This document shows, piece after piece, positions 1-64,000 of a stretch of 64,000 nucleotides of DNA. Origin of the DNA: Bacillus sp. NP157 (GTDB lineage Bacteria; Pseudomonadota; Gammaproteobacteria; Xanthomonadales; Rhodanobacteraceae); NCBI GenBank assembly GCA_018889975.1, contig CP076546.1, forward strand, positions 2,790,001 through 2,854,000. Reading direction: 5' to 3'. The notes beneath the pieces were generated by a model that saw only the letters and a program-made list of their open reading frames with translations, did not search any database and was not told the DNA's origin. A program made the translations under genes and the position numbers. Within the stretch, counting starts at the first letter, position 1. Each line of letters opens with the position of its first letter.

Positions 1-2
1 TC

Positions 3-317
3 GACGTGGCACGACTCGCCGCCGAGGCGGGCATGAGCGAACCCAGTTTCCACAGCCACTTCAAGGCGGTGACACAGGTGTCGCCGATGCAGTACGTAAA
101 GTCGACGCGACTGCACCAGGCCCGGCTGCTGATGGTGCGCCAGGGCTTCACCGCCGATGTCGCGAGCCATGCCGTGGGCTATGCCAGCCCGTCGCAGTTC
201 AGTCGTGAGTTCAAGCGATTGTTCGGGGCGACGCCCGCTGCGGAGGCGAAGCGCATGCGCGAGGGGTTTGCGTTGCCGCCGGCGTTTGCGCGAGCCGTGT
301 TTGTGTCGTCGCATTAG
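3..317 (+). CDS. AraC family transcriptional regulator, C-terminal part (5' truncated by window edge)
   Basis: The visible frame begins at base 3 and carries only the C-terminal DNA-binding half of an AraC/XylS regulator. The first helix-turn-helix is around LAAEAGMSEPSFHSHFK and the second around DVASHAVGYASPSQFSREFKRLFG, the usual AraC signature region with the GY..SQFSR.FKR..G pattern. The N-terminal effector domain lies outside the window, so the ligand and target genes cannot be inferred. The GTG at base 6 is unlikely to be the true start because the frame stays open to the edge. It ends at a TAG at 315-317 and converges with zwf. Confidence 0.9.
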   Translation, partial: DVARLAAEAGMSEPSFHSHFKAVTQVSPMQYVKSTRLHQARLLMVRQGFTADVASHAVGYASPSQFSREFKRLFGATPAAEAKRMREGFALPPAFARAVFVSSH

Positions 318-336
318 GGGGAATGCGGCGGATTAG

Positions 337-360
337 GTCGCGGCCGGGGCCGCTCCTACA
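337..360 (-). repeat. REP-like palindrome, variant core (head toward zwf)
   Basis: Read on the minus strand it begins TGTAGGAGCGG and ends GGCCGCGACC, so it has the same GTAGGAGCG head as the other REP elements of the window but a GGCCCCGGCC core. It lies 40 bases beyond the zwf stop, past the zwf terminator. Confidence 0.7.
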
Positions 361-395
361 GGAAGAAAAAGGGCCCCGGGTTAGGGGGGCCCTTT
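361..395 (-). terminator. Intrinsic terminator of zwf
   Basis: Arms AAAGGGCCCC (368-377) and GGGGCCCTTT (386-395) can pair around an 8-base loop. The A-rich bases 361-370 become a T-rich tract on the minus strand directly after the stem. It starts 5 bases after the zwf stop codon. Confidence 0.8.
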
Positions 396-399
396 CGTT

Positions 400-2289
400 T
401 TACTTTTTGGGCGAACGCCGGGTTGGCGTGGCCTTGCGTGCCGCGGTCTTCGACGTGGTGGCTTTCTTCGCGACGACGCGCTTCGCGGTCGAGGTGCCGG
501 ACACCTTGCGGGCGGTCGCGGTCCTTGCCGCCACCTTGCGCGTAGCGACCTTCTTCGCCGGAGCCTTCTTCGCGGCGGCCTTCTTCGCAGTGGCCTTCTT
601 CGCCGGGGCAGCCCTCTTCACCGACGTGGAACGCAGCACCTTCTTCGCGGCGGCGCGCTTGCCTGCCGACGGCTTGGCCGGTTCCTTCGTGGCGAGGCCC
701 GGGCCACCGTCCGTCTTCTGCCGGGCGGCGCGGCGGGCATTCATTTCGTTGCCCGTGTTCAGCGGACGCCACGAACGGCCACCCATCGCGAGCAACGTGT
801 CGGACGACGCCGGGCCCGCACTGCCCGACGCGTAGTTCGGGAAGTCCGCCGGGACGCGCTGGCCCCAGTCATCGAGGACCGGCTGCACCGCGCGCCAGCA
901 GGCTTCGACCATGTCGGCACGCTGGAACAGCGTGGCGTCGCCGGTCATGCAGTCGTACAGCAGCGTCTCGTAGCCCACGTTCGGCTCGGCGCGGAACCAG
1001 TCGGCGTATTTGAAATCCATCCGCACCGGTGCCAGTTCCACGCGCGGGCCAGGCCGCTTCACGTCGAACTGCAGCGAGATGCCCTCGTCCGGCTGGATCT
1101 GCAGCACCAGCCAGTCCGGGCCGAACGCGTCCATGCCGGTCCCGCGGAACGGTGCCATCGGCGCGGACTTGAAGCGGATCGCGATCTCCGACGTACGCCG
1201 GCCCATGTGCTTGCCGGTGCGCAGGTAGAACGGCACGCCGGACCAGCGCCAGGTGTCGATCGCCAGTTTCATGGCGACGAAGGTTTCCGTGACCGAATCC
1301 GGCGCCACGTCCGGCTCGTCGCGATAGGCACGGGCCAGTTCGCTGTTCACCGCGCCCGGGCCGTACTGGCCGCGCACGGCATCTTCCGGGGCGATCGGGC
1401 GGATCGCCTCGATGACTTCGGCCTTGCGCGTACGCACGGCTTCCGCGTCGAACGAGGTCGGCGGCTCCATCGCCACCATGGCCAGCAGCTGGAACAGGTG
1501 GTTGGGCACCATGTCGCGCAGTGCGCCGGTCTGCTCGTAGAACGAACCACGCCGCTCCACGCCGACCGTTTCCGCCACGGTGATCTGCACGTGGTCGATG
1601 CGGTCGCGGTTCCAGATCGGCTCGAACAGGCCGTTGGCGAAACGGAAGGCCATGATGTTCTGCACCGTTTCCTTACCCAGGAAGTGGTCGATGCGGTAGA
1701 TCTGGTCTTCGCGCAGCACTTTCAGCACGCGCTCGTTCAACGACTGGGCCGAAGCGAGGTCGTGGCCGAACGGCTTCTCGATGATCACGCGGCGCCAGAA
1801 GCGGCCGTCCGGGCCATCGTCCTGGACCAGGCCGGCTTCGCGCAGGCGCTCGATCACGTCGCCGAAGAAACGTTCCGGCGTGGCGAGGTAGAACAGCACG
1901 TTGCCCTGGGTGCCGCGGCGGCGTTCGATCTCGCGCAGCTTCACGCCCAGGCTCTGGAACGACGACGCGTCGTCGAAATCGCCCATGTGGTAGGTCATCT
2001 GGCTGCTCAGCCAGTCCCATGCTTCTTCGTCGAGCCGGGCGCCGCTGCCGCTGACGTAGCGCTCCAGCGAGGTGTGCAGGTTGTTCTTCCATGCGTTGTC
2101 GGACATCTTGCCGTGGTTGAAACCCACCACGGCGAAGTTATCGGACAACAGGCCGGTGCGACGCATGTTGTAGAGCGCGGGGACGACGAGGCGGCTGGTG
2201 AGGTCGCCGGCGGCGCCGAAGATCACGACGGTACACGGGTCGGCCGGATGAGCGCGCGAGGTGGCGCGCTTCGGTTGGGCTTGGCTCAT
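400..2289 (-). CDS. zwf: Glucose-6-phosphate 1-dehydrogenase with a Lys/Ala-rich histone-H1-like tail
   Basis: Catalyses NADP-dependent oxidation of glucose-6-phosphate to 6-phosphogluconolactone, the entry to the oxidative pentose phosphate and Entner-Doudoroff routes, in the cytosol. The nucleotide-binding motif GAAGDLTSR is at residues 25-33, EKPFGHD at 171-177, the substrate-site signature RIDHFLGKE at 199-207, and the probable catalytic His is H264 (PNH). The enzyme proper ends near residue 515. It is followed by about 110 residues of KKA/AKK repeats to residue 629, whereas the family is normally about 490-510 residues. The tail is absent from the usual enzyme and resembles bacterial histone-H1-like proteins. 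The start has a good AAGGAG upstream. The gene overlaps the GH15 stop by four bases (ATGA), so the two are co-transcribed. Confidence 0.97.
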
Positions 2290-4112
2290 GCACGGACTCC
2301 TTGGGGAACGGTGGATTCGGGGGTGGCGTGGATGTCTGCCGTCGCACTGTAACCATGCGCCAGGCTAAAGGCGGCATTAACCAATGCGACGTGCGAAAAG
2401 GCTTGTGGGAAATTGCCCAGCAGGCGCTTCGACCGTGGATCGTACTCCTCCGCGAGCAGGCCGAGGTCATTCGTTAAGCCAACCAGGCGCTCGAAAAGCA
2501 CGCGCGCTTCGTCCATCCGGCCCTGCATCACGTAATTCTCCACCAGCCAGAAGCTGCACGGGAGGAACTCGCCCTCGCCCGGCGGCAACCCGTCGACACC
2601 CGACCGGGTGTCGTAGCGGCGGACGAAACCTTCGACCAGCAGGTCCTCTTCGATCGCCTTCACCGTGGCCACCATGCGCGGATCGTCCGCGGGCAGGAAG
2701 TCGGTCAGGGTCACCAGCAACAGGCTCGCATCCAGCTCGGTCGATCCATACGACTGGGTGAAGCAGCCACGGACCGGGTCCACGCCCTTGGCGAGGATGT
2801 CGGCCCTGATCTCGTCGGCGATGCTGCGCCAGCGGCGCACGTAATGCGGATCCTCGCCGTCGCGATGCTGTTCCGCGGCGCGTGCGAAGGCCAGCCAGGC
2901 CATGACTTTCGAATGGACGAAATGGCGCGGTTCGCCGCGGATCTCCCAGATGCCTTCGTCGGGATGGCGCCAGATCTCGGCGAGGTGGTCGAGGAACACG
3001 GCCTGCACGTTGTCGGCTTCGGGATGCAGCACCACGCCATGCTTCATCGCGTGGGAAAACGCCCCGACCAGTTCGCCGAAGATATCCAGCTGGAACTGAT
3101 TGGAGGCCGCATTGCCGACGCGGACCGGCCGCGCGCCCTCGTAGCCTTTCAGCCAGGTGATTTCGTATTCCTCCAGGCGCCGTTCGCCGGCGATGCCATA
3201 CAGCACCTGTAGCTGGCCCGGCGATCCGGCGACGGCACGACGCACCCAGTCACGCCATGCGCTGGCTTCGTCGTGGTAGCCCGCGTTGACCAGGGCGGAG
3301 AGGACGAAGGTCGCGTCGCGGGCCCAGCAGAAGCGGTAGTCCCAGTTGCGTTCGCCGCCGAACTGCTCGGGCAACGAGGTGGTCGGCGCGGCGACGATGC
3401 CGCCGGTGGGATCGTAGCTGAGACCCTTCAGGACGATCAGCGAGCGGCGCACGATATCGCTCCATTCACCGCTGTCGTTGCAGCGACCCGACCAGTCTTC
3501 CCAGTAGCCCAGCGTGGTGGCGAGCGCTTCGCGTGGGTCCAGTGCCGCGGGCGGCGGCAAGTGCGAGGGTCCCCATGCCAGGTCGAATGCGACCTGCTCG
3601 CCGACGGCGACCCGGAAGCGGCCGACGCTTTCCATGTCTTCGCCTTCCATCTCGACCGGCGTGCGCAGCACCACCATGTCGGGACCGGCGATCGCCGTAA
3701 GCGCGCCGTCGTCGCGACGGGTCACCCAGGGCAACGCATTGCCGTAGTCGAAGCGGACGGTCATCCGGCTTTCGAAGTCCACCCGGCCTTCGACCCCTTC
3801 GACCACGCGGGTCACCCCGACCTGCTCGCCGGCGAACGGCATGAAGTCGATGACTTTCGCCCGGCCCGTGGCCGTGGTCCAGGTGGTCTCGAGCACCAGG
3901 CTGCCGTCGATGTACTGGCGGGTGCATGTGGCGTCGGGATCGGAGGGGGCAAGCGACCAGCGGCCATTGCCTTCATCGCCAAGCAGGGCCGCGAAACAGG
4001 CCGCCGAATCAAAGCGCGGTAAACACAGCCAATCGAGCGAACCATTGCGCGCCACGAGCGCGGCGCTGCGGCAGTTGCCGAGCATGGCGTAGTCTTCGAT
4101 CCGGGATGCCAT
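2286..4112 (-). CDS. Glycoside hydrolase family 15 protein (glucoamylase/trehalase-like)
   Basis: A 608-residue GH15 protein: N-terminal beta-sandwich (about 1-210) and a C-terminal (alpha/alpha)6 barrel. Likely catalytic acids lie in GIWEIRGE (387-394; E390 or E394 as general acid) and LAEEYD (553-558, general base region), followed by GNFPQAFSH (566-574), all typical of the bacterial GH15 group that includes trehalases and glucoamylases. There is no signal peptide, so it is cytosolic. The substrate is not certain; trehalose, maltodextrin or glucose-containing oligosaccharides are likely. It is first in a two-gene operon with zwf, which fits feeding glucose into the pentose phosphate or Entner-Doudoroff route. 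A GGAGG precedes the ATG. Confidence 0.92.
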
Positions 4113-4211
4113 CGTGCCTCCGTTGGGTCTGGCTAACCCGGGAACGGTAGCCAGCCCAACGTTAGGGCGATGTGTCCGGCAACGTCTTGCGCAGGCGTGC
4201 CGCGGATGCGC

Positions 4212-5183
4212 CTAGCGTGGCTCGGGGAATACCGGCCGGCCGGCTGCGTCCCAGCGCATGGGCTGGGTGTGCGGGGCGCGCCGCGCGGTGCACTTCCAGC
4301 CCGGGCCGCCATTGGCGTGATAGATGATCCAGTCGGTCTTGCCGTCGGCCGAGGTGTAGAACCCATTGTGACCGGGGGCATAGACACCGTTCCGCGGCGA
4401 ACTGGCGAGCACGGGCCGGGCGCTTTTCGTCCACGACGCGGGGTCGAGCGGGTTGGCGTCCTTGCGTGCCGACAACATGCCCAGTGCATAGTCGTCCGAC
4501 CAGCAGGCACTGGCCGAATAGGTGAGGAACACCTCGCCGCCTGGCCCGGCAAGAAATTCCGGTCCTTCGAGGATCTTGCGGCCACCCTGCATTTCCCAGG
4601 CAAAGGTGGGCGTGGCGATGTCGACCTGCGGCTCGGCGAGCGTCCACGGGTTCGTCATCGGCGCGAGGATCAGGTCGCTGTGGTCACCCACGTAGGCGGA
4701 ATAGGCGAAGTAGCGCTTGCCGGCGTGGTCGAACACGGTGCCGTCGATGCCGCTGAGATGGGTGGCGAGCATGCCCTTGTCGACCCAGCTGCCGGTGGTC
4801 GGGTCCGCCGACGCGTTCTCCAGCACGAACACATGCCGGTGGGCGTCATCGTTGTGCAGCTTGTCCACGGCGGTGTAGTAGAGGTACCACTTGCCGTCGA
4901 GGAAGTGCAGTTCGGGCGCCCACACCGACGCCGAGTTCGGCCCCTGTGCGGGCGGCCGCCACACGGTGACCGGCGTGGCGTCGGAAAGCCGCTGCATGTC
5001 GCGCGTTTTCCAGATCGCGATGCGGTCGCCCAGCGTGTGCATGTAGTAGTACACGCCGTCACGCTGCGCGACCCAGGGGTCGGGACCGGACGGCAACAGG
5101 GCGCCGGCATGCACGGCCATGCCGTCCGTGACGAGGAAGGTCGCGCTGATGCCGAGTAGCCAGCGAAGGATCGATCGCTGCAT
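4212..5183 (-). CDS. Glycoside hydrolase family 43 protein (arabinanase/arabinosidase-like), secreted
   Basis: The 323-residue frame is read from the ATG at 5183, one base after the preceding GH93 stop; an in-frame upstream start would overlap that gene. Residues 1-26 look like a signal peptide. The five-bladed propeller shows GH43 landmarks: PDPWV with the probable general-base Asp35, WAPELHF, IDGTVF with the pKa-tuning Asp, and EGPEFL with the general-acid Glu. The most likely substrate is alpha-1,5-arabinan or arabino-oligosaccharide, supported by the adjacent GH93-like gene. GH43 also contains beta-xylosidases, so the assignment is by context. It is the last gene of the locus. Confidence 0.9.
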   Translation of the reverse strand: MQRSILRWLLGISATFLVTDGMAVHAGALLPSGPDPWVAQRDGVYYYMHTLGDRIAIWKTRDMQRLSDATPVTVWRPPAQGPNSASVWAPELHFLDGKWYLYYTAVDKLHNDDAHRHVFVLENASADPTTGSWVDKGMLATHLSGIDGTVFDHAGKRYFAYSAYVGDHSDLILAPMTNPWTLAEPQVDIATPTFAWEMQGGRKILEGPEFLAGPGGEVFLTYSASACWSDDYALGMLSARKDANPLDPASWTKSARPVLASSPRNGVYAPGHNGFYTSADGKTDWIIYHANGGPGWKCTARRAPHTQPMRWDAAGRPVFPEPR

Positions 5184-5184
5184 G

Positions 5185-6714
5185 TCAGCGGCCCAGCTGC
5201 AGGTAGTCGATATCCAGCGCATGCCCGGCGCCACCGATATCCACGGTATTCATGCCTTGTAGCAGGTCCACTTGCGTCTCCAGGATCGACCAGCCGTCGC
5301 CGCCGTCGCGCACGGTGCCGGCCGGCTGGCGTGCACCGTTGACGACCACCGCGGGCGTGCCCGGCAGGCCCAGCGTCGCGAAACGGACCGCCACGATTTG
5401 CCTGCCCGCCGTCGCGTTGATGGTGAAGCGTAGCCGGCCTTCGCTGCCGGCGCCCAGCCGGGCCTTGCGCCCGTTCGAGGCCTTCGCGTCAGGGATCGAC
5501 ACGGCCGAACGGCGTGCCGCGTCTTCGGCCTCGAAGCGACTGAAGTCCAGCGCGGCCGATTGGTAGAGCACTTCGTTCGCCCACTCCGAGGTCGGTTCGG
5601 CGGGCGATGACGACGTGGTGACATGCAGGAACCGGCCGTCCGTGCGGCGTACCAGCGCCTGGGTCCAGCCCGCATGGATGTTGCCGGTGCGCTTCTGCAC
5701 CGGTGCGCGCACTTCCCACCACGGCCCGCGCCCGGATGCGTTGTTCCAGTACAGCGAGCGGCCGCCTTCGTCGCCGCCGCCACCGGCGCGTTCCGCCGAG
5801 ATCACCAGCGTGCCCTCCGGGCCACCCACGGGGAACCACGTCACCACCGGACATGCAGACGGCCACGCCCCGGACGCGGTCGCCACGGGCTCGCCGTGCT
5901 GCCGTGGATCGCCCCAGTCGAGCCCATCCCGGCTGAACTTGACGTGGACCTGGCCGTTGGCCGGTCCATCGATGTTTTCATAAGTCATGGCGTAACGGCC
6001 GTCGCCAAGCCGGGTGACCACTGCCATGCCGGGGCGTTCGACGCCACCGGGGATCGCGACGTCCAGCACTTCGGCGCCCCAGGTCTTGCCGCCGTCCGAC
6101 GACAGCTTGTGGCCCAGTGCCTGGTTGTATCCCTCCGCCTTGTGCTGCTCAGTGGAGTAATACGCGACCAGCCGGCCGTCATCCAGCAGGTGGATGTTGG
6201 TTTCCCAGACCCCCTTGTTGTCCTTGTCCTCGGGCCGGCCGCCGCCACGGATCACCGACCCGCGGTAGTGCCACGTGGCGCCGCCGTCGGTGGACGCATA
6301 GACCTGCAGGTCTTCGGCGGCCACCCTGCCCGCGTCATCGTTGCCGGTGGCATTGGCCGAGAGCAGCAGCGTGCCGGCGGGAAGGCCGCCGCTCGCCCGC
6401 GGCAGGCGCATGAGGTGGGGCTGCCAGCGCAGCTGCCATGCCGCGTCCTTGTGTACCTGGTCGGTGACGCTGCCGGCAGGCTGCCAGTGATCGCCACCGT
6501 CCTCGCTACGCCACAGCGCGATGCCCGCCATGCCTTTCTGTTCGAACGCCATCAACAGGCGATCGCTGCCTTCGCTGATGGGCGTCACGGTGACGTATCC
6601 CGACCCGTCGGCAAGATGCGTTCCGACGACCTCGGGGGCCGCCGGTGCCGCGGCGACCCGGCCCATGGCCACGAGCAACGCAAGGCCGAGCACGCGTGGG
6701 GTGGACAACGTCAT
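5185..6714 (-). CDS. Sialidase-fold exo-hydrolase, GH93-like (exo-1,5-alpha-L-arabinanase-like), with C-terminal carbohydrate-binding domain
   Basis: A 509-residue secreted protein with a signal peptide at residues 1-24. Its beta-propeller carries sialidase-type Asp-box repeats (for example SEDGGDHW, STDGGATW, SSDGGKTW). The conserved block around KGVWETNIHLLDDGRLVAYYSTEQ resembles GH93 exo-arabinanases, which release arabinobiose from linear arabinan. The last 130 residues (from about FEAEDAARR) look like a CBM6/CBM35-type sandwich ending in DIDYLQLG. GGGAGA precedes the start. It is translationally close to GH43 (TGA, one base, ATG), which supports a joint role in arabinan breakdown. Alternative: another exo-acting sialidase-fold enzyme. 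Confidence 0.85.
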   Translation of the reverse strand: MTLSTPRVLGLALLVAMGRVAAAPAAPEVVGTHLADGSGYVTVTPISEGSDRLLMAFEQKGMAGIALWRSEDGGDHWQPAGSVTDQVHKDAAWQLRWQPHLMRLPRASGGLPAGTLLLSANATGNDDAGRVAAEDLQVYASTDGGATWHYRGSVIRGGGRPEDKDNKGVWETNIHLLDDGRLVAYYSTEQHKAEGYNQALGHKLSSDGGKTWGAEVLDVAIPGGVERPGMAVVTRLGDGRYAMTYENIDGPANGQVHVKFSRDGLDWGDPRQHGEPVATASGAWPSACPVVTWFPVGGPEGTLVISAERAGGGGDEGGRSLYWNNASGRGPWWEVRAPVQKRTGNIHAGWTQALVRRTDGRFLHVTTSSSPAEPTSEWANEVLYQSAALDFSRFEAEDAARRSAVSIPDAKASNGRKARLGAGSEGRLRFTINATAGRQIVAVRFATLGLPGTPAVVVNGARQPAGTVRDGGDGWSILETQVDLLQGMNTVDIGGAGHALDIDYLQLGR

Positions 6715-6731
6715 GGTTGGTTCTCCCGTTG

Positions 6732-6769
6732 CAAAAAAAAAGCGTATCGGGAAACCACTCCCGATACGC
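6732..6769 (-). terminator. Intrinsic terminator downstream of the TonB-dependent receptor gene
   Basis: Ten-base arms GCGTATCGGG (6742-6751) and CCCGATACGC (6760-6769) flank an 8-base loop. The A tract at 6733-6741 gives nine T residues on the minus strand. It separates the receptor gene from GH93, so the two hydrolase genes need read-through or their own promoter. Confidence 0.92.
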
Positions 6770-6783
6770 CAGGGAAAAAAGCG

Positions 6784-9609
6784 TCAGAGCTTCAGTCGCA
6801 GGCCCACGCCCACGCTGCGATCCTGGTAGCGGATGTCACGCGGCCGGCTTTGGCCCTCACCGAAGAACTGGTGCAGGTTGGCGCCGAGGATATTGGTCGC
6901 GTTGAACACGCCGGTCAGGCTGTTGGTGAAGTCGTAGGCGAGCGAGAAGTCCACCTGGTTGGCGGGCTTGATGTAGTCGTTCACGCCGGCCACGTTCACC
7001 GCGTTGAAGCCGTCGATGAACTTGCTACGGTAGTTGTAGGCCAGGCGTGCCGACACGCCGTACTTTTCATACATCAGCACCGCGTTGCCGTTGTCCTTCG
7101 ACACGTTCTGCAGCGGCGCTGCCACCACCGGGCCACCGATGTACTGCGGCGAGCGCGTGCTGCCGTCGATGTAGGTGTAGTTCAACTGCACGCCCAGGCC
7201 GTTCAGCGCGCCGGGGAGGAAATCGAAGAACTGCTGGTAGGCGACTTCCGCACCGTCGAGGTGGCCCGAACCCGCGCTCTGCGGCGACGACAGCTGGTAC
7301 GGCAGGCCGCCGATGGTCACGTCCGTCACGTAGTTCTGGATGTAGCCCTTGATGTCGCGGTAGAAGGCGTTGGCGCTGACATAGCTGGACTTACCGAAGT
7401 AGTACTCCAGCGAGGCGTCGTAGTTGGTCGACTTGATCGGGGTGAGGTCCGGGTTGCCGCTCGCCGCCGCGCCTGCGCGATTGATCGTCGGCGGATTGAG
7501 CGAGATGGACGGATTGAGCTGGCCGAAGCCCGGATAGGTGATCGTCTTCGCCGCCACCAGGCGCAGCTGCAACTGGTCGGTCATGTGCAGGTTGAAGCTG
7601 AGGTTGGGCAGGTAAACCGGCGCGTTGGTGCCGGCGGAGATCGGCGAGTAGATGTTGGTCGCCGCGTTGTACGAGAACGCATTCAGGCTGCGCAGGTTGC
7701 GCTCCATGCGGAAGCCCATCAGGCCGTCGTACGGCATGCCGAACAGGTCGTTGCCGTAGGCCACCTGCAGGTAGCCGGCGATCGCCTGCTCCTTGATCTG
7801 GTAGAAGCGGCCAGGGTTTTCCGGCGCAAGTCCGGTCGGCAAACCATACAGGGTGCGCAGGGCGTCGGCGTTGTCGATCAGGTAATTGTACGAACCGGTG
7901 AGCCAGTGGGTGGGCAGCGCCGAGGTCGACGGCATCGCGCTGAAGTAATCGCTGGGGAAGCGGGCGATGACCTGGTTGGCCGGGTTCGGGTTACCCGGGA
8001 TGTCACCCGTGCCGCCCGGCGGGGGCGTGGAGATCTCGACGCTGCCGACGTACTGAGCCTTGTGGTTGGAATAGCGCAGGCCGAAGTCGGCGTACTGGAA
8101 GAAGTCACCGGCGAAGTCGTAGTTACCATCGGCGCGCCAGGCGAACTGCTTCGCCTTCTGGTTGTTCCACGTCTGGAACAGGCCGTTGAGATAGAAGTTC
8201 GCCGGATTGGTTTCCGGATTGCCGGCCAGGCCCCAGTTGGTGTGGTCGCCCTGGTTGCCGCTCCACACCGTGGTGATCGGCCCCTTCAGGAAGGTGTCGA
8301 TGATGAAGTTCTGTTCCTGGAACGAGGTGGAATTCCAGGAGAAGTCGGTGGAGAGCGTGAGCTTGTCGTCGTGCCACTTGGCGCCGATTGAGTTCTGGAT
8401 GTCGTGGCCGTGCTGCTGGTGGGCCTGGGTACTTGTGGCGGCGTAGCTGTTGCCGGTCCACGACGCGCTGCTGGCGTCGCAGATGCGCTGGCCGTAGTAC
8501 GGCGAGCCGGTCTGCTGGTTCGCGTAACAGTTGTTCGACACGCTGACCGACGAGGGGTCGATCGCACCGGTGGGGAAGCTGAAGAAGAACGGCTGGTTGT
8601 ACTGGTCGTTCATCCAGTCGTACAGGCCCTCGACGTAGAACTCGGTGTTGTCGTTCGGCTTCCACTGCAAGGCATAGTTCGCTTCTTCGCGCTTGCGCTT
8701 GCCGATGTTGTAATCCGCGCCGAAGCCGTTCGGCGCCGAGATCAGGTCGCCGTTGCTGCTGCGGATCGGGTCGCCCGACGCACCGGTGAGCACCTTGGGA
8801 TAGTCGGCCCACACCGCGTTGTAGTCGTAGTGCTGTTCGCTGGCACCCATGTTGATCAGCGCACCGAACTCGCCGGCGTCGGTGTGCCAGCGATTGCTCA
8901 GCAGCAGGCTGCCTTCCGGGTCGTTCTTGTCGGCGTAGTGGCTGTGTGTTTCGTTGACGGTGGCGGCGACGCGCGAGCCGTCGAAATCCAGCGGCCGGTA
9001 GAGCTGCATGTCGACCACGCCGGCGATGCCGCCGTCGATCATGCTCGCTTCGCTCGACTTGTAGACGTTCAACGCCTTGACCGCCGTGGCGGGCAGGTTC
9101 TGGAAGGCGAACGAGCGGCCGACACCGGAGAAGATCTCGCGACCGTTGAGCGTGGTCGCCACGTTGGGCAGGCCGCGGATCACCACCGAAGTGGTCTCGC
9201 CCTGGAAACCCTGCGCCACCTGCACGCCGGTGATGCGCTGGAGCGCATCGGCCACGCTGTTGTCGGGCAGCTTGCCGACGTCTTCGGCAACGATCGAGTC
9301 CACGACCATGCGCGAGTCCTGCTTGATCTGCTGCGCGCTGGAAAGGCTCTCGCGCAGCGCCTGCACCGTCACCGCGTTGAGGTTGACGGCGTTGGCCGCC
9401 GCATCGCGCTGGGCCGTCGGCGCCGGCTTCTTCGCGTCTTTTTCCTGCGCAGCCGGGCTGGCCACGGGCGTGGCGGTGCTGGCCTGGACGGCGTCGGCAC
9501 TGGCCTGGACCGGTGCCTGCACGGGCGCGGTGGCGGCGGCATACGCCGGCGACAAGGCAGCAGCGATCATCGACGCCAGTAGCGTCGTTGGGACGGACAT
9601 GCGCTTCAT
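6784..9609 (-). CDS. TonB-dependent outer-membrane receptor (glycan uptake type)
   Basis: A 941-residue receptor with a signal peptide (about 1-25), a 70-residue Ala/Pro/Gln-rich linker, a plug domain (about 95-210, with KLPDNSVADALQRITGVQV and TSVVIRGLPN) and a 22-strand barrel ending in an aromatic/leucine terminus (LRLKL). It belongs to the large Xanthomonadales family often tied to plant polysaccharide import. It probably moves arabino-oligosaccharides across the outer membrane with TonB/ExbBD encoded elsewhere. Only 40 bases separate it from the upstream GH-A hydrolase gene, so the two likely share a transcript; a strong terminator follows. GGGGAGA precedes the ATG. Confidence 0.93.
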   Translation of the reverse strand: MKRMSVPTTLLASMIAAALSPAYAAATAPVQAPVQASADAVQASTATPVASPAAQEKDAKKPAPTAQRDAAANAVNLNAVTVQALRESLSSAQQIKQDSRMVVDSIVAEDVGKLPDNSVADALQRITGVQVAQGFQGETTSVVIRGLPNVATTLNGREIFSGVGRSFAFQNLPATAVKALNVYKSSEASMIDGGIAGVVDMQLYRPLDFDGSRVAATVNETHSHYADKNDPEGSLLLSNRWHTDAGEFGALINMGASEQHYDYNAVWADYPKVLTGASGDPIRSSNGDLISAPNGFGADYNIGKRKREEANYALQWKPNDNTEFYVEGLYDWMNDQYNQPFFFSFPTGAIDPSSVSVSNNCYANQQTGSPYYGQRICDASSASWTGNSYAATSTQAHQQHGHDIQNSIGAKWHDDKLTLSTDFSWNSTSFQEQNFIIDTFLKGPITTVWSGNQGDHTNWGLAGNPETNPANFYLNGLFQTWNNQKAKQFAWRADGNYDFAGDFFQYADFGLRYSNHKAQYVGSVEISTPPPGGTGDIPGNPNPANQVIARFPSDYFSAMPSTSALPTHWLTGSYNYLIDNADALRTLYGLPTGLAPENPGRFYQIKEQAIAGYLQVAYGNDLFGMPYDGLMGFRMERNLRSLNAFSYNAATNIYSPISAGTNAPVYLPNLSFNLHMTDQLQLRLVAAKTITYPGFGQLNPSISLNPPTINRAGAAASGNPDLTPIKSTNYDASLEYYFGKSSYVSANAFYRDIKGYIQNYVTDVTIGGLPYQLSSPQSAGSGHLDGAEVAYQQFFDFLPGALNGLGVQLNYTYIDGSTRSPQYIGGPVVAAPLQNVSKDNGNAVLMYEKYGVSARLAYNYRSKFIDGFNAVNVAGVNDYIKPANQVDFSLAYDFTNSLTGVFNATNILGANLHQFFGEGQSRPRDIRYQDRSVGVGLRLKL

Positions 9610-9649
9610 GGAAATCTCCCCTCAGAGATTAGGTGTGTCGTCAGTCAGT

Positions 9650-10831
9650 TCAGCGGACGGTCTTTACGGTGGTGAGCGGGTACATCACGGCGTCGGGTGG
9701 CACGACGCCGCGTGGCGACGTCGCGAGCAGCCGGATGATGTCGACCTCGCGCTGGCGATACGGCGTGCCGTCGGCATGCAGGAGGTCGTGGAACCAGAGC
9801 ACGGGTGGCTTCTGTACGTAGGGCTTGTCCCAGGAATCCCAGGGCATGGTGGTCTGCGTCTTCCCCTCGACGAAACCCCATTGGATCATCCCCACGTCGA
9901 GCTTCTTCGCCAGCGGCAGGATCGCGTCGATGGTCGAGCCGGCGCCGCGCGCCATGTATTCGGTGCAGATGATCGGCCGGCCGTACGGCGTGAGCTGGCC
10001 GACGCGGGCGACGAAGGTCTCCGGCCAGTCGTAGCTGTGGAAGGTGATGATGTCGGAGCGTTCGAGCTGGGTGGATTCGATCGCGTTGAGCTTCGCTCCC
10101 GGCGCCCAGCTGGCGTCATGCCACACGCCGCTGGTCAGCGGCTGGGTCGGCGCCGCGCTGCGCGCCCAGTCGAACACCTGGGGCAGCAGGGTCGCGACGC
10201 GGTCGAACTTGTCCTTCGGGTTGGTCGTGTAGTTGCCGCCGCCGTCGTTGTCGGGCTCGTTCCACACGTCCCACGCGAGGATGCGCGGATCCTTCGCGAA
10301 CGTGCGCACGATATCCACGGTGTAGTCCTTCAGGCGCGGGTATTGGCTGGGATCGTCCATCGCGACCCCGGGGCCCTGTACCCAGCCGGAGTTATGCACG
10401 CCCGGGACGGGCGCATGCTGCTTGCCCAGCTTCGGCTGCGGATCCCAGCACGAATCGAACAGGACGAGCACCGGCTTGATCCCGTGCCGGGCGGCGATGG
10501 CGAGGAACTGGTCGATGCGCGACTTGAATCCGGCGGCGTCCTGCTGCCAGAGCTGGTCGTGCAGGAACACGCGCATGGTCGTCATGCCCAGTTGCTGGGC
10601 CCAGCCCAGCTCCTTGTCGATCCGGGCGGCATCGAAGGTGTCGGCCTGCCACATCTCGAACTGGTTGATCGCATCGGACGGGACATAGTTGCTTCCCAGC
10701 GGCCAAGCCTGCTTCGCATACCACGCATGGGCTTGCGCGGGTGTCCAGCGCGCGGCATCCGCGCCGTGTGCCGCGGCCACAATGGATGCAGCCGCCAACC
10801 CGATTGCCAACGCCCAACCTGCTTTCTTCAT
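9650..10831 (-). CDS. Clan GH-A glycoside hydrolase (cellulase/beta-xylanase-like), secreted
   Basis: A 393-residue protein with a signal peptide (1-26, cleavage near AHGADA). TIM-barrel features: GMTTMRVFLHD, ILAWDVWNEPDN (NEP motif, general acid/base Glu) and RPIICTEYM (nucleophile Glu), a GH-A arrangement seen in GH5-like enzymes. Related proteins are often labelled 1,4-beta-xylanase or cellulase, but the exact family and substrate cannot be settled from sequence alone. The start was chosen at the Met that begins the signal peptide; an upstream in-frame ATG would add 41 basic residues. It is the first gene of the probable operon with the receptor, and a FadR-type operator candidate lies upstream. 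Confidence 0.85.
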   Translation of the reverse strand: MKKAGWALAIGLAAASIVAAAHGADAARWTPAQAHAWYAKQAWPLGSNYVPSDAINQFEMWQADTFDAARIDKELGWAQQLGMTTMRVFLHDQLWQQDAAGFKSRIDQFLAIAARHGIKPVLVLFDSCWDPQPKLGKQHAPVPGVHNSGWVQGPGVAMDDPSQYPRLKDYTVDIVRTFAKDPRILAWDVWNEPDNDGGGNYTTNPKDKFDRVATLLPQVFDWARSAAPTQPLTSGVWHDASWAPGAKLNAIESTQLERSDIITFHSYDWPETFVARVGQLTPYGRPIICTEYMARGAGSTIDAILPLAKKLDVGMIQWGFVEGKTQTTMPWDSWDKPYVQKPPVLWFHDLLHADGTPYRQREVDIIRLLATSPRGVVPPDAVMYPLTTVKTVR

Positions 10832-10966
10832 GCTGCCCCATCCCTTTCTGCGACCACGCTTCGTCGAGCGTGGGCAAGCCTTCCCCGTGGCCGACCCGAC
10901 AGGCCGCCCGTGTGTTTTGGTGCTATCCCCTAACCCGCAAACCTCGCGTAACATCAGTCAAGCATA

Positions 10967-10977
10967 TTGTAGTACTA
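10967..10977. promoter_or_regulatory. FadR-subfamily operator match TTGTAGTACTA upstream of the GH-A hydrolase
   Basis: The 11-mer matches the FadR-subfamily consensus TNGTNNNACNA exactly and contains the perfect palindrome TAGTACTA. It lies 136 bases upstream of the GH-A hydrolase start, in the gap shared with the divergent FadR-type regulator. Inference: repressor site controlling hydrolase-receptor transcription. Confidence 0.5.
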
Positions 10978-11008
10978 AGTCGCAAGTGTCCGATTTTGCT
11001 TGAGTATT

Positions 11009-11027
11009 TTTGTCGCACTGCGACAAA
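11009..11027. promoter_or_regulatory. Perfect 19-base palindrome TTTGTCGCACTGCGACAAA
   Basis: Nine-base arms TTTGTCGCA and TGCGACAAA flank a single C, in the middle of the 413-base gap between the glycan operon and the FadR-type gene. It has no following T tract on either strand, so it is a better candidate for a protein-binding site than for a terminator. The bound protein is unknown. Confidence 0.45.
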
Positions 11028-11195
11028 CCTTCGAACTGCAAGAAAGTTCTCATCCAGCGAAGGTTTCGGCGGGGCGTGCGCAAAACGTCGCGGTGGCGAG
11101 CGGGAAACTGCCGCAGCGCGGCAAGGGAAATGCGGGGACGGCTTATGACATCGACCGGATCGAACCGCGCGGCTGGCGGCGGCGAGGGTCTTCTG

Positions 11196-11214
11196 CATAT
11201 AGTCCGTCTATATG
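11196..11214. promoter_or_regulatory. Inverted repeat CATATAG-N5-CTATATG ahead of the FadR-type gene
   Basis: A perfect 7+7 dyad ends 30 bases before the regulator start. A second dyad, TAGTC-N9-GACTA at 11200-11218, overlaps it. The position fits an autoregulatory operator over the promoter. The rest of 10832-11244 shows nothing coding; a GC-rich hairpin TGCCGC-AGC-GCGGCA is at 11109-11123. Confidence 0.5.
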
Positions 11215-11244
11215 ACTAAGTGTGGCTAACAGGGCGGCCCGTTC

Positions 11245-11958
11245 ATGAAGAGACCCAGCACGGCGCGCACCCTGCACAATCATGTCGTGCAGGAGCTAGG
11301 ACAGCGCATCGTTGGCGGAAAAATCCGCCCAGGTGAAATTTTTCCCCGCGAAGAAACCCTCGCCGAGAGCCTGCACGTCAGCCGCACGGCGTTGCGCGAG
11401 GCGCTGAAAGTGCTTTCGGCCAAGGGGCTGATCGAGTCCCGCGCGGGCGTGGGTGCGCGTGTTGTCGAAGAGCATGACTGGAACCAGCTGGATCCGGACG
11501 TGCTGGCCTGGCGTTGCGCGTCCATGCCGACCGACGACTTCGTCCACAAGCTGGTGCAGATGCGCAAGATCATCGAGCCGGCCGCCGCGGCGGCCGCGGC
11601 GGGCCATCGCACGAGTGCCCAGCTCGCAGTCATCGCGTCGGCACTGGGCCTCATGGAAGCGTCGACCACGCTGGACGAGTGGGCGGAAGCCGACCTGAAG
11701 TTCCACGATGCCGTGCTGCGGGCGACCGGCAACGAGCTGCTGTCGTCCTTGTTCACGGTGATCGAGACGGCGCTCGGGACGTTCTTCGTGCTCTCGGCGC
11801 GCACGGCTGCGAATTTCAAATACTCGCTGCCCTACCATCAGCAGGTGTTCCACGCGATCCGCGATGGCCAGCCGGAGGTCGCGAGCGAAGCGATGCTGTC
11901 GATGATCGCGGATTCCGAGAAGAACCTCAGGACGCGTTCCGCACCGCCGGCTCCCTGA
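11245..11958 (+). CDS. GntR-family (FadR subfamily) transcriptional regulator
   Basis: A 237-residue regulator. The winged helix (about 8-78) has the FadR/GntR pattern G.I.PGEIFPREETLAESLHVSRTALREALKVLSAKGLIESR.GVG. The all-helical FCD ligand domain (about 95-225) carries conserved D/H metal-site residues in DLKFHDAVLRATGN and YHQQVFHAI. Proteins of this type usually repress sugar-acid or sugar degradation genes until a metabolite binds. It is divergent from the glycan-degradation operon, so that operon is the likely target. The inducer is unknown; an arabinose- or uronate-derived compound is plausible. Confidence 0.92.
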   Translation: MKRPSTARTLHNHVVQELGQRIVGGKIRPGEIFPREETLAESLHVSRTALREALKVLSAKGLIESRAGVGARVVEEHDWNQLDPDVLAWRCASMPTDDFVHKLVQMRKIIEPAAAAAAAGHRTSAQLAVIASALGLMEASTTLDEWAEADLKFHDAVLRATGNELLSSLFTVIETALGTFFVLSARTAANFKYSLPYHQQVFHAIRDGQPEVASEAMLSMIADSEKNLRTRSAPPAP

Positions 11959-11989
11959 TCGGCCGGCGACTGCGCGTCACATCGCGTGG

Positions 11990-13654
11990 TCAGTGCGCGC
12001 CGTGTCCGCCATGGGCCGGCGCCTTCGGCTGCGACGCTTCGAACATGCTGCGGGCGAGCTCCTGCTCGCCGTAGACCACTTCGCTGGCGCCGAGCCCGGC
12101 GAGGTGGCTGACGCAATCCGGGGAGTGCGCGCGGGCGACGATCGGCAGGTCGGGACGCGCTGCACGCGCCGCACGCACCACCTGGCCACCTTCGAAGGGA
12201 TCGGGCACCGCCACGATGAGCGCCCGTGCCGCTGCCAGGTTGGCCTCCGCCAGCACCGGCGCCGCGGCCGCGTTACCGATGACGACATCGGCGATGCCCT
12301 GGGTTCGCAGCTCGCGCACCGCGTCCTCGTCGGTTTCGATGACCAGGATCGGCGTGCCTGCGGCCTGCAGTTCGGCCAGCACGCGACGCCCCACCCGGCC
12401 GTAACCGACAAGCACGGTGTGGCCACGCATGTCCGGGTGCTCGTCGGGCGCATCGGCATCGTGCTTCGCCACCCAGCGATCCAGCGCGACGAACAGCAAC
12501 GGGTTGACCAGGATCGACACGATGGCCGCGGCGAGCAGGATGTCGCGCGCTTCTTCGGTCAGCAGGCCCAGCGACACACCGAGCGCCGCGAGGATGAAGG
12601 AGAACTCGCCGATCTGCGCGAGGCTGGTCGCGATCGTCAGTGCCGTCTTGGTCGGCCGTCCGAACAGACGCACGATGGCGAACGCGGCGACGGACTTGCC
12701 CACGATGATGATCAGGCAGGCGGCGAGCACCAGCCACGGATGCTCGAGGAGGATATGCGGGTTGAACAGCATGCCGATCGACACGAAGAACAGCACGGCA
12801 AACGCGTCGCGCAGCGGCAGGGTTTCTTCGGCGGCCTGCTGGGAGAGCTTGGACTCGCCCATCATCATGCCGGCGAAGAACGCGCCCAGTTCGAACGACA
12901 CATCGAACAGGTGCGCCGCGCCGAAGGCGACGCCAAGCGCGATGGCCAGGACGGCGAGGCGGAACAGTTCGCGCGAGCCGGTGGCGGAGACCGCCTGCAG
13001 GGTCCACGGGATCACGCGCTTGCCGATGATCAGCATCACCGCGACGAACAGCACGACCTTGCCGATCGTCATCGCGACCGTCGTGACCAGTTCCGTCGTG
13101 GACGGCGCCGGGCCGCCATGGCCATCGCCGAGGAACCCGGCGAGTGCCGGCAGCAAGACGAGGGCCAGCACCATGGCGAGGTCTTCGACGATCAGCCAGC
13201 CGACCGCGATGCGGCCGCGATCGCTATCGAGCAGGCGGCGTTCTTCCATCGCGCGCAGCAACACCACGGTGCTGGCGACCGACAGCGCCAGGCCGAACAC
13301 GAAGCCCTGCGCCATGGGCCAGCCAAGCATCCAGCCCATCAGCATGCCGAGGCCGGTGGCGACACCCATCTGCACGGCCGCGCCGGGGATCGAGATGCCC
13401 TTGACCGCGAGCAGGTCTTTCAGTGAGAAGTGCAGGCCCACGCCGAACATCAGCAGGATGACGCCGAGGTCGGCGAGTTCCTGCGCGATGTGCGCGTCGG
13501 CCACGTAGCCGGGGGTGAACGGCCCGGCGACGACGCCGGCGACCAGGTAGCCCGCGATCACCGGCAAGCGGATTCGATTGGCGATGGCGCCGAAGATGAA
13601 GGCGAGGACGAGGCCACCGACGATGGTGGCGATAAGTGGCGTGGCGTCGTGCAT
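11990..13654 (-). CDS. ybaL: YbaL-type monovalent cation:proton antiporter (CPA2/KefB family) with RCK domain
   Basis: A 554-residue inner-membrane protein. The N-terminal part (about 1-385) has some 12 hydrophobic segments of the Na/H exchanger fold. The start region MHDATPLIATIVGG and the block PFTPGYVADAHIAQELADLGVILLMFGVGLHFS closely resemble E. coli YbaL. The C-terminal TrkA-N/RCK domain (about 400-525) has the GYGRVGRRVL nucleotide-binding loop. Likely a nucleotide-gated K+ or Na+/H+ antiporter in pH and electrophile defence. The start is the Met aligned with YbaL; an upstream in-frame ATG would add 17 hydrophilic residues. It converges with the FadR-type gene. Confidence 0.93.
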   Translation of the reverse strand: MHDATPLIATIVGGLVLAFIFGAIANRIRLPVIAGYLVAGVVAGPFTPGYVADAHIAQELADLGVILLMFGVGLHFSLKDLLAVKGISIPGAAVQMGVATGLGMLMGWMLGWPMAQGFVFGLALSVASTVVLLRAMEERRLLDSDRGRIAVGWLIVEDLAMVLALVLLPALAGFLGDGHGGPAPSTTELVTTVAMTIGKVVLFVAVMLIIGKRVIPWTLQAVSATGSRELFRLAVLAIALGVAFGAAHLFDVSFELGAFFAGMMMGESKLSQQAAEETLPLRDAFAVLFFVSIGMLFNPHILLEHPWLVLAACLIIIVGKSVAAFAIVRLFGRPTKTALTIATSLAQIGEFSFILAALGVSLGLLTEEARDILLAAAIVSILVNPLLFVALDRWVAKHDADAPDEHPDMRGHTVLVGYGRVGRRVLAELQAAGTPILVIETDEDAVRELRTQGIADVVIGNAAAAPVLAEANLAAARALIVAVPDPFEGGQVVRAARAARPDLPIVARAHSPDCVSHLAGLGASEVVYGEQELARSMFEASQPKAPAHGGHGAH

Positions 13655-13854
13655 GGGCGGCTCCCTGAGTCGTCGTTGGCCATGGCAGTCGGCCATGGCA
13701 TGCACCCTCGTCTCGTCACGTCGTCGAACGTATCGATGTGGGGTTAGCCCCTAAGGGTTGGGGACAACCACGGGTCGATGCAAGCGGTTGGACGACATTT
13801 TTTCCAACAGGGACATGGGTTTGAGAATACTCTCAATGGCGCAGCCGCAGCCGA

Positions 13855-15666
13855 TCACGCTGCCGCCGTCAGCACCGCAAGAAAATCCTTCCCGTAGCGC
13901 TTCAGCTTCGCATCGCCCACGCCACTGATCGAGGCCAGCTCGTCTTCGTCCTGCGGCAGCGCGCGCAACATCGCCAGCAGGGTCGCGTCGTGGAAGATCA
14001 CGTAGGCAGGCACGCCATGGCTACGGGCCAGTTCCGCGCGCACGCGGCGAAGTTCGTTCCACAGCGGCTCTTCGATGGCCTGGATGCCCAGCGAGCTGGA
14101 CAGTGCCGGCGCGCTGGATTTGCTTCGGCGGCCCTTGGCCGGGCGTGCGTCCTCGCGCAGTTCGACCTTGCGCTCGCCCTTGAATACCGGCCCGCTCAGC
14201 GCCGAAAGGCGCAGCGTGCCGTAGCCGTCCGGGTCGGCCGCGACCAGGCCGGCGGCGAGCAACTGGCGAAACACCGAGCGCCATTGCGTCGCATCCATGT
14301 CCGCGCCCACGCCGAACACGCTGAGTTTGTCATGGCCGAGTTCGCGCACGCGATCGCCCGCTTCGCCACGCAGGATTTCGATCAGGTGGCCGGCGCCGTA
14401 GCGCTGGCCGCTGCGATAGATCGCCGACATCGCCTTCTGCGCCGCGACCGTCGCATCCCAGGTCTTCGGCGGGACGAGGCAGTTGTCGCAGTTGCCGCAG
14501 GCGCCGGGGTGCTCTTCCGCGAAGGCTTCGAGCAACAGCTGGCGGCGACAGCGCGTCGCTTCGGCATAGCCGAGCAAGGTATCCAGCTTCAGCCGTTCGA
14601 TCCGCTTGCGATCGTCGCCCGATTCGGACTGGGCGATCATCTGGCTCATCGTCACGACGTCGCCCAGGCCGTAGACCATCCAGGCTTCCGCGGCGAGGCC
14701 GTCGCGGCCGGCGCGACCGGTTTCCTGGTAGTAGCCTTCCATGCTGCGCGGCAAGTCGAGATGGGCAACGAAACGCACGTCCGGCTTGTCGATGCCCATG
14801 CCGAACGCGACCGTGGCCACCATGACGATGCCGTCTTCGCGCAGGAAGCGCTGCTGGTGCCGGGTGCGCACTTCCGCATCGAGCCCCGCGTGGTACGGCA
14901 ACGCATCGACGCCCGCGTCGGCCAGCCATGCCGCCGTTTCGTCGACCTTGCGCCGGCTCAGGCAATAGACGATGCCGGCGTCGCCGCGATGGGCATCGAG
15001 GAAATCGAGCAACTGGCGACGCGCGTTCTGCCGTGGCGCCACCCGGTAACGGATGTTGGGCCGGTCGAAGCTGGAAACGAAGCGGCGCGCATCGCCCAGG
15101 CGCAGGCGGTCGACGATCTCCTCGCGGGTGCGCTCGTCGGCCGTGGCGGTCAACGCGATGCGCGGCACTTCCGGGAAGCGCTCGTGCAGGATCGACAGCT
15201 CACGGTATTCCGGGCGGAAATCGTGGCCCCACTGCGATACGCAATGCGCTTCGTCGATGGCGAACAGCGAGATCGGGATGCGATCAAGCAGCGCGAGGAA
15301 GCGCCCGGTGATGAGCCGTTCCGGCGCGACGTAGAGCATGTCGAGGTCGCCGGCGAGCAGCAGGTCTTCCACTTCGCGCTGGGTGGCGGCATCCAGGCTC
15401 GAATTGAGATAGCGGGCCTTGACCCCTGCCTCGACCAGCGCGTCGACCTGGTCCTGCATGAGTGCGATCAGCGGGGACACCACGATACCGGTGCCGTGAC
15501 GCATCAGGGCGGGAATCTGGAAGCACAGCGACTTGCCGCCGCCCGTCGGCATCAGCACCAGGGCGTCGCCACCACCGGCCACTTCTTCGACGATGGCTTG
15601 CTGCTGGCCGCGAAACGCGGGGTAACCGAATACGGAGTGGAGGAGATCGACGGCGGATGACTGCAT
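13855..15666 (-). CDS. recQ: ATP-dependent DNA helicase RecQ
   Basis: 3'-5' DNA helicase in RecF-pathway recombination and fork repair. Domains: SF2 helicase core with Walker A PTGGGKS (40-46), the DEAH box in [16 protein letters not shown], motif VI in [10 protein letters not shown]; the RecQ zinc-binding region with [10 protein letters not shown]...CGNCDNC; winged helix; and a C-terminal HRDC domain (about 525-603). Length (603) is normal. An in-frame GTG two codons upstream (15672) is an alternative start. Downstream and upstream genes are unrelated, so it is probably a single-gene transcript. Confidence 0.96.
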
Positions 15667-15790
15667 CCCCACATGCTACCAAACCGGCCGCTCTCGCCCG
15701 CGTCAGACCGACACCCCACGAGGTGTAGGCCTACGCCGCCATCAGCCGCCAGCGCTTGCCCCCTGCCCGGTCACGCGAGCGTAATGGAGC

Positions 15791-15827
15791 CGGGCCACGT
15801 GCCCGAGGTTGCCGGCCTTTCCGGCAA
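15791..15827 (+). promoter_or_regulatory. Two tandem hairpins in the leader of the mini-pilin-like gene
   Basis: CGGGC (15791-15795) can pair with GCCCG (15801-15805), and TTGCCGG (15809-15815) with CCGGCAA (15821-15827). The second ends four bases before the GGAGGGG ribosome-binding site. No T tract follows, so these are leader structures rather than a terminator. I could not match them to a known riboswitch consensus. Confidence 0.35.
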
Positions 15828-15845
15828 GCTGGAGGGGACATGCTC

Positions 15846-16100
15846 ATGAACAGACGTGTAGGGTCGATCTCCGTCCTGGCCATGCTCGGGGCCACGTCGG
15901 CCAGCATCCATGGCGGCAGCATCGGTTTCACCGGCAGCATCCGCGAACCTACCTGCGCCGTCGATGCCGTCGGCTGCAGGCAGCCGACCCTGGCGCGCGA
16001 GCAATCCTTCGAGGTCCTGCGCGGCGTGGCCCTGGCCGACTACGCGATGTCCCGCGATCCCGCCGTGCGCTGGCGGCTGCGCGACATCACCTACCAGTAG
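15846..16100 (+). CDS. Small secreted protein with a type 1 pilin-like N-terminus
   Basis: An 84-residue frame. The start is at the second ATG, 10 bases after GGAGG (15831-15835); the ATG at 15840 is only 4 bases away. A signal peptide covers about residues 1-21. The mature start GGSIGFTGSIREPTC matches the first strand of chaperone-usher pilins (G-x-I-x-F-x-G-x-I...C), and there is a second Cys nearby. The remainder is far too short for a pilin fold (usually 150-180 residues). It may be a small secreted relative, a decayed pilin, or a periplasmic peptide of its own. No chaperone or usher gene is adjacent. Confidence 0.7.
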   Translation: MNRRVGSISVLAMLGATSASIHGGSIGFTGSIREPTCAVDAVGCRQPTLAREQSFEVLRGVALADYAMSRDPAVRWRLRDITYQ

Positions 16101-16109
16101 CGCCCCGCC

Positions 16110-16481
16110 CTACCCGCCCGGAAAGCCCCAGATCGCCCGATCCAGGTCGTGGTCCAGGCCGAACGCACTCATCGGCACGCGTCCGTTCCTGACCACGACG
16201 CCTTCGGCCTTCAGCCTGCGGCACTGCTCCTGGTAGCCACGGGTGCCCGCCGGGATGCCAATGTGGCCGTCGGCACGCAGCACGCGATGCCAGGGCAGAT
16301 CGAGGCGGTTCGGGGCGTCGCCCAGCACCTTGCCGATCAGCCGCGCCCTGCCCGGGTAACCGGCGCGGGCGGCGATGGCGCCGTAGCTGGCGACCCGGCC
16401 CCGCGGAATCGCGGCCACGGCAGCGATGATCCGCTGGGCGCGGAGCGCGCGGGCCTCGTCGTCGTCGAGTTCTTCGTTCAT
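16110..16481 (-). CDS. Alkyltransferase-like protein (ATL, MGMT DNA-binding domain)
   Basis: A 123-residue protein with the MGMT DNA-binding domain: IPRGRVASYGAIAARAGYPGRARLIGKVL and NRLDLPWHRVLRADGHIG. The catalytic motif PCHRV of O6-methylguanine methyltransferases is PWHRV here. The acceptor Cys is replaced by Trp, which defines ATL proteins that bind O6-alkylguanine and hand the lesion to nucleotide excision repair. The start was set at MNEELDDDEARAL; an upstream in-frame ATG at 16544 would add residues unlike the family. It is back to back with the hypothetical gene at 16559. Confidence 0.88.
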   Translation of the reverse strand: MNEELDDDEARALRAQRIIAAVAAIPRGRVASYGAIAARAGYPGRARLIGKVLGDAPNRLDLPWHRVLRADGHIGIPAGTRGYQEQCRRLKAEGVVVRNGRVPMSAFGLDHDLDRAIWGFPGG

Positions 16482-16558
16482 GAGGCAGTTCGTGCATGCG
16501 ATCGAAACGCCACGAGCGTACCATCGGTGGTCCAGTCGACCCACGGCAAGGCCACGTC

Positions 16559-16963
16559 ATGCGCCATTTTGAGGCAATCCGCTCCCACGTCGGAGGCATC
16601 CACAAGCTCAGGCAGAACGAGCCCTACCTCATCAGCTTCGACCTGGAGCTGCCCGACGGGCGCCACCAGGGCATCTACCTTGCGGAACTGGAAGACGGCG
16701 ACGGCCAGCGCTTCCTGCGCCTGTCGACGCCGATCGGCCCGCTGTCGGGGCTCGACGCCCGTCGCTGCCTGCGTTTCAATTGGGAACAGCGCACCGGCTA
16801 TCTCGCCGAGGCCGACCTCGACGGCTCGCCCTACCTGCACCTGTGCGAGAACCGCCCGTACGACTACCTCGACGAACGCGAGCTGGCTCGCCTGATCGAG
16901 GAACTGGGTGCCACGGGCGACCAGTTGGAACAGGTCGTCAACGGCGAAGCCGACGCCCTGTAG
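16559..16963 (+). CDS. Hypothetical protein, acidic, about 134 residues
   Basis: I do not recognise the family with certainty. The protein starts MRHFEAIRSHVGG, has no signal peptide or membrane segment, and is acidic with a mixed alpha/beta pattern that could suit a type III chaperone-like or YbjN-like fold. An upstream in-frame ATG at 16496 would overlap the divergent ATL start. The stop codon TAG is part of the REP element that begins at 16960. Confidence 0.75.
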   Translation: MRHFEAIRSHVGGIHKLRQNEPYLISFDLELPDGRHQGIYLAELEDGDGQRFLRLSTPIGPLSGLDARRCLRFNWEQRTGYLAEADLDGSPYLHLCENRPYDYLDERELARLIEELGATGDQLEQVVNGEADAL

Positions 16964-16982
16964 GAGCGCGCCCGCGCGCGAC
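16960..16982 (+). repeat. REP element, supplies the upstream gene's stop codon
   Basis: GTAG head followed by GAGCGCGC, a CC centre and GCGCGCGAC. The TAG at 16961-16963 is the stop of the preceding reading frame. Confidence 0.85.
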
Positions 16983-17042
16983 AGGTCCAAGACACCCCAT
17001 CCCCTCCAGGACCGCACGCCAGGCCGGCCGCCAACGCCCAAC

Positions 17043-18170
17043 CTACCCGCCGAACACATGCCCCAGCTTGACCAACCCGTAGCCCAGCGCCGCGGTGATC
17101 GGCAAGGTCAGGATCCAGGCCCACACCATCCGCTCGACCACCGACCAGCGGATGGCGTTGAAGCGCTTGGCGGCGCCCACGCCCATGATCGAGGCGGACA
17201 CGTTGTGCGTCGTGGACACGGGGATGCCGAGCATCGACGCGGTCAGGATCACGGCGGCCGAGCTGCCTTCCGCGGCAAAGCCGTTGATCGGATGCAGCTT
17301 GACCATCTTGTGGCCGAGCGTCTTGATGATCCGCCAGCCGCCACCTGCGGTACCGGCGGCCATGGTCAGCGCACAGACCACCTTCACCCACACCGGGATC
17401 GGGAAGCCGCCTGCCGCGGCCGGGTCGTGCGGGATGCGCAGGAAGGACAGCAACGCCGGCAGGTGGTCGAACTGACCCGCCGCGGTGGCGCCGGCCAGCG
17501 CAAGGGCGATGATGCCCATGCTCTTCTGCGCGTCGTTCATGCCGTGCGACAGGCCCATGGCACTGGCCGAGACGATCTGCGCCTTGCCGAAGAAGCTGTT
17601 GACGAACGGCGTGCGCCCGAAGCGGTGCAGGAAGCCCTTCTGGCTGGAGAAGAAGCCGAGCATCGCGTACAGCGCGCCCATCAGCAGGAACCCGATGACG
17701 AAGCCGAGGAACGGCGAAATGATCATCGGCACGATGACCTTGGGCAGCACGCCCTTGCCGAGCCACCAGTGCGCCCCGCCCTGCCACCAGATGATGGCGT
17801 GGACATTTTCCTGCGAGGCGGCCAGCGCCGCGCCGCACAGCCCGCCCACCAGGGCATGGCTGGAGCTGGACGGCAGGCCCAGCCACCAGGTGATCAGGTT
17901 CCAGATCGTGGCGCCGAGCAAGGCGCTGATCAGCAGGTGCGAACCCACGTCGACCACCCCGGTGTCGATCAGGCCGGACGCGATGGTGGCCGCGACGGCG
18001 GTGCCCCACAGGGCGCCCGCCAGATTGGTAACGGCGGCCAGCAGCACGGCCTGGCCCGGGGTGAGCACCTTGGTCGCCACGACGGTGGCGATCGAATTCG
18101 CCGTGTCGTGGAAGCCATTGATATAGGTGAAAGCGAGGGCGATCAGGACGACCGCGATGACCATGCTCAT
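17043..18170 (-). CDS. pitA: Low-affinity inorganic phosphate transporter, Pit family
   Basis: A 375-residue inner-membrane carrier with about ten hydrophobic segments. It has the two inverted Pit signatures: GFHDTANSIATVVATKVL near residue 19 and GLSHGMNDAQKSMGIIALAL in the middle, plus IPVSTTHNVSASIMG near the end. Transports metal-phosphate complexes with protons. It is encoded 13 bases after the DUF47 gene, the standard Pit partner. Length is shorter than E. coli PitA (499) because it lacks a long central cytoplasmic loop, as is common for this subgroup. Confidence 0.95.
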   Translation of the reverse strand: MSMVIAVVLIALAFTYINGFHDTANSIATVVATKVLTPGQAVLLAAVTNLAGALWGTAVAATIASGLIDTGVVDVGSHLLISALLGATIWNLITWWLGLPSSSSHALVGGLCGAALAASQENVHAIIWWQGGAHWWLGKGVLPKVIVPMIISPFLGFVIGFLLMGALYAMLGFFSSQKGFLHRFGRTPFVNSFFGKAQIVSASAMGLSHGMNDAQKSMGIIALALAGATAAGQFDHLPALLSFLRIPHDPAAAGGFPIPVWVKVVCALTMAAGTAGGGWRIIKTLGHKMVKLHPINGFAAEGSSAAVILTASMLGIPVSTTHNVSASIMGVGAAKRFNAIRWSVVERMVWAWILTLPITAALGYGLVKLGHVFGG

Positions 18171-18183
18171 GCCGGGGCCGCCG

Positions 18184-18813
18184 TCAGGAGTTCTTGAGCA
18201 CGATGGCGTAGACCACGTTGCCGACGTCGCGGCACTTGTCGATCGCCTTCTCGATCAGCTCGAACAGATCCTTGGTAAGGATCGCGCGGAGCGGGTCGGA
18301 AGCTTCCGCGTAGAGGGTGCGGTAGGGATCGAGCAGCAGGCGGTCGGCCTCGGCTTCGAGCGCCTGCAGCTGGTCACGCAGCTTCTTGGTCGGACCGATC
18401 TTCAGGCCCTGGCGCAGCTGGGCGATCATCTCGACGACCACGTCGGCCGACTGCTGGAGCAGCACGGCACGCTGGGCAAAGTCGACGCCCTGGAGGCGTT
18501 CCGCGACGATCACGTAGCGTTCGGCGAACTTCTCGATCGTCTTCGGGATCTTGTACAGCGCCGAATTCAATGCTTCGATGTCTTCGCGGTCCAGCGCGGT
18601 CACGAAGGTGTTGACCAGTTCCTCGCCGATCTGGGCGTGGAGCGCCTTCTCGCGGGCCCGGGTGGTCGTGAAGGCGGCCATGACCGGCGAACGATCGGCG
18701 CGGGTCACCAGCTCGTGCATGGCTTTCGCGCTCTCGCGGGCGGCTTCGGCGCTCTCTTCGAGCAGGCCGTAGAACTTGTCGCCCTTACCGAACATGGTCT
18801 GGAGTGAAAACAT
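18184..18813 (-). CDS. DUF47 family PhoU-like protein, Pit accessory regulator
   Basis: A 209-residue, largely helical cytosolic protein (MFSLQTMFGKGDKFYGLLEESAEAARESAKAM...) of the DUF47/PhoU-like family. Members are encoded beside Pit transporters and are thought to modulate phosphate uptake. The two genes here form an operon with a 13-base gap. D/E-rich metal-binding patches typical of PhoU helices are seen (for example EDIEALNSALYKIPKTIE). No membrane segments. Confidence 0.92.
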   Translation of the reverse strand: MFSLQTMFGKGDKFYGLLEESAEAARESAKAMHELVTRADRSPVMAAFTTTRAREKALHAQIGEELVNTFVTALDREDIEALNSALYKIPKTIEKFAERYVIVAERLQGVDFAQRAVLLQQSADVVVEMIAQLRQGLKIGPTKKLRDQLQALEAEADRLLLDPYRTLYAEASDPLRAILTKDLFELIEKAIDKCRDVGNVVYAIVLKNS

Positions 18814-18928
18814 GGGGTTGCCTGGGGAATGGTCGGGAATATGACGCTTATGTTACCGGACCTCGCCCCACCCTTGTTGCACGCCGGCCGCAAGACCTTC
18901 ATGGCCGTGTCTGGTATATAGCCCGCAC

Positions 18929-20245
18929 ATGCTCACCGAACTCCTGCTCGTCTTCGTCCTGTCCCTGGCCAACGGGTTCTTCGCCCTGTCCGAGATGTCC
19001 GTGGTGGCCTCGCGGAAGAGCCGCCTCAAGCACATGGCCCGCGACAGCCGGCGCGCCCGGGCGGCGCTGAAGCTGGCCGAATCCCCGGAACTGTTCCTGT
19101 CGACGGTGCAGGTCGGGATGACCCTGATCATCCTGGTCACCGGCGCACTGGCCGGCGACCGGCTGGCCGAGCATTTTTCCGAGCTGATCCACGGCGATGG
19201 CCCGGCCTGGCTCGAACCCTATATGCGCGTGCTGGGCTGGCTGGCGGGCTTCCTGCTGATGTCGCTGGTGCAGATCATCGTGGGCGAGCTGGTGCCCAAG
19301 CGGGCCGCGCTCACCGCGCCGGAAAAGATCGCCAGCCAGATCGCCGTGCCGATGCTCGTGATCTCGCGGATCACCCTGCCGCTGGTCTGGCTGCTCAACC
19401 ACGTGTCGACCGGCATCCTCCGTGTGCTGCGCCTGCATCGCCGGGGCGCCAACGCCGCGACGGAAGAGGAAATCCGCCTGCTGGTGGCGGAGAGCGCCGA
19501 GCAGGGCATCCTCGACAGCGACGAGCGCAACATGGTCAACCGGGTCCTGCGCCTGGGCGACCGCGCCGTCGGCTCGGTCATGACGCCGCGGATGAAGATC
19601 GCCTGGCTGGATATCGCCGCGCCGCGCGAAGACAACCTGGAGGTGCTGCGGCAGACCCCGTTCTCGCGCTATCCGGTCTATCGCCGCGACGAGAGCGAGG
19701 TGATCGGCACGGTCGAAGTCAAATCGCTGATCCGCTCGCTCGAGACGGGCGAGATGGACCTGTTTGCCCACGTCGGCCGGCCCCTGTTCGTGCCGGCCAC
19801 GGCGCGTGCGCTGGACCTGCTGGAAGCCTTCCGCGACGCCGACACCCAGCTTGCGCTGGCGGTGGACGAATACGGCGACATCGAGGGCCTGGTGACGTTG
19901 AACGACCTGCTTTCCGCGGTCGTCGGCGCCACGGCCCCTGCCGCGGACGACACGGCGCAGGACGGCCCGATCGTCCGCCGCGACGACGGCAGCTGGCTGG
20001 TCGACGGGTCGCTACCGGCCGACGACCTTCGCGAGCTACTGCAGGTGGACAAGCTTCCCAATGAGGAAGAGCACGATTTCCGCACGGTTGCCGGCATGGT
20101 CACCACCGGCTTCGGCCACATCCCGCACGCGGGGCAGGCCTTCAGCTGGCAGGGCCACCGGTTCGAAGTGGTCGACATGGATGGGGCGCGCATCGACAAG
20201 GTGCTGGTGAGCCTGGACCCGGACGAAGCCGCGGCCGGGGAATAG
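18929..20245 (+). CDS. Hemolysin-related CNNM/CorC-type membrane protein (DUF21-CBS-CBS-CorC_HlyC)
   Basis: A 438-residue protein with an N-terminal DUF21/CNNM membrane domain (about 1-190, with NGFFALSEMSVVASRKSRL and IIVGELVPKR), a CBS pair (about 205-330, beginning VGSVMTPR) and a C-terminal CorC_HlyC domain (about 350-430). Proteins of this class take part in Mg2+/Co2+ efflux or regulation rather than haemolysis. It is divergent from the pitA partner gene. Start ATG at 18929; no strong Shine-Dalgarno. Confidence 0.92.
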   Translation: MLTELLLVFVLSLANGFFALSEMSVVASRKSRLKHMARDSRRARAALKLAESPELFLSTVQVGMTLIILVTGALAGDRLAEHFSELIHGDGPAWLEPYMRVLGWLAGFLLMSLVQIIVGELVPKRAALTAPEKIASQIAVPMLVISRITLPLVWLLNHVSTGILRVLRLHRRGANAATEEEIRLLVAESAEQGILDSDERNMVNRVLRLGDRAVGSVMTPRMKIAWLDIAAPREDNLEVLRQTPFSRYPVYRRDESEVIGTVEVKSLIRSLETGEMDLFAHVGRPLFVPATARALDLLEAFRDADTQLALAVDEYGDIEGLVTLNDLLSAVVGATAPAADDTAQDGPIVRRDDGSWLVDGSLPADDLRELLQVDKLPNEEEHDFRTVAGMVTTGFGHIPHAGQAFSWQGHRFEVVDMDGARIDKVLVSLDPDEAAAGE

Positions 20246-20289
20246 GCTCACTCACGCACGGTTCAACCCGGGCTGGCAACGCTCGATGC

Positions 20290-20898
20290 ATGACCGCCCA
20301 CCCTCCTCGCGAAGACAAGACCGCCGCCCTGTTGCGCGCCGCCGCGACGGCGACGCCCGGCGAGCGCATCACGGTCGAGCAGTTGCTGGAGCCGCTGAAG
20401 CGCCGGGCCTTCGGTTTCCTGCTTCTCCTGCTTGCGATCCCGAACTTCCTTCCCGTGCCGCTGGGCATCGGCGGAGTCATGGGCGTGCTCGTCGTGGGCC
20501 TGGGGCTGGAAATGTCGTGCGGGCTGGAGCAGCCGTGGATTCCGGGATTCCTCAAGCGACGAACGATGTCGCGCGAGGGATTGCTACGTTTCCTCGACCG
20601 GATTGCGCCGATCACCCGGCGGCTGGAGAAGGCCTGCCAGCCACGCCTGCAGCGGCTGACGCAGCGCCCCTTCACGCTGGGGTCGGGGCTCGTGATGATC
20701 CTGATCGGCATCCTGCTCGCACTGCCGATCCCGTTCACCAACTATCTGTTCGGCGGGATGCTGATCGTGTTCGCCTTCGCGCTGGTCGAGCGTGATGGCG
20801 CCCTGCTGCTGGCGGTGTGGGCCACGACGGTAGCCATGGTCGCGCTGTCGGCCACCTTCAGCCACGCCCTGCTCCGCTTCTTCCGCGACCTCGTGTAG
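20290..20898 (+). CDS. ExoD family exopolysaccharide synthesis-associated membrane protein
   Basis: A 202-residue protein of the ExoD family: an N-terminal soluble helix with GERITVEQLLEPLKRRAFGFLLLLLAIPNFLPVP, then four or so hydrophobic segments and a final one rich in Ala/Val. ExoD in rhizobia affects exopolysaccharide production and alkaline tolerance; the molecular role is unknown. The TAG stop codon is contributed by the REP element starting at 20895. Confidence 0.88.
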   Translation: MTAHPPREDKTAALLRAAATATPGERITVEQLLEPLKRRAFGFLLLLLAIPNFLPVPLGIGGVMGVLVVGLGLEMSCGLEQPWIPGFLKRRTMSREGLLRFLDRIAPITRRLEKACQPRLQRLTQRPFTLGSGLVMILIGILLALPIPFTNYLFGGMLIVFAFALVERDGALLLAVWATTVAMVALSATFSHALLRFFRDLV

Positions 20899-20917
20899 GA
20901 GCGCGCCTGCGCGCGAT
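20895..20917 (+). repeat. REP element, supplies the exoD stop codon; left border of the octamer array
   Basis: GTAG head, GAGCGCGC, CT centre, GCGCGCGAT. TAG at 20896-20898 ends the ExoD frame. It forms an inverted pair with the REP at 21119-21140. Confidence 0.9.
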
Positions 20918-20928
20918 TGGGGTTTATT

Positions 20929-21096
20929 GGATCCTTGGATCTTTGGATCCTTGGATCTTTGGATCCTTGGATCCTTGGATCTTTGGATCCTTGGATCTTT
21001 GGATCCTTGGATCCTTGGATCTTTGGATCCTTGGATCTTTGGATCCTTGGATCTTTGGAGCCTCGGATCTTTGGATCCTTGGATCCTTGGATCTTT
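20929..21096. repeat. Tandem array of 21 octamers (GGATCCTT / GGATCTTT)
   Basis: Twenty-one consecutive 8-base units, each GGATCCTT (A) or GGATCTTT (B), except unit 17 (GGAGCCTC). The order is ABABA ABABA ABABA B x B A A B, so a 40-base higher-order unit ABABA is repeated three times exactly. Because 8 is not a multiple of 3, every frame reads a Gly-Ser-Leu-Asp-Pro-Trp-Ile-Phe-like repeat; these open frames are not genes. It contains 20 GATC sites and many GGATCC sites. Confidence 0.97.
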
Positions 21097-21118
21097 GACT
21101 CTTCGCTTCGCCACCTTT

Positions 21119-21140
21119 TCGCGCGCAGGCGCGCTCCTAC
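21119..21140 (-). repeat. REP element, supplies the trmJ stop codon; right border of the octamer array
   Basis: On the minus strand it reads GTAG, GAGCGCGC, CT, GCGCGCGA. Bases 21137-21139 are the trmJ TAG stop. Confidence 0.9.
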
Positions 21141-21919
21141 AGGTCTTTTTTGTGGGCGATCGCGGCCATGCGCTGGGCGTCGGCGAGGATGCCGTGCAGG
21201 ATGCGCAGCTCGCGCAGTTCGGGGCGTGCGCGCAGGAATAGCTTGCGCAGCTTGAGCATGATGGTGACCGGCGAACGACCCTTGTGGAACTCGATGTCGT
21301 CCAGCGTTTCGCCCAGGTGCGTGAAGAAACGTTCCACCTGCTCGGCGTCGGCGGGCACCTCGTCCGGATCGACCTCCACCACGGGCTCGACCACCGCGGG
21401 ACCCGCGGCCTCCTCGGCCAGCATCGCCGTGCGAATCTCGTAGGCGACGACCTGGACCGCCTGCGAGAGATTCAGCGAGCTGAAATCGTCCACGCTGGGG
21501 ATGCGGACCATGGCATGGCAGCGCGACAGCTCGTCGTTCTCCAGCCCGGTGCGCTCGTTGCCGAAGACCAGGGCGACATGCTCGCCCCGGCGGGCGGCGG
21601 CGATCGCCTGGGCCGCGCCTTCACGCGGATCCAGCTCGGGCAGGTTCACCCCGCGGCGGCGGGCGGAAAGCCCCAGCGCGAAGGTCGTGCCGGCCAGGCC
21701 GGCGACCAGGTCGTCGACCACGGCAGCCTGGCCCAGCACGTCGTCCGCCCCGGCGGCCAGGGCGGTGGCCTCCGGATCGGGGAAGCGGTGCGGCGCCACG
21801 AGGGTCAGCTGGTCGAAGCCCATGGTCCGGATGGCACGTGCCGACGAGCCGATGTTGCCCGAGTGCGAGGTGCGGACGAGGACGAAGCGGAAGCGGTCGT
21901 GGAGCGGCGGCAGGGCCAT
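21137..21919 (-). CDS. trmJ: tRNA (cytidine/uridine-2'-O-)-methyltransferase TrmJ
   Basis: A 260-residue SPOUT enzyme that 2'-O-methylates position 32 of several tRNAs using S-adenosylmethionine. Motif 1 is near the start ([24 protein letters not shown], with the conserved N and R). The knot is formed by [17 protein letters not shown] and [23 protein letters not shown]. The C-terminal 90 residues form the extension typical of TrmJ. The divergent trmJ-suhB arrangement is the same as in many Gammaproteobacteria. Confidence 0.95.
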
Positions 21920-22054
21920 GGACAGGGCATCGGTTCTTCAGGACCGGAAAGTCTACACCGGCCATCGACTTGGGCGCGGGCGACACGGGTGCTAAACTGC
22001 CCGACCGACGCGGCTTTCGACCGCTTCCCCTGTTCTTTTGCCAAGCCGACCCCC

Positions 22055-22864
22055 ATGCCAAGACCCGCCGTCAACGTCGCGGCGCGCGCCGCGCGCTCCG
22101 CAGGAAACATCATCCTGCGCTACATGAACCGCATCGAAGGCCTTTCGGTCGTCGAGAAGCAGCGGATGGACTTCGCCTCCGAGGTCGATCGCCTGGCCGA
22201 AGCGGAGATCGTGAAGGAACTCCGTCGTGCGTACCCGACCCACGCCATCCTGGGCGAGGAGACCGGCCAGATCGGCAAGGGTCCGCTGATGTGGGTGATC
22301 GACCCGCTGGACGGCACGCACAACTACCTGCGCGGCATCCCGCACTTCTCCGTATCGATCGCCCTCGTCGAGAAGGGTGAGCCGGTCTACGGCGTGGTCT
22401 TCGACCCCCTGCGCGACGAGCTGTTCACCGCGAGCAAGGGCGACGGTGCCTACCTCAACGACCGCCGCATCCGCGTGGGCCGTCGCGAGGGGATCGCCGG
22501 CGCGCTGCTCGGCACGGGCTACCCGTACCGCGTGCGCAACCATCTCGAATCGCAGCTGTCGATGACCAGCGCCCTGCTGAAGGAAGCCGAGGACATCCGC
22601 CGCATGGGTTCGGCGGCCCTCGACCTGGCCTACGTCGCGGCCGGCCGTCTCGACGGTTATTTCGAGCCCGGCCTGCAGGTGTGGGACATGGCCGCAGGCG
22701 CCCTGCTGGTGCGCGAGGCAGGCGGTGTCTACAACGACTTCGGCGGCCGCGAAGGCTTGCCGGAAAGCGGCAACATCATCGCCGGCAACCACAAGATCGC
22801 CGCCGCGATGACCGAGGTCATCGGCGCCAACGCGACCCCGCGCCTCCTCGGCACCGACGCCTGA
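22055..22864 (+). CDS. suhB: Inositol monophosphatase family protein SuhB
   Basis: A 269-residue Mg2+-dependent phosphatase that is also known as a ribosomal-RNA antitermination factor. Metal and substrate motifs: GEET (67-70) and DPLDGT (83-88), and the C-terminal [15 protein letters not shown]. The start [24 protein letters not shown] aligns with SuhB, and longer in-frame ATGs lie inside the divergent trmJ and were rejected. Confidence 0.95.
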
Positions 22865-22898
22865 CCTAGGCTGGGTGGGCGCCTAGGCGCCCGCCCGC

Positions 22899-23588
22899 TC
22901 AGGGCAGCAGCGTGCGAAGGAACGGGATGGTGACCCGGCGCTGCGCCGCGAGGGTCGCGCGATCCAGCGTGTCCAGCAGGTCCAGCAACGCCCCGAGGTC
23001 GCGCGCATGATGCGCGAAGAGCCAGTCCAGCACCGGCTCATCCAGCTCGATGCCCCGGCTCGCCGCCTGCTCACGCAACACCTGCCGCCGCTCGCCGTCG
23101 GCAAGCGGCTTCAACACCGCCTGCGTCAGCGAACCCAGGCGTGAACGCAGGTCCGGCAAGCCGAGGTCCAGCGCCACCGGCGCCACGTTCGCCGCGAACA
23201 ACAGCGTGCAACCCTCCGCCTTGTAGCTGTTGAACGTATCGAACAGCGCGTGCTCGCTATCCGGGTCGCCGCCGATCGAATCCAGGTCGTCGATCGCCAG
23301 CAGGTCGCTGCCGGCCATGCCGCGAATAGCGGCCGCACGCGTGCCACGCAGCCCCGCGAGTGGCAGGTATTGCGCGCTGCGGCCCGCGTCGATCGCCGCC
23401 TGGCACGCGGCGATCAGCAGATGCGTGCGACCACTGCCCAGCGGCCCGGCGATGAACACCCATGGCGCAGCGGCGTCATCCGCCGCCGCACGCACGGCTT
23501 CCACCGTCGCGGCGTTCTCACCCGCGTGGAAATGCTCGAACCGCTGGCCACGCGGCCAGCGCAGTGCAAGGGGCAACTGCGAGGTCAT
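22899..23588 (-). CDS. hda: DnaA regulatory inactivator Hda
   Basis: A 229-residue AAA+ protein related to DnaA domain III. With the DNA-loaded sliding clamp it stimulates ATP hydrolysis on DnaA to stop re-initiation. It has a clamp-binding peptide at the N-terminus (SQLPLAL), a Walker A-like GPLGSGRTH in which Lys is replaced by Arg, a Walker B LLAIDDLDSIGG, and the sensor region. The start overlaps the stop of the upstream transporter gene by 4 bases (ATGA), giving translational coupling. Confidence 0.95.
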   Translation of the reverse strand: MTSQLPLALRWPRGQRFEHFHAGENAATVEAVRAAADDAAAPWVFIAGPLGSGRTHLLIAACQAAIDAGRSAQYLPLAGLRGTRAAAIRGMAGSDLLAIDDLDSIGGDPDSEHALFDTFNSYKAEGCTLLFAANVAPVALDLGLPDLRSRLGSLTQAVLKPLADGERRQVLREQAASRGIELDEPVLDWLFAHHARDLGALLDLLDTLDRATLAAQRRVTIPFLRTLLP

Positions 23589-24757
23589 GGACGGCCATCG
23601 CCCGGCGGCAGGATCGAACCGCCATCGCGCCGATTCACGGTGACGTCTACGTCGACATCCACCTCGACAGCCTGGCGCGCGGCGACGGGCGCCGGCTCCA
23701 TGTACAGGTCGCTCTCGCGATAGCGGGCAAACACATAGCGCAGCAGCACCACCACGACCGACGCCGCCGGCAGGGCGAGCAGCACGCCGAGGAACCCGAA
23801 CAGGTGGCCGCCCGCCAGCACGGCGAAGATCACCGCCACCGGATGCAGGCCGATCTTGCCGCCGACCAGGCGAGGCACCAGCACGTAGCCTTCGAGCAAC
23901 TGGCCGATGGTGAACACCACGCCGACCATGATCACGTGGCTCCAGTCGCCGTACTGGACCAGCGCGGCCACCAGCGCCGCCACGAAGCCGATCATGAAGC
24001 CAAGGTAGGGCACGAAGCTGAGCAGGCCGGCGACCATGCCGATAAGCGGACCGATCGAGATGCCGACCAGGGTCAGGCCGAGGCCGTAGAACACGCCCAG
24101 CGCCAGCATCACCAGCAGCTGCCCACGCACGAAGGCGCCCAGCACCTGGTCCGACTCGCGCGACAGCCGCACCACGGTCGGTTCGACCGAACGGGGGATC
24201 AGTCGCTGGATGTGCGCGATCATCGTGTCCCAGTCGCGCAGCAGGTAGAACGCCACCACCGGGATCAGCACGAGGTTGGTCATCCAGGTGATGATGCCCA
24301 TGCCCGACTGGGTGATCCGCTGCAGGGTGCGCGCCGCGATCGATCCGATCGAACCGATGTGCTCGCGAATCGCGGTCAGCACGCTGTCCGTATCGAACGT
24401 TGCCGGATCCATGTGCAGGCGCTGCTGCACCCACGGCAGCGCGACACTACGCATCCACTCCACGTAGTGCGGCAGGTTGGTGATGAGGTTCTCGACCTGG
24501 GTCTGGATCAACGGGACCAGCAGCAAGAGCACGCCGATGAAGATGATCGTGATGACGGTGAACACGATGCTCACCGCCCACGCCCGGCCCATGCCGAGCC
24601 GCTGCAGGCGGTCGGCGAGCGGGTCGCCCAGGTAGGCCAGCATGGCCGCCAGCGCGAACGGCATCAGCACCGGCGCCAGCAGCCAGATCACGAAAACGAC
24701 CACGCCCACCAGGGCCAGCATCTGCCAGCGGCGAGAGGTATCCGGAGCCATGGCCAT
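23585..24757 (-). CDS. AI-2E family transporter (PerM-like)
   Basis: A 390-residue inner-membrane protein with a first hydrophobic pair (about 13-45), a long loop with the LITNLPHYVEWM region, and a C-terminal cluster of five or six helices including GPLIGMVAGLLSFVPYLGFMIGF and LVGGKIGLHPVAVIFAVLAGGHLFGFLG, which are family hallmarks. Members are named for AI-2 export, but a broader or unknown role is common. It sits between DUF2066 and hda in an operon. The C-terminal tail after residue 365 is acidic and Val/Asp rich. An alternative ATG is two codons downstream. Confidence 0.92.
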   Translation of the reverse strand: MAMAPDTSRRWQMLALVGVVVFVIWLLAPVLMPFALAAMLAYLGDPLADRLQRLGMGRAWAVSIVFTVITIIFIGVLLLLVPLIQTQVENLITNLPHYVEWMRSVALPWVQQRLHMDPATFDTDSVLTAIREHIGSIGSIAARTLQRITQSGMGIITWMTNLVLIPVVAFYLLRDWDTMIAHIQRLIPRSVEPTVVRLSRESDQVLGAFVRGQLLVMLALGVFYGLGLTLVGISIGPLIGMVAGLLSFVPYLGFMIGFVAALVAALVQYGDWSHVIMVGVVFTIGQLLEGYVLVPRLVGGKIGLHPVAVIFAVLAGGHLFGFLGVLLALPAASVVVVLLRYVFARYRESDLYMEPAPVAARQAVEVDVDVDVTVNRRDGGSILPPGDGRP

Positions 24758-24760
24758 CGG

Positions 24761-25753
24761 TCAGGGTACCCAGCGTACGGCGAGGTCGGCGCCGTCGTGC
24801 GCGTCGGCCGCCAGGATGTGGCCGCCGGCCGCGTAGCCCGCGATCAGGCGGGCCACCGGCGCGCTCGCGTTCACGTTGAGCAGCACGCCGTCGGCCGAAG
24901 CGCCCAGCGGCGCCACCGACTTGATCGACGGGTCGTTCTGGAAGGTGGCGAGCAGGCCCGCGTAGTCGGTGGCCGAGTGCAGCCCGGTGACCCAGACCTT
25001 GCCGCTCGTCGCACCACCGGATGCGGCGGTGAACGAGTGGTCGAGCTTGTCGGCCATGGCGTTTGCGCCGTTGCTCAACAGGGCCGCGCGGGCTTCGCCG
25101 CTGTCCGACCAGCTGGACACGCGCCCCGCGTTCACGAGGGTCCACTCGGTACCATCGTCGCGCACCGTGCCGACCAGCACCGTGGCGGTGTTGTACTGGC
25201 GGGCCGCCGTGGCCACGGCCGAGGTATCGCCGGCGGCCAGGGCCTTTGCGTCCACCGGGGTATCCGCCTTCGGCGTCACGATCTGGTAGCCGCGGGCATC
25301 GGCCATCTGCGCCAGCGGCGCAAGGTCCTGCATGGTGAGGTTCTTGCCCGTGGCGTCGTGGGCAATGACCAGCACGGGCGGCTTCGGCGCCGCCGCGGCG
25401 GCGTCGCCGACCGCCAGGACGCGGCGAATCGCACCCGGGTCGAAGGTGATCTCGAGCGCCAGCGGGGCACCGTTGGCACCGCCGGTTCGCTGGTACTGGT
25501 ACTGCTGGACCAGGCCGCCCGGCTGCTTCATCGCATCGGCGTAACCCTGCTTGGCGCGGGGGTCGGCGCCGTTGCTGGCGCGGGCCAGGACCTGGGTCAG
25601 CCCGTTGGCGAAGGCCTGGTCGCGCACCGCCGCACTGGTGTCCGCCACCGGCACGGAGACCGTGTACATAGCCGTCTGCGCGACCGCCGGGCCGATGGCG
25701 GCCAGCAGCAAAAGCATCAGGAATCCGAGCGAACGGGCTGCGCGCATGGTCAT
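24761..25753 (-). CDS. DUF2066 domain-containing secreted protein
   Basis: A 330-residue protein with a signal peptide at about residues 1-26 ([20 protein letters not shown]...). The DUF2066 domain begins at [19 protein letters not shown]. The function is unknown. The start was chosen at the Met opening the signal peptide. Its stop lies 3 bases before the transporter start, so it heads the operon DUF2066-perM-hda, and it is divergent from purM. This set of neighbours recurs in Xanthomonadales. Confidence 0.88.
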
Positions 25754-25886
25754 GGCATCGCTTCTAAAGAGGCGGGAAGTCTGCACAAACCTTGGCATGG
25801 CGTCCATCCAGACGGCGTGCAGGCCCCGGCCGGGCGCCACGCTTGCTGCTATCATTGCGCGTTTCCAATCAGTGCCGGAACCGCTT

Positions 25887-26924
25887 ATGTCCTCCGACCA
25901 GGGCTCCCTCACCTACCGCGACGCAGGCGTCGACATCGACGCTGGCAATGCCCTCGTCGAGCGCATCAAGCCGATGGTGAAGCGCACCTTCCGCCCCGAA
26001 GTGATGGGCGGGCTCGGCGGCTTCGGCGGTCTGTTCGACCTGTCCGGCCGCTACCGGGAGCCGGTGCTGGTCTCGGGCACGGACGGCGTCGGCACCAAGC
26101 TCAAGCTGGCCCAGCAGCTCGGCCGGCACGACACCATCGGCATCGACCTGGTCGGCATGTGCGTCAACGACGTGCTCGTCCAGGGCGCCGAGCCGCTGTT
26201 CTTCCTGGATTATTTCGCGACCGGCAAGCTCGATGTCGACACGGCCGCTTCGGTCGTCGGCGGCATCGCCCGTGGCTGCGAACTGGCCGGTTGCGCCCTG
26301 ATCGGTGGCGAAACGGCCGAAATGCCGGACATGTACCCGCCGGGCGAGTACGACCTGGCCGGCTTCACCGTCGGCGCGGTCGAAAAGTCGGCGATGAACG
26401 ACGGCTCGAAGATCGTCGCGGGCGACGTGATCCTCGGCGTGGCCTCGTCGGGTCCGCACTCCAACGGCTATTCGCTGGTCCGCCGCATCCTCGAGCGCGC
26501 CGGCTCGCCGCTCGACACCGAGGTCGGTGGCGTCAGGCTGGTCGATGCCCTGATGGCGCCGACCACCATCTACGTCAAGCCGATCCTCGAGCTGATCGGC
26601 AAGGTCGACGTGCACGGCATGGCCCACGTCACCGGCGGTGGCCTGACCGAAAACATCATCCGCGTGGTGCCGGACGGCCTCGGCCTGTCCATCGACGCAT
26701 CCTCGTGGGAGCTGCCGCCGGTGTTCCAGTGGCTGCAGCGCGAAGGCAACGTCGCCCGCGAAGAGATGTGGCGCACGTTCAATTGCGGTATCGGCTTCAC
26801 CATCCTGCTCGCCCAGGACCAGGTGGATGCCGCGAAGGCCGCACTGGCCACGCACGGCCTCGATAGCTGGGTCATCGGCTCGGTCGTTGCCGCCAGCGGC
26901 AGCGAACGCGTCCACATCGGCTGA
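25887..26924 (+). CDS. purM: Phosphoribosylformylglycinamidine cyclo-ligase
   Basis: A 345-residue enzyme (step 5 of purine synthesis, forming AIR from FGAM with ATP). Signature blocks: [21 protein letters not shown] at the N-terminus, [65 protein letters not shown] and [13 protein letters not shown]. Length matches the family. purN follows after 8 bases. Confidence 0.97.
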
Positions 26925-26932
26925 GGTTTTTC

Positions 26933-27571
26933 GTGGATCGGCCCCTGCGCGTCGCCGCGCTCGCCTCCGGGCGCGGCAGCAACCTCGGCGCGCTCATCGC
27001 GGCGCGCCTGCCGGTGGAGTTCGTGCTGGTCGGCAGCGACAAGCCGGCCGCCGGCGCGCTTGCCATTGCGCGCGAACATGGCATCCCCACCGTTGCCCTA
27101 AAGCCGCGCGACTTCGCCGACCGGCTCGCGTTCGACCAAGCGCTGTTCGGTGCGCTTGCCGACGCGAAGCCCGACCTGCTCGTCCTTGCCGGTTACATGC
27201 GGATCATCGATGCGTCGGTGGTCGCGGATTGGGAAGGCCGGGCGATCAACGTTCACCCCTCGCTGCTGCCCAAATACCAGGGCCTGCATACGCACCGTCG
27301 CTGCCTTGAAGCAGGCGACAACGAGCACGGCGCCAGCGTGCACTACGTTACCGCTGAACTCGACGGCGGCCCCGTCGTCGCCCAGGCCCGGATCAGCGTC
27401 GGGCCCGACGACACCGAAGCCACCCTCGCCCAGCGACTGTTAGTCGAAGAACACAAGCTGCTCCCCGCCGTCGTCGGCGCCATCGCCAACGGCCGCCTCC
27501 GCTGGAACGGCGCACCCCTGCTCGACGGCACCCCCCTGCCCTCCCCCGTCGACATCACCATGCTCCTGTAG
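26933..27571 (+). CDS. purN: Phosphoribosylglycinamide formyltransferase
   Basis: A 212-residue GAR transformylase (step 3 of purine synthesis, uses 10-formyl-THF). Motifs: the phosphate loop SGRGSNLGAL and the catalytic Asn/His in INVHPSLLPKYQGLHTH, with Asp in GPDDTEATLAQRLL. Starts with GTG eight bases after purM. The final TAG belongs to the REP at 27568. Confidence 0.96.
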   Translation: MDRPLRVAALASGRGSNLGALIAARLPVEFVLVGSDKPAAGALAIAREHGIPTVALKPRDFADRLAFDQALFGALADAKPDLLVLAGYMRIIDASVVADWEGRAINVHPSLLPKYQGLHTHRRCLEAGDNEHGASVHYVTAELDGGPVVAQARISVGPDDTEATLAQRLLVEEHKLLPAVVGAIANGRLRWNGAPLLDGTPLPSPVDITMLL

Positions 27572-27590
27572 GAGCGCGCCTGCGCGCGAT
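27568..27590 (+). repeat. REP element, supplies the purN stop codon
   Basis: GTAG head, GAGCGCGC, CT centre, GCGCGCGAT. Bases 27569-27571 are the purN stop. Confidence 0.9.
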
Positions 27591-27722
27591 CGCAGCCCCG
27601 CATGCCCCCGCATGCCCCCGGCACGCCTCCCATATCCGCCCACATACCTCCGCCATACCCCCCACGCCCCTCCGCCACAGAGGGTGATCCCGCATTCAGC
27701 CGCGCCGTTTAAACTCGGGCCC

Positions 27723-28418
27723 ATGAAAACCACCCTCCTCCGCGCCGGCCTTGGCCTGGCCCTCGCCCTGCCTGCCACCGCGTTCGCCGCGGACGTGCCG
27801 CAGTCCTTCACCGCCACCTACAACGTGCTGCAGGGCGGCTCGCCGCTCGGCGAGGCGACCCTGACGCTGAAGCCGGCCGGCAATGGTCAGTTCGAATACA
27901 GCAACAAGGTGACCGGCACGTCGGGCCTCGCCGCCGCCCTCGGCGCCAGCAGCTCGGAAGTCTCGGTATTCACCTGGGTGGGCAAGGTGCCGCAGGCCGT
28001 CTCGTACAAGTACGACCTGCAGGCGTTCAAGCCGAAGACCCGCTCGCTGACGGTCAAGGGCAACACGGTTGCCGTGCAGGACAACAGCAAGTCGTTCTCG
28101 TACCCGGCGCAGCCCGGCATGGTCGACCGCAACACCCTGCCGCTCGCGCTCGGCGTCGCGCTGCATGGTGGCGCGAAGGGCGCCACGTTCCCGGTCGGCG
28201 TGAAGCAGTCGATCGAGACGCAGGTGTTCAAGGTGGCCGCCAGCGAGAAGGTCACCGTGCCGGCCGGTTCGTTCACCGCCGAGCGCGTCGACCGCACCGA
28301 CCAGGACCGCGGCTTCAACGCCTGGTACGTCCCGGCGAAGTATCCGGTGCCGGTGAAGCTGGCGCAGAAAGATGGCGGCGATTTGACGCTGGAGCTGGTT
28401 AAGTTCCAGGGGCAGTAG
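27723..28418 (+). CDS. DUF3108 domain-containing periplasmic protein
   Basis: A 231-residue protein with a clear signal peptide ([22 protein letters not shown]). The rest is a DUF3108 beta-rich domain ([21 protein letters not shown]...). The function is unknown. Often found beside purN in Xanthomonadales. The start was chosen at the signal-peptide Met rather than an upstream in-frame ATG. A bidirectional terminator follows. Confidence 0.88.
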
Positions 28419-28458
28419 GGACTTCCGGGGGCTATAGAAGAACACCCGGGCAATAAAA

Positions 28459-28482
28459 AAAACCCGCCTTCTGGCGGGTTTT
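28459..28482. terminator. Bidirectional intrinsic terminator between DUF3108 and murA
   Basis: AAAACCCGCC (28459-28468), TTCT loop, GGCGGGTTTT (28473-28482), with A and T runs extending on both sides. Serves DUF3108 (+) and possibly murA (-), which converge here. Confidence 0.92.
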
Positions 28483-28511
28483 TCGTTTGGGTGCGGGTGT
28501 CGCTTGCAGGG

Positions 28512-28534
28512 GTCGCGCGCAGGCGCGCTCCTAC
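28512..28534 (-). repeat. REP element, head 20 bases from the murA stop
   Basis: Reverse orientation: GTAG, GAGCGCGC, CT, GCGCGCGAC on the minus strand. Confidence 0.88.
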
Positions 28535-28553
28535 AGGGGGGGGAACGTGCGGG

Positions 28554-30093
<1,540 letters not shown>

Positions 30094-30276
30094 GGGGTCT
30101 CCGGTAAAGGGGGAAAGTCGCGCGGCCGGGAGGGGTTCCAAAACGGTCCCTGAATCACCAGTCGATGGCAGCGACGATAAAATGAGAATATGTAATGGTA
30201 ATGGAAATCCCATGTCGCAGAAATGGACATTCCGGGTTGCCCAGGGACAACCCCTCCAGTCGGAAGCCAAGGTCGA

Positions 30277-31290
30277 ATGAACGCCCGCACTGCCCCGCCA
30301 GCCGACCACCCCCTCGTGAACGCGGAAACCGTGGTGCGCAGCGCGCGCACGGTCATCGCGACCGAGGCGGCCGCCATCCGGGGCCTGGAGCGGCGCATCG
30401 ACGCCTCGTTCGTCCAGGCCTGCCAGATGATCCTGGCATGCAAGGGCCGGGTGGTGGTGTCGGGCATGGGCAAGTCGGGGCATATCGCCCGCAAGATCGC
30501 TGCCACCCTCGCCTCCACCGGCACGCCGTCGTTCTTCGTCCACCCGGGCGAGGCGAGCCACGGCGACCTCGGCATGATCCAGCCGGACGACATCCTGCTG
30601 GCGATCTCGTACTCCGGTGAAACCGACGAGCTGCTGTTCATCCTGCCCGCGATCAAGCGCCAGGGCATTCCCCTGATCGCGATCACGGGCAACCCGCGCT
30701 CCTCCCTGGCCAGCCAGGCCGAGGTCAACATCGATGGCAACGTGGCCTCGGAAGCCTGCCCGCACGGCCTGGCGCCCACCGCCAGTACCACGGCCGCGCT
30801 GGTCCTTGGCGACGCCCTGGCAGTCGCCCTGCTCGAAGCCCGCGGCTTCACCTCCGACGACTTCGCCCGTTCCCATCCGGCTGGCAGCCTCGGCCGGCGC
30901 CTCCTGCTGCACATCGCCGACGTGATGCACGCGGGCGACGACGTGCCGCGGGTGCCGGTCACCGCCACCCTCAGCGAAGCCCTCGTGGAGATGACCCGCA
31001 AGCACCTGGGCATGACCGCCGTGGTCGAGCCGGACGGTCGCCTGCTCGGCGTCTTCACCGACGGTGACCTGCGTCGCGCCCTGGACGACGAGGGCGTGGA
31101 CCTGCGCGGCGCCACCGTGGCGCAGCTGATGACCCGCGGCCCGAAGACGATCGGCTCGGACAAGCTGGCCGTCGAAGCCGCCCAGTTGATGGAAAAGCAC
31201 CAGATCCATGCGCTGCTGGTCACCGACCCCGACGGGCGCGTGGTCGGCGCACTGAACATCCACGACCTGCTCCGCGCCCGCGTCGTCTGA
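30277..31290 (+). CDS. kdsD: Arabinose-5-phosphate isomerase KdsD (KpsF/GutQ family)
   Basis: A 337-residue enzyme converting ribulose-5-P to arabinose-5-P, the first step to Kdo. SIS domain (about 30-190) with GMGKSGHIARKIAATLASTGTPSFFVHPGEASHGDLG and the SYSGETDEL loop; two CBS domains follow (about 210-335). The ATG at 30277 aligns with the family; an upstream in-frame ATG at 30223 adds 18 unrelated residues. First gene of the KDO/LPS export operon. Confidence 0.95.
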   Translation: MNARTAPPADHPLVNAETVVRSARTVIATEAAAIRGLERRIDASFVQACQMILACKGRVVVSGMGKSGHIARKIAATLASTGTPSFFVHPGEASHGDLGMIQPDDILLAISYSGETDELLFILPAIKRQGIPLIAITGNPRSSLASQAEVNIDGNVASEACPHGLAPTASTTAALVLGDALAVALLEARGFTSDDFARSHPAGSLGRRLLLHIADVMHAGDDVPRVPVTATLSEALVEMTRKHLGMTAVVEPDGRLLGVFTDGDLRRALDDEGVDLRGATVAQLMTRGPKTIGSDKLAVEAAQLMEKHQIHALLVTDPDGRVVGALNIHDLLRARVV

Positions 31291-31342
31291 GCGAGCGCGA
31301 CCGGCGCGTCCCCACCGCGCCGCCCGCCCCCACCTGGTTGCC

Positions 31343-31891
31343 ATGGCCTACACCCACTACTCCGACATTCCCGCCGACGTCCTCGAACGCGCCGCCCGCA
31401 TCCGCGTGGTGGTGTTCGACGTCGATGGCACGCTGACCGACGGCCGCCTCTGGTACGCCGAAGACGGCCGCGAAACCAAGGTTTTCCACGTCCACGACGG
31501 CCTCGGGCTGAAGCGCCTACAGGAAAACGGCATCAAGGTCGCGATCATCACCGCCCGGATCAGCCACCCCGTCTCGCTTCGCGCCGAGGAGCTGGGGATC
31601 CAGCACGTCTACCAGGGCCAGAAGGACAAGCGCGCGACGCTCAACGCACTCGTCGAAGCCCTTCGCCTCGAGCCCGGCCAGGCCGCCTTCGTCGGCGACG
31701 ACCTGCCCGACCTGCCCGCGATGGGTATCTGTGGGCTGGCCGTGGCCGTGGCCAATGCCCATCCCTGGGTGGCCGAGCGCGCCCACTGGCGCACCCGCCT
31801 GAGCGGTGGCTACGGCGCCGCCCGCGAGGTGGCCGACATGCTGCTGGCTGCGCAGGGCAAGGCCGAAGCCGAGCGGGATCGCTGGCTGTGA
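31343..31891 (+). CDS. kdsC: 3-deoxy-manno-octulosonate-8-phosphatase KdsC
   Basis: A 182-residue HAD-type C0 phosphatase that dephosphorylates Kdo-8-P. Catalytic DVDGTLTDG with two Asp, KVFHVHDGLGLK, TARIS, and GDDLPDLPAM. The cap is absent, so it likely works as a tetramer. Its stop overlaps the lptC GTG start by 4 bases (GTGA). Confidence 0.96.
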   Translation: MAYTHYSDIPADVLERAARIRVVVFDVDGTLTDGRLWYAEDGRETKVFHVHDGLGLKRLQENGIKVAIITARISHPVSLRAEELGIQHVYQGQKDKRATLNALVEALRLEPGQAAFVGDDLPDLPAMGICGLAVAVANAHPWVAERAHWRTRLSGGYGAAREVADMLLAAQGKAEAERDRWL

Positions 31892-32487
31892 GCGCCCTGA
31901 ACCTGTTCAAGGATCGCAGCGCCGCCAGCGTCGTGGGCATCCTTGCCGCCGTGCTCGGGGCGAGCGTGCTGCTGTATTACTGGGTTGCGCCGGAGAAGAA
32001 GGTCGACGACTTCATCGGACCGCCGCGCTCCGGCTACGTGCTGACCAACTTCGACCTCGATTCCTACAACGAGGAAGGCAAGCCCGCCTTCAAGCTCATC
32101 GCGCCCCACCTGGAGCGTCGCGAGGGCGACGAGTCGCTCTACATCAATGCGCCCAACTTCGTGCTGCCCTCGACCAAGGAAGCCGACGTGCCGCCGTGGA
32201 AGGGCCATTCGCAGTACGGCTGGGTCAACAAGGACGGCAGCCTGCTCAAGCTGCAGGGCATCGTCCACATGGATCGCATCGCCTTCCAGAACAGCCCGCC
32301 CGCCAGCATCGACACCTCCGAAGTGACCGCGTGGCCGAAGGAGAACCGTCTGGAAACGGCCGAGGCGGCGCGTATCGTTCAGGGAACCTCTACAATGGAT
32401 GGCGTAGGTATGCGCGCCAATCTCGACACCAAGCACCTGGAGCTCCTCGATGCCGTCCACACCCAATACCAGCCTCGCAAGCGCTAA
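31888..32487 (+). CDS. lptC: LPS export protein LptC
   Basis: A 199-residue bitopic inner-membrane protein: one helix (about 14-33) and a periplasmic beta-jellyroll that receives LPS from LptBFG and passes it to LptA. Starts with GTG overlapping kdsC. The last 38 bases overlap lptA in another frame, so expression of the pair is likely coupled. Confidence 0.93.
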   Translation: MSALNLFKDRSAASVVGILAAVLGASVLLYYWVAPEKKVDDFIGPPRSGYVLTNFDLDSYNEEGKPAFKLIAPHLERREGDESLYINAPNFVLPSTKEADVPPWKGHSQYGWVNKDGSLLKLQGIVHMDRIAFQNSPPASIDTSEVTAWPKENRLETAEAARIVQGTSTMDGVGMRANLDTKHLELLDAVHTQYQPRKR

Positions 32488-33034
32488 GGCACTGCTCGCG
32501 GCTTGCGGCGTGGCGCTGTTTGCCATGGCCGCCCCCGCGATGGCCAAGCAGTCCGATCGCCAGCAGGTGGTCGACGTCAAGGCAAAGAGCTTCGACGGCA
32601 GCCAGCAGCCGCAGGGCATCGCCATCTACACCACCGGCGTCGTGATCACCCAGGGCACCCTGAAGGTCACCGGCGTCAAGGCGACGGTCTACTTCGATGA
32701 CCAGAACCAGGTCACCCGCGCGGTGATCCTCGGTAGTCCCGCGACCATCGAGCAGCAGGACGACCAGGGCAACTGGATGCACGGCCACGCCGCCAACGTC
32801 GATTATCACAACGACACCGGCATCGCGATCCTGACCGGCGCCGCGCATATCGACCAGCCGACCAAGGGCACGGCCGATGGCGACAAGCTCACGTACAACA
32901 CCAACGACAGCACGATGACCGGCGAGAGCAACGGCGACGCCACCGTGCACATGACCTTCCAGCCGAAGACCCAGCCAGGCGCCGCTCCCGCGGCCAAGCC
33001 GGCGGCTCCGGCAGCCACTCCGAAGAAGCCCTGA
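32450..33034 (+). CDS. lptA: LPS transport periplasmic protein LptA
   Basis: A 194-residue periplasmic jellyroll bridge protein with signal peptide (about 1-32, ends ...APAMAK). The OstA/LptA domain spans about 38-165 ([26 protein letters not shown]). The Ala/Pro/Lys tail ([17 protein letters not shown]) is low complexity. Starts inside lptC. Confidence 0.94.
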
Positions 33035-33038
33035 CACG

Positions 33039-33758
33039 ATGCTTTCAGCCCAAGGCCTGCAGAAGCGTTTCCGCGCCCGCCAGGTGGTGCGCGATTTCGC
33101 GTTCTCCATCCGCGAAGGTGAAGTGGTTGGCCTGCTCGGCCCCAACGGGGCCGGCAAGACCACCTGCTTCTACATGGTGGTCGGCCTGATCCAGGCGGAC
33201 GCTGGCCAGATCAAGCTCGACCAGCAGGACATCACCGGCCTGCCGATGCATGCCCGCGCCAAGCTCGGCATCGGCTACCTGCCGCAGGAAGCGTCGGTGT
33301 TCCGCCGCCTCAGCGTGTCGGACAACATCCTCGCCGTGCTCGAGCTGCGCGAGAACATGACGCAGAAGCAGCGCGAAGACGAACTGGAAAGCCTGCTCGA
33401 CGAACTGAAGATCGCGCACATCGCCGAACAGAAGGGCATCAGCCTTTCCGGTGGCGAGCGTCGACGCGTGGAAATCGCGCGCGCGCTGGCGGCACGCCCG
33501 CGTTACATGCTGCTCGACGAACCGTTCGCCGGCGTCGACCCGATCTCGGTCGGTGAAATCCAGCGCATCGTCCGGCACCTGAAGGAACGCGGCATCGGCG
33601 TGCTGATCACCGACCACAACGTGCGCGAGACGCTCGGCATCTGTGACCGCGCCTACATCCTCAACGATGGCGAAGTGCTGTCGCGCGGCACGCCGCAGCA
33701 CATCCTGGCCGACGAGAAGGTCCGCGAGGTGTACCTGGGCCGCGAGTTCAAGATCTGA
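33039..33758 (+). CDS. lptB: LPS export ABC transporter ATP-binding protein LptB
   Basis: A 239-residue ABC ATPase energising LPS extraction by LptFG. Walker [11 protein letters not shown]-loop, signature [15 protein letters not shown], Walker [11 protein letters not shown] and the H-loop TDHNVRETL. Starts 4 bases after lptA. LptF and LptG are not in the window. Confidence 0.97.
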
Positions 33759-33876
33759 CCGCAAGCTGCCCGTTGGCAGTACGCAAAACCGGCCAGCCGG
33801 CCTAGCCGCCGGTGACGCTGGTTTACCGGGCCCGCAAGGGGTTACGATGGGTTCGTAACCCGATCACGCGAAGGTA

Positions 33877-35364
33877 ATGAAGCCCGGACTCCAGTTTCGC
33901 CTGCATCAGCAGCTCACGCTGACGCCACAGCTCCAGCAGGCCATCCGCCTGTTGCAGTTGTCGCAGCTCGAGCTCGAGGCCGAACTCCGCCAGATCGCGG
34001 AAGGCAACCCGTTGCTTGAGTTCGCGGAAGATGCCGAATCGGAACCGGAGGCGGCCGACGAGCCCACCTTCGACGAGGCCGTCGATTACCGCACCCGCGA
34101 CGAAGCGCCGACCAAGGCCACCCGCGAAGAAGAGTCCACGGCATCGCCGGCCGACGACCTGACGCCCGACTGGGACGACGACCGCTACCAGGGCGAGGCA
34201 GGTGACTACGGCGGCGCATCGTCGCGCAACGGCAGCAGCAGCGGTGACGAGGACGGGTTCGAGCCGCAGAACGCGGCACCCGAGAGCTTGCAGCAGCACC
34301 TTGAGTGGCAGCTCAACCTCTCGCAGTTCTCACCGCGCGACCACGCCATCGCCACGGCGATCATCCATGCGCTGGACGAAGACGGCTACCTGCGCGATGG
34401 CGTCGAGGCCGTTCATGCCGCGCTCCCGGCGGAACTGCGCGCCGATCTTGACGAGATCGAAGCCGTCCGCAAGCGCGTCCAGCGTTTCGATCCCACCGGC
34501 ATCGCCAGCCTGGACCTGCGCGACTGCCTGCTCTGCCAGCTAGGCCAGTTCTCCGCCGAGACCATGCACCGCGACCTCGCGATCCGCATCGTCAACGAGG
34601 AGATCGAGCTACTGGCGCGGAACGACGCAGGCAAGATCGCCCGTCGCCTCAAGGTGGCCGAAGCCGACGTGGCGGCGGCCGCCGCGCTGATCCGCAGCCT
34701 CGACCCCCGCCCTGGCGCCGCGCTCGATGCCACGCCCGTGGAATACGTGGCGCCCGACGTCTACGCCAGGCGTGAGAATGGCCGCTGGCGGGTTAGCCTG
34801 AATCCCGACGCCCAGCCCCGGCTGGGCCTGAACCAGCATTACTGCAACCTGATCGCCCGCGCCCGCGGCGACGACGCCACGTGGATGAAGGGCCAGCTGC
34901 AGGAGGCCCGCTGGCTGCTGAAGAGCCTGCAGTCCCGCGCCGAGACCCTGACCAAGGTGGCCGAGGTGATCGTCCGCCGGCAGAGCGCCTTCCTCGATTA
35001 CGGCCCCGAGGCCATGCACCCGCTGGTGCTGCGCGAGGTGGCCGAGGAAGTCGGCATGCATGAATCGACTATTTCCAGGGTAACCACGCGCAAGTACATG
35101 CACACGCCGCGCGGTACCTTCGAACTGAAACATTTCTTTTCCAGCGGCGTGGCCACGGAAGACGGCGGCAGCGCGTCCGCCACGGCCATCCAGGCCATGC
35201 TGCGCAAGCTGATCACGGCGGAAGACCCGCGTCGGCCGCTGTCTGACCAGGCACTCGCGGAGGAACTCCATCGACGCGGTATTCAGGTTGCCCGACGTAC
35301 GGTAGCCAAGTACCGGGAAGCGATGCGCATCCCCAGTTCCAGTGAGCGCGTGCGCGCCAGCTAG
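33877..35364 (+). CDS. rpoN: RNA polymerase sigma-54 factor RpoN
   Basis: A 495-residue sigma factor: Gln/Leu-rich region I (QFRLHQQLTLTPQLQQAIRLLQLSQLELE), an acidic variable region II (about 50-130, Asp/Glu and Ser-rich), the core-binding region, the helix-turn-helix region, and the C-terminal RpoN box ARRTVAKYREAM. Follows lptB after 118 bases, as in E. coli. Acts with enhancer-binding proteins. Confidence 0.97.
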   Translation: MKPGLQFRLHQQLTLTPQLQQAIRLLQLSQLELEAELRQIAEGNPLLEFAEDAESEPEAADEPTFDEAVDYRTRDEAPTKATREEESTASPADDLTPDWDDDRYQGEAGDYGGASSRNGSSSGDEDGFEPQNAAPESLQQHLEWQLNLSQFSPRDHAIATAIIHALDEDGYLRDGVEAVHAALPAELRADLDEIEAVRKRVQRFDPTGIASLDLRDCLLCQLGQFSAETMHRDLAIRIVNEEIELLARNDAGKIARRLKVAEADVAAAAALIRSLDPRPGAALDATPVEYVAPDVYARRENGRWRVSLNPDAQPRLGLNQHYCNLIARARGDDATWMKGQLQEARWLLKSLQSRAETLTKVAEVIVRRQSAFLDYGPEAMHPLVLREVAEEVGMHESTISRVTTRKYMHTPRGTFELKHFFSSGVATEDGGSASATAIQAMLRKLITAEDPRRPLSDQALAEELHRRGIQVARRTVAKYREAMRIPSSSERVRAS

Positions 35365-35484
35365 GCAAGGCGCGGAACCCCCACGGAGGATCACGGTCCC
35401 ACGTACAACGGTTCAGGCGTGGCATACGGCCACTCCCCTCTCGCCGCCACCTTTCGGCGGCACCCTCAGCAAGAAGGAGGCGTC

Positions 35485-35832
35485 ATGCAAATCCAGATCA
35501 GCGGCCAGCACATCCAGGTCACCCCCGCCCTGCGCGAGCGCGTGGAGCAACAGATTGGCCGCTTCGAACGCCTTTTCGACAACATCACCGGGCTGGATGT
35601 CGTGCTCTCCGTGGACAAGGCGGAGCACAAGGCCGGTGGCACCCTGCATTGCTCGGGCACCCGGCTCCACGCCGATGGCATTGCCAGCCAGCAGGATGGA
35701 ACGATCGGCGACCGCATGTACGCCGCCATCGACGAGATGATTACCAAACTGGCCGACCAGCTGCGTAAGCATAAGGAAAAGCTCAAGGACCATCACAACA
35801 GTGAAGTCCGCGAGGCCCGCGCGGCCACGTAA
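35485..35832 (+). CDS. hpf: Ribosome hibernation promoting factor HPF (short form)
   Basis: A 115-residue HPF/YfiA protein (MQIQISGQHIQVTPALRERVEQQIGRFERLFDNITGLDVVLSVDK...) that promotes 100S dimer formation in starvation. An AAGGAGG lies five to eleven bases before the ATG; the longer in-frame start at 35419 lacks one. It keeps the E. coli rpoN-hpf order. An intrinsic terminator follows. Confidence 0.95.
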   Translation: MQIQISGQHIQVTPALRERVEQQIGRFERLFDNITGLDVVLSVDKAEHKAGGTLHCSGTRLHADGIASQQDGTIGDRMYAAIDEMITKLADQLRKHKEKLKDHHNSEVREARAAT

Positions 35833-35865
35833 AAGCCCACATCGGCCCTGTGGCACAATATAAGC

Positions 35866-35898
35866 AAGCCGGCACCCCCGAGTGCCGGCTTCTTTTTT
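35866..35898 (+). terminator. Intrinsic terminator between hpf and hprK
   Basis: Stem AAGCCGGCAC (35866-35875) and GTGCCGGCTT (35882-35891), loop CCCCGA, followed by CTTTTTT. It lies only 15 bases before the hprK TTG start, so hprK depends on read-through or an unseen promoter. Confidence 0.9.
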
Positions 35899-35913
35899 GA
35901 CAGGAACCGACGC

Positions 35914-36864
35914 TTGGACCGGCTGACCGCCAGACAACTCTTCGACGGCGTCCACGAACGCATGGCCCTGCGCTGGATCGCGGGCATGCGTGGCGAAGCC
36001 CGCGTGCTCGAGCCCAATGCCAAGCTGAGCCGCCGCCCGTCCCTGGTCGGCTACCTCAACGTGATCTACCCGAACAAGGTGCAGATCATCGGCACCGAGG
36101 AGCTCAACTACCTCGACGGGCTGGATTCCCGGCAGCGCTGGGAAGCGATCCACAAGGTCGCCGCCTACCAGCCTGCCGCGCTGATCGTCACCAAGGACCA
36201 GGCCATCCCGCCGGACCTGCGCGAGGTGGCGGAAGAAACCGACACCCCGCTGTGGCAGAGCACCAAGCGTGGGCATGAGCTGCTCACCTATCTGCAGTAC
36301 CACCTGGCGCGGACGCTCGCGCCGCGGGTCACCCTGCACGGGGTGTTCCTGGAAGTGTTTTCCATCGGCGTGCTGATCACCGGTGAGCCGGGCTCAGGCA
36401 AGAGCGAACTGGCGCTGGAACTGATCAGCCGCGGCCACCGGCTGGTCGCCGACGATGCGACCGAATTCACCCTGATCGCCCCCGACGTCATCGACGGTGC
36501 CTGCCCGGAACTGCTGCAGGACCTGCTCGAAGTGCGTGGCCTGGGCGTGCTCAACATCCGCGAGATGTTCGGCCACACGGCGGTGAAGCCGTCGAAGTAC
36601 CTGCGCCTGGTCATCCACCTCAAACCGATGCTTCCGGGCGAGGAAACCGACGCCATGACCCGCCTCACCGGCGACGTCAGCCGGCGTAACGTGCTCGACG
36701 TGGACGTGCCCAAGATCACCATCCCGGTCGCACCTGGCCGCAACCTCGCGGTGCTGGTGGAGGCCGCGGTGCGCAACCACGTGCTCAAGAGCAAGGGCAT
36801 CGACCCAGCGCAAACCTTCATCGACCGCCAGGCGCACCAGATGCGCCGCTTCTCGCCATGGTGA
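35914..36864 (+). CDS. hprK: HPr(Ser) kinase/phosphorylase HprK
   Basis: A 316-residue bifunctional enzyme that phosphorylates and dephosphorylates Ser46 of HPr. N-terminal domain (1-130), P-loop GEPGSGKS (157-164), and the HprK signature [17 protein letters not shown] (204-220). Starts with TTG after a weak AGGAA, which suggests low translation. This replaces ptsN at the position it holds in E. coli, as in other Xanthomonadales. Stop and rapZ are 4 bases apart. Confidence 0.95.
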
Positions 36865-36868
36865 CCGC

Positions 36869-37765
36869 GTGACCGACGATCTCCTCAACCCCATCGTCGA
36901 ACCCGACGCCATCCACCTGGTCGTGCTCACCGGCATGTCCGGCGGTGGCAAGACGGTCGCCCTGCGCGCGCTGGAAGACCTCGAGTTCTACTGCGTCGAC
37001 AACATGCCGGCGGAATTGATCCCGCAGCTCGTGGCCGCGGTCAGCCAGGGCGAGCACGGCCCGCGCCGGCGCATCGCCGTGGGCGTGGATGTGCGCAATC
37101 GCCGCTCCGACCTCGAGCGCATGCCGCACGTGCTCTCCGAGCTGTCCAGCGCGGGCGTGCACGTGCACCTGATCTTCCTCGACAGCCGCGACGACGTACT
37201 GATCAAGCGTTACTCGGAGACGCGCCGGCGCCATCCCCTGGCCGCCGAACGCCGCTCGCTGGCCGATTCCATCGCCGAGGAGCGCCGCCTGCTGCGCCCG
37301 CTGGTGGCCATCGCCGAGAAGGTGATCGACTCGTCCGAACTGAACGTGCACCAGCTGCGCCGACTGTTCGCCACCGGCTACGCCGCCGCGAGCGACGGCA
37401 CGACCCTGTTGTTCGAATCGTTTGCCTACCGGCGCGGCCTGCCGTCCGACGCGGATTTCGTGTTCGATGCCCGCTGCCTGCCCAATCCGCACTGGGATCC
37501 GCGCCTGCGCCCGTTCTCAGGTCGCGACCAGCCGGTGCGCGAATACCTCGACGCGCAGCCCCTCGTGGGCGAGTACTATGCGGACGTTGCGCACTGGCTC
37601 GATACATGGCTGCCGCGCTTCGAAGGCGAAGACCGAAGCTACGTCACCGTTTCGATCGGCTGCACCGGCGGGCGTCATCGCTCGGTGTACCTGGTCGAGC
37701 GGCTGGCCCAGCATTTCCGCACGGAACGCGGCAACGTACTGACTTTCCACCGCGAGCTCGAATGA
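36869..37765 (+). CDS. rapZ: RNase adapter protein RapZ
   Basis: A 298-residue protein: N-terminal P-loop kinase-like domain with GMSGGGKT (22-29), Walker B-like VGVDVRNR, and a C-terminal domain with GCTGGRHRSVYL. In E. coli it binds the small RNA GlmZ and guides RNase E. Starts with GTG. The neighbours hprK and the PTS genes suggest a role in linking envelope and nutrient status. Confidence 0.95.
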   Translation: MTDDLLNPIVEPDAIHLVVLTGMSGGGKTVALRALEDLEFYCVDNMPAELIPQLVAAVSQGEHGPRRRIAVGVDVRNRRSDLERMPHVLSELSSAGVHVHLIFLDSRDDVLIKRYSETRRRHPLAAERRSLADSIAEERRLLRPLVAIAEKVIDSSELNVHQLRRLFATGYAAASDGTTLLFESFAYRRGLPSDADFVFDARCLPNPHWDPRLRPFSGRDQPVREYLDAQPLVGEYYADVAHWLDTWLPRFEGEDRSYVTVSIGCTGGRHRSVYLVERLAQHFRTERGNVLTFHRELE

Positions 37766-37802
37766 GCACCTTCCCGAACCCGATCCACCTGCGGAGCCTG
37801 CC

Positions 37803-38195
37803 ATGACCGTCGGCGTCCTTTTGATGACGCACGAAGCGGTGGGCCATGCCCTGGTGTCGGCTGCTCGCCACGTCATGCCCCGCCTGCCCCTCACCGTGGA
37901 TGCGGTGGAGGTGCCTCCCGGCGCCGATCCGGACGTGATGCGCTCGCTCACCGCGAAGCATGCGCGCGACCTGGATACCGGCGAGGGCGTGCTCGTGCTC
38001 GCCGACCTTTACGGCGCCACGCCTTGCAACATCGGCCTCTCGCTGGGTGAGCTCGGCGTCCGCCTGCGTTGCGTGTCGGGCCTGAACCTGCCGATGCTGC
38101 TGCGCGTGCTCAACTATTCTGAAAAGTCGCTTCCCGAGCTGGCGGAAATCGCCGCCAGCGGTGGTCGCGGAGGGATCTTCATCGACCATGCTTGA
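37803..38195 (+). CDS. PTS EIIA component, mannose family
   Basis: A 130-residue EIIA-Man domain. The phosphorylatable His is in LMTHEAVG (about position 10) and the downstream DLYGATPCNIG region is typical. No EIIB/C/D genes are adjacent, so it is probably a regulatory relay. The stop overlaps the HPr start by 8 bases. Confidence 0.93.
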   Translation: MTVGVLLMTHEAVGHALVSAARHVMPRLPLTVDAVEVPPGADPDVMRSLTAKHARDLDTGEGVLVLADLYGATPCNIGLSLGELGVRLRCVSGLNLPMLLRVLNYSEKSLPELAEIAASGGRGGIFIDHA

Positions 38196-38457
38196 ACAGG
38201 AAATCACCGTATCCAACCGGCTGGGGCTGCACGCCCGTGCGTCCGCCAAGCTCGTCCAGCTGGTCTCGTCGTTCAAGTCCACCGTGCACCTGATCAGCAA
38301 GGGTCGCGAAGTGAATGCACAGAGCATCATGGGCGTGATGATGCTTGCCGCCGGCATGGGCACCCAGCTGGTGGTCCGTGCCGAGGGTGACGACGAGCAG
38401 GCCGCCGTCGCGGCGGTCATCGACCTCTTTAACCGTAAGTTCGACGAAGGGCAGTAA
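38188..38457 (+). CDS. HPr family phosphocarrier protein
   Basis: An 89-residue HPr. His15 is in GLHARAS (phosphorylated by EI) and Ser46 is in AQSIMGVM, the HprK target. Both sites being present beside hprK supports dual control. Starts at ATG 38188 within the end of the EIIA frame. Confidence 0.95.
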   Translation: MLEQEITVSNRLGLHARASAKLVQLVSSFKSTVHLISKGREVNAQSIMGVMMLAAGMGTQLVVRAEGDDEQAAVAAVIDLFNRKFDEGQ

Positions 38458-38485
38458 GCATGGGCGCCAGCGGGGCGACGCACGC

Positions 38486-40243
38486 ATGAGGTATCTGCTG
38501 ACCGGTACGCCGGCGGCCCGGGGCATGGCCCTCGGGCGGGCGCGTCTGGTCCAGCCCAGCCTTTACACCGCTGACATGCGCATGCTCGAGGACGCCGAGA
38601 TCGGCCCCGAGCTCGACCGCCTGCACAAGGCCCTGGACCATGCCCGCGCGGAACTGCGCGAGTTGCGCGGCAAGCTGCACGGCGCACTGGCCCGCGAAGT
38701 GGGTGACTTCATCGATGCGCATAGCCTGCTGCTCGATGACGAAGAACTGCTGCGTGGCCTGGACGAACTGATTTCGGTCGGCCATTACACCGCGAGCGCC
38801 GCGCTGAAGATGCAACGTGATCGGCTCGCGGCCGTGTTCGACGCGATGAACGATCCGTACCTGAAGAGCCGTGGCGAGGACATCGACCAGGTCATCGGCC
38901 GGGTGATGTCCGCCCTGTTCCAGCACTCCAGTCGCGAGGAACGCAAGCTCGCCGCGCGTGTCGGCGAGATCATCGTCAGCGACACGGTCGCCCCGGCCGA
39001 CATGGCCTCGCTGGCCGGCCAGGGCATGCTTGGCGTGGTCGCCAGCGCGGGCAGCGTGTACTCGCACAGCGCGATCCTGGCGCGTAGCTTCAACCTGCCG
39101 ATGCTGGTGGGCACTAAGGATGCCCTCGCGACGATCAACGACGACGACCTCGTGTTGATCGACGCCGAGCACGGCGAGGTCATCGTCCACCCGACCGCGC
39201 AGGACCTCGCGCGTTATCGCCAGTGGCAGCGGCAGGCTGCCGCCGAAGGTCGCCGCCTCGCTGCGCTGGCCTCCGCGCCGACGCACACCCGCGATGGCTT
39301 CCACGTGCGCCTGTTCGCCAATGCGGAGCTGGCCGGCGATGTGACGCTCGCCCGCTCACGCGGTGCCGACGGCGTGGGCCTGTACCGCTCCGAATTCCTG
39401 TTCCTGCGCCAGCGTGGCCTGCCCAGCGAAGAAGAGCAGTTCGCCGCGTACCGCGATGTCGTCCTCGGCATGGGTGGCCTGCCGGTCACCATACGCACGC
39501 TCGACCTCGGCGCCGACAAGGCCGACGCGGCCGGCCTTGCGATCCGCGGCGAGGAAAACCCGGCGCTGGGCGTGCGTGGCATCCGTCTTTCGCTGCGCTA
39601 CCCGGATATCTTCCTCGTGCAGCTGCGCGCGATCCTGCGTGCCGCTGCCTACGGGCCGGTGCGCGTGCTCGTGCCGATGATCACCCACCTGGGTGAGCTG
39701 ACCGAAGTGCGCCGGTTGATCAAGAAGGCCCGCGAACAACTCGCACTGGAAGGCCAGGAACTGCCCGAGCGCCTCGACATCGGCGCGATGATCGAAGTGC
39801 CGGCGGCGGCGATCGGGGTGACCTCGATCCTGCAGAAGGCCGACTTCCTCGCCATCGGCACGAATGACCTTGCCCAGTACACGCTGGCCGCCGATCGCAA
39901 CAACGATGCACTGGAAGGCATCTACGACCCGCTGCAGCCGGCGTTCCTGCGCCTGATCGCGCATGTCATCGCCGCTGCCCGCCGGGCGAAGAAACCGGTG
40001 AGCCTGTGCGGCGAGATCGCCGGCGATACGCAGTTCACCGCGTTGCTGCTCGCCATGGGCCTCGAGGAATTCTCGATGCACCCCGGCCAGTTGCTCCAGG
40101 TCCGCGACCGCCTCACCACCCTCGACTGCGCCGCCCTGCGCCGCGCCGCGCCGCACCTGTTCCGCGCGCACACCCGCGACGAAGTCGAAGAACGCCTGCT
40201 CGCCGTCGTCGCCAAGCAAGACGGCTGCGCCGGCGCCGCCTGA
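38486..40243 (+). CDS. ptsI: Phosphoenolpyruvate-protein phosphotransferase (PTS enzyme I)
   Basis: A 585-residue EI. The swivelling His domain has GSVYSHSAI (His194). The PEP-binding barrel has GADGVGLYRSEFLFL, GEENPALGVRGIRL, and the C-terminal Cys in SLCGEIAGD. It phosphorylates HPr from PEP. ATG at 38486 is preceded by an upstream in-frame region antisense to HPr. Together with hprK, EIIA-Man and HPr it forms a permease-free PTS chain. Confidence 0.96.
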   Translation: MRYLLTGTPAARGMALGRARLVQPSLYTADMRMLEDAEIGPELDRLHKALDHARAELRELRGKLHGALAREVGDFIDAHSLLLDDEELLRGLDELISVGHYTASAALKMQRDRLAAVFDAMNDPYLKSRGEDIDQVIGRVMSALFQHSSREERKLAARVGEIIVSDTVAPADMASLAGQGMLGVVASAGSVYSHSAILARSFNLPMLVGTKDALATINDDDLVLIDAEHGEVIVHPTAQDLARYRQWQRQAAAEGRRLAALASAPTHTRDGFHVRLFANAELAGDVTLARSRGADGVGLYRSEFLFLRQRGLPSEEEQFAAYRDVVLGMGGLPVTIRTLDLGADKADAAGLAIRGEENPALGVRGIRLSLRYPDIFLVQLRAILRAAAYGPVRVLVPMITHLGELTEVRRLIKKAREQLALEGQELPERLDIGAMIEVPAAAIGVTSILQKADFLAIGTNDLAQYTLAADRNNDALEGIYDPLQPAFLRLIAHVIAAARRAKKPVSLCGEIAGDTQFTALLLAMGLEEFSMHPGQLLQVRDRLTTLDCAALRRAAPHLFRAHTRDEVEERLLAVVAKQDGCAGAA

Positions 40244-40326
40244 CACCCCGCCAGGCCCGGTCCACCGCCTCACACACCGCCAGGACGGCTGCGCGCCTCC
40301 GCCCTCCCCCATCGCATACCGCCCCT

Positions 40327-40349
40327 GTAGGAGCGCGCCTGCGCGCGAC
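40327..40349 (+). repeat. REP element, head 84 bases after the ptsI stop
   Basis: GTAG head, GAGCGCGC, CT, GCGCGCGAC. Forward orientation, 3' of ptsI. Confidence 0.88.
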
Positions 40350-40374
40350 CGCCAACCAACGCAGCGCCCCCCCC

Positions 40375-40659
40375 TCAAGCAACGCGCAGCTGAATCCCCA
40401 GCGCATGCAACACTCGCATCACCGTCGCGAACTCGGGATTGCCGTCGGACGCCAACGCGCGGTAGAGCCCCTCGCGCGAAATCCCCGCCGCCCGCGACAC
40501 CGTCGTCATGCCGCGTGCCCGCGCGATATCGCCCAACGCAGCGCGCACAAGGCTCCCATCACCCGGGTCTTCGACAAGGCACGCATTCAGGTAGGCGATC
40601 TGGCTTGCCTCCGTGTGGAGGTGATCGACGGGATCCCATCGAGTGACAACTTCTTTCAT
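40375..40659 (-). CDS. Addiction module antitoxin (HTH, TIGR02684-like)
   Basis: A 94-residue protein starting MKEVVTRWDPVDHLHTEASQIAYLNACLVEDPGDGSLVRAALGDIARARG. The second half is a helix-turn-helix (MTTVSRAAGISREGLYRALASDGNPEFATVMRVLHALGIQL) like that of the antidote proteins paired with RelE/ParE-type killers. It neutralises the toxin and represses the pair. Its ATG overlaps the toxin stop by one base (TGATG), so translation is coupled. Confidence 0.9.
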   Translation of the reverse strand: MKEVVTRWDPVDHLHTEASQIAYLNACLVEDPGDGSLVRAALGDIARARGMTTVSRAAGISREGLYRALASDGNPEFATVMRVLHALGIQLRVA

Positions 40660-40958
40660 CAGTTCTGGTCCCATGCCTTTGCGAGCTGGATGGCGCGACG
40701 GATGTCTTGCGACTGGCTGCTCTTGTCGCCTCCCGATAGCAAGACGATGAGCTGGTTCCCGCGATGGATGTAGTAAAGGCGGTAGCCCGGGCCGCAATCG
40801 ATCCTCGCCTCCCTGACGCCTTCACCGACGTGCTTCACGTCGCCAAAGTGGCCGAGCTCCATCCGACGCAACCGCGCGTCGATGCGCAACATGGCTGCAA
40901 GATCGGGCAAGCCGTCATGCCATCGTTTGAACGTTCGCGTTTGGTTGATTGCGTACAT
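40659..40958 (-). CDS. RelE/ParE superfamily addiction module toxin
   Basis: A 99-residue toxin (MYAINQTRTFKRWHDGLPDLAAMLRIDARLRRMELGHFGDVKHVGEGVREARIDCGPGYRLYYI...LLSGGDKSSQSQDIRRAIQLAK) of the addiction module killer family (TIGR02683-like). The GDVK.VG.GV.E.RI..GPGYR core and GGDKSSQ are conserved. Likely an mRNA or translation inhibitor. It overlaps the peptidase S41 reading frame by 44 bases. The gene starts at 40958; an upstream in-frame ATG adds six residues. Confidence 0.92.
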   Translation of the reverse strand: MYAINQTRTFKRWHDGLPDLAAMLRIDARLRRMELGHFGDVKHVGEGVREARIDCGPGYRLYYIHRGNQLIVLLSGGDKSSQSQDIRRAIQLAKAWDQN

Positions 40959-42414
40959 GACGCAACCGTAACCCATAGGCTACACCCGTGACCCATGGAC
41001 TACAACTGGCGCGTAAAAGCCCTACGAACGCGCGCGCCCTAGGAACCTGTTGGGCAAGCCACGCCTTCGCGCGGTCGACGGCGGCATCGCCTTCCACCCG
41101 TTCGTCCGGTAGCACTTGCTTGCCGAAGACCACGCCCGATCGATCGACGGCGATCGCCGACTTCAGCACCACGCTGCTGCCGTCTTTCAACGGGAAAACG
41201 GCATTCCCGTTCGCCTGGCCAAAGGTCGGCAGGCCGAACGAGCGCGTCGCCGGGCGGCCATGGAAGGCGACCGCGACGCCCTCGCCCGCGCTGGCGGTAT
41301 GCGGGCCCAGAAGCACAGCCACGGGTTCATGGGTCAGGTCCATCGTGGGCTTCACCGGGAAGCCGAGACCCCGGTCCGCATGGATCGGCTGGTCCGGCCT
41401 GGCGGGCGTCCGATAGCCACCGAGCAAGCCGCTGCCGAGCAACGCACGGACGCCGGCAAGCATGGGCGGCACGCTGCCACCGGTGTCCTCGCGCAGGTCC
41501 ACGATCCAGCCACCCGTGACCGAGGGAGCGAGAGCCGCGATCGCCGACGCAACGGTTTCCGCATAGTACTGCCTCGCTTCCACCGGGCCGGTCATGCCGG
41601 GCAGCCGCACGTACCCGACCCCGCCTGGCAACAGCTTGACCACGGGTGGGAAACGCGTGCCATCGACGGTCGACTCAGCCGTCGCCCTAGTCGGGTCCAT
41701 GAAGAAGCTGTGCCCATCGGCCAGCTTCGTGATCGCGTAACGAATGGCGGGATAGGCCACGTAGGCGGGATCGCCCTTGTCCAGGTGGGGATCGACTTCC
41801 TTGCGGAAGGCATCCCAGTCCACGTTGCCCGCGTTGAGCGCATGGGCGCGGATGAGGGCAAGCGCTTCGTCGAGCAGCGCGGGTGCGTCGATGGCGGTTC
41901 GCTCCGGATCCGCGACGGCAAGGCGAAGGTGGTTGAAGTGGGCGACGCCGGGGCCGGTCAGCAGGACACCCACGACGACCTCCGTGGCGTCGCGCGGGAT
42001 GAACAGCCGGACGCTGCGCGCCAGCGCAGCGGAGTCGACGTTGACCGGATGGCCCTGCGTGGTCTGGAAGGCACGCCCAAGCGGCGACGCGCTATCGGCG
42101 CGCAGCCAGATGGCTGCGTTGGCTGCGCCACCGGTCGTCGCCACGTCGGCGCTCAGGATCACATCCCTGCCTGCGAACGGGCGCGCATCGATACCCGCCG
42201 CGCCGCTGCCCCACGGTTCGTTTCCCTCCGGAGTGCGCGCCAGCGTGACGGCGACACCGTCACCCGACCATGGATCCCCCTGCGCCGCGAGCGTGTACGA
42301 CGGACTGCGGTTGACGACATACCAGTGCAGCTGCGCCTCCGTTGCGGCGGCGAGCGTGGGAACGGCGACCCACAGCGTCAGCACCATCCGCCATACAAGC
42401 GTTGCCTTGGACAT
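40915..42414 (-). CDS. Peptidase S41 family protein, secreted, with an odd C-terminal tail
   Basis: A 499-residue protein with a signal peptide (MSKATLVWRMVLTLWVAVPTLAAA). The last two-thirds has the S41 peptidase core: GGVGYVRLPGM, VTGGWIVDLREDTGGSVPPML and the nucleophile region GPHTASAGEGVA. A 5' domain (about 25-160) resembles the jelly-roll of related proteins. GGAGTG precedes the ATG at 42414. The final 43 residues (after KAWLAQQ) run through the toxin promoter and 44 bases into the toxin gene and look non-native. Confidence 0.85.
   Translation of the reverse strand: MSKATLVWRMVLTLWVAVPTLAAATEAQLHWYVVNRSPSYTLAAQGDPWSGDGVAVTLARTPEGNEPWGSGAAGIDARPFAGRDVILSADVATTGGAANAAIWLRADSASPLGRAFQTTQGHPVNVDSAALARSVRLFIPRDATEVVVGVLLTGPGVAHFNHLRLAVADPERTAIDAPALLDEALALIRAHALNAGNVDWDAFRKEVDPHLDKGDPAYVAYPAIRYAITKLADGHSFFMDPTRATAESTVDGTRFPPVVKLLPGGVGYVRLPGMTGPVEARQYYAETVASAIAALAPSVTGGWIVDLREDTGGSVPPMLAGVRALLGSGLLGGYRTPARPDQPIHADRGLGFPVKPTMDLTHEPVAVLLGPHTASAGEGVAVAFHGRPATRSFGLPTFGQANGNAVFPLKDGSSVVLKSAIAVDRSGVVFGKQVLPDERVEGDAAVDRAKAWLAQQVPRARAFVGLLRASCSPWVTGVAYGLRLRHVRNQPNANVQTMA
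40966..41003 (-). promoter_or_regulatory. Tandem direct repeat ahead of the toxin gene (candidate operator)
   Basis: Two 18-base repeats, CCGTaACCCATaGgCTAC (40966-40983) and CCGTgACCCATgGaCTAC (40986-41003), differ at four positions and are spaced 20 bases apart, two helical turns. They sit 8-45 bases upstream of the toxin start. Candidate autoregulatory sites for the antitoxin. Confidence 0.55.
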
Positions 42415-42480
42415 CGTTAACCCACTCCGCGCCCCGTCGTTCATGGACACCGGATGCTATAGAGCTGATCCCAGGAAATC

Positions 42481-42498
42481 TGTAGGCGCCTGCCTACA
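42481..42498. other. Short palindrome TGTAGGCGCCTGCCTACA
   Basis: Seven-base arms TGTAGGC and GCCTACA with a GCCT centre in the gap between S41 and fadE. Too short, and without a T tract, to be a terminator. Confidence 0.4.
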
Positions 42499-42520
42499 AC
42501 GAACCTTGCGAATCGCCCAA

Positions 42521-42550
42521 AAGAAAAGGGCCGGCAATACGCCGGCCCTT
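42521..42550 (-). terminator. Intrinsic terminator of fadE
   Basis: Ten-base arms AAGGGCCGGC (42526-42535) and GCCGGCCCTT (42541-42550) with a 5-base loop. The A-rich left flank gives a T-rich tract on the minus strand. Confidence 0.88.
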
Positions 42551-42573
42551 CGTCCCATCCACATCGAAGGCGA

Positions 42574-45045
42574 TCAGGCTGCCCGCGACGCTTCCATCTT
42601 CTCGGCCTTCGCCGCCACGCCAGCCTTCAGCTCGTCGCTGTCGAAGTCGTCCACCGAAATGAACTCGGCGACGGCATCGCGCACGCGCTGCAGCAGCTCG
42701 CGTTCGGCGGTCGTGATCGCGCCGAGCTTCTCGGCTTCCGCCAGCTGCTCGTTATACGTGTGCGCCTTCAGCTGGCCACCCTTGAACGCCTTTAGGAACT
42801 TGCGCTCCACCGGCTCGGCGGCGATGACGTCCGGCAGCACCGCGTTCATCTGGCCAACGACGTTGTTCGCGGTCGGGGTCAGGTAGGTCCACGTGGTCAG
42901 GCGATCGCGGGCCTCGCTGGGCGCCGTGATCAGTGCAGCCACGCGACGACCGAGGCGATCCGACGGCGGTACTTCGCGACGACCGAACGGGAACACCAGG
43001 GCACGCAGCAGCCAGGCTACCGGGCGCACCGGGAAGTTCCGGATCACGCCATCCAGCGCCATCTGCATGTTCCATACGCACTGGTGGAACGCCCAGGCCA
43101 GCAGCGGACGATCCGCTTCCGGACGGCCGGTGTCTTCGTAGCGCTTCAGCATCGCGCTGGCGATGTAGAGGTACGACAGCACGTCGCCGAGGCGGGCCGA
43201 CAGCTTTTCCTTGAACTTCAGCTTGCCGCCGAGCACGCCCATCGCCACGTCGGCACACAGTGCCAGTGCCGCGGAGTAACGGTTGAGCTTGCGGTAGTAG
43301 CGGCGGGTGTACGCATCGCCCGGGGCATCACCGATGCGCGCCGAGGTGATGCCGAGCACGAAGCTGCGCACCGCGTTGGAAAAGCCGAAGCCGATGTGGC
43401 CGAACAGCGCCTTGTCGAAGGTCTTCAGGCGCTCGCGATAGTCCGCGATGGAAAGCGCCTGCATTTCCTTCAGCACGTAAGGATGGCAGCGGATCGCACC
43501 CTGGCCGAAGATCATCAGGCTGCGCGTCATGATGTTCGCGCCTTCCACCGTGATGGCGATCGGCACGCTCTGCCAGCCGCGACCCATGTAGTTCTTCGGG
43601 CCGAGGATGACGCCCTTGCCACCGTGCACGTCCATCGCGTCGGATGCGATCTGGCGGCACCATTCGGTGGCGTGGTATTTCGCGATCGCCGAAGGCACCG
43701 CCGGCTTTTCACCACGATCCACCGCGGCAGCCGTCGCGCGCGACAGTGCCTGGGTGGCATAGGTCAGGCCGCCGATGCGGGCCAGCGCTTCTTCCACGCC
43801 CTCGAAACGACCGATGGCCAGGCCGAACTGCTTGCGCATGCGGGCATACGCGCCGGTCGACGCCACGGCCATGCGCGACGCGCCGGTCGCGTTGGACGGC
43901 AGCGAGATGGCGCGGCCGACCGACAGGCACTCGACCAGCATGCGCCAGCCCTGGCCGGCCATGTGCGGGCCACCGATCAGCACCGACAGCGGGACGAACA
44001 TGTCCTTCGCGTGGATCGGGCCGTTCTGGAACGGCGTGTTGAGCGGGAAGTGGCGACGGCCGATTTCCATCCCCGGGGTTTCGCGCGGCAGCAGCGCCAG
44101 CGTGATGCCGAGGTCTTCCTTGTCACCCAGCAGCTTGTCCGGGTCGTACATGCGGAAGGCCAGGCCGACGATGGTCGCGACCGGAGCCAGCGTGATGTAG
44201 CGCTTGTCGAAGGTCAGGCGGATGCCGACGGTTTCTTCGCCGTTCCACATGCCCTTGGTGACGATGCCGAAGTCCGGGATCGAGGTCGCGTCCGAGCCGG
44301 CGTACGGGCCGGTCAGCGCGAAACAGGGGACCTCGCGGCCGTCGGCGAGGCGCGGCAGGAAGTGGTTCTTCTGCTCGTCGCTGCCGTAGTGCATCAGCAG
44401 CTCGCCAGGGCCGAGCGAGTTGGGCACGGCGACTGTGGAAGCCAGCGTCTGCGACATGCTGGACAGCTTCTGCAGCACCGCCGAATGCGCCAGCGCGGAG
44501 AAGCCCAGGCCACCGTAGCTCTTCGGGATGATCATGCCGAAGAACTTGTTCTTCTTGATGAAGGCCCAGACCTCCGGCGGCAGGTCCGCCAGCTCGTGGG
44601 TGATCTGCCAGTCGTCGATCATGCCGCAGAGTTCTTCGACGGGGCCGTCGAGGAAGGCCTGCTCTTCGACCGACAGTTCCGGCTTCGGCTGCTTCAGCAG
44701 CACGCTCCACTTCGGCATGCCCGAGAACAGCTCGCCTTCGAAACCGACGGTGCCGGCCTCGAGCGCGGTCTGTTCGGTTTCCGACAGCTTCGGGGTCACC
44801 TTGGCGAACATCGACAGCAGCGGCGCACTGATCTTCTTGCGACGGAAGTCGACCATCAGCAGCGGCACGGCGACCACCGCCAGCAGCACCAGCAGGATGA
44901 CGGTGGTGACCGGCGCACCGGCCAGGAAGCCGACGACCAGCGTCGTCGCCGCCGTGGCGATCGCCCACGTCCTGAGGGACGTGCGGTGGTAAGCACATGC
45001 ACCGGAGGCGATCAGTGCCGCCAGTACAACCAGGATCGCAGACAT
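42574..45045 (-). CDS. fadE: Acyl-CoA dehydrogenase FadE
   Basis: An 823-residue FAD enzyme of beta-oxidation, similar in length to E. coli FadE (814). Two N-terminal hydrophobic segments (about 1-68) anchor it. The dehydrogenase core follows, with the FAD/substrate regions CFALTGPYAGSDATSIPD and MDVHGGKGVILGPKNYMGRGWQ, and a C-terminal DUF1974-type domain. GAGG precedes the ATG at 45045; a GTG three codons upstream is less likely. Ends in a helical, acidic tail. Confidence 0.95.
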   Translation of the reverse strand: MSAILVVLAALIASGACAYHRTSLRTWAIATAATTLVVGFLAGAPVTTVILLVLLAVVAVPLLMVDFRRKKISAPLLSMFAKVTPKLSETEQTALEAGTVGFEGELFSGMPKWSVLLKQPKPELSVEEQAFLDGPVEELCGMIDDWQITHELADLPPEVWAFIKKNKFFGMIIPKSYGGLGFSALAHSAVLQKLSSMSQTLASTVAVPNSLGPGELLMHYGSDEQKNHFLPRLADGREVPCFALTGPYAGSDATSIPDFGIVTKGMWNGEETVGIRLTFDKRYITLAPVATIVGLAFRMYDPDKLLGDKEDLGITLALLPRETPGMEIGRRHFPLNTPFQNGPIHAKDMFVPLSVLIGGPHMAGQGWRMLVECLSVGRAISLPSNATGASRMAVASTGAYARMRKQFGLAIGRFEGVEEALARIGGLTYATQALSRATAAAVDRGEKPAVPSAIAKYHATEWCRQIASDAMDVHGGKGVILGPKNYMGRGWQSVPIAITVEGANIMTRSLMIFGQGAIRCHPYVLKEMQALSIADYRERLKTFDKALFGHIGFGFSNAVRSFVLGITSARIGDAPGDAYTRRYYRKLNRYSAALALCADVAMGVLGGKLKFKEKLSARLGDVLSYLYIASAMLKRYEDTGRPEADRPLLAWAFHQCVWNMQMALDGVIRNFPVRPVAWLLRALVFPFGRREVPPSDRLGRRVAALITAPSEARDRLTTWTYLTPTANNVVGQMNAVLPDVIAAEPVERKFLKAFKGGQLKAHTYNEQLAEAEKLGAITTAERELLQRVRDAVAEFISVDDFDSDELKAGVAAKAEKMEASRAA

Positions 45046-45127
45046 GGGTATCACCTCGTACGTCGTGTTTCTAACAGGGTTACTTCAAGCGGAATGCAGC
45101 GGGACAGATAACAGGTGAAACGTGGAG

Positions 45128-46003
45128 TCAAAGCGATTGCATGAACGACGCGATCTCGCGGGTGAACGCGTCGTTCGCGTCGCCGGCCACCATGTGGGTG
45201 GCATCGGCGAGCGACACGTGGCGCGCGTGCGGTACCACGCGGAGGAATTCGTCGACGGTGTGGCTGGACACCACGTCGCTGCGCGCGCCCGAAAGCAGCA
45301 GCACGGGCACCCGGATGTTGGCGGCGGCGGCGAACAGACGCGGCTGGTAGCGCTCGCTCTCCTCGACCAGGCCATCCAGCAAGGCGGGATCCCAATGCCA
45401 GCGCAGCCGGCCATCGTCGCCCTGGCGCAGCAGCGGCTTCAGCTGGCTCTCCGTCTTGCGCTCGCGACGATGCGGCAGGTAGGCCTCGATGGCCGTGGCT
45501 GCTTCCTCGTAACTGGCGAAACCGTCGGGATGGGCGCGCATGAAGCCGAGGATACGTTCCACCCCACGGGTTTCCCACCGCGGCGTGATATCGACGAGGA
45601 TCAATGCCGAGAACGGGCAATCGTCGCCCGCCTCGCCCGCCGCGACCAGGGCAAGCAGGCCACCCATCGAGGCGCCCACCACGACCGGACGGGTTCCATC
45701 CGCTGGGGCGGCGGCATCGGCAACGCTGCGCAGGTCCGCGACGAACTGTTCCATGTGGTAGTCGCCACGCGGCACGCGCTCGCTCTCGCCATGGCCGCGG
45801 GCGTCAAAGGTCAACGCCGGGAAGCCCTGCGCCGCCAGCGTCCGCGCCGAACCGGTCCAGGCATGGCGGGTCTGGCCGAAGCCGTGCGCGAACACCAGGG
45901 CAGGCCCGCGGGAGCCGGGCCAGCGCTCGCCGGCCAGCAGGATGCCGTCCAGCGCGGTGAGCTGGAGCGGGATCGACGGGATCGTGGCGGGTTCGGCAAC
46001 CAT
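45128..46003 (-). CDS. Alpha/beta hydrolase fold protein
   Basis: A 291-residue hydrolase with oxyanion region VFAHGFGQTRHAW, nucleophile elbow VVGASMGGLL (Ser), acidic residue region LLLSGARSDVV and catalytic His in LADATHMVAGD. The substrate is not known; esters or small lipids are likely. It is divergent from a TetR regulator and near fadE. Start at 46003; an upstream in-frame ATG adds 12 residues. Confidence 0.88.
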   Translation of the reverse strand: MVAEPATIPSIPLQLTALDGILLAGERWPGSRGPALVFAHGFGQTRHAWTGSARTLAAQGFPALTFDARGHGESERVPRGDYHMEQFVADLRSVADAAAPADGTRPVVVGASMGGLLALVAAGEAGDDCPFSALILVDITPRWETRGVERILGFMRAHPDGFASYEEAATAIEAYLPHRRERKTESQLKPLLRQGDDGRLRWHWDPALLDGLVEESERYQPRLFAAAANIRVPVLLLSGARSDVVSSHTVDEFLRVVPHARHVSLADATHMVAGDANDAFTREIASFMQSL

Positions 46004-46047
46004 ACGGATGAGTATGTGGGGCCGGCTTGCCGTCGTCAATACGCTTG

Positions 46048-46098
46048 CGTACGGTCATGTAACGTACGGAAAGTCAAGGTCTTACGCAACACGTACGG
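46048..46098. promoter_or_regulatory. Three CGTACGG repeats between the hydrolase and TetR genes
   Basis: CGTACGG occurs at 46048-46054, 46063-46069 and 46092-46098, spaced 15 and 29 bases. They lie over the divergent promoters of the hydrolase (-) and TetR gene (+) and are candidate TetR operator half-sites. Confidence 0.45.
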
Positions 46099-46143
46099 AA
46101 CCGGATGGATTGCAAAGCCGCGCATTCCCGCTACCATGCGTCG

Positions 46144-46734
46144 ATGAACGATGGTGCCAAGAACGAACGGGTCCGCCTCTCCGCCGAAGACTGGGAAGAT
46201 GGCGCGCTGGCCTTGATCGCCGAACAGGGCGTGGGAGCGCTGGCCGTGGAGGCCCTCGCCCGCCGCCTGGGCGTGACCAAGGGCAGCTTTTACTGGCATT
46301 TCCGTACCCGTGAAGCGCTTCTCCAGGCCGCCCTCGAGCGCTGGGAAGAGTACGGTGAGCGCGAAGTGCTGGCCGAGATCGAACGCATCGCCGATCCACG
46401 CAAGCGCTTGCCCGAACTGTTCCGCCGCGTGGCCCACGAGCTGCAGCCGCACCGCGTCTATGCGGCACTGCTGAAAGCGCTGGACCACCCGCAGGTGATC
46501 CCGGTCATGGCACGCGTGTCGCAGCGACGGATGGACTTCCTGACCCGCATGTATAGCGAAGCCGGCCTCGAGCCGATCGTCGCCCTGCACCGGGCACGCC
46601 TTACCTATGCGGCCTACGTCGGCTTCCTGCAGCTGAACTTCACGCTGGGCCTGCCGCGCCTGTCGCACGAAGAATTCGATGCCTACGTCGAGCACGTGAT
46701 CACCACGCTGACGCCGGCGAAAGTCGAAGAGTGA
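46144..46734 (+). CDS. TetR family transcriptional regulator
   Basis: A 196-residue regulator. The N-terminal HTH (about 10-55) shows GALALIAEQGVGALAVEALARRLGVTKGSFYWHFRTREALLQAALERWE. A C-terminal ligand domain follows (about 75-190). Divergent from the alpha/beta hydrolase, so that gene (and perhaps fadE) is the likely target; the ligand is unknown. Start at 46144; an in-frame ATG 13 codons upstream is possible. Confidence 0.92.
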   Translation: MNDGAKNERVRLSAEDWEDGALALIAEQGVGALAVEALARRLGVTKGSFYWHFRTREALLQAALERWEEYGEREVLAEIERIADPRKRLPELFRRVAHELQPHRVYAALLKALDHPQVIPVMARVSQRRMDFLTRMYSEAGLEPIVALHRARLTYAAYVGFLQLNFTLGLPRLSHEEFDAYVEHVITTLTPAKVEE

Positions 46735-46830
46735 CCTGAACGGCGCCCGCGTTTTGCTGCGCCGTGCCTTGTAAATACCACGATCCGCAAACTACTGTCT
46801 CCACAGGCAATTACCTGGAGACCACACCGG

Positions 46831-48621
46831 ATGGGTTCGCACGGCAGTTCACTGGAAGCATTGAATCGATGGGTCGATGACGTTGCCCGCCTCACGGAGC
46901 CCGGCTCCGTCGCGTGGTGTGACGGGTCCGACGCGGAGTACATGCGCCTCGTCGAGACGATGCTCGCCAGCGGTGATCTCCTCCCGCTCAACGAGAAGAC
47001 CAACCCCCGCAGCTACCTGCATCGCTCGCACCCCTCCGACGTGGCGCGCGTGGAGCACCTGACCTTCGTCTGCACGCCCGACGAGGAAGATGCCGGCCCG
47101 AACAACCACTGGATGGCACCTGCCGACGCCCACGCGAAGATCGACGCCCTGTTCGCAGGGGCCATGCGCGGCCGCACCATGTACGTGATCCCGTATTGCA
47201 TGGGCCCGATCGATTCGCCGATCGCGCGTTGTGGCGTGGAAATCACCGACAGCCCTTACGTTGTCGCCAACATGCGGATCATGACTCGCATGGGTGCGCC
47301 GGCACTGGCGCGGATCGAGCGCGAAGGCGTCTTCGTCAAAGGCCTGCACTCCACCGGCGACCTCGATCCGGAACGCCGCTTCATCATGCATTTCCCCGAG
47401 GAACTGGCGATCAAGTCAATCGGCTCGGGTTACGGCGGCAACGCGCTCCTGGGCAAGAAGTGCCATGCCCTGCGCATCGCCAGCCACCAGGCCCGCCGCG
47501 AAGGCTGGCTGGCGGAGCACATGCTGATCGTCGGCATCGAAAACCCCAAGGGCGAAAAGCATTACATCGCCGCGGCGTTCCCCTCGGCTTGCGGCAAGAC
47601 CAACCTCGCCATGCTGATTCCCACCGAGGGCTATCGCGAAGCCGGCTGGAAGGTGTGGACCGTCGGCGACGACATCTGCTGGATGACGCCGGGCGAAGAC
47701 GGCCGGCTGTGGGCGATCAATCCCGAGGCGGGCTACTTCGGGGTGGCCCCGGGCACGGGGGCGAACACTAATCCGGCGGCGCTGGAAACCCTCGGCCATG
47801 ATGCGATCTTCACCAACACGGCCGTGACCGCGGACGGCCGCCCCTGGTGGGAGGGCCTCGGCGAAGGTGCACCGGTCACCGACTGGCAGGGGTGCGCATT
47901 CGACCCGGCCAACGGCCCGGCCGCCCATCCGAACTCGCGTTTCACCGTGTCGGCAAAGCAGTGCCCGAGCTGGGCGCCCGAGTCGGAAGATGCGAGCGGC
48001 GTCCCGATTTCGGCGATCGTTTTCGGTGGCCGTCGTCCGTCGCTCGTGCCGCTCGTCTTCGAAGCGAAGGACTGGGCGCACGGCGTACTCGTCGGTGCCG
48101 CGATGGGTTCGGAGACGACCGCCGCCGCGACGGGTGCGGTGGGCGTGCTGCGCCGGGATTCCATGGCGATGAAGCCGTTCTGCGGCTACAACTTCGCCGA
48201 CTATTTCGCCCACTGGCTGTCGTTCGACAAGCCCGGCGCGAAGTTGCCGCGGATCTTCCACGTGAACTGGTTCCGCAAGGACGCCGACGGCCGCTTCATG
48301 TGGCCCGGCTACGGCGAGAACCTGCGCGTGCTCGACTGGATGATCCAGCGCGTGGAAGGCCAGGCCAGCGGCGAGGAGACACCGATCGGCGTCGTCCCAG
48401 CCAGGGGCGAGCTCAATACCGACGGCCTGGCGATCGCGCCGGGCACGGTCGACGAGCTGCTGCGCGTGGACGTGGACGGCTGGGTGGAAGAGCTCAACGC
48501 CATCGGCACGTACCTCGACGGCTTCGGCGAACGCATGCCCGAACGCCTCAAGGCCGAACGGGCCCGCGTCAGCAAGGCACTGGAAGCCGCCGTGGAACGC
48601 CGCGCCGAACGCGTAGCCTGA
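46831..48621 (+). CDS. pckG: Phosphoenolpyruvate carboxykinase (GTP)
   Basis: A 596-residue GTP-dependent PEPCK that converts oxaloacetate to PEP in gluconeogenesis. The family signature FPSACGKTN is at residues 250-258. Other landmarks: IGSGYGGNALLGKKCHALRIAS, NPEAGYFGVAPGT, PHSG-like region replaced by the usual C-terminal MKPFCGYNFADYF. GGAGA precedes the ATG. A near-palindrome CAGGCAATTACCTG lies at the leader. Confidence 0.96.
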   Translation: MGSHGSSLEALNRWVDDVARLTEPGSVAWCDGSDAEYMRLVETMLASGDLLPLNEKTNPRSYLHRSHPSDVARVEHLTFVCTPDEEDAGPNNHWMAPADAHAKIDALFAGAMRGRTMYVIPYCMGPIDSPIARCGVEITDSPYVVANMRIMTRMGAPALARIEREGVFVKGLHSTGDLDPERRFIMHFPEELAIKSIGSGYGGNALLGKKCHALRIASHQARREGWLAEHMLIVGIENPKGEKHYIAAAFPSACGKTNLAMLIPTEGYREAGWKVWTVGDDICWMTPGEDGRLWAINPEAGYFGVAPGTGANTNPAALETLGHDAIFTNTAVTADGRPWWEGLGEGAPVTDWQGCAFDPANGPAAHPNSRFTVSAKQCPSWAPESEDASGVPISAIVFGGRRPSLVPLVFEAKDWAHGVLVGAAMGSETTAAATGAVGVLRRDSMAMKPFCGYNFADYFAHWLSFDKPGAKLPRIFHVNWFRKDADGRFMWPGYGENLRVLDWMIQRVEGQASGEETPIGVVPARGELNTDGLAIAPGTVDELLRVDVDGWVEELNAIGTYLDGFGERMPERLKAERARVSKALEAAVERRAERVA

Positions 48622-48634
48622 CCCACCCCGCCCC

Positions 48635-48657
48635 ATGTAGGAGCGCGCCTGCGCGCG
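48635..48657 (+). repeat. REP element, head 14 bases after the pckG stop
   Basis: GTAG head, GAGCGCGC, CT, GCGCGCGAT, forward orientation. Confidence 0.9.
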
Positions 48658-48759
48658 ATGGAGCCCCCAGGCCCATCCATCGCGCGCAGAGCCTCGCCAT
48701 CCGGATTCCCATCCCTGCCCTTAAACCGTTTCCCCCTTGCCCGCATCCAAGCTGGCAAG

Positions 48760-49347
48760 ATGAACGCCCTATGCCTCGCCGCCACTTCCTTCATGCAGCC
48801 TGAGCTGCCCGCCACGACGTCGGACGACGACATCGTGCGCGCCGCGATCGGTGGCGATCGCAAGGCGTTCGAGAAGCTCTATCGCAAGCATGCCGACCGC
48901 GTTTACGGCGCCATCCTTCGCCTGGCCGGGTTCGACCACGCCCGCGCCGAGGACCTGACCCAGGAAGCCTTCATCCGCGCATGGCAGAAGCTGGACAGCT
49001 TTCGCTTCGAGAGCGCATTCGGCACCTGGGTCTACCGGCTGGCGGTGAACGTGGCGCTGATGTCCATACGCGCCCGCAACGCCGACCCGGTCAGCATCGT
49101 CGACGACGAACACCTGCCCGACCTCGCCGACACCGATAACCCCGTCCGCGCCATCGAGCGCGACGAGCTGGAAAAGGCCATCTCGGGTTTACCCCCGCGG
49201 GCCCGCGCCGTCCTCGTGCTGCACGACGTGGAAGGCTGGAAACACGAGGAGATCGCCACCGAACTCGGCATGGCGGTCGGTTCCTCGAAAGCGCAGTTAC
49301 ACCGTGCCCGCGGCCTGCTCCGCCGCGTGCTGGGAGAAAAGCCATGA
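48760..49347 (+). CDS. ECF-type RNA polymerase sigma factor
   Basis: A 195-residue sigma-70 family protein. Region 2 (about 27-95: FEKLYRKHADRVYGAILRLAGFDHARAEDLTQEAFIRAWQKLDSFRFESAFGTWVYRLAVN) and region 4 (about 135-190: LPPRARAVLVLHDVEGWKHEEIATELGMAVGSSKAQLHRAR) are clear. The alternative start at 48793 (MQPELP) cannot be excluded, as neither has a strong ribosome-binding site. The next gene overlaps by 4 bases and is probably its regulator. Confidence 0.92.
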   Translation: MNALCLAATSFMQPELPATTSDDDIVRAAIGGDRKAFEKLYRKHADRVYGAILRLAGFDHARAEDLTQEAFIRAWQKLDSFRFESAFGTWVYRLAVNVALMSIRARNADPVSIVDDEHLPDLADTDNPVRAIERDELEKAISGLPPRARAVLVLHDVEGWKHEEIATELGMAVGSSKAQLHRARGLLRRVLGEKP

Positions 49348-49763
49348 ACGACCTCGAATACCTGCGCCAGATGCGCTCGCTCAACCGCCCCGTCGCGCCC
49401 CCACGCGACCTGTGGGCGGGGATCGAAGCCCGCCTCGATGGACCGGCCGCCGTCACCCCCGTACGCCACCGTCGTGGCCACGCCTGGGCCATGGCCGCCG
49501 CGATCGCCGGCGTCGCCGTCCTCAGCGGCGGCATCGGCCTGCGCCTTGCCCCCGGTGGCAGCGATGCCGTGGCCGAGGCGCCAGCCCACTGGAAGCCCAC
49601 CGACCCGCGCCTGACCGGCGCCGCGGTGGAACTCGATGCCGCCCGCCTGGAACTCACCCAGGCCATGCAGGATTCACCGCAGTCCCCGGCGCTCCAGCGC
49701 CTGCTGCAGAAAACCGAACGCCAGCGTGACCGTCTCCGCTCCTTTGACAAGCAAGCCGGCTAA
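49344..49763 (+). CDS. Small single-pass membrane protein, probable anti-sigma factor
   Basis: A 139-residue protein. The N-terminal 40 residues (MNDLEYLRQMRSLNRPVAPPRDLWAGIEARL) resemble cytosolic anti-sigma segments. One membrane helix (about 48-66) follows, and the C-terminal half is periplasmic and helical. It has no zinc-binding motif. Overlaps the sigma gene by 4 bases (ATGA), the typical sigma/anti-sigma layout. Confidence 0.75.
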   Translation: MNDLEYLRQMRSLNRPVAPPRDLWAGIEARLDGPAAVTPVRHRRGHAWAMAAAIAGVAVLSGGIGLRLAPGGSDAVAEAPAHWKPTDPRLTGAAVELDAARLELTQAMQDSPQSPALQRLLQKTERQRDRLRSFDKQAG

Positions 49764-49793
49764 GTCACCGCGACACCCGCCAGGATCCATGCC

Positions 49794-50705
49794 ATGAAAA
49801 TGCTCTATGCCACTCCCCTACTGCTGGCGCTGTCGATCGGTCAGGCGTTTGCCTCGACACCGATCAACCTGTCGAAAGACATCCGGCCCAATGCAAAGAT
49901 CAGCATCGACAACACCAAGGGCGAAGTCACCGTCACCGCCTGGGACAAGAACCAGGTGCAGGTGACCGGCACGCTCGGCGACGGCGCCAGGCCGATCGAA
50001 CTCGATGGCGACGCAGGCAACATCGACATCCGCGTCGACACCGGCGGCGGGAAGAACGGCAGCTGGTTCAGCTGGGGCAATGACACACGGATGCAGCCCA
50101 CCGTGCTCAACGTGCGCGTGCCGAAGGGCGTGCAGGTCGACATCAACGTGGTCAGCGCGCCGGTGAGCATCGATGGCCTGGACGGCGGCAAGGTCTCGGT
50201 CGACTCGGTCAGCGGCCGCATCCGCGCCAATGTCCGTTCCCCGGAAATCAGCATGCAGACGGTCAGCGGCACCATCGACCTGGCTGGCAAGGCCAGCAAG
50301 GCCGACCTGCAGACGGTCTCGGGCGACATCACCGCTCCAGGCATCACCGACAAGGTGGAAGCGCAGACCGTCTCGGGCCGCATGACCATCGGTGGCGGAC
50401 CGTGGAAGGAAGCGAACTTCAGCACGGTGTCGGGCGACACGCAGATCCACGGCGGCATCATCGACGGCGGCAAGATCACCGTGGATTCCATGAGCGGCGA
50501 CGTCGAACTCGCCCTGCCCGCCGCCACCTCCGCGAAGCTCGAAGCCTCTACCTTCAGCGGCGACCTGCGCACCGATTTCGGCACGCCGAGCAAGGGCGAC
50601 GACGGCCCGGGCAAGGAATTGAAAGCCACGATCGGCAGCGGTGCCGGCACGATCCATCTCGAAGCCTTCAGCGGCGACGTGAAGATCCGGCGGGCGGGTA
50701 ACTGA
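49794..50705 (+). CDS. DUF4097 family beta-repeat secreted protein
   Basis: A 303-residue protein with a signal peptide (MKMLYATPLLLALSIGQAFA). The rest is a beta-helix-like domain of repeated S-x-S-G-x-I/V-x-V units (VDSVSGRIRANV, QTVSGTIDLAG, QTVSGDITA, STVSGDTQIHG, DSMSGDVELAL, TFSGDLRTDF, AFSGDVKIR). The role is unknown; adhesion or envelope-stress is suggested by the sigma operon. Confidence 0.9.
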   Translation: MKMLYATPLLLALSIGQAFASTPINLSKDIRPNAKISIDNTKGEVTVTAWDKNQVQVTGTLGDGARPIELDGDAGNIDIRVDTGGGKNGSWFSWGNDTRMQPTVLNVRVPKGVQVDINVVSAPVSIDGLDGGKVSVDSVSGRIRANVRSPEISMQTVSGTIDLAGKASKADLQTVSGDITAPGITDKVEAQTVSGRMTIGGGPWKEANFSTVSGDTQIHGGIIDGGKITVDSMSGDVELALPAATSAKLEASTFSGDLRTDFGTPSKGDDGPGKELKATIGSGAGTIHLEAFSGDVKIRRAGN

Positions 50706-50742
50706 GAGGCGCGGCAGTCGTTCGCTGCGCTCGCTGCGAGTC

Positions 50743-50799
50743 GCAGCCTTCGGCTGCTGGAAGTCGTAACGGGCGCAACTCACAGCCCGCCCAGCGGGC
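50743..50799. other. Two hairpins between convergent genes (no T tract)
   Basis: GCAGCC-TTC-GGCTGC at 50743-50757 and GCCCGC-CCA-GCGGGC at 50785-50799 lie between DUF4097 (+) and the OM-like gene (-). Neither has a T tract, so termination may be Rho-dependent. Confidence 0.4.
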
Positions 50800-50808
50800 G
50801 GCTACCGG

Positions 50809-51768
50809 TCAGAGATCCTGGTGATACTGCACGTACGGCGTACGCGACTGATCCGGCTCGGGCATGTTCGCGCCACCGGTGGGCGCCGTGCTCGACGACC
50901 AGACGTTCTGCGCACCGACCGACAGTTCGCCGCGCCACGGCAGGCGCCACGTCACGCCGAGGTCGATGGCGTTCCAGCGACGGTCACCGTTCAATGCGTT
51001 CACCGCACCGGCTTCCGGCTGCATGCTGCGACCGGTGATGGCGCCGTAGATCGGGCCGCGGTCGACGCCGAGGCTGAGCGATTTCTGGTCCACCGCGCCG
51101 AGACCGAGCAGGTTGCCCGGAACGAGGCGGACGCGACCGACGCTGGCACCGAGGTCTATACCGCTACGCGCACCCAGGTCGAGGCGACCGTGGGCGTTGA
51201 CTTCGGTGCTCGACGACAGCGCACCGAACGGCAGGCCGGATGCGGTCGTCAGGCCAGGCAACACGCGCGGCAGCGCCGCACCGGCGCCATTCGGCCGGGC
51301 CGAACCCACGCCGACGCCAATGCTGTAACCCGTGCCGCGATAGGTCGCACCCACTTCGCTGCCGACGATGCGCGGCGGCGTGCCGGGCTCATTGCAACGA
51401 TCGCCGCTGCGTGCGGCGGCGGCAGGCGTGCCGCAGGATTCGAGCGAATTGATCCAGCCCTGGTTACTGACGCTGGCATGCGCGGAAACGCGCGGGCCGA
51501 GGTCGTACTGCAGGCCACTGGAAAGGAAAGGACCCGACTGCACCGGGCGGACGGACAGCGGACTGGTCGGATCGACCCGGGAGTCCGTCGTCGCGGCGAG
51601 TGAGCGGCCATCGTCCGTGCGCCACAGCGTCACCGCCGCCTGGCCACCATCGCCTTCGACCGGCGCAGCCAGCAAACGGGCGGGCGAGGTGTCGGCCCCT
51701 ACCGGCACGACCTGTCCTGCCGCGGCGAGCGGCATGAACAAAAGCGTGGCGAGAAGAGACTTGCGCAT
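50809..51768 (-). CDS. Secreted beta-rich protein, probable outer-membrane type
   Basis: A 319-residue protein with signal peptide (MRKSLLATLLFMPLAAAG). Gly/Ser-rich alternating hydrophobic strands follow (for example GATYRGTGYSIGVGVGSARP, GRLDLGARSGIDLGASVG, WRGELSVGAQNVWSS), which fits a beta-barrel. No close family is recognised. Two Cys (about 109 and 122) may form a disulfide. Start at the signal-peptide ATG; an upstream in-frame codon adds 32 residues. Confidence 0.75.
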   Translation of the reverse strand: MRKSLLATLLFMPLAAAGQVVPVGADTSPARLLAAPVEGDGGQAAVTLWRTDDGRSLAATTDSRVDPTSPLSVRPVQSGPFLSSGLQYDLGPRVSAHASVSNQGWINSLESCGTPAAAARSGDRCNEPGTPPRIVGSEVGATYRGTGYSIGVGVGSARPNGAGAALPRVLPGLTTASGLPFGALSSSTEVNAHGRLDLGARSGIDLGASVGRVRLVPGNLLGLGAVDQKSLSLGVDRGPIYGAITGRSMQPEAGAVNALNGDRRWNAIDLGVTWRLPWRGELSVGAQNVWSSSTAPTGGANMPEPDQSRTPYVQYHQDL

Positions 51769-52029
51769 GGTTACCGTATCGGCAGGTGGCTGGCTTTCCC
51801 CATCCTCCCGCACCAGCCTTGGCGGGGAGGTATGAGCATACCCCATTTTACTTTTTACTAACACCCCATTCCTACGGCTTAAGAAAAGAACGGCGCTGCC
51901 GTTTATGACCAGTAAGGGGAGTTTTCGCGCACCGGATCAGCCGCCATGAGACTGGCGGAGCCGCGCCCGTCGCGCCCCGCCTTGAACGCATATAGACTGA
52001 TCCGACCACGACCGGAAACCACGTTGGCG

Positions 52030-54924
52030 ATGACCATCGCTCCATCACAAAGCCCCGCTTTGCAGGCTCCCGGTCCGGCCGAGGTGGAGCCGCTGCACGA
52101 CGCCGTGGAGCGCCTCCTGCGCGCGGCCGACGCCGAAAGCGTGCGCGGCGAATGCGAAGCCTTCGCCCGCTGCCTCCTGCCCGAGGCGCACACCGCCTGG
52201 CGCGAGGCGACGGCCGAGCCGGCGCGTGGCCATGTCGTCGTGGACCTGGGCAGCGATCCCCAGACCGAACGCACCCTCGAGTTGCACACCACCGAGCAGG
52301 ACAGCGCCGGCTGGGCCGACATGATCGGCTGGCTGGGTCGCCTCGCCGCGGCCCGCCTGCGCCAGCTCGCCGAAACGGCAAACCTCTACGAGGCGATCTC
52401 GCGCCTCGCGCTGGCCGAACGGCTGCAGCGTGCGCTCTACGCCATCGCCGAGCAGGCGGGCGCCGAGCACAACATGAACGACATGATGAGCGCCCTGCAC
52501 GGCATCGTGGGCAGCCTCATGTACGCCGAGAATTTCTTCATCGTGCTGTACGACTCGCAGAACCGTACGGTGCGCTTCCCCTACTTCGTCGATTCGGTGG
52601 ATCCGGATATCCCGGATCCCGACGGCATCCGCCCGATCGAAGCCATTGAGAACACGCTGACCTGGCATGTGCTCAAGAGCGGCAAGTCGATGATGGGTGC
52701 CAGCACCGACCTGGAAAAGAACCTGCCCGGCCCGCGCGTCCCGATCGGACCGCCCAGCGACGACTGGCTCGGCGTGCCGATGAAGCGTGCCGACGACGTG
52801 GTCGGTGCCCTGGTCGTGCAGAGCTACCGCCCGGATACCCGCTACACGCAAAACGATCGTGAACTGCTCACCTACGTGGCACAGCACGTGCAGACCGCGC
52901 TTGAGCGCCGCCAGGCCCACGAGGAGCTGGAGCGCCGGGTGACCACGCGCACCGCCGCCCTGCGCGAAGCCAACCGCGTCCTGCGCCAGCAGGTGCTGCA
53001 GCGCCAGCGCGGCGAACGCCTGCAGGCGGCGCTGTTTCGCATCGCCGAGCTCGCCAACACGTCGGACAGCATCGAGAACTTCTACGCCGCCGTGCATCGC
53101 GTCATCGGTGGCCTGCTCTACGCGCGCAACTTCTATATCGCACTGCTTTCCGAAGACCAGAACAAGCTTACCTTCCCGTATTCGGTGGACGAACTGGACG
53201 GCGTGCGCGAACCGCGCGAGCTTGGCCGCGGCCTTACCGAGTTTGTATTGCGCAACGGCAAGGCGTTGCTGGCCGACCGCGAGGAAATCGACCGCCTGAA
53301 CCGCGACCTGGTGCTCTCCACCAGCGGCGCGCGGTCGCTGCACTGGCTTGGCGTCCCGCTCATCTGGAACGAGAAATCGATGGGCGTGCTGGCCGTGCAG
53401 AGCTACACGCCGGAGCACACCTACAGCGCGCGCGACCAGGAACTGCTCACCTTCGTGAGCTACCACATCGCCAACGCACTGCAGCGCAAATATACCACCG
53501 AGTCGCTGAAGCAGGCCTACGCCAGCCTCGAGCGCCGCGTCACCGAACGCACCCGCGCGCTGGCCCTCGCCAACCGCGACCTGCGCGAGCAGATCGCCGA
53601 ACGCGAGCGCGTCGAACGCCGGCTGAAATACGAAACCCTGCACGATTCGCTTACCGGCCTGCCCAACCGCACGCTGCTGCTGCAGCGCCTCGAGCAGGCA
53701 CTGAACCATTACCGCGAGAATCCGACGGACCTGTTCGCGGTGCTGTTCATCGACCTCGATCGCTTCAAGGTCATCAACGATTCGGTCGGCCACCTGGTCG
53801 GCGACGACCTGTTGTTCCAGGTCGGCGGTCGCGTCCGCGCCTGCCTGAAGACCCGCGACGTGGTGGCACGCCTGGGCGGTGACGAGTTCGCCGTGCTGGT
53901 GGAAGGCATCACCGACCCGCAGGCCGCCACGCACATCGCCGAGCGGATCATTGCCCAGTTGCAGACGCCGTTCCGCCTGGGTGCGAAGGAAATCTTCACC
54001 TCAGCCTCGATCGGCATCGCGTTGCCGACCCTGGACTACACCCGTCCGGAAGAACTTCTGCGCGACGCCGATTCGGCGATGTATCGCGCCAAGGCCGAAG
54101 GTCGCCACCGTGCGGCGGTGTTCGACGACCGCCTGCGTCGCGAAGCCCTGCTCCTGCTAGAACTGGAAGGCGACCTGCGCCGCGCGATCGCGCGCAACGA
54201 ATTCGTACCGTTCTTCCAGCCGATCGTGGAACTGGAAGGACCGCGCGTGGTGGGCTACGAGGCCTTGCTACGCTGGCGGCATCCTGAGCGCGGCCTGTTG
54301 CCGCCGGGCGAGTTCCTCGCCGTGGCCGAAGATACGGGCTGCGCCGAGGCCATCGACTGGCAGATCTTCGAACAGGTGGCGCGACAGGCACGTGCCCTGA
54401 CCCGCGACGAGGGGTTCATCAGCATCAATGTCTCGGGCAGCCACTTCCGCTCGCCCAACCTCGACCAGCGCCTGCTCGACCTGTTCGCCGAACACGAAGT
54501 GCCCGCCCGCTGCATCCGCGTGGAAGTGACCGAGCGCGCGCTGCTGGAAAACCCGGCGCAGGTGAAACGCATCCTCGAGAACCTGCGCAACCATGGCGTC
54601 GGCATCGCGCTCGACGACTTCGGCACGGGTTACTCGTCGCTGAGCTACCTGCACCAGTACCCGATCGAAACGCTGAAGATCGACCGTTCGTTCATCATCG
54701 AACTGCCGGCCGAGGACGTCGAAGGCCACAGCACCGCCGTGGTTCGCGCTATCCAGGCGCTTGCCGACTCGCTGCGCATGCAGGTCATCGCCGAAGGCAT
54801 CGAGACGGAAACGCAGATGCGTGCGTTGCAGCGCATCGGTTGTCGCTTTGGCCAGGGCTTCCTGTTCGCCCAGCCGGCGCCGGCCAGCAAGTGGCTGGGG
54901 GCACCGCTTTCGCTGGATGCGTGA
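52030..54924 (+). CDS. Bifunctional c-di-GMP enzyme: GAF-GAF-GGDEF-EAL
   Basis: A 964-residue cytosolic protein. Two similar GAF domains lie at about 130-295 (YAENFFIVLYDSQNRTVRFPYFVD) and 330-490 (YARNFYIALLSEDQNKLTFPYSVD), each followed by a similar coiled-coil (ERRVTTRTAALREANR, ERRVTERTRALALANR). The GGDEF domain is about 533-700 with intact GGDEF at 616-620; the EAL domain is about 715-955 with EALLRW at 744-749 and DDFGTGYSSL. The I-site position upstream of GGDEF reads KTRD, not RxxD, so product inhibition may be weak. It could make, break or switch c-di-GMP. An in-frame upstream ATG at 51946 is less likely. Confidence 0.93.
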   Translation: MTIAPSQSPALQAPGPAEVEPLHDAVERLLRAADAESVRGECEAFARCLLPEAHTAWREATAEPARGHVVVDLGSDPQTERTLELHTTEQDSAGWADMIGWLGRLAAARLRQLAETANLYEAISRLALAERLQRALYAIAEQAGAEHNMNDMMSALHGIVGSLMYAENFFIVLYDSQNRTVRFPYFVDSVDPDIPDPDGIRPIEAIENTLTWHVLKSGKSMMGASTDLEKNLPGPRVPIGPPSDDWLGVPMKRADDVVGALVVQSYRPDTRYTQNDRELLTYVAQHVQTALERRQAHEELERRVTTRTAALREANRVLRQQVLQRQRGERLQAALFRIAELANTSDSIENFYAAVHRVIGGLLYARNFYIALLSEDQNKLTFPYSVDELDGVREPRELGRGLTEFVLRNGKALLADREEIDRLNRDLVLSTSGARSLHWLGVPLIWNEKSMGVLAVQSYTPEHTYSARDQELLTFVSYHIANALQRKYTTESLKQAYASLERRVTERTRALALANRDLREQIAERERVERRLKYETLHDSLTGLPNRTLLLQRLEQALNHYRENPTDLFAVLFIDLDRFKVINDSVGHLVGDDLLFQVGGRVRACLKTRDVVARLGGDEFAVLVEGITDPQAATHIAERIIAQLQTPFRLGAKEIFTSASIGIALPTLDYTRPEELLRDADSAMYRAKAEGRHRAAVFDDRLRREALLLLELEGDLRRAIARNEFVPFFQPIVELEGPRVVGYEALLRWRHPERGLLPPGEFLAVAEDTGCAEAIDWQIFEQVARQARALTRDEGFISINVSGSHFRSPNLDQRLLDLFAEHEVPARCIRVEVTERALLENPAQVKRILENLRNHGVGIALDDFGTGYSSLSYLHQYPIETLKIDRSFIIELPAEDVEGHSTAVVRAIQALADSLRMQVIAEGIETETQMRALQRIGCRFGQGFLFAQPAPASKWLGAPLSLDA

Positions 54925-55013
54925 GGGGCGATTGGGGTGGGTGGCCCGGCGCTGGGTGGGTTGGATTTTTTTAAGCGGCGGGTTGATAGCTAGATAGGTA
55001 GTCGCTACCGGGG

Positions 55014-55036
55014 ATCGCGCGCAGGCGCGCTCCTAC
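55014..55036 (-). repeat. REP element, supplies the hslO stop codon
   Basis: Minus strand reads GTAG, GAGCGCGC, CT, GCGCGCGAT. Bases 55033-55035 are the hslO TAG stop. Confidence 0.9.
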
Positions 55037-55956
55037 TGGAGGGTGGAGGGGGACGGGGGGGCGGCGTCGGCCTGGGTGAGTAGTTGTTCCGCGTCCACGG
55101 CATCGAAAACGTAACGGGTCGCGCAGAACTCGCAGATCACCTCGATCTCGCCGTTACGGTCTTCCAGCGTCGCCTCCACTTCGTCGCGGCCGAGCGCCCG
55201 CAGCATCCCTTCCACGCGCTCGCGCGAACAGGTGCAGCCGAAGGCCAGCGAACGCGGCTCGTACAGGCGCACGGACTCTTCGTGATACAGCCGGTAGAGC
55301 AACTGCTCCGGCGGCGTCCCCAGCATTTCCTTGGCGCCCAGCGTGCTGGTCAGCATGCCCACGCGCTCCCATGCGTCGTCATCGGCTTCGGCGGCATCGT
55401 GGCCACCTTCGCCCGGCACCGGCTGCAGCATGAGTCCCACGGCATGCTCACCGTCGGCGGCGAGGAGGATGCGTGCGGGAAGCTGCTCTGAGCGCTCGAA
55501 ATACCCTTCCAGCGCGGCGCTGATCGATTCCGTGCCGCCCAGGTCGACCACGCCCTGGTAGCGACCCTTGTCGACGTGGCCGACGGTGATCGCCAGCATG
55601 GCGTCGTCGAGGTCGCTGAGGTTGACGCTGTCGCCCACGGCCTCGGGGTCGAATCGCGCAAGGCCACGGATACGACCCTGGTCGGTGCACTCGGCGAACA
55701 GCAGGCGCACCGCACCCTGGCTCTTGAACTCGAGCGACAAGGCGCCTTCGAACTTGATGTTGCCGGTAAGCAGCGCACTGGCCGCCATCGCCTGGCCCAG
55801 CGTGTCGTGCAGGCCCGCCGGATAATCCACGCGTGAGGCGATATCGCGCCAGCTCTGGCCCAGCCGCACGAACACGCCGCGCACGCCCGCTTTCTCGAGC
55901 ATGAAGCGGTGCAGCACGTCGTCGGAAACGAGGGTTTCGACAAGGGAATCGGTCAC
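55033..55956 (-). CDS. hslO: Redox-regulated chaperone Hsp33
   Basis: A 307-residue holdase activated by oxidation. Zn-binding Cys241, Cys243 (GCTCS) and Cys275, Cys278 (CEFC) are conserved. Starts with GTG eight bases after AGGAGA. Family length is about 290. Stop codon is part of the REP element. Confidence 0.95.
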   Translation of the reverse strand: MTDSLVETLVSDDVLHRFMLEKAGVRGVFVRLGQSWRDIASRVDYPAGLHDTLGQAMAASALLTGNIKFEGALSLEFKSQGAVRLLFAECTDQGRIRGLARFDPEAVGDSVNLSDLDDAMLAITVGHVDKGRYQGVVDLGGTESISAALEGYFERSEQLPARILLAADGEHAVGLMLQPVPGEGGHDAAEADDDAWERVGMLTSTLGAKEMLGTPPEQLLYRLYHEESVRLYEPRSLAFGCTCSRERVEGMLRALGRDEVEATLEDRNGEIEVICEFCATRYVFDAVDAEQLLTQADAAPPSPSTLQ

Positions 55957-56061
55957 GATGGGTCTCCTGGTGATCCGACGGAAGATGGGGGCGCGCGGCC
56001 GGGGCGACAAGCCCGGCGCCAATGCCCCTTATACTGCGCCATCCTTCGCCAGCGCGCCGCC

Positions 56062-56802
56062 ATGCCAACGACGCCCCGCTCACTGCCGCGCCGCATCCTC
56101 CGCGTCGTCGCGACGCTCGCCATCGCCTGGCTCGCCCTGTCGTGGCTGGTCGTGTTCATCTTTCGCTTCGTACCGCCATGGACCAGCGCCACGATGATGG
56201 AGCGCCGCGTGGAAGCGGCGGTCGAGGGCGAAAAAGGCTTCACGCTCAGGCATCGCTGGGTGCCGTGGGACGCCATCTCACCGCAGGTCGGCATCGCGAT
56301 GGTGGCTGGTGAAGACCAGAAATTTCCGTACCACCATGGCTTCGACGTCGACGCGATCCAGGATGCCATCGACGCGGCGGACGACGGCAAGCGCCTGCGT
56401 GGCGCCAGCACGATCAGCCAGCAGACGGCGAAGAACCTGTTCCTGTGGAACGGCCGCAGCTTCGTCCGCAAGGGCCTGGAAGCATATTTCACGGTCCTGC
56501 TCGAGGCCACGTGGCCGAAGCAGCGCATCCTCGAGGTCTACATGAACATCGTCGAGCTCGGCGACGGCGTCTACGGTGTCGGCGCAGCCAGCGACACGTT
56601 CTTCCACGCATCCCCGGCGCGGCTCGCTCCCGCGCAGGCGGCACGCCTTGCGGCCGTCCTGCCGAATCCGCGGCGGTTCCGGGTCGACGCGCCCAGCGCC
56701 TACGTGATGCGTCGCACGGCCTGGATCGAACAGCAGATGGGCCAGCTCGGTGGTCCGGCGTACCTCACCCGGCCTGCGCCGGCGGCAGGGCGCGTCCGAT
56801 GA
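56062..56802 (+). CDS. mtgA: Monofunctional peptidoglycan transglycosylase MtgA
   Basis: A 246-residue GT51 enzyme that polymerises lipid II glycan. One N-terminal membrane helix (about 13-36). Catalytic Glu84 in AGEDQKFPYHHGFD; GASTISQQTAKNLFLWNGRS and LEVYMNIVELGDGVYGVGAAS follow. Starts at the ATG that begins the membrane anchor; the gene is divergent from hslO. The stop overlaps the next start by 4 bases. Confidence 0.95.
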   Translation: MPTTPRSLPRRILRVVATLAIAWLALSWLVVFIFRFVPPWTSATMMERRVEAAVEGEKGFTLRHRWVPWDAISPQVGIAMVAGEDQKFPYHHGFDVDAIQDAIDAADDGKRLRGASTISQQTAKNLFLWNGRSFVRKGLEAYFTVLLEATWPKQRILEVYMNIVELGDGVYGVGAASDTFFHASPARLAPAQAARLAAVLPNPRRFRVDAPSAYVMRRTAWIEQQMGQLGGPAYLTRPAPAAGRVR

Positions 56803-57761
56803 ACGCAACGATGCCGTTTTCACTCGACGTGGTCGTCCCGGCCTACAACGAAACCGCGGTGCTGGAGCACTTCCACGCACGCGTCACCACCGTGCTGGAA
56901 GCGATCGAAGCCAGCGCGCGCATCATCTACGTAGACGACGGCAGCGCGGATGACACCTGGGCAATCATCGACCGCCTCGCAGGCACGGATCCCCGCGTGG
57001 TCGGCCTGCGCCTCTCACGCAACTTCGGCAAGGAAGCCGCGCTGACAGCGGGACTCGACGCCGCCGATGCCGATGCCGTGGTGGTGATCGATGCCGACCT
57101 GCAGGATCCGCCCGAGCTCATCCCCGAACTGGTCGCACGCTGGCGCGAGGGCAACGACGTGGTCTACGCGACGCGTGCCGACCGTGCCGGCGAGACGCGC
57201 CTGAAAAAATTCACGTCGTCGGCGTTCTACCGGCTGATGGATCGCCTGTCGGACACGCCCATGCCGCGCGACACCGGCGACTTCCGCCTGCTGTCGCGAC
57301 GGGCCGTGGACGCCTTGCGCGAGCTGCGCGAACGCCAGCGCTTCATGAAGGGCCTTTTCGCCTGGGTGGGTTACCGGCAGGTATCGGTGCTCTACCACCG
57401 TGACGCACGCGCGGCCGGCGACACCAAGTGGAACTATTGGCGGCTGACCAACCTGGCGATCGAGGGCATCACCTCGTTCTCCGTGGCCCCGCTCAGGATG
57501 GCCACCTGGGTCGGCCTTTCCACCGCGTTCGTCGCGTTTCTCTACGGCCTGTGGGTGATCGTGAAGGCACTCGCCTGGGGCGATCCCGTGCGCGGCTACC
57601 CGACCCTGATGGTGGTCATCCTGTTCCTTGGCGGCATCCAGTTGCTGGCGCTCGGGGTGATCGGCGAATACGTCGGCCGGAACTACGCCGAGAGCAAGCA
57701 GCGCCCGCTTTACTACGTCGAAGATCGCCGCGGCGACACACGCCCCTTCACCCGCCCATGA
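56799..57761 (+). CDS. Family 2 glycosyltransferase (GtrB/DPM1-like) with two membrane segments
   Basis: A 320-residue GT2 protein. GT-A core: DVVVPAYNETAVLEHF, IIYVDDGSADDTW, the DxD VIDADLQDPPELI, and RDTGDFRLLSRRAVDALRELRERQRFMKGLF. Two C-terminal helices (about 235-260 and 275-297) anchor it, as in undecaprenyl-phosphate glucosyl or arabinosyl transferases. Likely makes a lipid-linked sugar for surface glycan or lipid A modification. Overlaps mtgA by four bases (ATGA). Confidence 0.92.
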   Translation: MNATMPFSLDVVVPAYNETAVLEHFHARVTTVLEAIEASARIIYVDDGSADDTWAIIDRLAGTDPRVVGLRLSRNFGKEAALTAGLDAADADAVVVIDADLQDPPELIPELVARWREGNDVVYATRADRAGETRLKKFTSSAFYRLMDRLSDTPMPRDTGDFRLLSRRAVDALRELRERQRFMKGLFAWVGYRQVSVLYHRDARAAGDTKWNYWRLTNLAIEGITSFSVAPLRMATWVGLSTAFVAFLYGLWVIVKALAWGDPVRGYPTLMVVILFLGGIQLLALGVIGEYVGRNYAESKQRPLYYVEDRRGDTRPFTRP

Positions 57762-57836
57762 CCCCCGCCGACCGCGCACCGGCGTAGACTTGGTTGATCG
57801 CGGCGATGCCCGCCGCGCCCGTCCGGGGAGTCGAGC

Positions 57837-58265
57837 ATGCAGCAGGTCAAGCATCTCCTGGAAGCGAAAGGCAAGGAGGTCTTCGCGGTGGCGCCCGACG
57901 CGCCGGTCATCGACGCCGTGCGCCAGATGGCCGCCAAGAACGTCGGAGCGCTCGTGGTCATGAAGGGCAGCGAGCTGGTCGGGATCGTTTCCGAGCGCGA
58001 CTACGCCCGCAAGGTGATCCTGAAAGACCGTTCGTCGCGCGACACGCCCGTCGCCGACATCATGACGGCGAGCGTCGTCACCGTCGCGACCAGCGCCACG
58101 GTCGACGAGTGCATGCGCCTGTGCACCGACGGCCACCTGCGCCACCTGCCGGTACTGGACGGCAGCCGTGTAGTGGGCATGGTGTCGATCGGCGACCTGG
58201 TCAAGGCGACGATCAGCGAGCAGAAGGAAACGATCAACCAGCTGGAGAGCTACATCACCAGCTAG
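57837..58265 (+). CDS. CBS domain pair protein
   Basis: A 142-residue protein that is almost entirely two CBS motifs (about 15-60 and 80-130). They are expected to bind adenine nucleotides. The partner is unknown. GGGGAG precedes the ATG. Its TAG stop overlaps the convergent MFS stop in a shared CTAG. Confidence 0.92.
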   Translation: MQQVKHLLEAKGKEVFAVAPDAPVIDAVRQMAAKNVGALVVMKGSELVGIVSERDYARKVILKDRSSRDTPVADIMTASVVTVATSATVDECMRLCTDGHLRHLPVLDGSRVVGMVSIGDLVKATISEQKETINQLESYITS

Positions 58266-59596
58266 TCGTCATCCTGCTCCGGCAGGAGGTCGGGTGAGGT
58301 CGCCGCGCGGCGTGCGATTTCCGTGGCCAGCGCGGCCAGCCCGGCGCAGACCAGGCCGATGGTGGCGATGCCCACGCCAGCGCTGCGTGCCGCGCTGAGC
58401 GACGTGGTGACCACGAGGTCGCCGAAGCGCCATACGGCCGTCTCGATGAAGTTCTTGCCCTTGTAGCGCGCCTCGCGCGGCATCCGCGTGTAAAGCGAAT
58501 CCGAGGCCGGCTTGGTCATGCCGTAGGTCATCGCGCGACTGCCGACCATCACCAGCGCGACCAGCGGCAAGGCGTGGCCGAACACGGCGAAATCGACCGC
58601 GCCGAACGTGGCCAGCATGCCCAGCAGCACGAAGTTGGCGAGGGCGGGAAGCACCATCGCCCAGGTGGTGCCCAGGCCGCGCAGGACCAGCGGCGTGAGG
58701 GTCAGCTGCAGCAGCGCGCCCATGCCGTTCACCCAGAGGTCGAGATCGGCGTAGAAGGCGGTGCGCGCCGCGTTGTCGACGAAATGCAGCTTCGCGTAAT
58801 CGGCGACGAGGGCATAGGCCAGGGTGGCGATGCCGTCGCTCAACAACATCAGCACCGTCATGTAGCGCAGGAACGGCTGTGACAGGGCCGACTTCGCTCC
58901 TTCCAGGATCGATCCGCCGACGGGCTCCCCGGATGACGCCGCGTCGTCGCCCGGACGGGCCGACAGCGCGAGCAGGGCACCCAGTGCGGCCAGCAGGCCA
59001 ACCGCCGAGATCACCAGCATGGCTGGCACGCCGACCCGCTCAACCAGCAGGCGCGTCACCAGCGGCCCGAGCAGCGCGCCGCCCATGCCGCCAAAGGCGA
59101 TGAACGGGAACACCAACCGCGCCTTCCGGCTGCGGTAGATGTCCGCCATGAAGCTCCAGAACAGCGAGACGACGAACAGGTTGAAGACGCTGACCCAGAC
59201 GAAGAACACCTTGCCCAGGTTGGCGGCACCGATCCGGTCCTGCGCCACGAACGCCGGCACGAAGCCGACCAGGCATGCGATGAAGAACAGGTAGCTGACG
59301 CCGACCACGCGCTTGCGCGGAAAGCGTGCCACCAGCCAGCCGAACACGGGGGTCAGCACCAGCATCACGACGAACACGATGGCGTAGAAAGCGGGCAGCG
59401 ACGAGGCACCCGCGGCGCCCACCAGCTGGTCGCGGACGGGGCGCAGCACGTAATAGGAGGTCATCACGAAAAAAAACGCGATGACCGACAACGCGAGGGT
59501 CGTGCCCTCGCCCACGGCGGGTCGGCTTGCGTTCACGGTGGCCGGCGTTTCCTGTGGTGTCGACGCAAGCCTATCAGACCTGACGGCGCGCCCCAT
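58262..59596 (-). CDS. MFS-type membrane carrier, related to NTP/NDP translocase-like proteins
   Basis: A 444-residue protein with about 12 hydrophobic segments. The first helix pair MTSYYVLRPVRDQLVGAAG and the loop FPRKRVVG are like the ATP:ADP antiporter (AAA) family members found in Xanthomonadales; a nucleotide or other anion substrate is plausible, not proven. Start at the ATG at 59596; a GTG 20 codons downstream is possible. The carrier converges with the CBS gene, sharing CTAG. Confidence 0.82.
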   Translation of the reverse strand: MGRAVRSDRLASTPQETPATVNASRPAVGEGTTLALSVIAFFFVMTSYYVLRPVRDQLVGAAGASSLPAFYAIVFVVMLVLTPVFGWLVARFPRKRVVGVSYLFFIACLVGFVPAFVAQDRIGAANLGKVFFVWVSVFNLFVVSLFWSFMADIYRSRKARLVFPFIAFGGMGGALLGPLVTRLLVERVGVPAMLVISAVGLLAALGALLALSARPGDDAASSGEPVGGSILEGAKSALSQPFLRYMTVLMLLSDGIATLAYALVADYAKLHFVDNAARTAFYADLDLWVNGMGALLQLTLTPLVLRGLGTTWAMVLPALANFVLLGMLATFGAVDFAVFGHALPLVALVMVGSRAMTYGMTKPASDSLYTRMPREARYKGKNFIETAVWRFGDLVVTTSLSAARSAGVGIATIGLVCAGLAALATEIARRAATSPDLLPEQDDD

Positions 59597-59680
59597 CCTT
59601 ACGTTGTAGATGCGGGGCAAGTGCACGACAATGGAAGGGACGTCGTTTAGCAGTACGATCCACCAAGCCGCGAGAACCGC

Positions 59681-61006
59681 ATGCCGTTTCGTCCCACCTC
59701 CCTGCTTGCCTGCGCGCTTGCCGCCGCCCTTGCCGCCCCGTCCGCCTTCGCCGCGCCGCCCCCCAGGCCGCCCGTCGTCCACGTGGACCCTGAGTCGGCG
59801 AAGATTCCCGCCGAGCGGGTCAAGCAAACCATCGAAGATTACAAACGCTGGCTGGATTCCGCGGAAGCCCGTGACGCCGCGCCTGCCATCGTCACCGCGG
59901 TGATCGTGGACGACAAGGTCGTCTATGAGCGCGCCATCGGCTATGCCAACGCGAAGACCAAGGAGCCGGCGACGCCGGAGACGGTGTTCCGCCTGGCCTC
60001 GCTGTCCAAGGCCTTCGCCACCGGCGTCACCGCGGTGCTGGTGAAGAACGGCTTCCTCAGCTGGGATACCAAGCTGGTCGACACCCTGCCCTACTTCAAG
60101 CTGAAGGACATGCAGGCCGCCCAACAGGCGACCGTGCGCGACATCCTCGGCCAGCGCCTCGGGCTGCCGCGGAACACCTACGACGCGATGCTCGAGGCGG
60201 ATGCCCCCTACGAGGAGCTGGTGCGCAAGCTCGACGAGGTCGACCTCTCGTGCAAGGTCGGGGCCTGCTATGGCTACCAGAACGTCGCCTTCAGCATGAT
60301 CGGCGACGTGATCTACGCCACCACCGGCGATTATTTCTTCCGCCAGGTGGAACGGCGTATTTTCGCGCCGCTGGGCATGACCACCGCCAGCTATGGCCGT
60401 GACGCCCTGGAAGCCAGCAAGAGCTGGGCGCGCCCGCATCGTGGCAGCCCGCATAACTGGGTGCCGTACGAGCCCAACGACAGTTACTACCGCGTCGCCC
60501 CGGCAGCCGGTGTCAATGCCAGCCTGCGCGACATGGAGCAGTGGCTGATGGCGCAGATGGGCGGTCGCCCCGACGTGCTGCCCACGCCGCTGCTGGACGT
60601 GCTGCATGCCCCGGGCGTACCCACGCCTTCCGAAGAGCATTCCCTGCCCTGGCGGCGCGCCCGGGTGACCGACGCGCACTATGCGCTGGGCTGGCGCGTC
60701 TTCACCTACGCCAACGAAGACCTCGTCTACCACGCAGGCGCCGTGTCGGGTTACCGCACGATGATCGGCTTCTTCCCGAAATACCACGCGGGCGTGGTGA
60801 CGATGTGGAATGCGGCCGCGCCGATTCCCGCCGGCCTGATGCCGATGGTGTTCGATGACCTGCTGGGCCTGCCGCACCAGGATTGGGCGGGGGTGGAAGG
60901 CAGCGTGCATACGGCACCGGCGGCGAAGGCGGCGCCGGCCAGGAAGAAGGCGGCGGCTGCGCCGGCAAAGAAAAAGGCCGCCGTGGTGAAAAAGAAGAAG
61001 AAGTAA
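59681..61006 (+). CDS. Secreted serine hydrolase (class C beta-lactamase fold) with Lys/Ala tail
   Basis: A 441-residue protein with a signal peptide (about 1-24). Active-site SxxK is SLSK in RLASLSKAFATG; the YxN box is YQN in CYGYQN; a third HAGAVSG box is near residue 357 (HxG in place of KTG). These suggest a DD-peptidase or esterase of the beta-lactamase family. The last 28 residues are AAKAAPARKKAAAAPAKK-type repeats ending KKKKK. Divergent from the MFS gene; a bidirectional terminator follows. Confidence 0.9.
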   Translation: MPFRPTSLLACALAAALAAPSAFAAPPPRPPVVHVDPESAKIPAERVKQTIEDYKRWLDSAEARDAAPAIVTAVIVDDKVVYERAIGYANAKTKEPATPETVFRLASLSKAFATGVTAVLVKNGFLSWDTKLVDTLPYFKLKDMQAAQQATVRDILGQRLGLPRNTYDAMLEADAPYEELVRKLDEVDLSCKVGACYGYQNVAFSMIGDVIYATTGDYFFRQVERRIFAPLGMTTASYGRDALEASKSWARPHRGSPHNWVPYEPNDSYYRVAPAAGVNASLRDMEQWLMAQMGGRPDVLPTPLLDVLHAPGVPTPSEEHSLPWRRARVTDAHYALGWRVFTYANEDLVYHAGAVSGYRTMIGFFPKYHAGVVTMWNAAAPIPAGLMPMVFDDLLGLPHQDWAGVEGSVHTAPAAKAAPARKKAAAAPAKKKAAVVKKKKK

Positions 61007-61066
61007 TCGCTGGGGAGTGGCCGCGGGGTATTTGCGGCGCATGCGGGTGGTGTGATCGGCCACATT

Positions 61067-61110
61067 AAAAAAAGGCCGGCGGTTCGGTAACGAATCGCCG
61101 GCCTTTTTTT
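61067..61110. terminator. Strong bidirectional terminator between the serine hydrolase and tonB-like genes
   Basis: Bases 61074-61086 pair with 61091-61103 (13 base pairs, one G-T) around a GTAA loop, flanked by seven A and seven T that extend the stem. Serves both convergent genes. Confidence 0.93.
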
Positions 61111-61143
61111 ATCCCTGGTTATTTGCGGTTATCGCAATTCGTG

Positions 61144-61166
61144 GTCGCGCACGGGTGCGCTCCTAC
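61144..61166 (-). repeat. Degenerate REP element, head 20 bases from the tonB-like stop
   Basis: On the minus strand GTAG, GAGCGC, ACCCG-type core, GCGCGAC; arms diverged from the consensus. Confidence 0.7.
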
Positions 61167-61185
61167 AGGGGAGGGGTATCGCGAA

Positions 61186-62217
61186 TTAGCGGCCGAGGTT
61201 GAACTGGAGGCGGCGGCGGAGGGTGGTGATCATGGGTTCGCCATTGCGCATGGCCGGCTTGAATTCCCAGCGGCTGACGGCGTCGATCGCGGAGCGGTCG
61301 AAGACGTGCTTGGGCTGGGCGTCCACCACGTTCACATTGCTCACCGAGCCATCGGCGCCCACGGTCAGTTCCACGTCGACCCAGCCTTCCTGGTTCGCGC
61401 GCATGGCGGCCGTCGGGTAGCGCGGATTGACCTGGCGGACCAGCACGGCCTCGGTAATCGCTTCGGAGTCCGGCGTACGCGCCACCGGCGGCGGCGTACG
61501 CGGCGCGGCCTGCGGCTGTGCCGCCGGCTGCTGGGCGACGCGCGCGGCCTGCTCACGCGCCGCCTGCTGGCGCTGCGCTTCGGCAGCCGCCGCCACGGCA
61601 GCGGCCTGCTGCTCGGCCTGGGCCTTCGCCGCGGCACCCTGCTGGGCCAGCTGGGCCTTCTGTGCGTCCTGTGCCTGCTGCTGCTCGCGATCCAGCGTCT
61701 TGCGCTGGGCATCCAGCTTCGAGCGCAGGATGGTCAGCGTGTAATTGGCCGGGTCAGCCTTGGCCAGCAGGTCGATCTCGCGCTGCGCTTCGTTGAAGTC
61801 GCGGCTGTTGATCGTCTGCTCCGTGGCGGCTGCGCCGTAGGAGAACGTTTCGCGCAGGGCGTCGGCGGCGACGGCGTTGCCTGGCTGCTTCTGCAGCACC
61901 TTCATGTAGAACTCGAAGGCGTTGTTGCCGGCCGGTGCGACCAGGCGCTGTTCGTTCATGGCCTTGCGGGCCTCGGCGAGCAGCTGGTCGGTGCTCAGGG
62001 CGTCGACGTTGGCCGGCGGCGCTTCATGCGACGCGCCCTGCTTCGGCGCGGTGGCGGCCGCCTGGGCGAGGTCGCCGTTAGCGTCGCGGTACGGCTTGAT
62101 GATAAGAAAATACGCAGCCACGCCGAGTACGACCACGATGGCGAGGACGGCGAGAGTGACGGGATTGATGGCGCCGCGCATGCGGCGGCTCACCGGGATT
62201 CGATGGCGAGTATCCAT
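61186..62217 (-). CDS. TonB C-terminal domain protein (energy-transducer-like)
   Basis: A 343-residue bitopic protein: one N-terminal helix (about 20-42), a periplasmic helical region with a long Gln/Ala-rich coiled-coil (about 165-230), a Pro-rich linker, and a TonB C-terminal domain (about 255-340: VNPRYPTAAMRANQEGWVDVELTVGADGSVSNVNVVDAQP). It may energise an outer-membrane receptor. An alternative start is the Met at residue 13. The 62218-62468 stretch upstream has two hairpins (see terminators). Confidence 0.85.
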   Translation of the reverse strand: MDTRHRIPVSRRMRGAINPVTLAVLAIVVVLGVAAYFLIIKPYRDANGDLAQAAATAPKQGASHEAPPANVDALSTDQLLAEARKAMNEQRLVAPAGNNAFEFYMKVLQKQPGNAVAADALRETFSYGAAATEQTINSRDFNEAQREIDLLAKADPANYTLTILRSKLDAQRKTLDREQQQAQDAQKAQLAQQGAAAKAQAEQQAAAVAAAAEAQRQQAAREQAARVAQQPAAQPQAAPRTPPPVARTPDSEAITEAVLVRQVNPRYPTAAMRANQEGWVDVELTVGADGSVSNVNVVDAQPKHVFDRSAIDAVSRWEFKPAMRNGEPMITTLRRRLQFNLGR

Positions 62218-62366
62218 GGCGGTGGGACCGGACTCCGAAAGAACGCGCGCCCCCTGATGGCTTACGCGTGGGACCCCCCGTCCCTACGCAGCGCGTGGCT
62301 GAAAGGTAACCGCATTGGAGGCGTGAATCCAGCCTGCCGGTCTAGGAGCTTTTCCAGAAATGAATA

Positions 62367-62427
62367 ACCCCGGCAGGACCGGGGTCAAGTTTCGAAGTGG
62401 CTCCCCGCGCTGGGCACCGCGGGGAGC
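62367..62427 (-). terminator. Candidate terminators downstream of metJ-H1 fusion
   Basis: Two stems: ACCCCGG-CAGGA-CCGGGGT (62367-62385) and GCTCCCCGCG...CGCGGGGAGC (62400-62427). The first is followed by TTATTCATTT on the minus strand, a weak T tract. Most of 62218-62360 shows nothing recognisable. Confidence 0.5.
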
Positions 62428-62468
62428 TAATTCGCAAACAGCTTTCTTATTGGAAGGTAAAGCCTGGC

Positions 62469-63116
62469 TTACGCCTTCGGTGCCTTCGGTGCCTTGGCAG
62501 CCTTCGGTGCCTTCACGGCCTTGGGGGCCTTGGCAGCCTTGGTTGCGCGAACAACCTTCGCAGCGGCGACCTTCTTCGAGGCGGCCTTGCGCGGAGCAGC
62601 CTTGCGGGCAGTCTTCTTGGCAGCGACCTTCTTCGCCGGTGCCTTACGGACAGCCTTCTTCACCGCCTTCTTCGCGGCAACCTTACGGGCCGGCGACTTA
62701 CGGGCGGTCTTCTTTACCGCAGCCTTGCGGGCGGTCTTCTTCGCCGCGACCTTACGGGCCGGCGACTTGCGTGCAGTCTTCTTGGCCGGCGCCTTGCGGG
62801 CGGCGGTCTTCTTCACGGTGGACTTCTTGGTCGCCTTTTTGGCGGCCGACTTCTTGGCAGTGGCTTTCTTGGCAGTGGCCATGGTTCGTCTCAGCTCCTC
62901 ATCAGTTGGCAGTGGTTGCCCAGTAAAAGCATGCAGGAACGCTTCAACCAGCAAATCGCTGTTCGTCGCGTGCCTTAAATTGTTCACCTGTCGGCGGGTG
63001 CGTTCATCGGAAAGCAGGCGGAGCACATGCAGCGGAATCGATACCGTGATCTTGCGTACCGCTCCCGCTTTTGAACCGTGCTCCACATACGGCCGGATGA
63101 ATTTCTCAGTTTCCAT
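62469..63116 (-). CDS. metJ: MetJ methionine repressor fused to a histone-H1-like Lys/Ala tail
   Basis: A 215-residue protein. Residues 1-77 align with E. coli Met[21 protein letters not shown] (ribbon strand) and [18 protein letters not shown], then [16 protein letters not shown]. The normal last 30 residues of MetJ are missing. Instead residues 79-215 are KK/AKK/ARK repeats, including two copies of [16 protein letters not shown], as in histone-H1-like or AlgP-type proteins. A GAGGAG lies 12 bases before an internal ATG (62882), so a 137-residue tail-only protein could also be made. MetJ represses methionine genes with SAM; the tail should bind DNA non-specifically. Start at 63116 aligns with MetJ. 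Confidence 0.93.
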
Positions 63117-63493
63117 TCCCGGGTTCCCCGTCAATTGACGCAAAAGCTATTCCTGAACAAATCCGCTGTCAATAAATTTTGGCTCTAAATTGAAGACGTT
63201 GCGGATACATCACATGCGACCCGGCGGTCCGTCGAGATAACCGACGCCGGTTTTTCGACCACGCCATTCCGTTAATTCGATCACTCCGCGAATCACGCAC
63301 TCCATTCGACCCATTCAAAAAACACCTTAAATAAAGGCATTTCCTGAACGCATTCGGATTTTCGGTATGCCGATGCGTGTCGTCGTCCCGACCTCGCGCG
63401 GCGTGCCGGCGAACGCCCGCGAGGGGTGTCCGCGGGGATGAACGGAACTCAACTGACGGCGAAAAAAATTTTCCGGAAAGGGTCGTCGCGGAC

Positions 63494-63522
63494 AAAAAAA
63501 TGCCGGTCGAGGACGACCGGCA
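63494..63522 (-). terminator. Intrinsic terminator of gcvH
   Basis: TGCCGGTCG (63501-63509) and CGACCGGCA (63514-63522) with AGGA loop, with seven A at 63494-63500 giving a T tract on the minus strand. The rest of 63117-63548 has no gene; AGACGT at 63194 resembles part of a MetJ box (AGACGTCT) but stands alone. Confidence 0.9.
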
Positions 63523-63548
63523 CCAGGTTCGAACGATTTGGGCGACCG

Positions 63549-63953
63549 TCAGTGATCTTCGTTTTCGATCAGTTCGGCGTAGTCATCCGGACCGAGCAGG
63601 TCGTCGACTTCGCTCCGGTTGGTGTACTTGATCTTGAAGATCCAGCCATCGCCGTAGGCATCGGCATTGATCGTTTCCGGCGCGTCGGAGAGTTTCTCGT
63701 TCACCTCGACGACTTCGCCCGAGACCGGCGAATAGATGTCGGACGCGGCCTTCACCGATTCCACCACGGCGACGCCCTTGCCCTCGCCCGCTTCCACGTC
63801 GCTACCCACTTCCGGCAGCTCGACGTAGACCAGGTCGCCCAGCGCTTCCTGTGCGTGCTGGGAAATGCCGACGGTGGCGGTGCCGTCGTCGTTGATGCGC
63901 ACCCACTCGTGGGACTTCAGGAAATACAGATCGCCGGGGATTTCGCTGCTCAT
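63549..63953 (-). CDS. gcvH: Glycine cleavage system H protein
   Basis: A 134-residue lipoyl carrier of the glycine cleavage complex. Lipoylation Lys68 is in [36 protein letters not shown] and DGWIFKIK are conserved. Start at [10 protein letters not shown], the Met aligned with the family. It is encoded alone here; gcvT and gcvP are not visible in the window. Confidence 0.96.
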
Positions 63954-64000
63954 GGGGGGCTTGCCTCGCAATGGGTTGGACGGTGGTGACCACCAGATTG

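Follow-up and report, generated by a model that had tools for sequence, protein, structure and literature searches.

The methionine repressor MetJ is a textbook case, and proteins commonly use lysine-rich tails to bind DNA of any sequence. In the window, the whole 64,000-nucleotide stretch of Bacillus sp. NP157 contig CP076546.1 that was analyzed, a MetJ domain runs in frame and without a stop codon into a long Lys/Ala-rich tail. Does this locus, here called metJ-H1, encode one tailed repressor, a repressor gene and a nucleoid-protein gene that share a frame, or both kinds of product from one mRNA?

The fused gene

The MetJ family profile PF01340 is matched by residues 5–88 of the encoded protein (E 1.4e-37 to 2.5e-37; 128.1 bits against a cut-off of 25), the NCBIfam MetJ equivalog NF003622 is matched above its cut-off (133.6 against 110), and residues 5–77 align without gaps with E. 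coli MetJ structures such as 1cma (E 7.7e-33). No other MetJ match was found in the one-contig, 4.88-Mb genome to which the window belongs. The tail, which begins at residue 79, comprises 137 residues, including 47 Ala, 44 Lys, and 10 Arg, and has a pI of about 12. The E. coli-type C-terminal residues 79–104 of MetJ are absent from the window protein. The first-pass annotation had assigned the N-terminal 77 residues to MetJ and had described a Lys/Ala-rich tail in the same frame, and both assignments are borne out by the profile and structure matches and by the uninterrupted frame.

Across the 121 family tails, Lys and Ala account for 36% and 35% of the residues, Phe, Trp, or Tyr occurs in none, and Asp or Glu occurs in four. 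Basic, low-complexity Lys/Ala/Pro repeats devoid of aromatic residues, as expected of an H1-like protein, are present in the tail. The HC2 profile (PF07382) scores 26–27 bits against it (maximum 27.3), under the cut-off of 40, and the NCBIfam H1-like profile scores 23.5, under the cut-off of 80; the name "H1-like" is used here solely on grounds of composition and partial profile similarity. Ala/Lys-rich stretches resembling the tail also occur at two other places in the window genome (G000:C1:1817453–1817776 and C1:4550507–4550812), and a beta-lactamase-fold serine hydrolase (PF00144) at 59681–61006 (+) of the window has a short Ala/Lys tail of its own, AAPARKKAAAAPAKKKAAVVKKKKK.

The features of the locus are listed in Table 1. 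The promoter is conserved in 121 of 121 family sequences as TTGACA, a spacer of 16–18 nucleotides, and a T(A/T)nnTT-type −10 element.

Table 1. Positions in the window of metJ-H1, its parts, and its neighbors.
Feature	Position	Strand	Remarks
metJ-H1 gene, MetJ and H1-like tail	62469..63116	-	215 aa, 23.1 kDa, pI 11.8; ATG at 63116, TAA at 62469
MetJ ribbon-helix-helix domain, residues 1–77	62886..63116	-	PF01340, NCBIfam equivalog, E. coli MetJ structures
Codon-frozen element: last 15 MetJ codons, internal ATG, and first tail codons	62865..62930	-	Synonymous identity; non-coding copies in f3 and f6
GAGGAG, putative Shine-Dalgarno site of the internal start	62895..62900	-	Strongest anti-SD pairing in the stretch scanned
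Putative internal start codon ATG, codon 79 of the fusion	62880..62882	-	Kept in 121 of 122 distinct f1 sequences
H1-like tail as a separate ORF from the internal ATG, predicted second product	62472..62882	-	137 aa, 14.1 kDa
Promoter TTGACA (63172–63167), 17-nt spacer, TAGCTT (63149–63144)	63144..63172	-	
Two G+C hairpins 3' of the stop codon, likely intrinsic terminator with a weak T tract	62355..62430	-	Sequence reading; sub-threshold hairpin match in the Rfam scan
gcvH, upstream neighbor of metJ-H1	63549..63971	-	TIGR00527; lies 5' of the H1 gene in MetJ-less families as well

Distribution of fused and unfused MetJ

In the following, f1 denotes the Rhodanobacteraceae, g1 the genus of the window, and f2–f12 the other families of the order. 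MetJ was found in 145 of 398 genomes of the order, 125 of them from f1 and 20 from f8, f9, and f12. No f1 genome was seen among the 20 unmatched genomes listed (a further 233 were unmatched), and one poor f1 assembly, G399 (80% complete), is without a MetJ match. Complete in-frame fusions of 118–387 residues were read at 124 of 127 f1 loci. The remaining three are L050, which has a stop in the MetJ part, L023, whose sequence ends with its contig inside the junction codon, and L099, which is fused through a different junction. In L050 (G390, genus g1), a TGA codon lies inside the MetJ part, and the junction element, the ATG, and the tail are intact; the TGA may be a mutation or an assembly error.

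The fusion is conserved across the Rhodanobacteraceae. A sequencing frameshift, which the first-pass annotation had named as one way in which its reading could fail, and chance read-through are both ruled out by the same in-frame join at 124 of 127 loci; the comparison with other members of the family that it had proposed thus finds the tail in place, in L099 as well. A stop codon at the junction was found in none of the 126 f1 loci that include the junction (L023 is cut there), so that translation begun at MetJ has to yield the fusion. In 89 of 121 f1 sequences, codon 77 is CGA, which a single transition would turn into TGA, and it is a stop in none.

The 20 unfused MetJ proteins of f8, f9, and f12 are 79–97 residues long, and no Lys-rich ORF was found in their flanks of up to 3 kb. 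Since these proteins are also short, MetJ can be short without having a tail, and the E. coli-type C-terminus was not taken as defining in this order. The earlier description of a C-terminus replaced by the tail is therefore correct in that the E. coli-type end is missing, but the exchange is not a simple one. A class-wide draw of 369 genomes contained MetJ in five, and the three outside f1 have open frames of 112–118 residues. Among 80 loci from the genome collection, 13 (L160–L172) have an H1-like tail, one of them cut by a contig end, and the other 67, judged by their lengths only, extend 25–39 residues beyond the LP motif. No MetJ of this shape was found in the literature searched, which covered few subscription papers, in line with the annotation, which knew of no described example.

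A candidate internal start at the junction

Across 23 genera, 121 distinct f1 sequences have an ATG directly after the MetJ part or one codon later; the total of 122 in Table 1 includes L099 and excludes L050, which has the ATG, and L023, which ends in that codon. Same-codon use between genera is 0.86 in codons 63–77 versus 0.50 in codons 5–62, and this excess was matched by none of 100,000 permutations of positions. Unfused MetJ genes have no such effect in codons 63–77 compared with elsewhere (0.45 versus 0.45 for 67 loci and 0.37 versus 0.46 for 20 loci). We propose that codons 63–77 are frozen because they also act as leader and ribosome-binding site for the H1-like protein.

Between −230 and +119 relative to the internal ATG, the anti-SD sequence pairs best with GAGGAG, which begins 18 nt before the ATG, and the mean pairing is −8.0 kcal/mol at this site versus −4.0 kcal/mol at the MetJ start. 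GAGGAG is separated from the ATG by 12 nt in 113 of 121 sequences and by 9 nt in the other 8, a long spacing that counts against an internal start. Stretches of 40 nt around the internal ATG are among the most weakly folded of the gene (mean −3.2 to −4.6 kcal/mol), but similarly weak folding occurs at a few other places in metJ-H1, and the frozen stretch extends 48 nt upstream of the ATG, beyond the needs of an ordinary ribosome site; both points count against a nested gene. Within these 48 nt, stops occur in both other frames in 115 of 121 fused genes, a count given without a chance expectation.

A riboswitch or known RNA at the junction was also considered. Rfam yielded no match above the gathering threshold in 62300–63600, folds of single strands across the junction were not more stable than shuffles (z 0.80, −0.59, and 0.07), and RNAalifold found no fold common to 33 leaders and a weak shared structure (−7.8 kcal/mol) in the 23 fused leaders. 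This candidate was dropped after these results.

The junction looks like a second translation start. A conserved internal start codon, a ribosome site, and codon constraint, all of which a nested gene requires, are present, and the internal start very probably makes the H1-like protein separately in the Rhodanobacteraceae. The second way in which the first-pass annotation could have failed, a tail that is a separate ORF in relatives with the full-length protein not made, is thus partly borne out: the tail has its own gene in MetJ-less sister families and very probably its own start here, but no stop interrupts the junction in 126 loci.

Leaders and stand-alone H1-like genes in families lacking MetJ

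An 86-base junction query was searched in 40 genomes of other families. It gave some match in 12, with long matches in f3 (two genomes) and f6 (one genome), families in which the search of 398 genomes found no MetJ; the other matches were short, and several were plain Lys-codon matches. In f3, the junction-like bases immediately precede the ATG of a separate H1-like gene 3' of gcvH, whose promoter reads TTGACA-17-TAGTTT. In f6, the leader and the H1 gene are present about 1.7 kb from gcvH. A Lys-rich ORF follows gcvH in all six f2 genomes checked, and four of the five f2 leaders sought were recovered with ACTGACGAGGA before the ATG, the fifth reading GACGAGGAGC. The f4 leader is similar but more diverged; of four f4 genomes, G041 has the H1-like gene near gcvH, G033 has it at a greater distance, and G003 and G015 lack it within the gcvH flanks. 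In the genomes read from f5, f7, f8, f9, f10, f11, and f12, a search beside gcvH turned up no Lys-rich ORF. In MetJ-less families, the H1 gene follows promoters like that of metJ-H1.

A DNA profile of the fused genes gave convincing matches to the leader part only, at six loci in four genomes (E ≤4.3e-5; best shuffled control 0.29), and no metJ remnant upstream of the leader in the MetJ-less families was detected by this profile. Judging from these matches, related DNA serves as a non-coding leader where MetJ is not encoded. Because the profile matched the leader part and not the rest of metJ, it does not decide whether the leader is a MetJ relic or an older H1 leader. We lean toward a relic, since the same bases encode MetJ residues common to distant MetJ proteins and since the distance from TTGACA to ATG is similar in both settings (288–297 among the f1 rows listed and 279–283 in f3). 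A 32-base exact pattern of the element, searched for a mobile or viral origin, had no match in viral_contigs.

A natural variant of the junction

Of 122 distinct fused sequences, all but L099 (G236, genus g17) keep the junction ATG; L099 has GTG instead. Its GAGGAG is broken, and it keeps 5 of 13 majority codons in codons 63–77 (median of the others, 1.0). Its upstream codons are as usual, with 36 of 57 majority matches (median of the others, 0.64), and its frame continues into a long tail despite the degraded internal start. The start and the codon constraint are thus lost together, as predicted, which supports a second start, and the retention of the fusion without a good internal start suggests that the fusion has a value of its own. 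This evidence comes from one genus only. A tail search of the L099 genome found no other H1 gene, but the same search also missed the known H1 gene of G014.

These results bear on two other accounts of the junction. In the first, the locus is in effect two genes, metJ and an H1-like gene, that no stop codon happens to separate; most of the output is H1-like protein from the internal start, the fusion is scarce or is quickly trimmed by proteases to plain MetJ, and the tail is irrelevant to repression. We regard this as improbable. The internal SD is far stronger than that of the MetJ start, a stand-alone H1-like gene exists in sister families, and MetJ of other families lacks the tail, all as such an account would have it; however, no junction stop has arisen in 126 loci though codon 77 is so often one transition away from one, and L099 is still fused despite its degraded internal start. 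The second account, to which we give still less credence, holds that the fusion is the sole product and that some other function, such as a DNA-binding site, a small-RNA target, or an overlapping short ORF, keeps the ATG and the frozen codons in place. The length of the frozen stretch beyond a usual ribosome site, the lack of an RNA fold common to all leaders, and the stops in both other frames would fit it, but related DNA directly precedes the ATG of stand-alone H1-like genes that lack the MetJ frame, and L099 has lost the ATG, the SD, and the frozen codons together.

Likely control of methionine genes by the MetJ part

When two tandem Met boxes were sought in the window genome with at most three mismatches allowed, seven matches came up, two of them overlapping in one array, versus two for the reversed pattern. 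One match is a three-box array (G000:C1:47695–47718) before metX, which encodes homoserine O-succinyltransferase MetX (NF006449). The Met-box test among methionine genes covered metX, which was matched in 39 of 41 genomes searched; 30 loci were read, 25 from f1 (23 g1, one g24, and one g19, with G399 included) and five from MetJ-less families. Tandem Met boxes adjoin the −35 element (TTGACA) of metX in 25 of 25 f1 loci and in none of the five MetJ-less loci, and for each of the 25, none of 200 shuffles of the same upstream DNA reached the match. The metX leader also matches the SAM riboswitch RF00162 in all 11 f1 loci tested (of the 25 in the set) and in all five MetJ-less loci. At metX (G000:C1:47695–47718 and L247, 1233–1409), three tandem Met boxes touching the −35 element are followed by the SAM-I riboswitch in the leader, which would place two different SAM sensors in series. 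In the literature searched, PMC4239095 was the sole find on MetJ, metX, and the SAM riboswitch together.

Tandem Met-box-like sites also occur before genes of TonB-dependent receptors (L242, G000:C1:324929, and L243, 1150255), which are possible additional MetJ targets. Upstream of metJ-H1 itself, 66 of 121 sequences, representing 20 genera, have a tandem box with at most four mismatches between −195 and −160; in g1, it was found in none of 21, the best having 6 mismatches of 16.

The residues K23, T25, and S54, which we take to have DNA-contact roles, are invariant across the family sequences. E39 and R42 of E. coli MetJ presumably lie near the SAM site; their equivalents are changed in 42 of 121 family sequences and in none of 21 from g1, where all residues that we take to be SAM contacts are kept. 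In the fused MetJ of g7, g9, g11, g18, and g22, the equivalents are Leu together with His, Tyr, or Glu, and SAM binding may be altered in these genera.

The available text of a proteomic study of Rhodanobacter R12 (PMC12146267; ISME J 2025) reports a putative repressor MetJ that rises with nitrate as four methionine enzymes fall, and gives no size for this MetJ. Suvorova et al. 2014 (PMC4239095), in the part at hand, describe MetJ in six gammaproteobacterial groups and methionine regulation by SamR and MetR in Xanthomonadales. The MetJ part of metJ-H1 looks functional, and it likely controls methionine genes. That MetJ has been converted into a nucleoid protein of general function and has given up the control of methionine genes is highly improbable: the SamR and MetR regulation described for Xanthomonadales (PMC4239095), the changed residues near the presumed SAM site, and the small number of tandem Met boxes in the genome are compatible with such a conversion, but the boxes at the −35 element of metX in all f1 loci versus none of the MetJ-less ones, the invariant K23, T25, and S54, and the R12 proteomic trend (PMC12146267) stand against it.

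Proposed mechanism and significance

We consider it probable that metJ-H1 is a nested gene, in which one promoter yields a SAM-dependent, tailed MetJ and a free H1-like protein from an internal start. A single sigma-70-type promoter would drive both products. Initiation at the first ATG would give MetJ carrying a disordered Lys/Ala tail, as no stop ends the MetJ part, and initiation at the internal ATG, with its stronger SD, would give the tail alone, which would be a small histone-H1-like protein of the nucleoid, free of MetJ. For this second protein, the last 15 MetJ codons would also supply the leader and ribosome-binding site. The MetJ part is predicted to bind SAM and tandem Met boxes and to repress metX at its −35 element, in series with the SAM riboswitch of the leader, and the tail most likely raises the repressor's affinity for DNA of any sequence. 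It may also change the search and residence time of the repressor and perhaps give it a nucleoid function, as the first-pass annotation proposed. We infer the existence of both products, SAM binding, repression, and the effect of the tail from the conserved features described above. It counts against this reading that no Met box was seen upstream of metJ-H1 itself in g1 and that the E39 and R42 equivalents are changed in some other genera.

A broader and more speculative possibility, which we hold only tentatively, is that the locus couples chromatin to metabolism. Each mRNA would yield free H1 and a SAM-gated, tailed repressor; the repressor would be held on bulk DNA, its search competing with free H1, so that SAM would tune both the methionine genes and the packing of the nucleoid, and the 3' end of metJ would be a dual-use code for protein and an ancient H1 leader.

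The locus offers a natural test of how non-specific affinity affects a sequence-specific repressor. It is also an apparently clean case of dual coding, in which the same 45 bases specify a conserved protein end and are the probable start signal of a second protein; sister families show the leader alone, and one genus shows the outcome of losing the start. As metX, the probable target, has a second SAM sensor in its riboswitch, layered SAM sensing can be tested.

Comparison with known systems

Like E. coli MetJ (PF01340, 1cma), metJ-H1 has a ribbon-helix-helix core through the LP(T/D)D motif and Met-box operators, and it is the single MetJ match of its genome. Unlike E. coli MetJ, it has a long H1-like tail and no E. 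coli C-terminal part, its 3' end is the probable leader of a second protein, and its putative target metX also has a SAM riboswitch.

The tail resembles AlgP of Pseudomonas and Hc2 of Chlamydia (PF07382) in its Lys/Ala-rich repeats of variable length. The C-terminal domain of AlgP is H1-like, and fragments of AlgP bind DNA, according to the text available from PMC9239181. Unlike AlgP and Hc2, the tail of metJ-H1 is attached to a sequence-specific repressor and scores below the HC2 and NCBIfam cut-offs.

PgFur, as described in the available text of PMC6613475, is likewise a regulator with an added basic, lysine-rich C-terminal tail. Removal of 13 residues from it gave a null-like phenotype, and the authors report an effect of the tail on general DNA binding (data not shown there) and none on binding to the hmu promoter (PMC6613475). 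The PgFur tail is about 13 residues long versus 137 in metJ-H1, the folds differ, and the same text mentions no nested start.

AerR (PMC6199135) and SpaO (PMC13059759), in the portions of these reports at hand, are examples of an in-frame internal start that yields long and short products from one gene, as we propose for metJ-H1. Unlike in those systems as described there, the predicted short product of metJ-H1 has stand-alone counterparts in sister families, whose leader DNA is related to the join.
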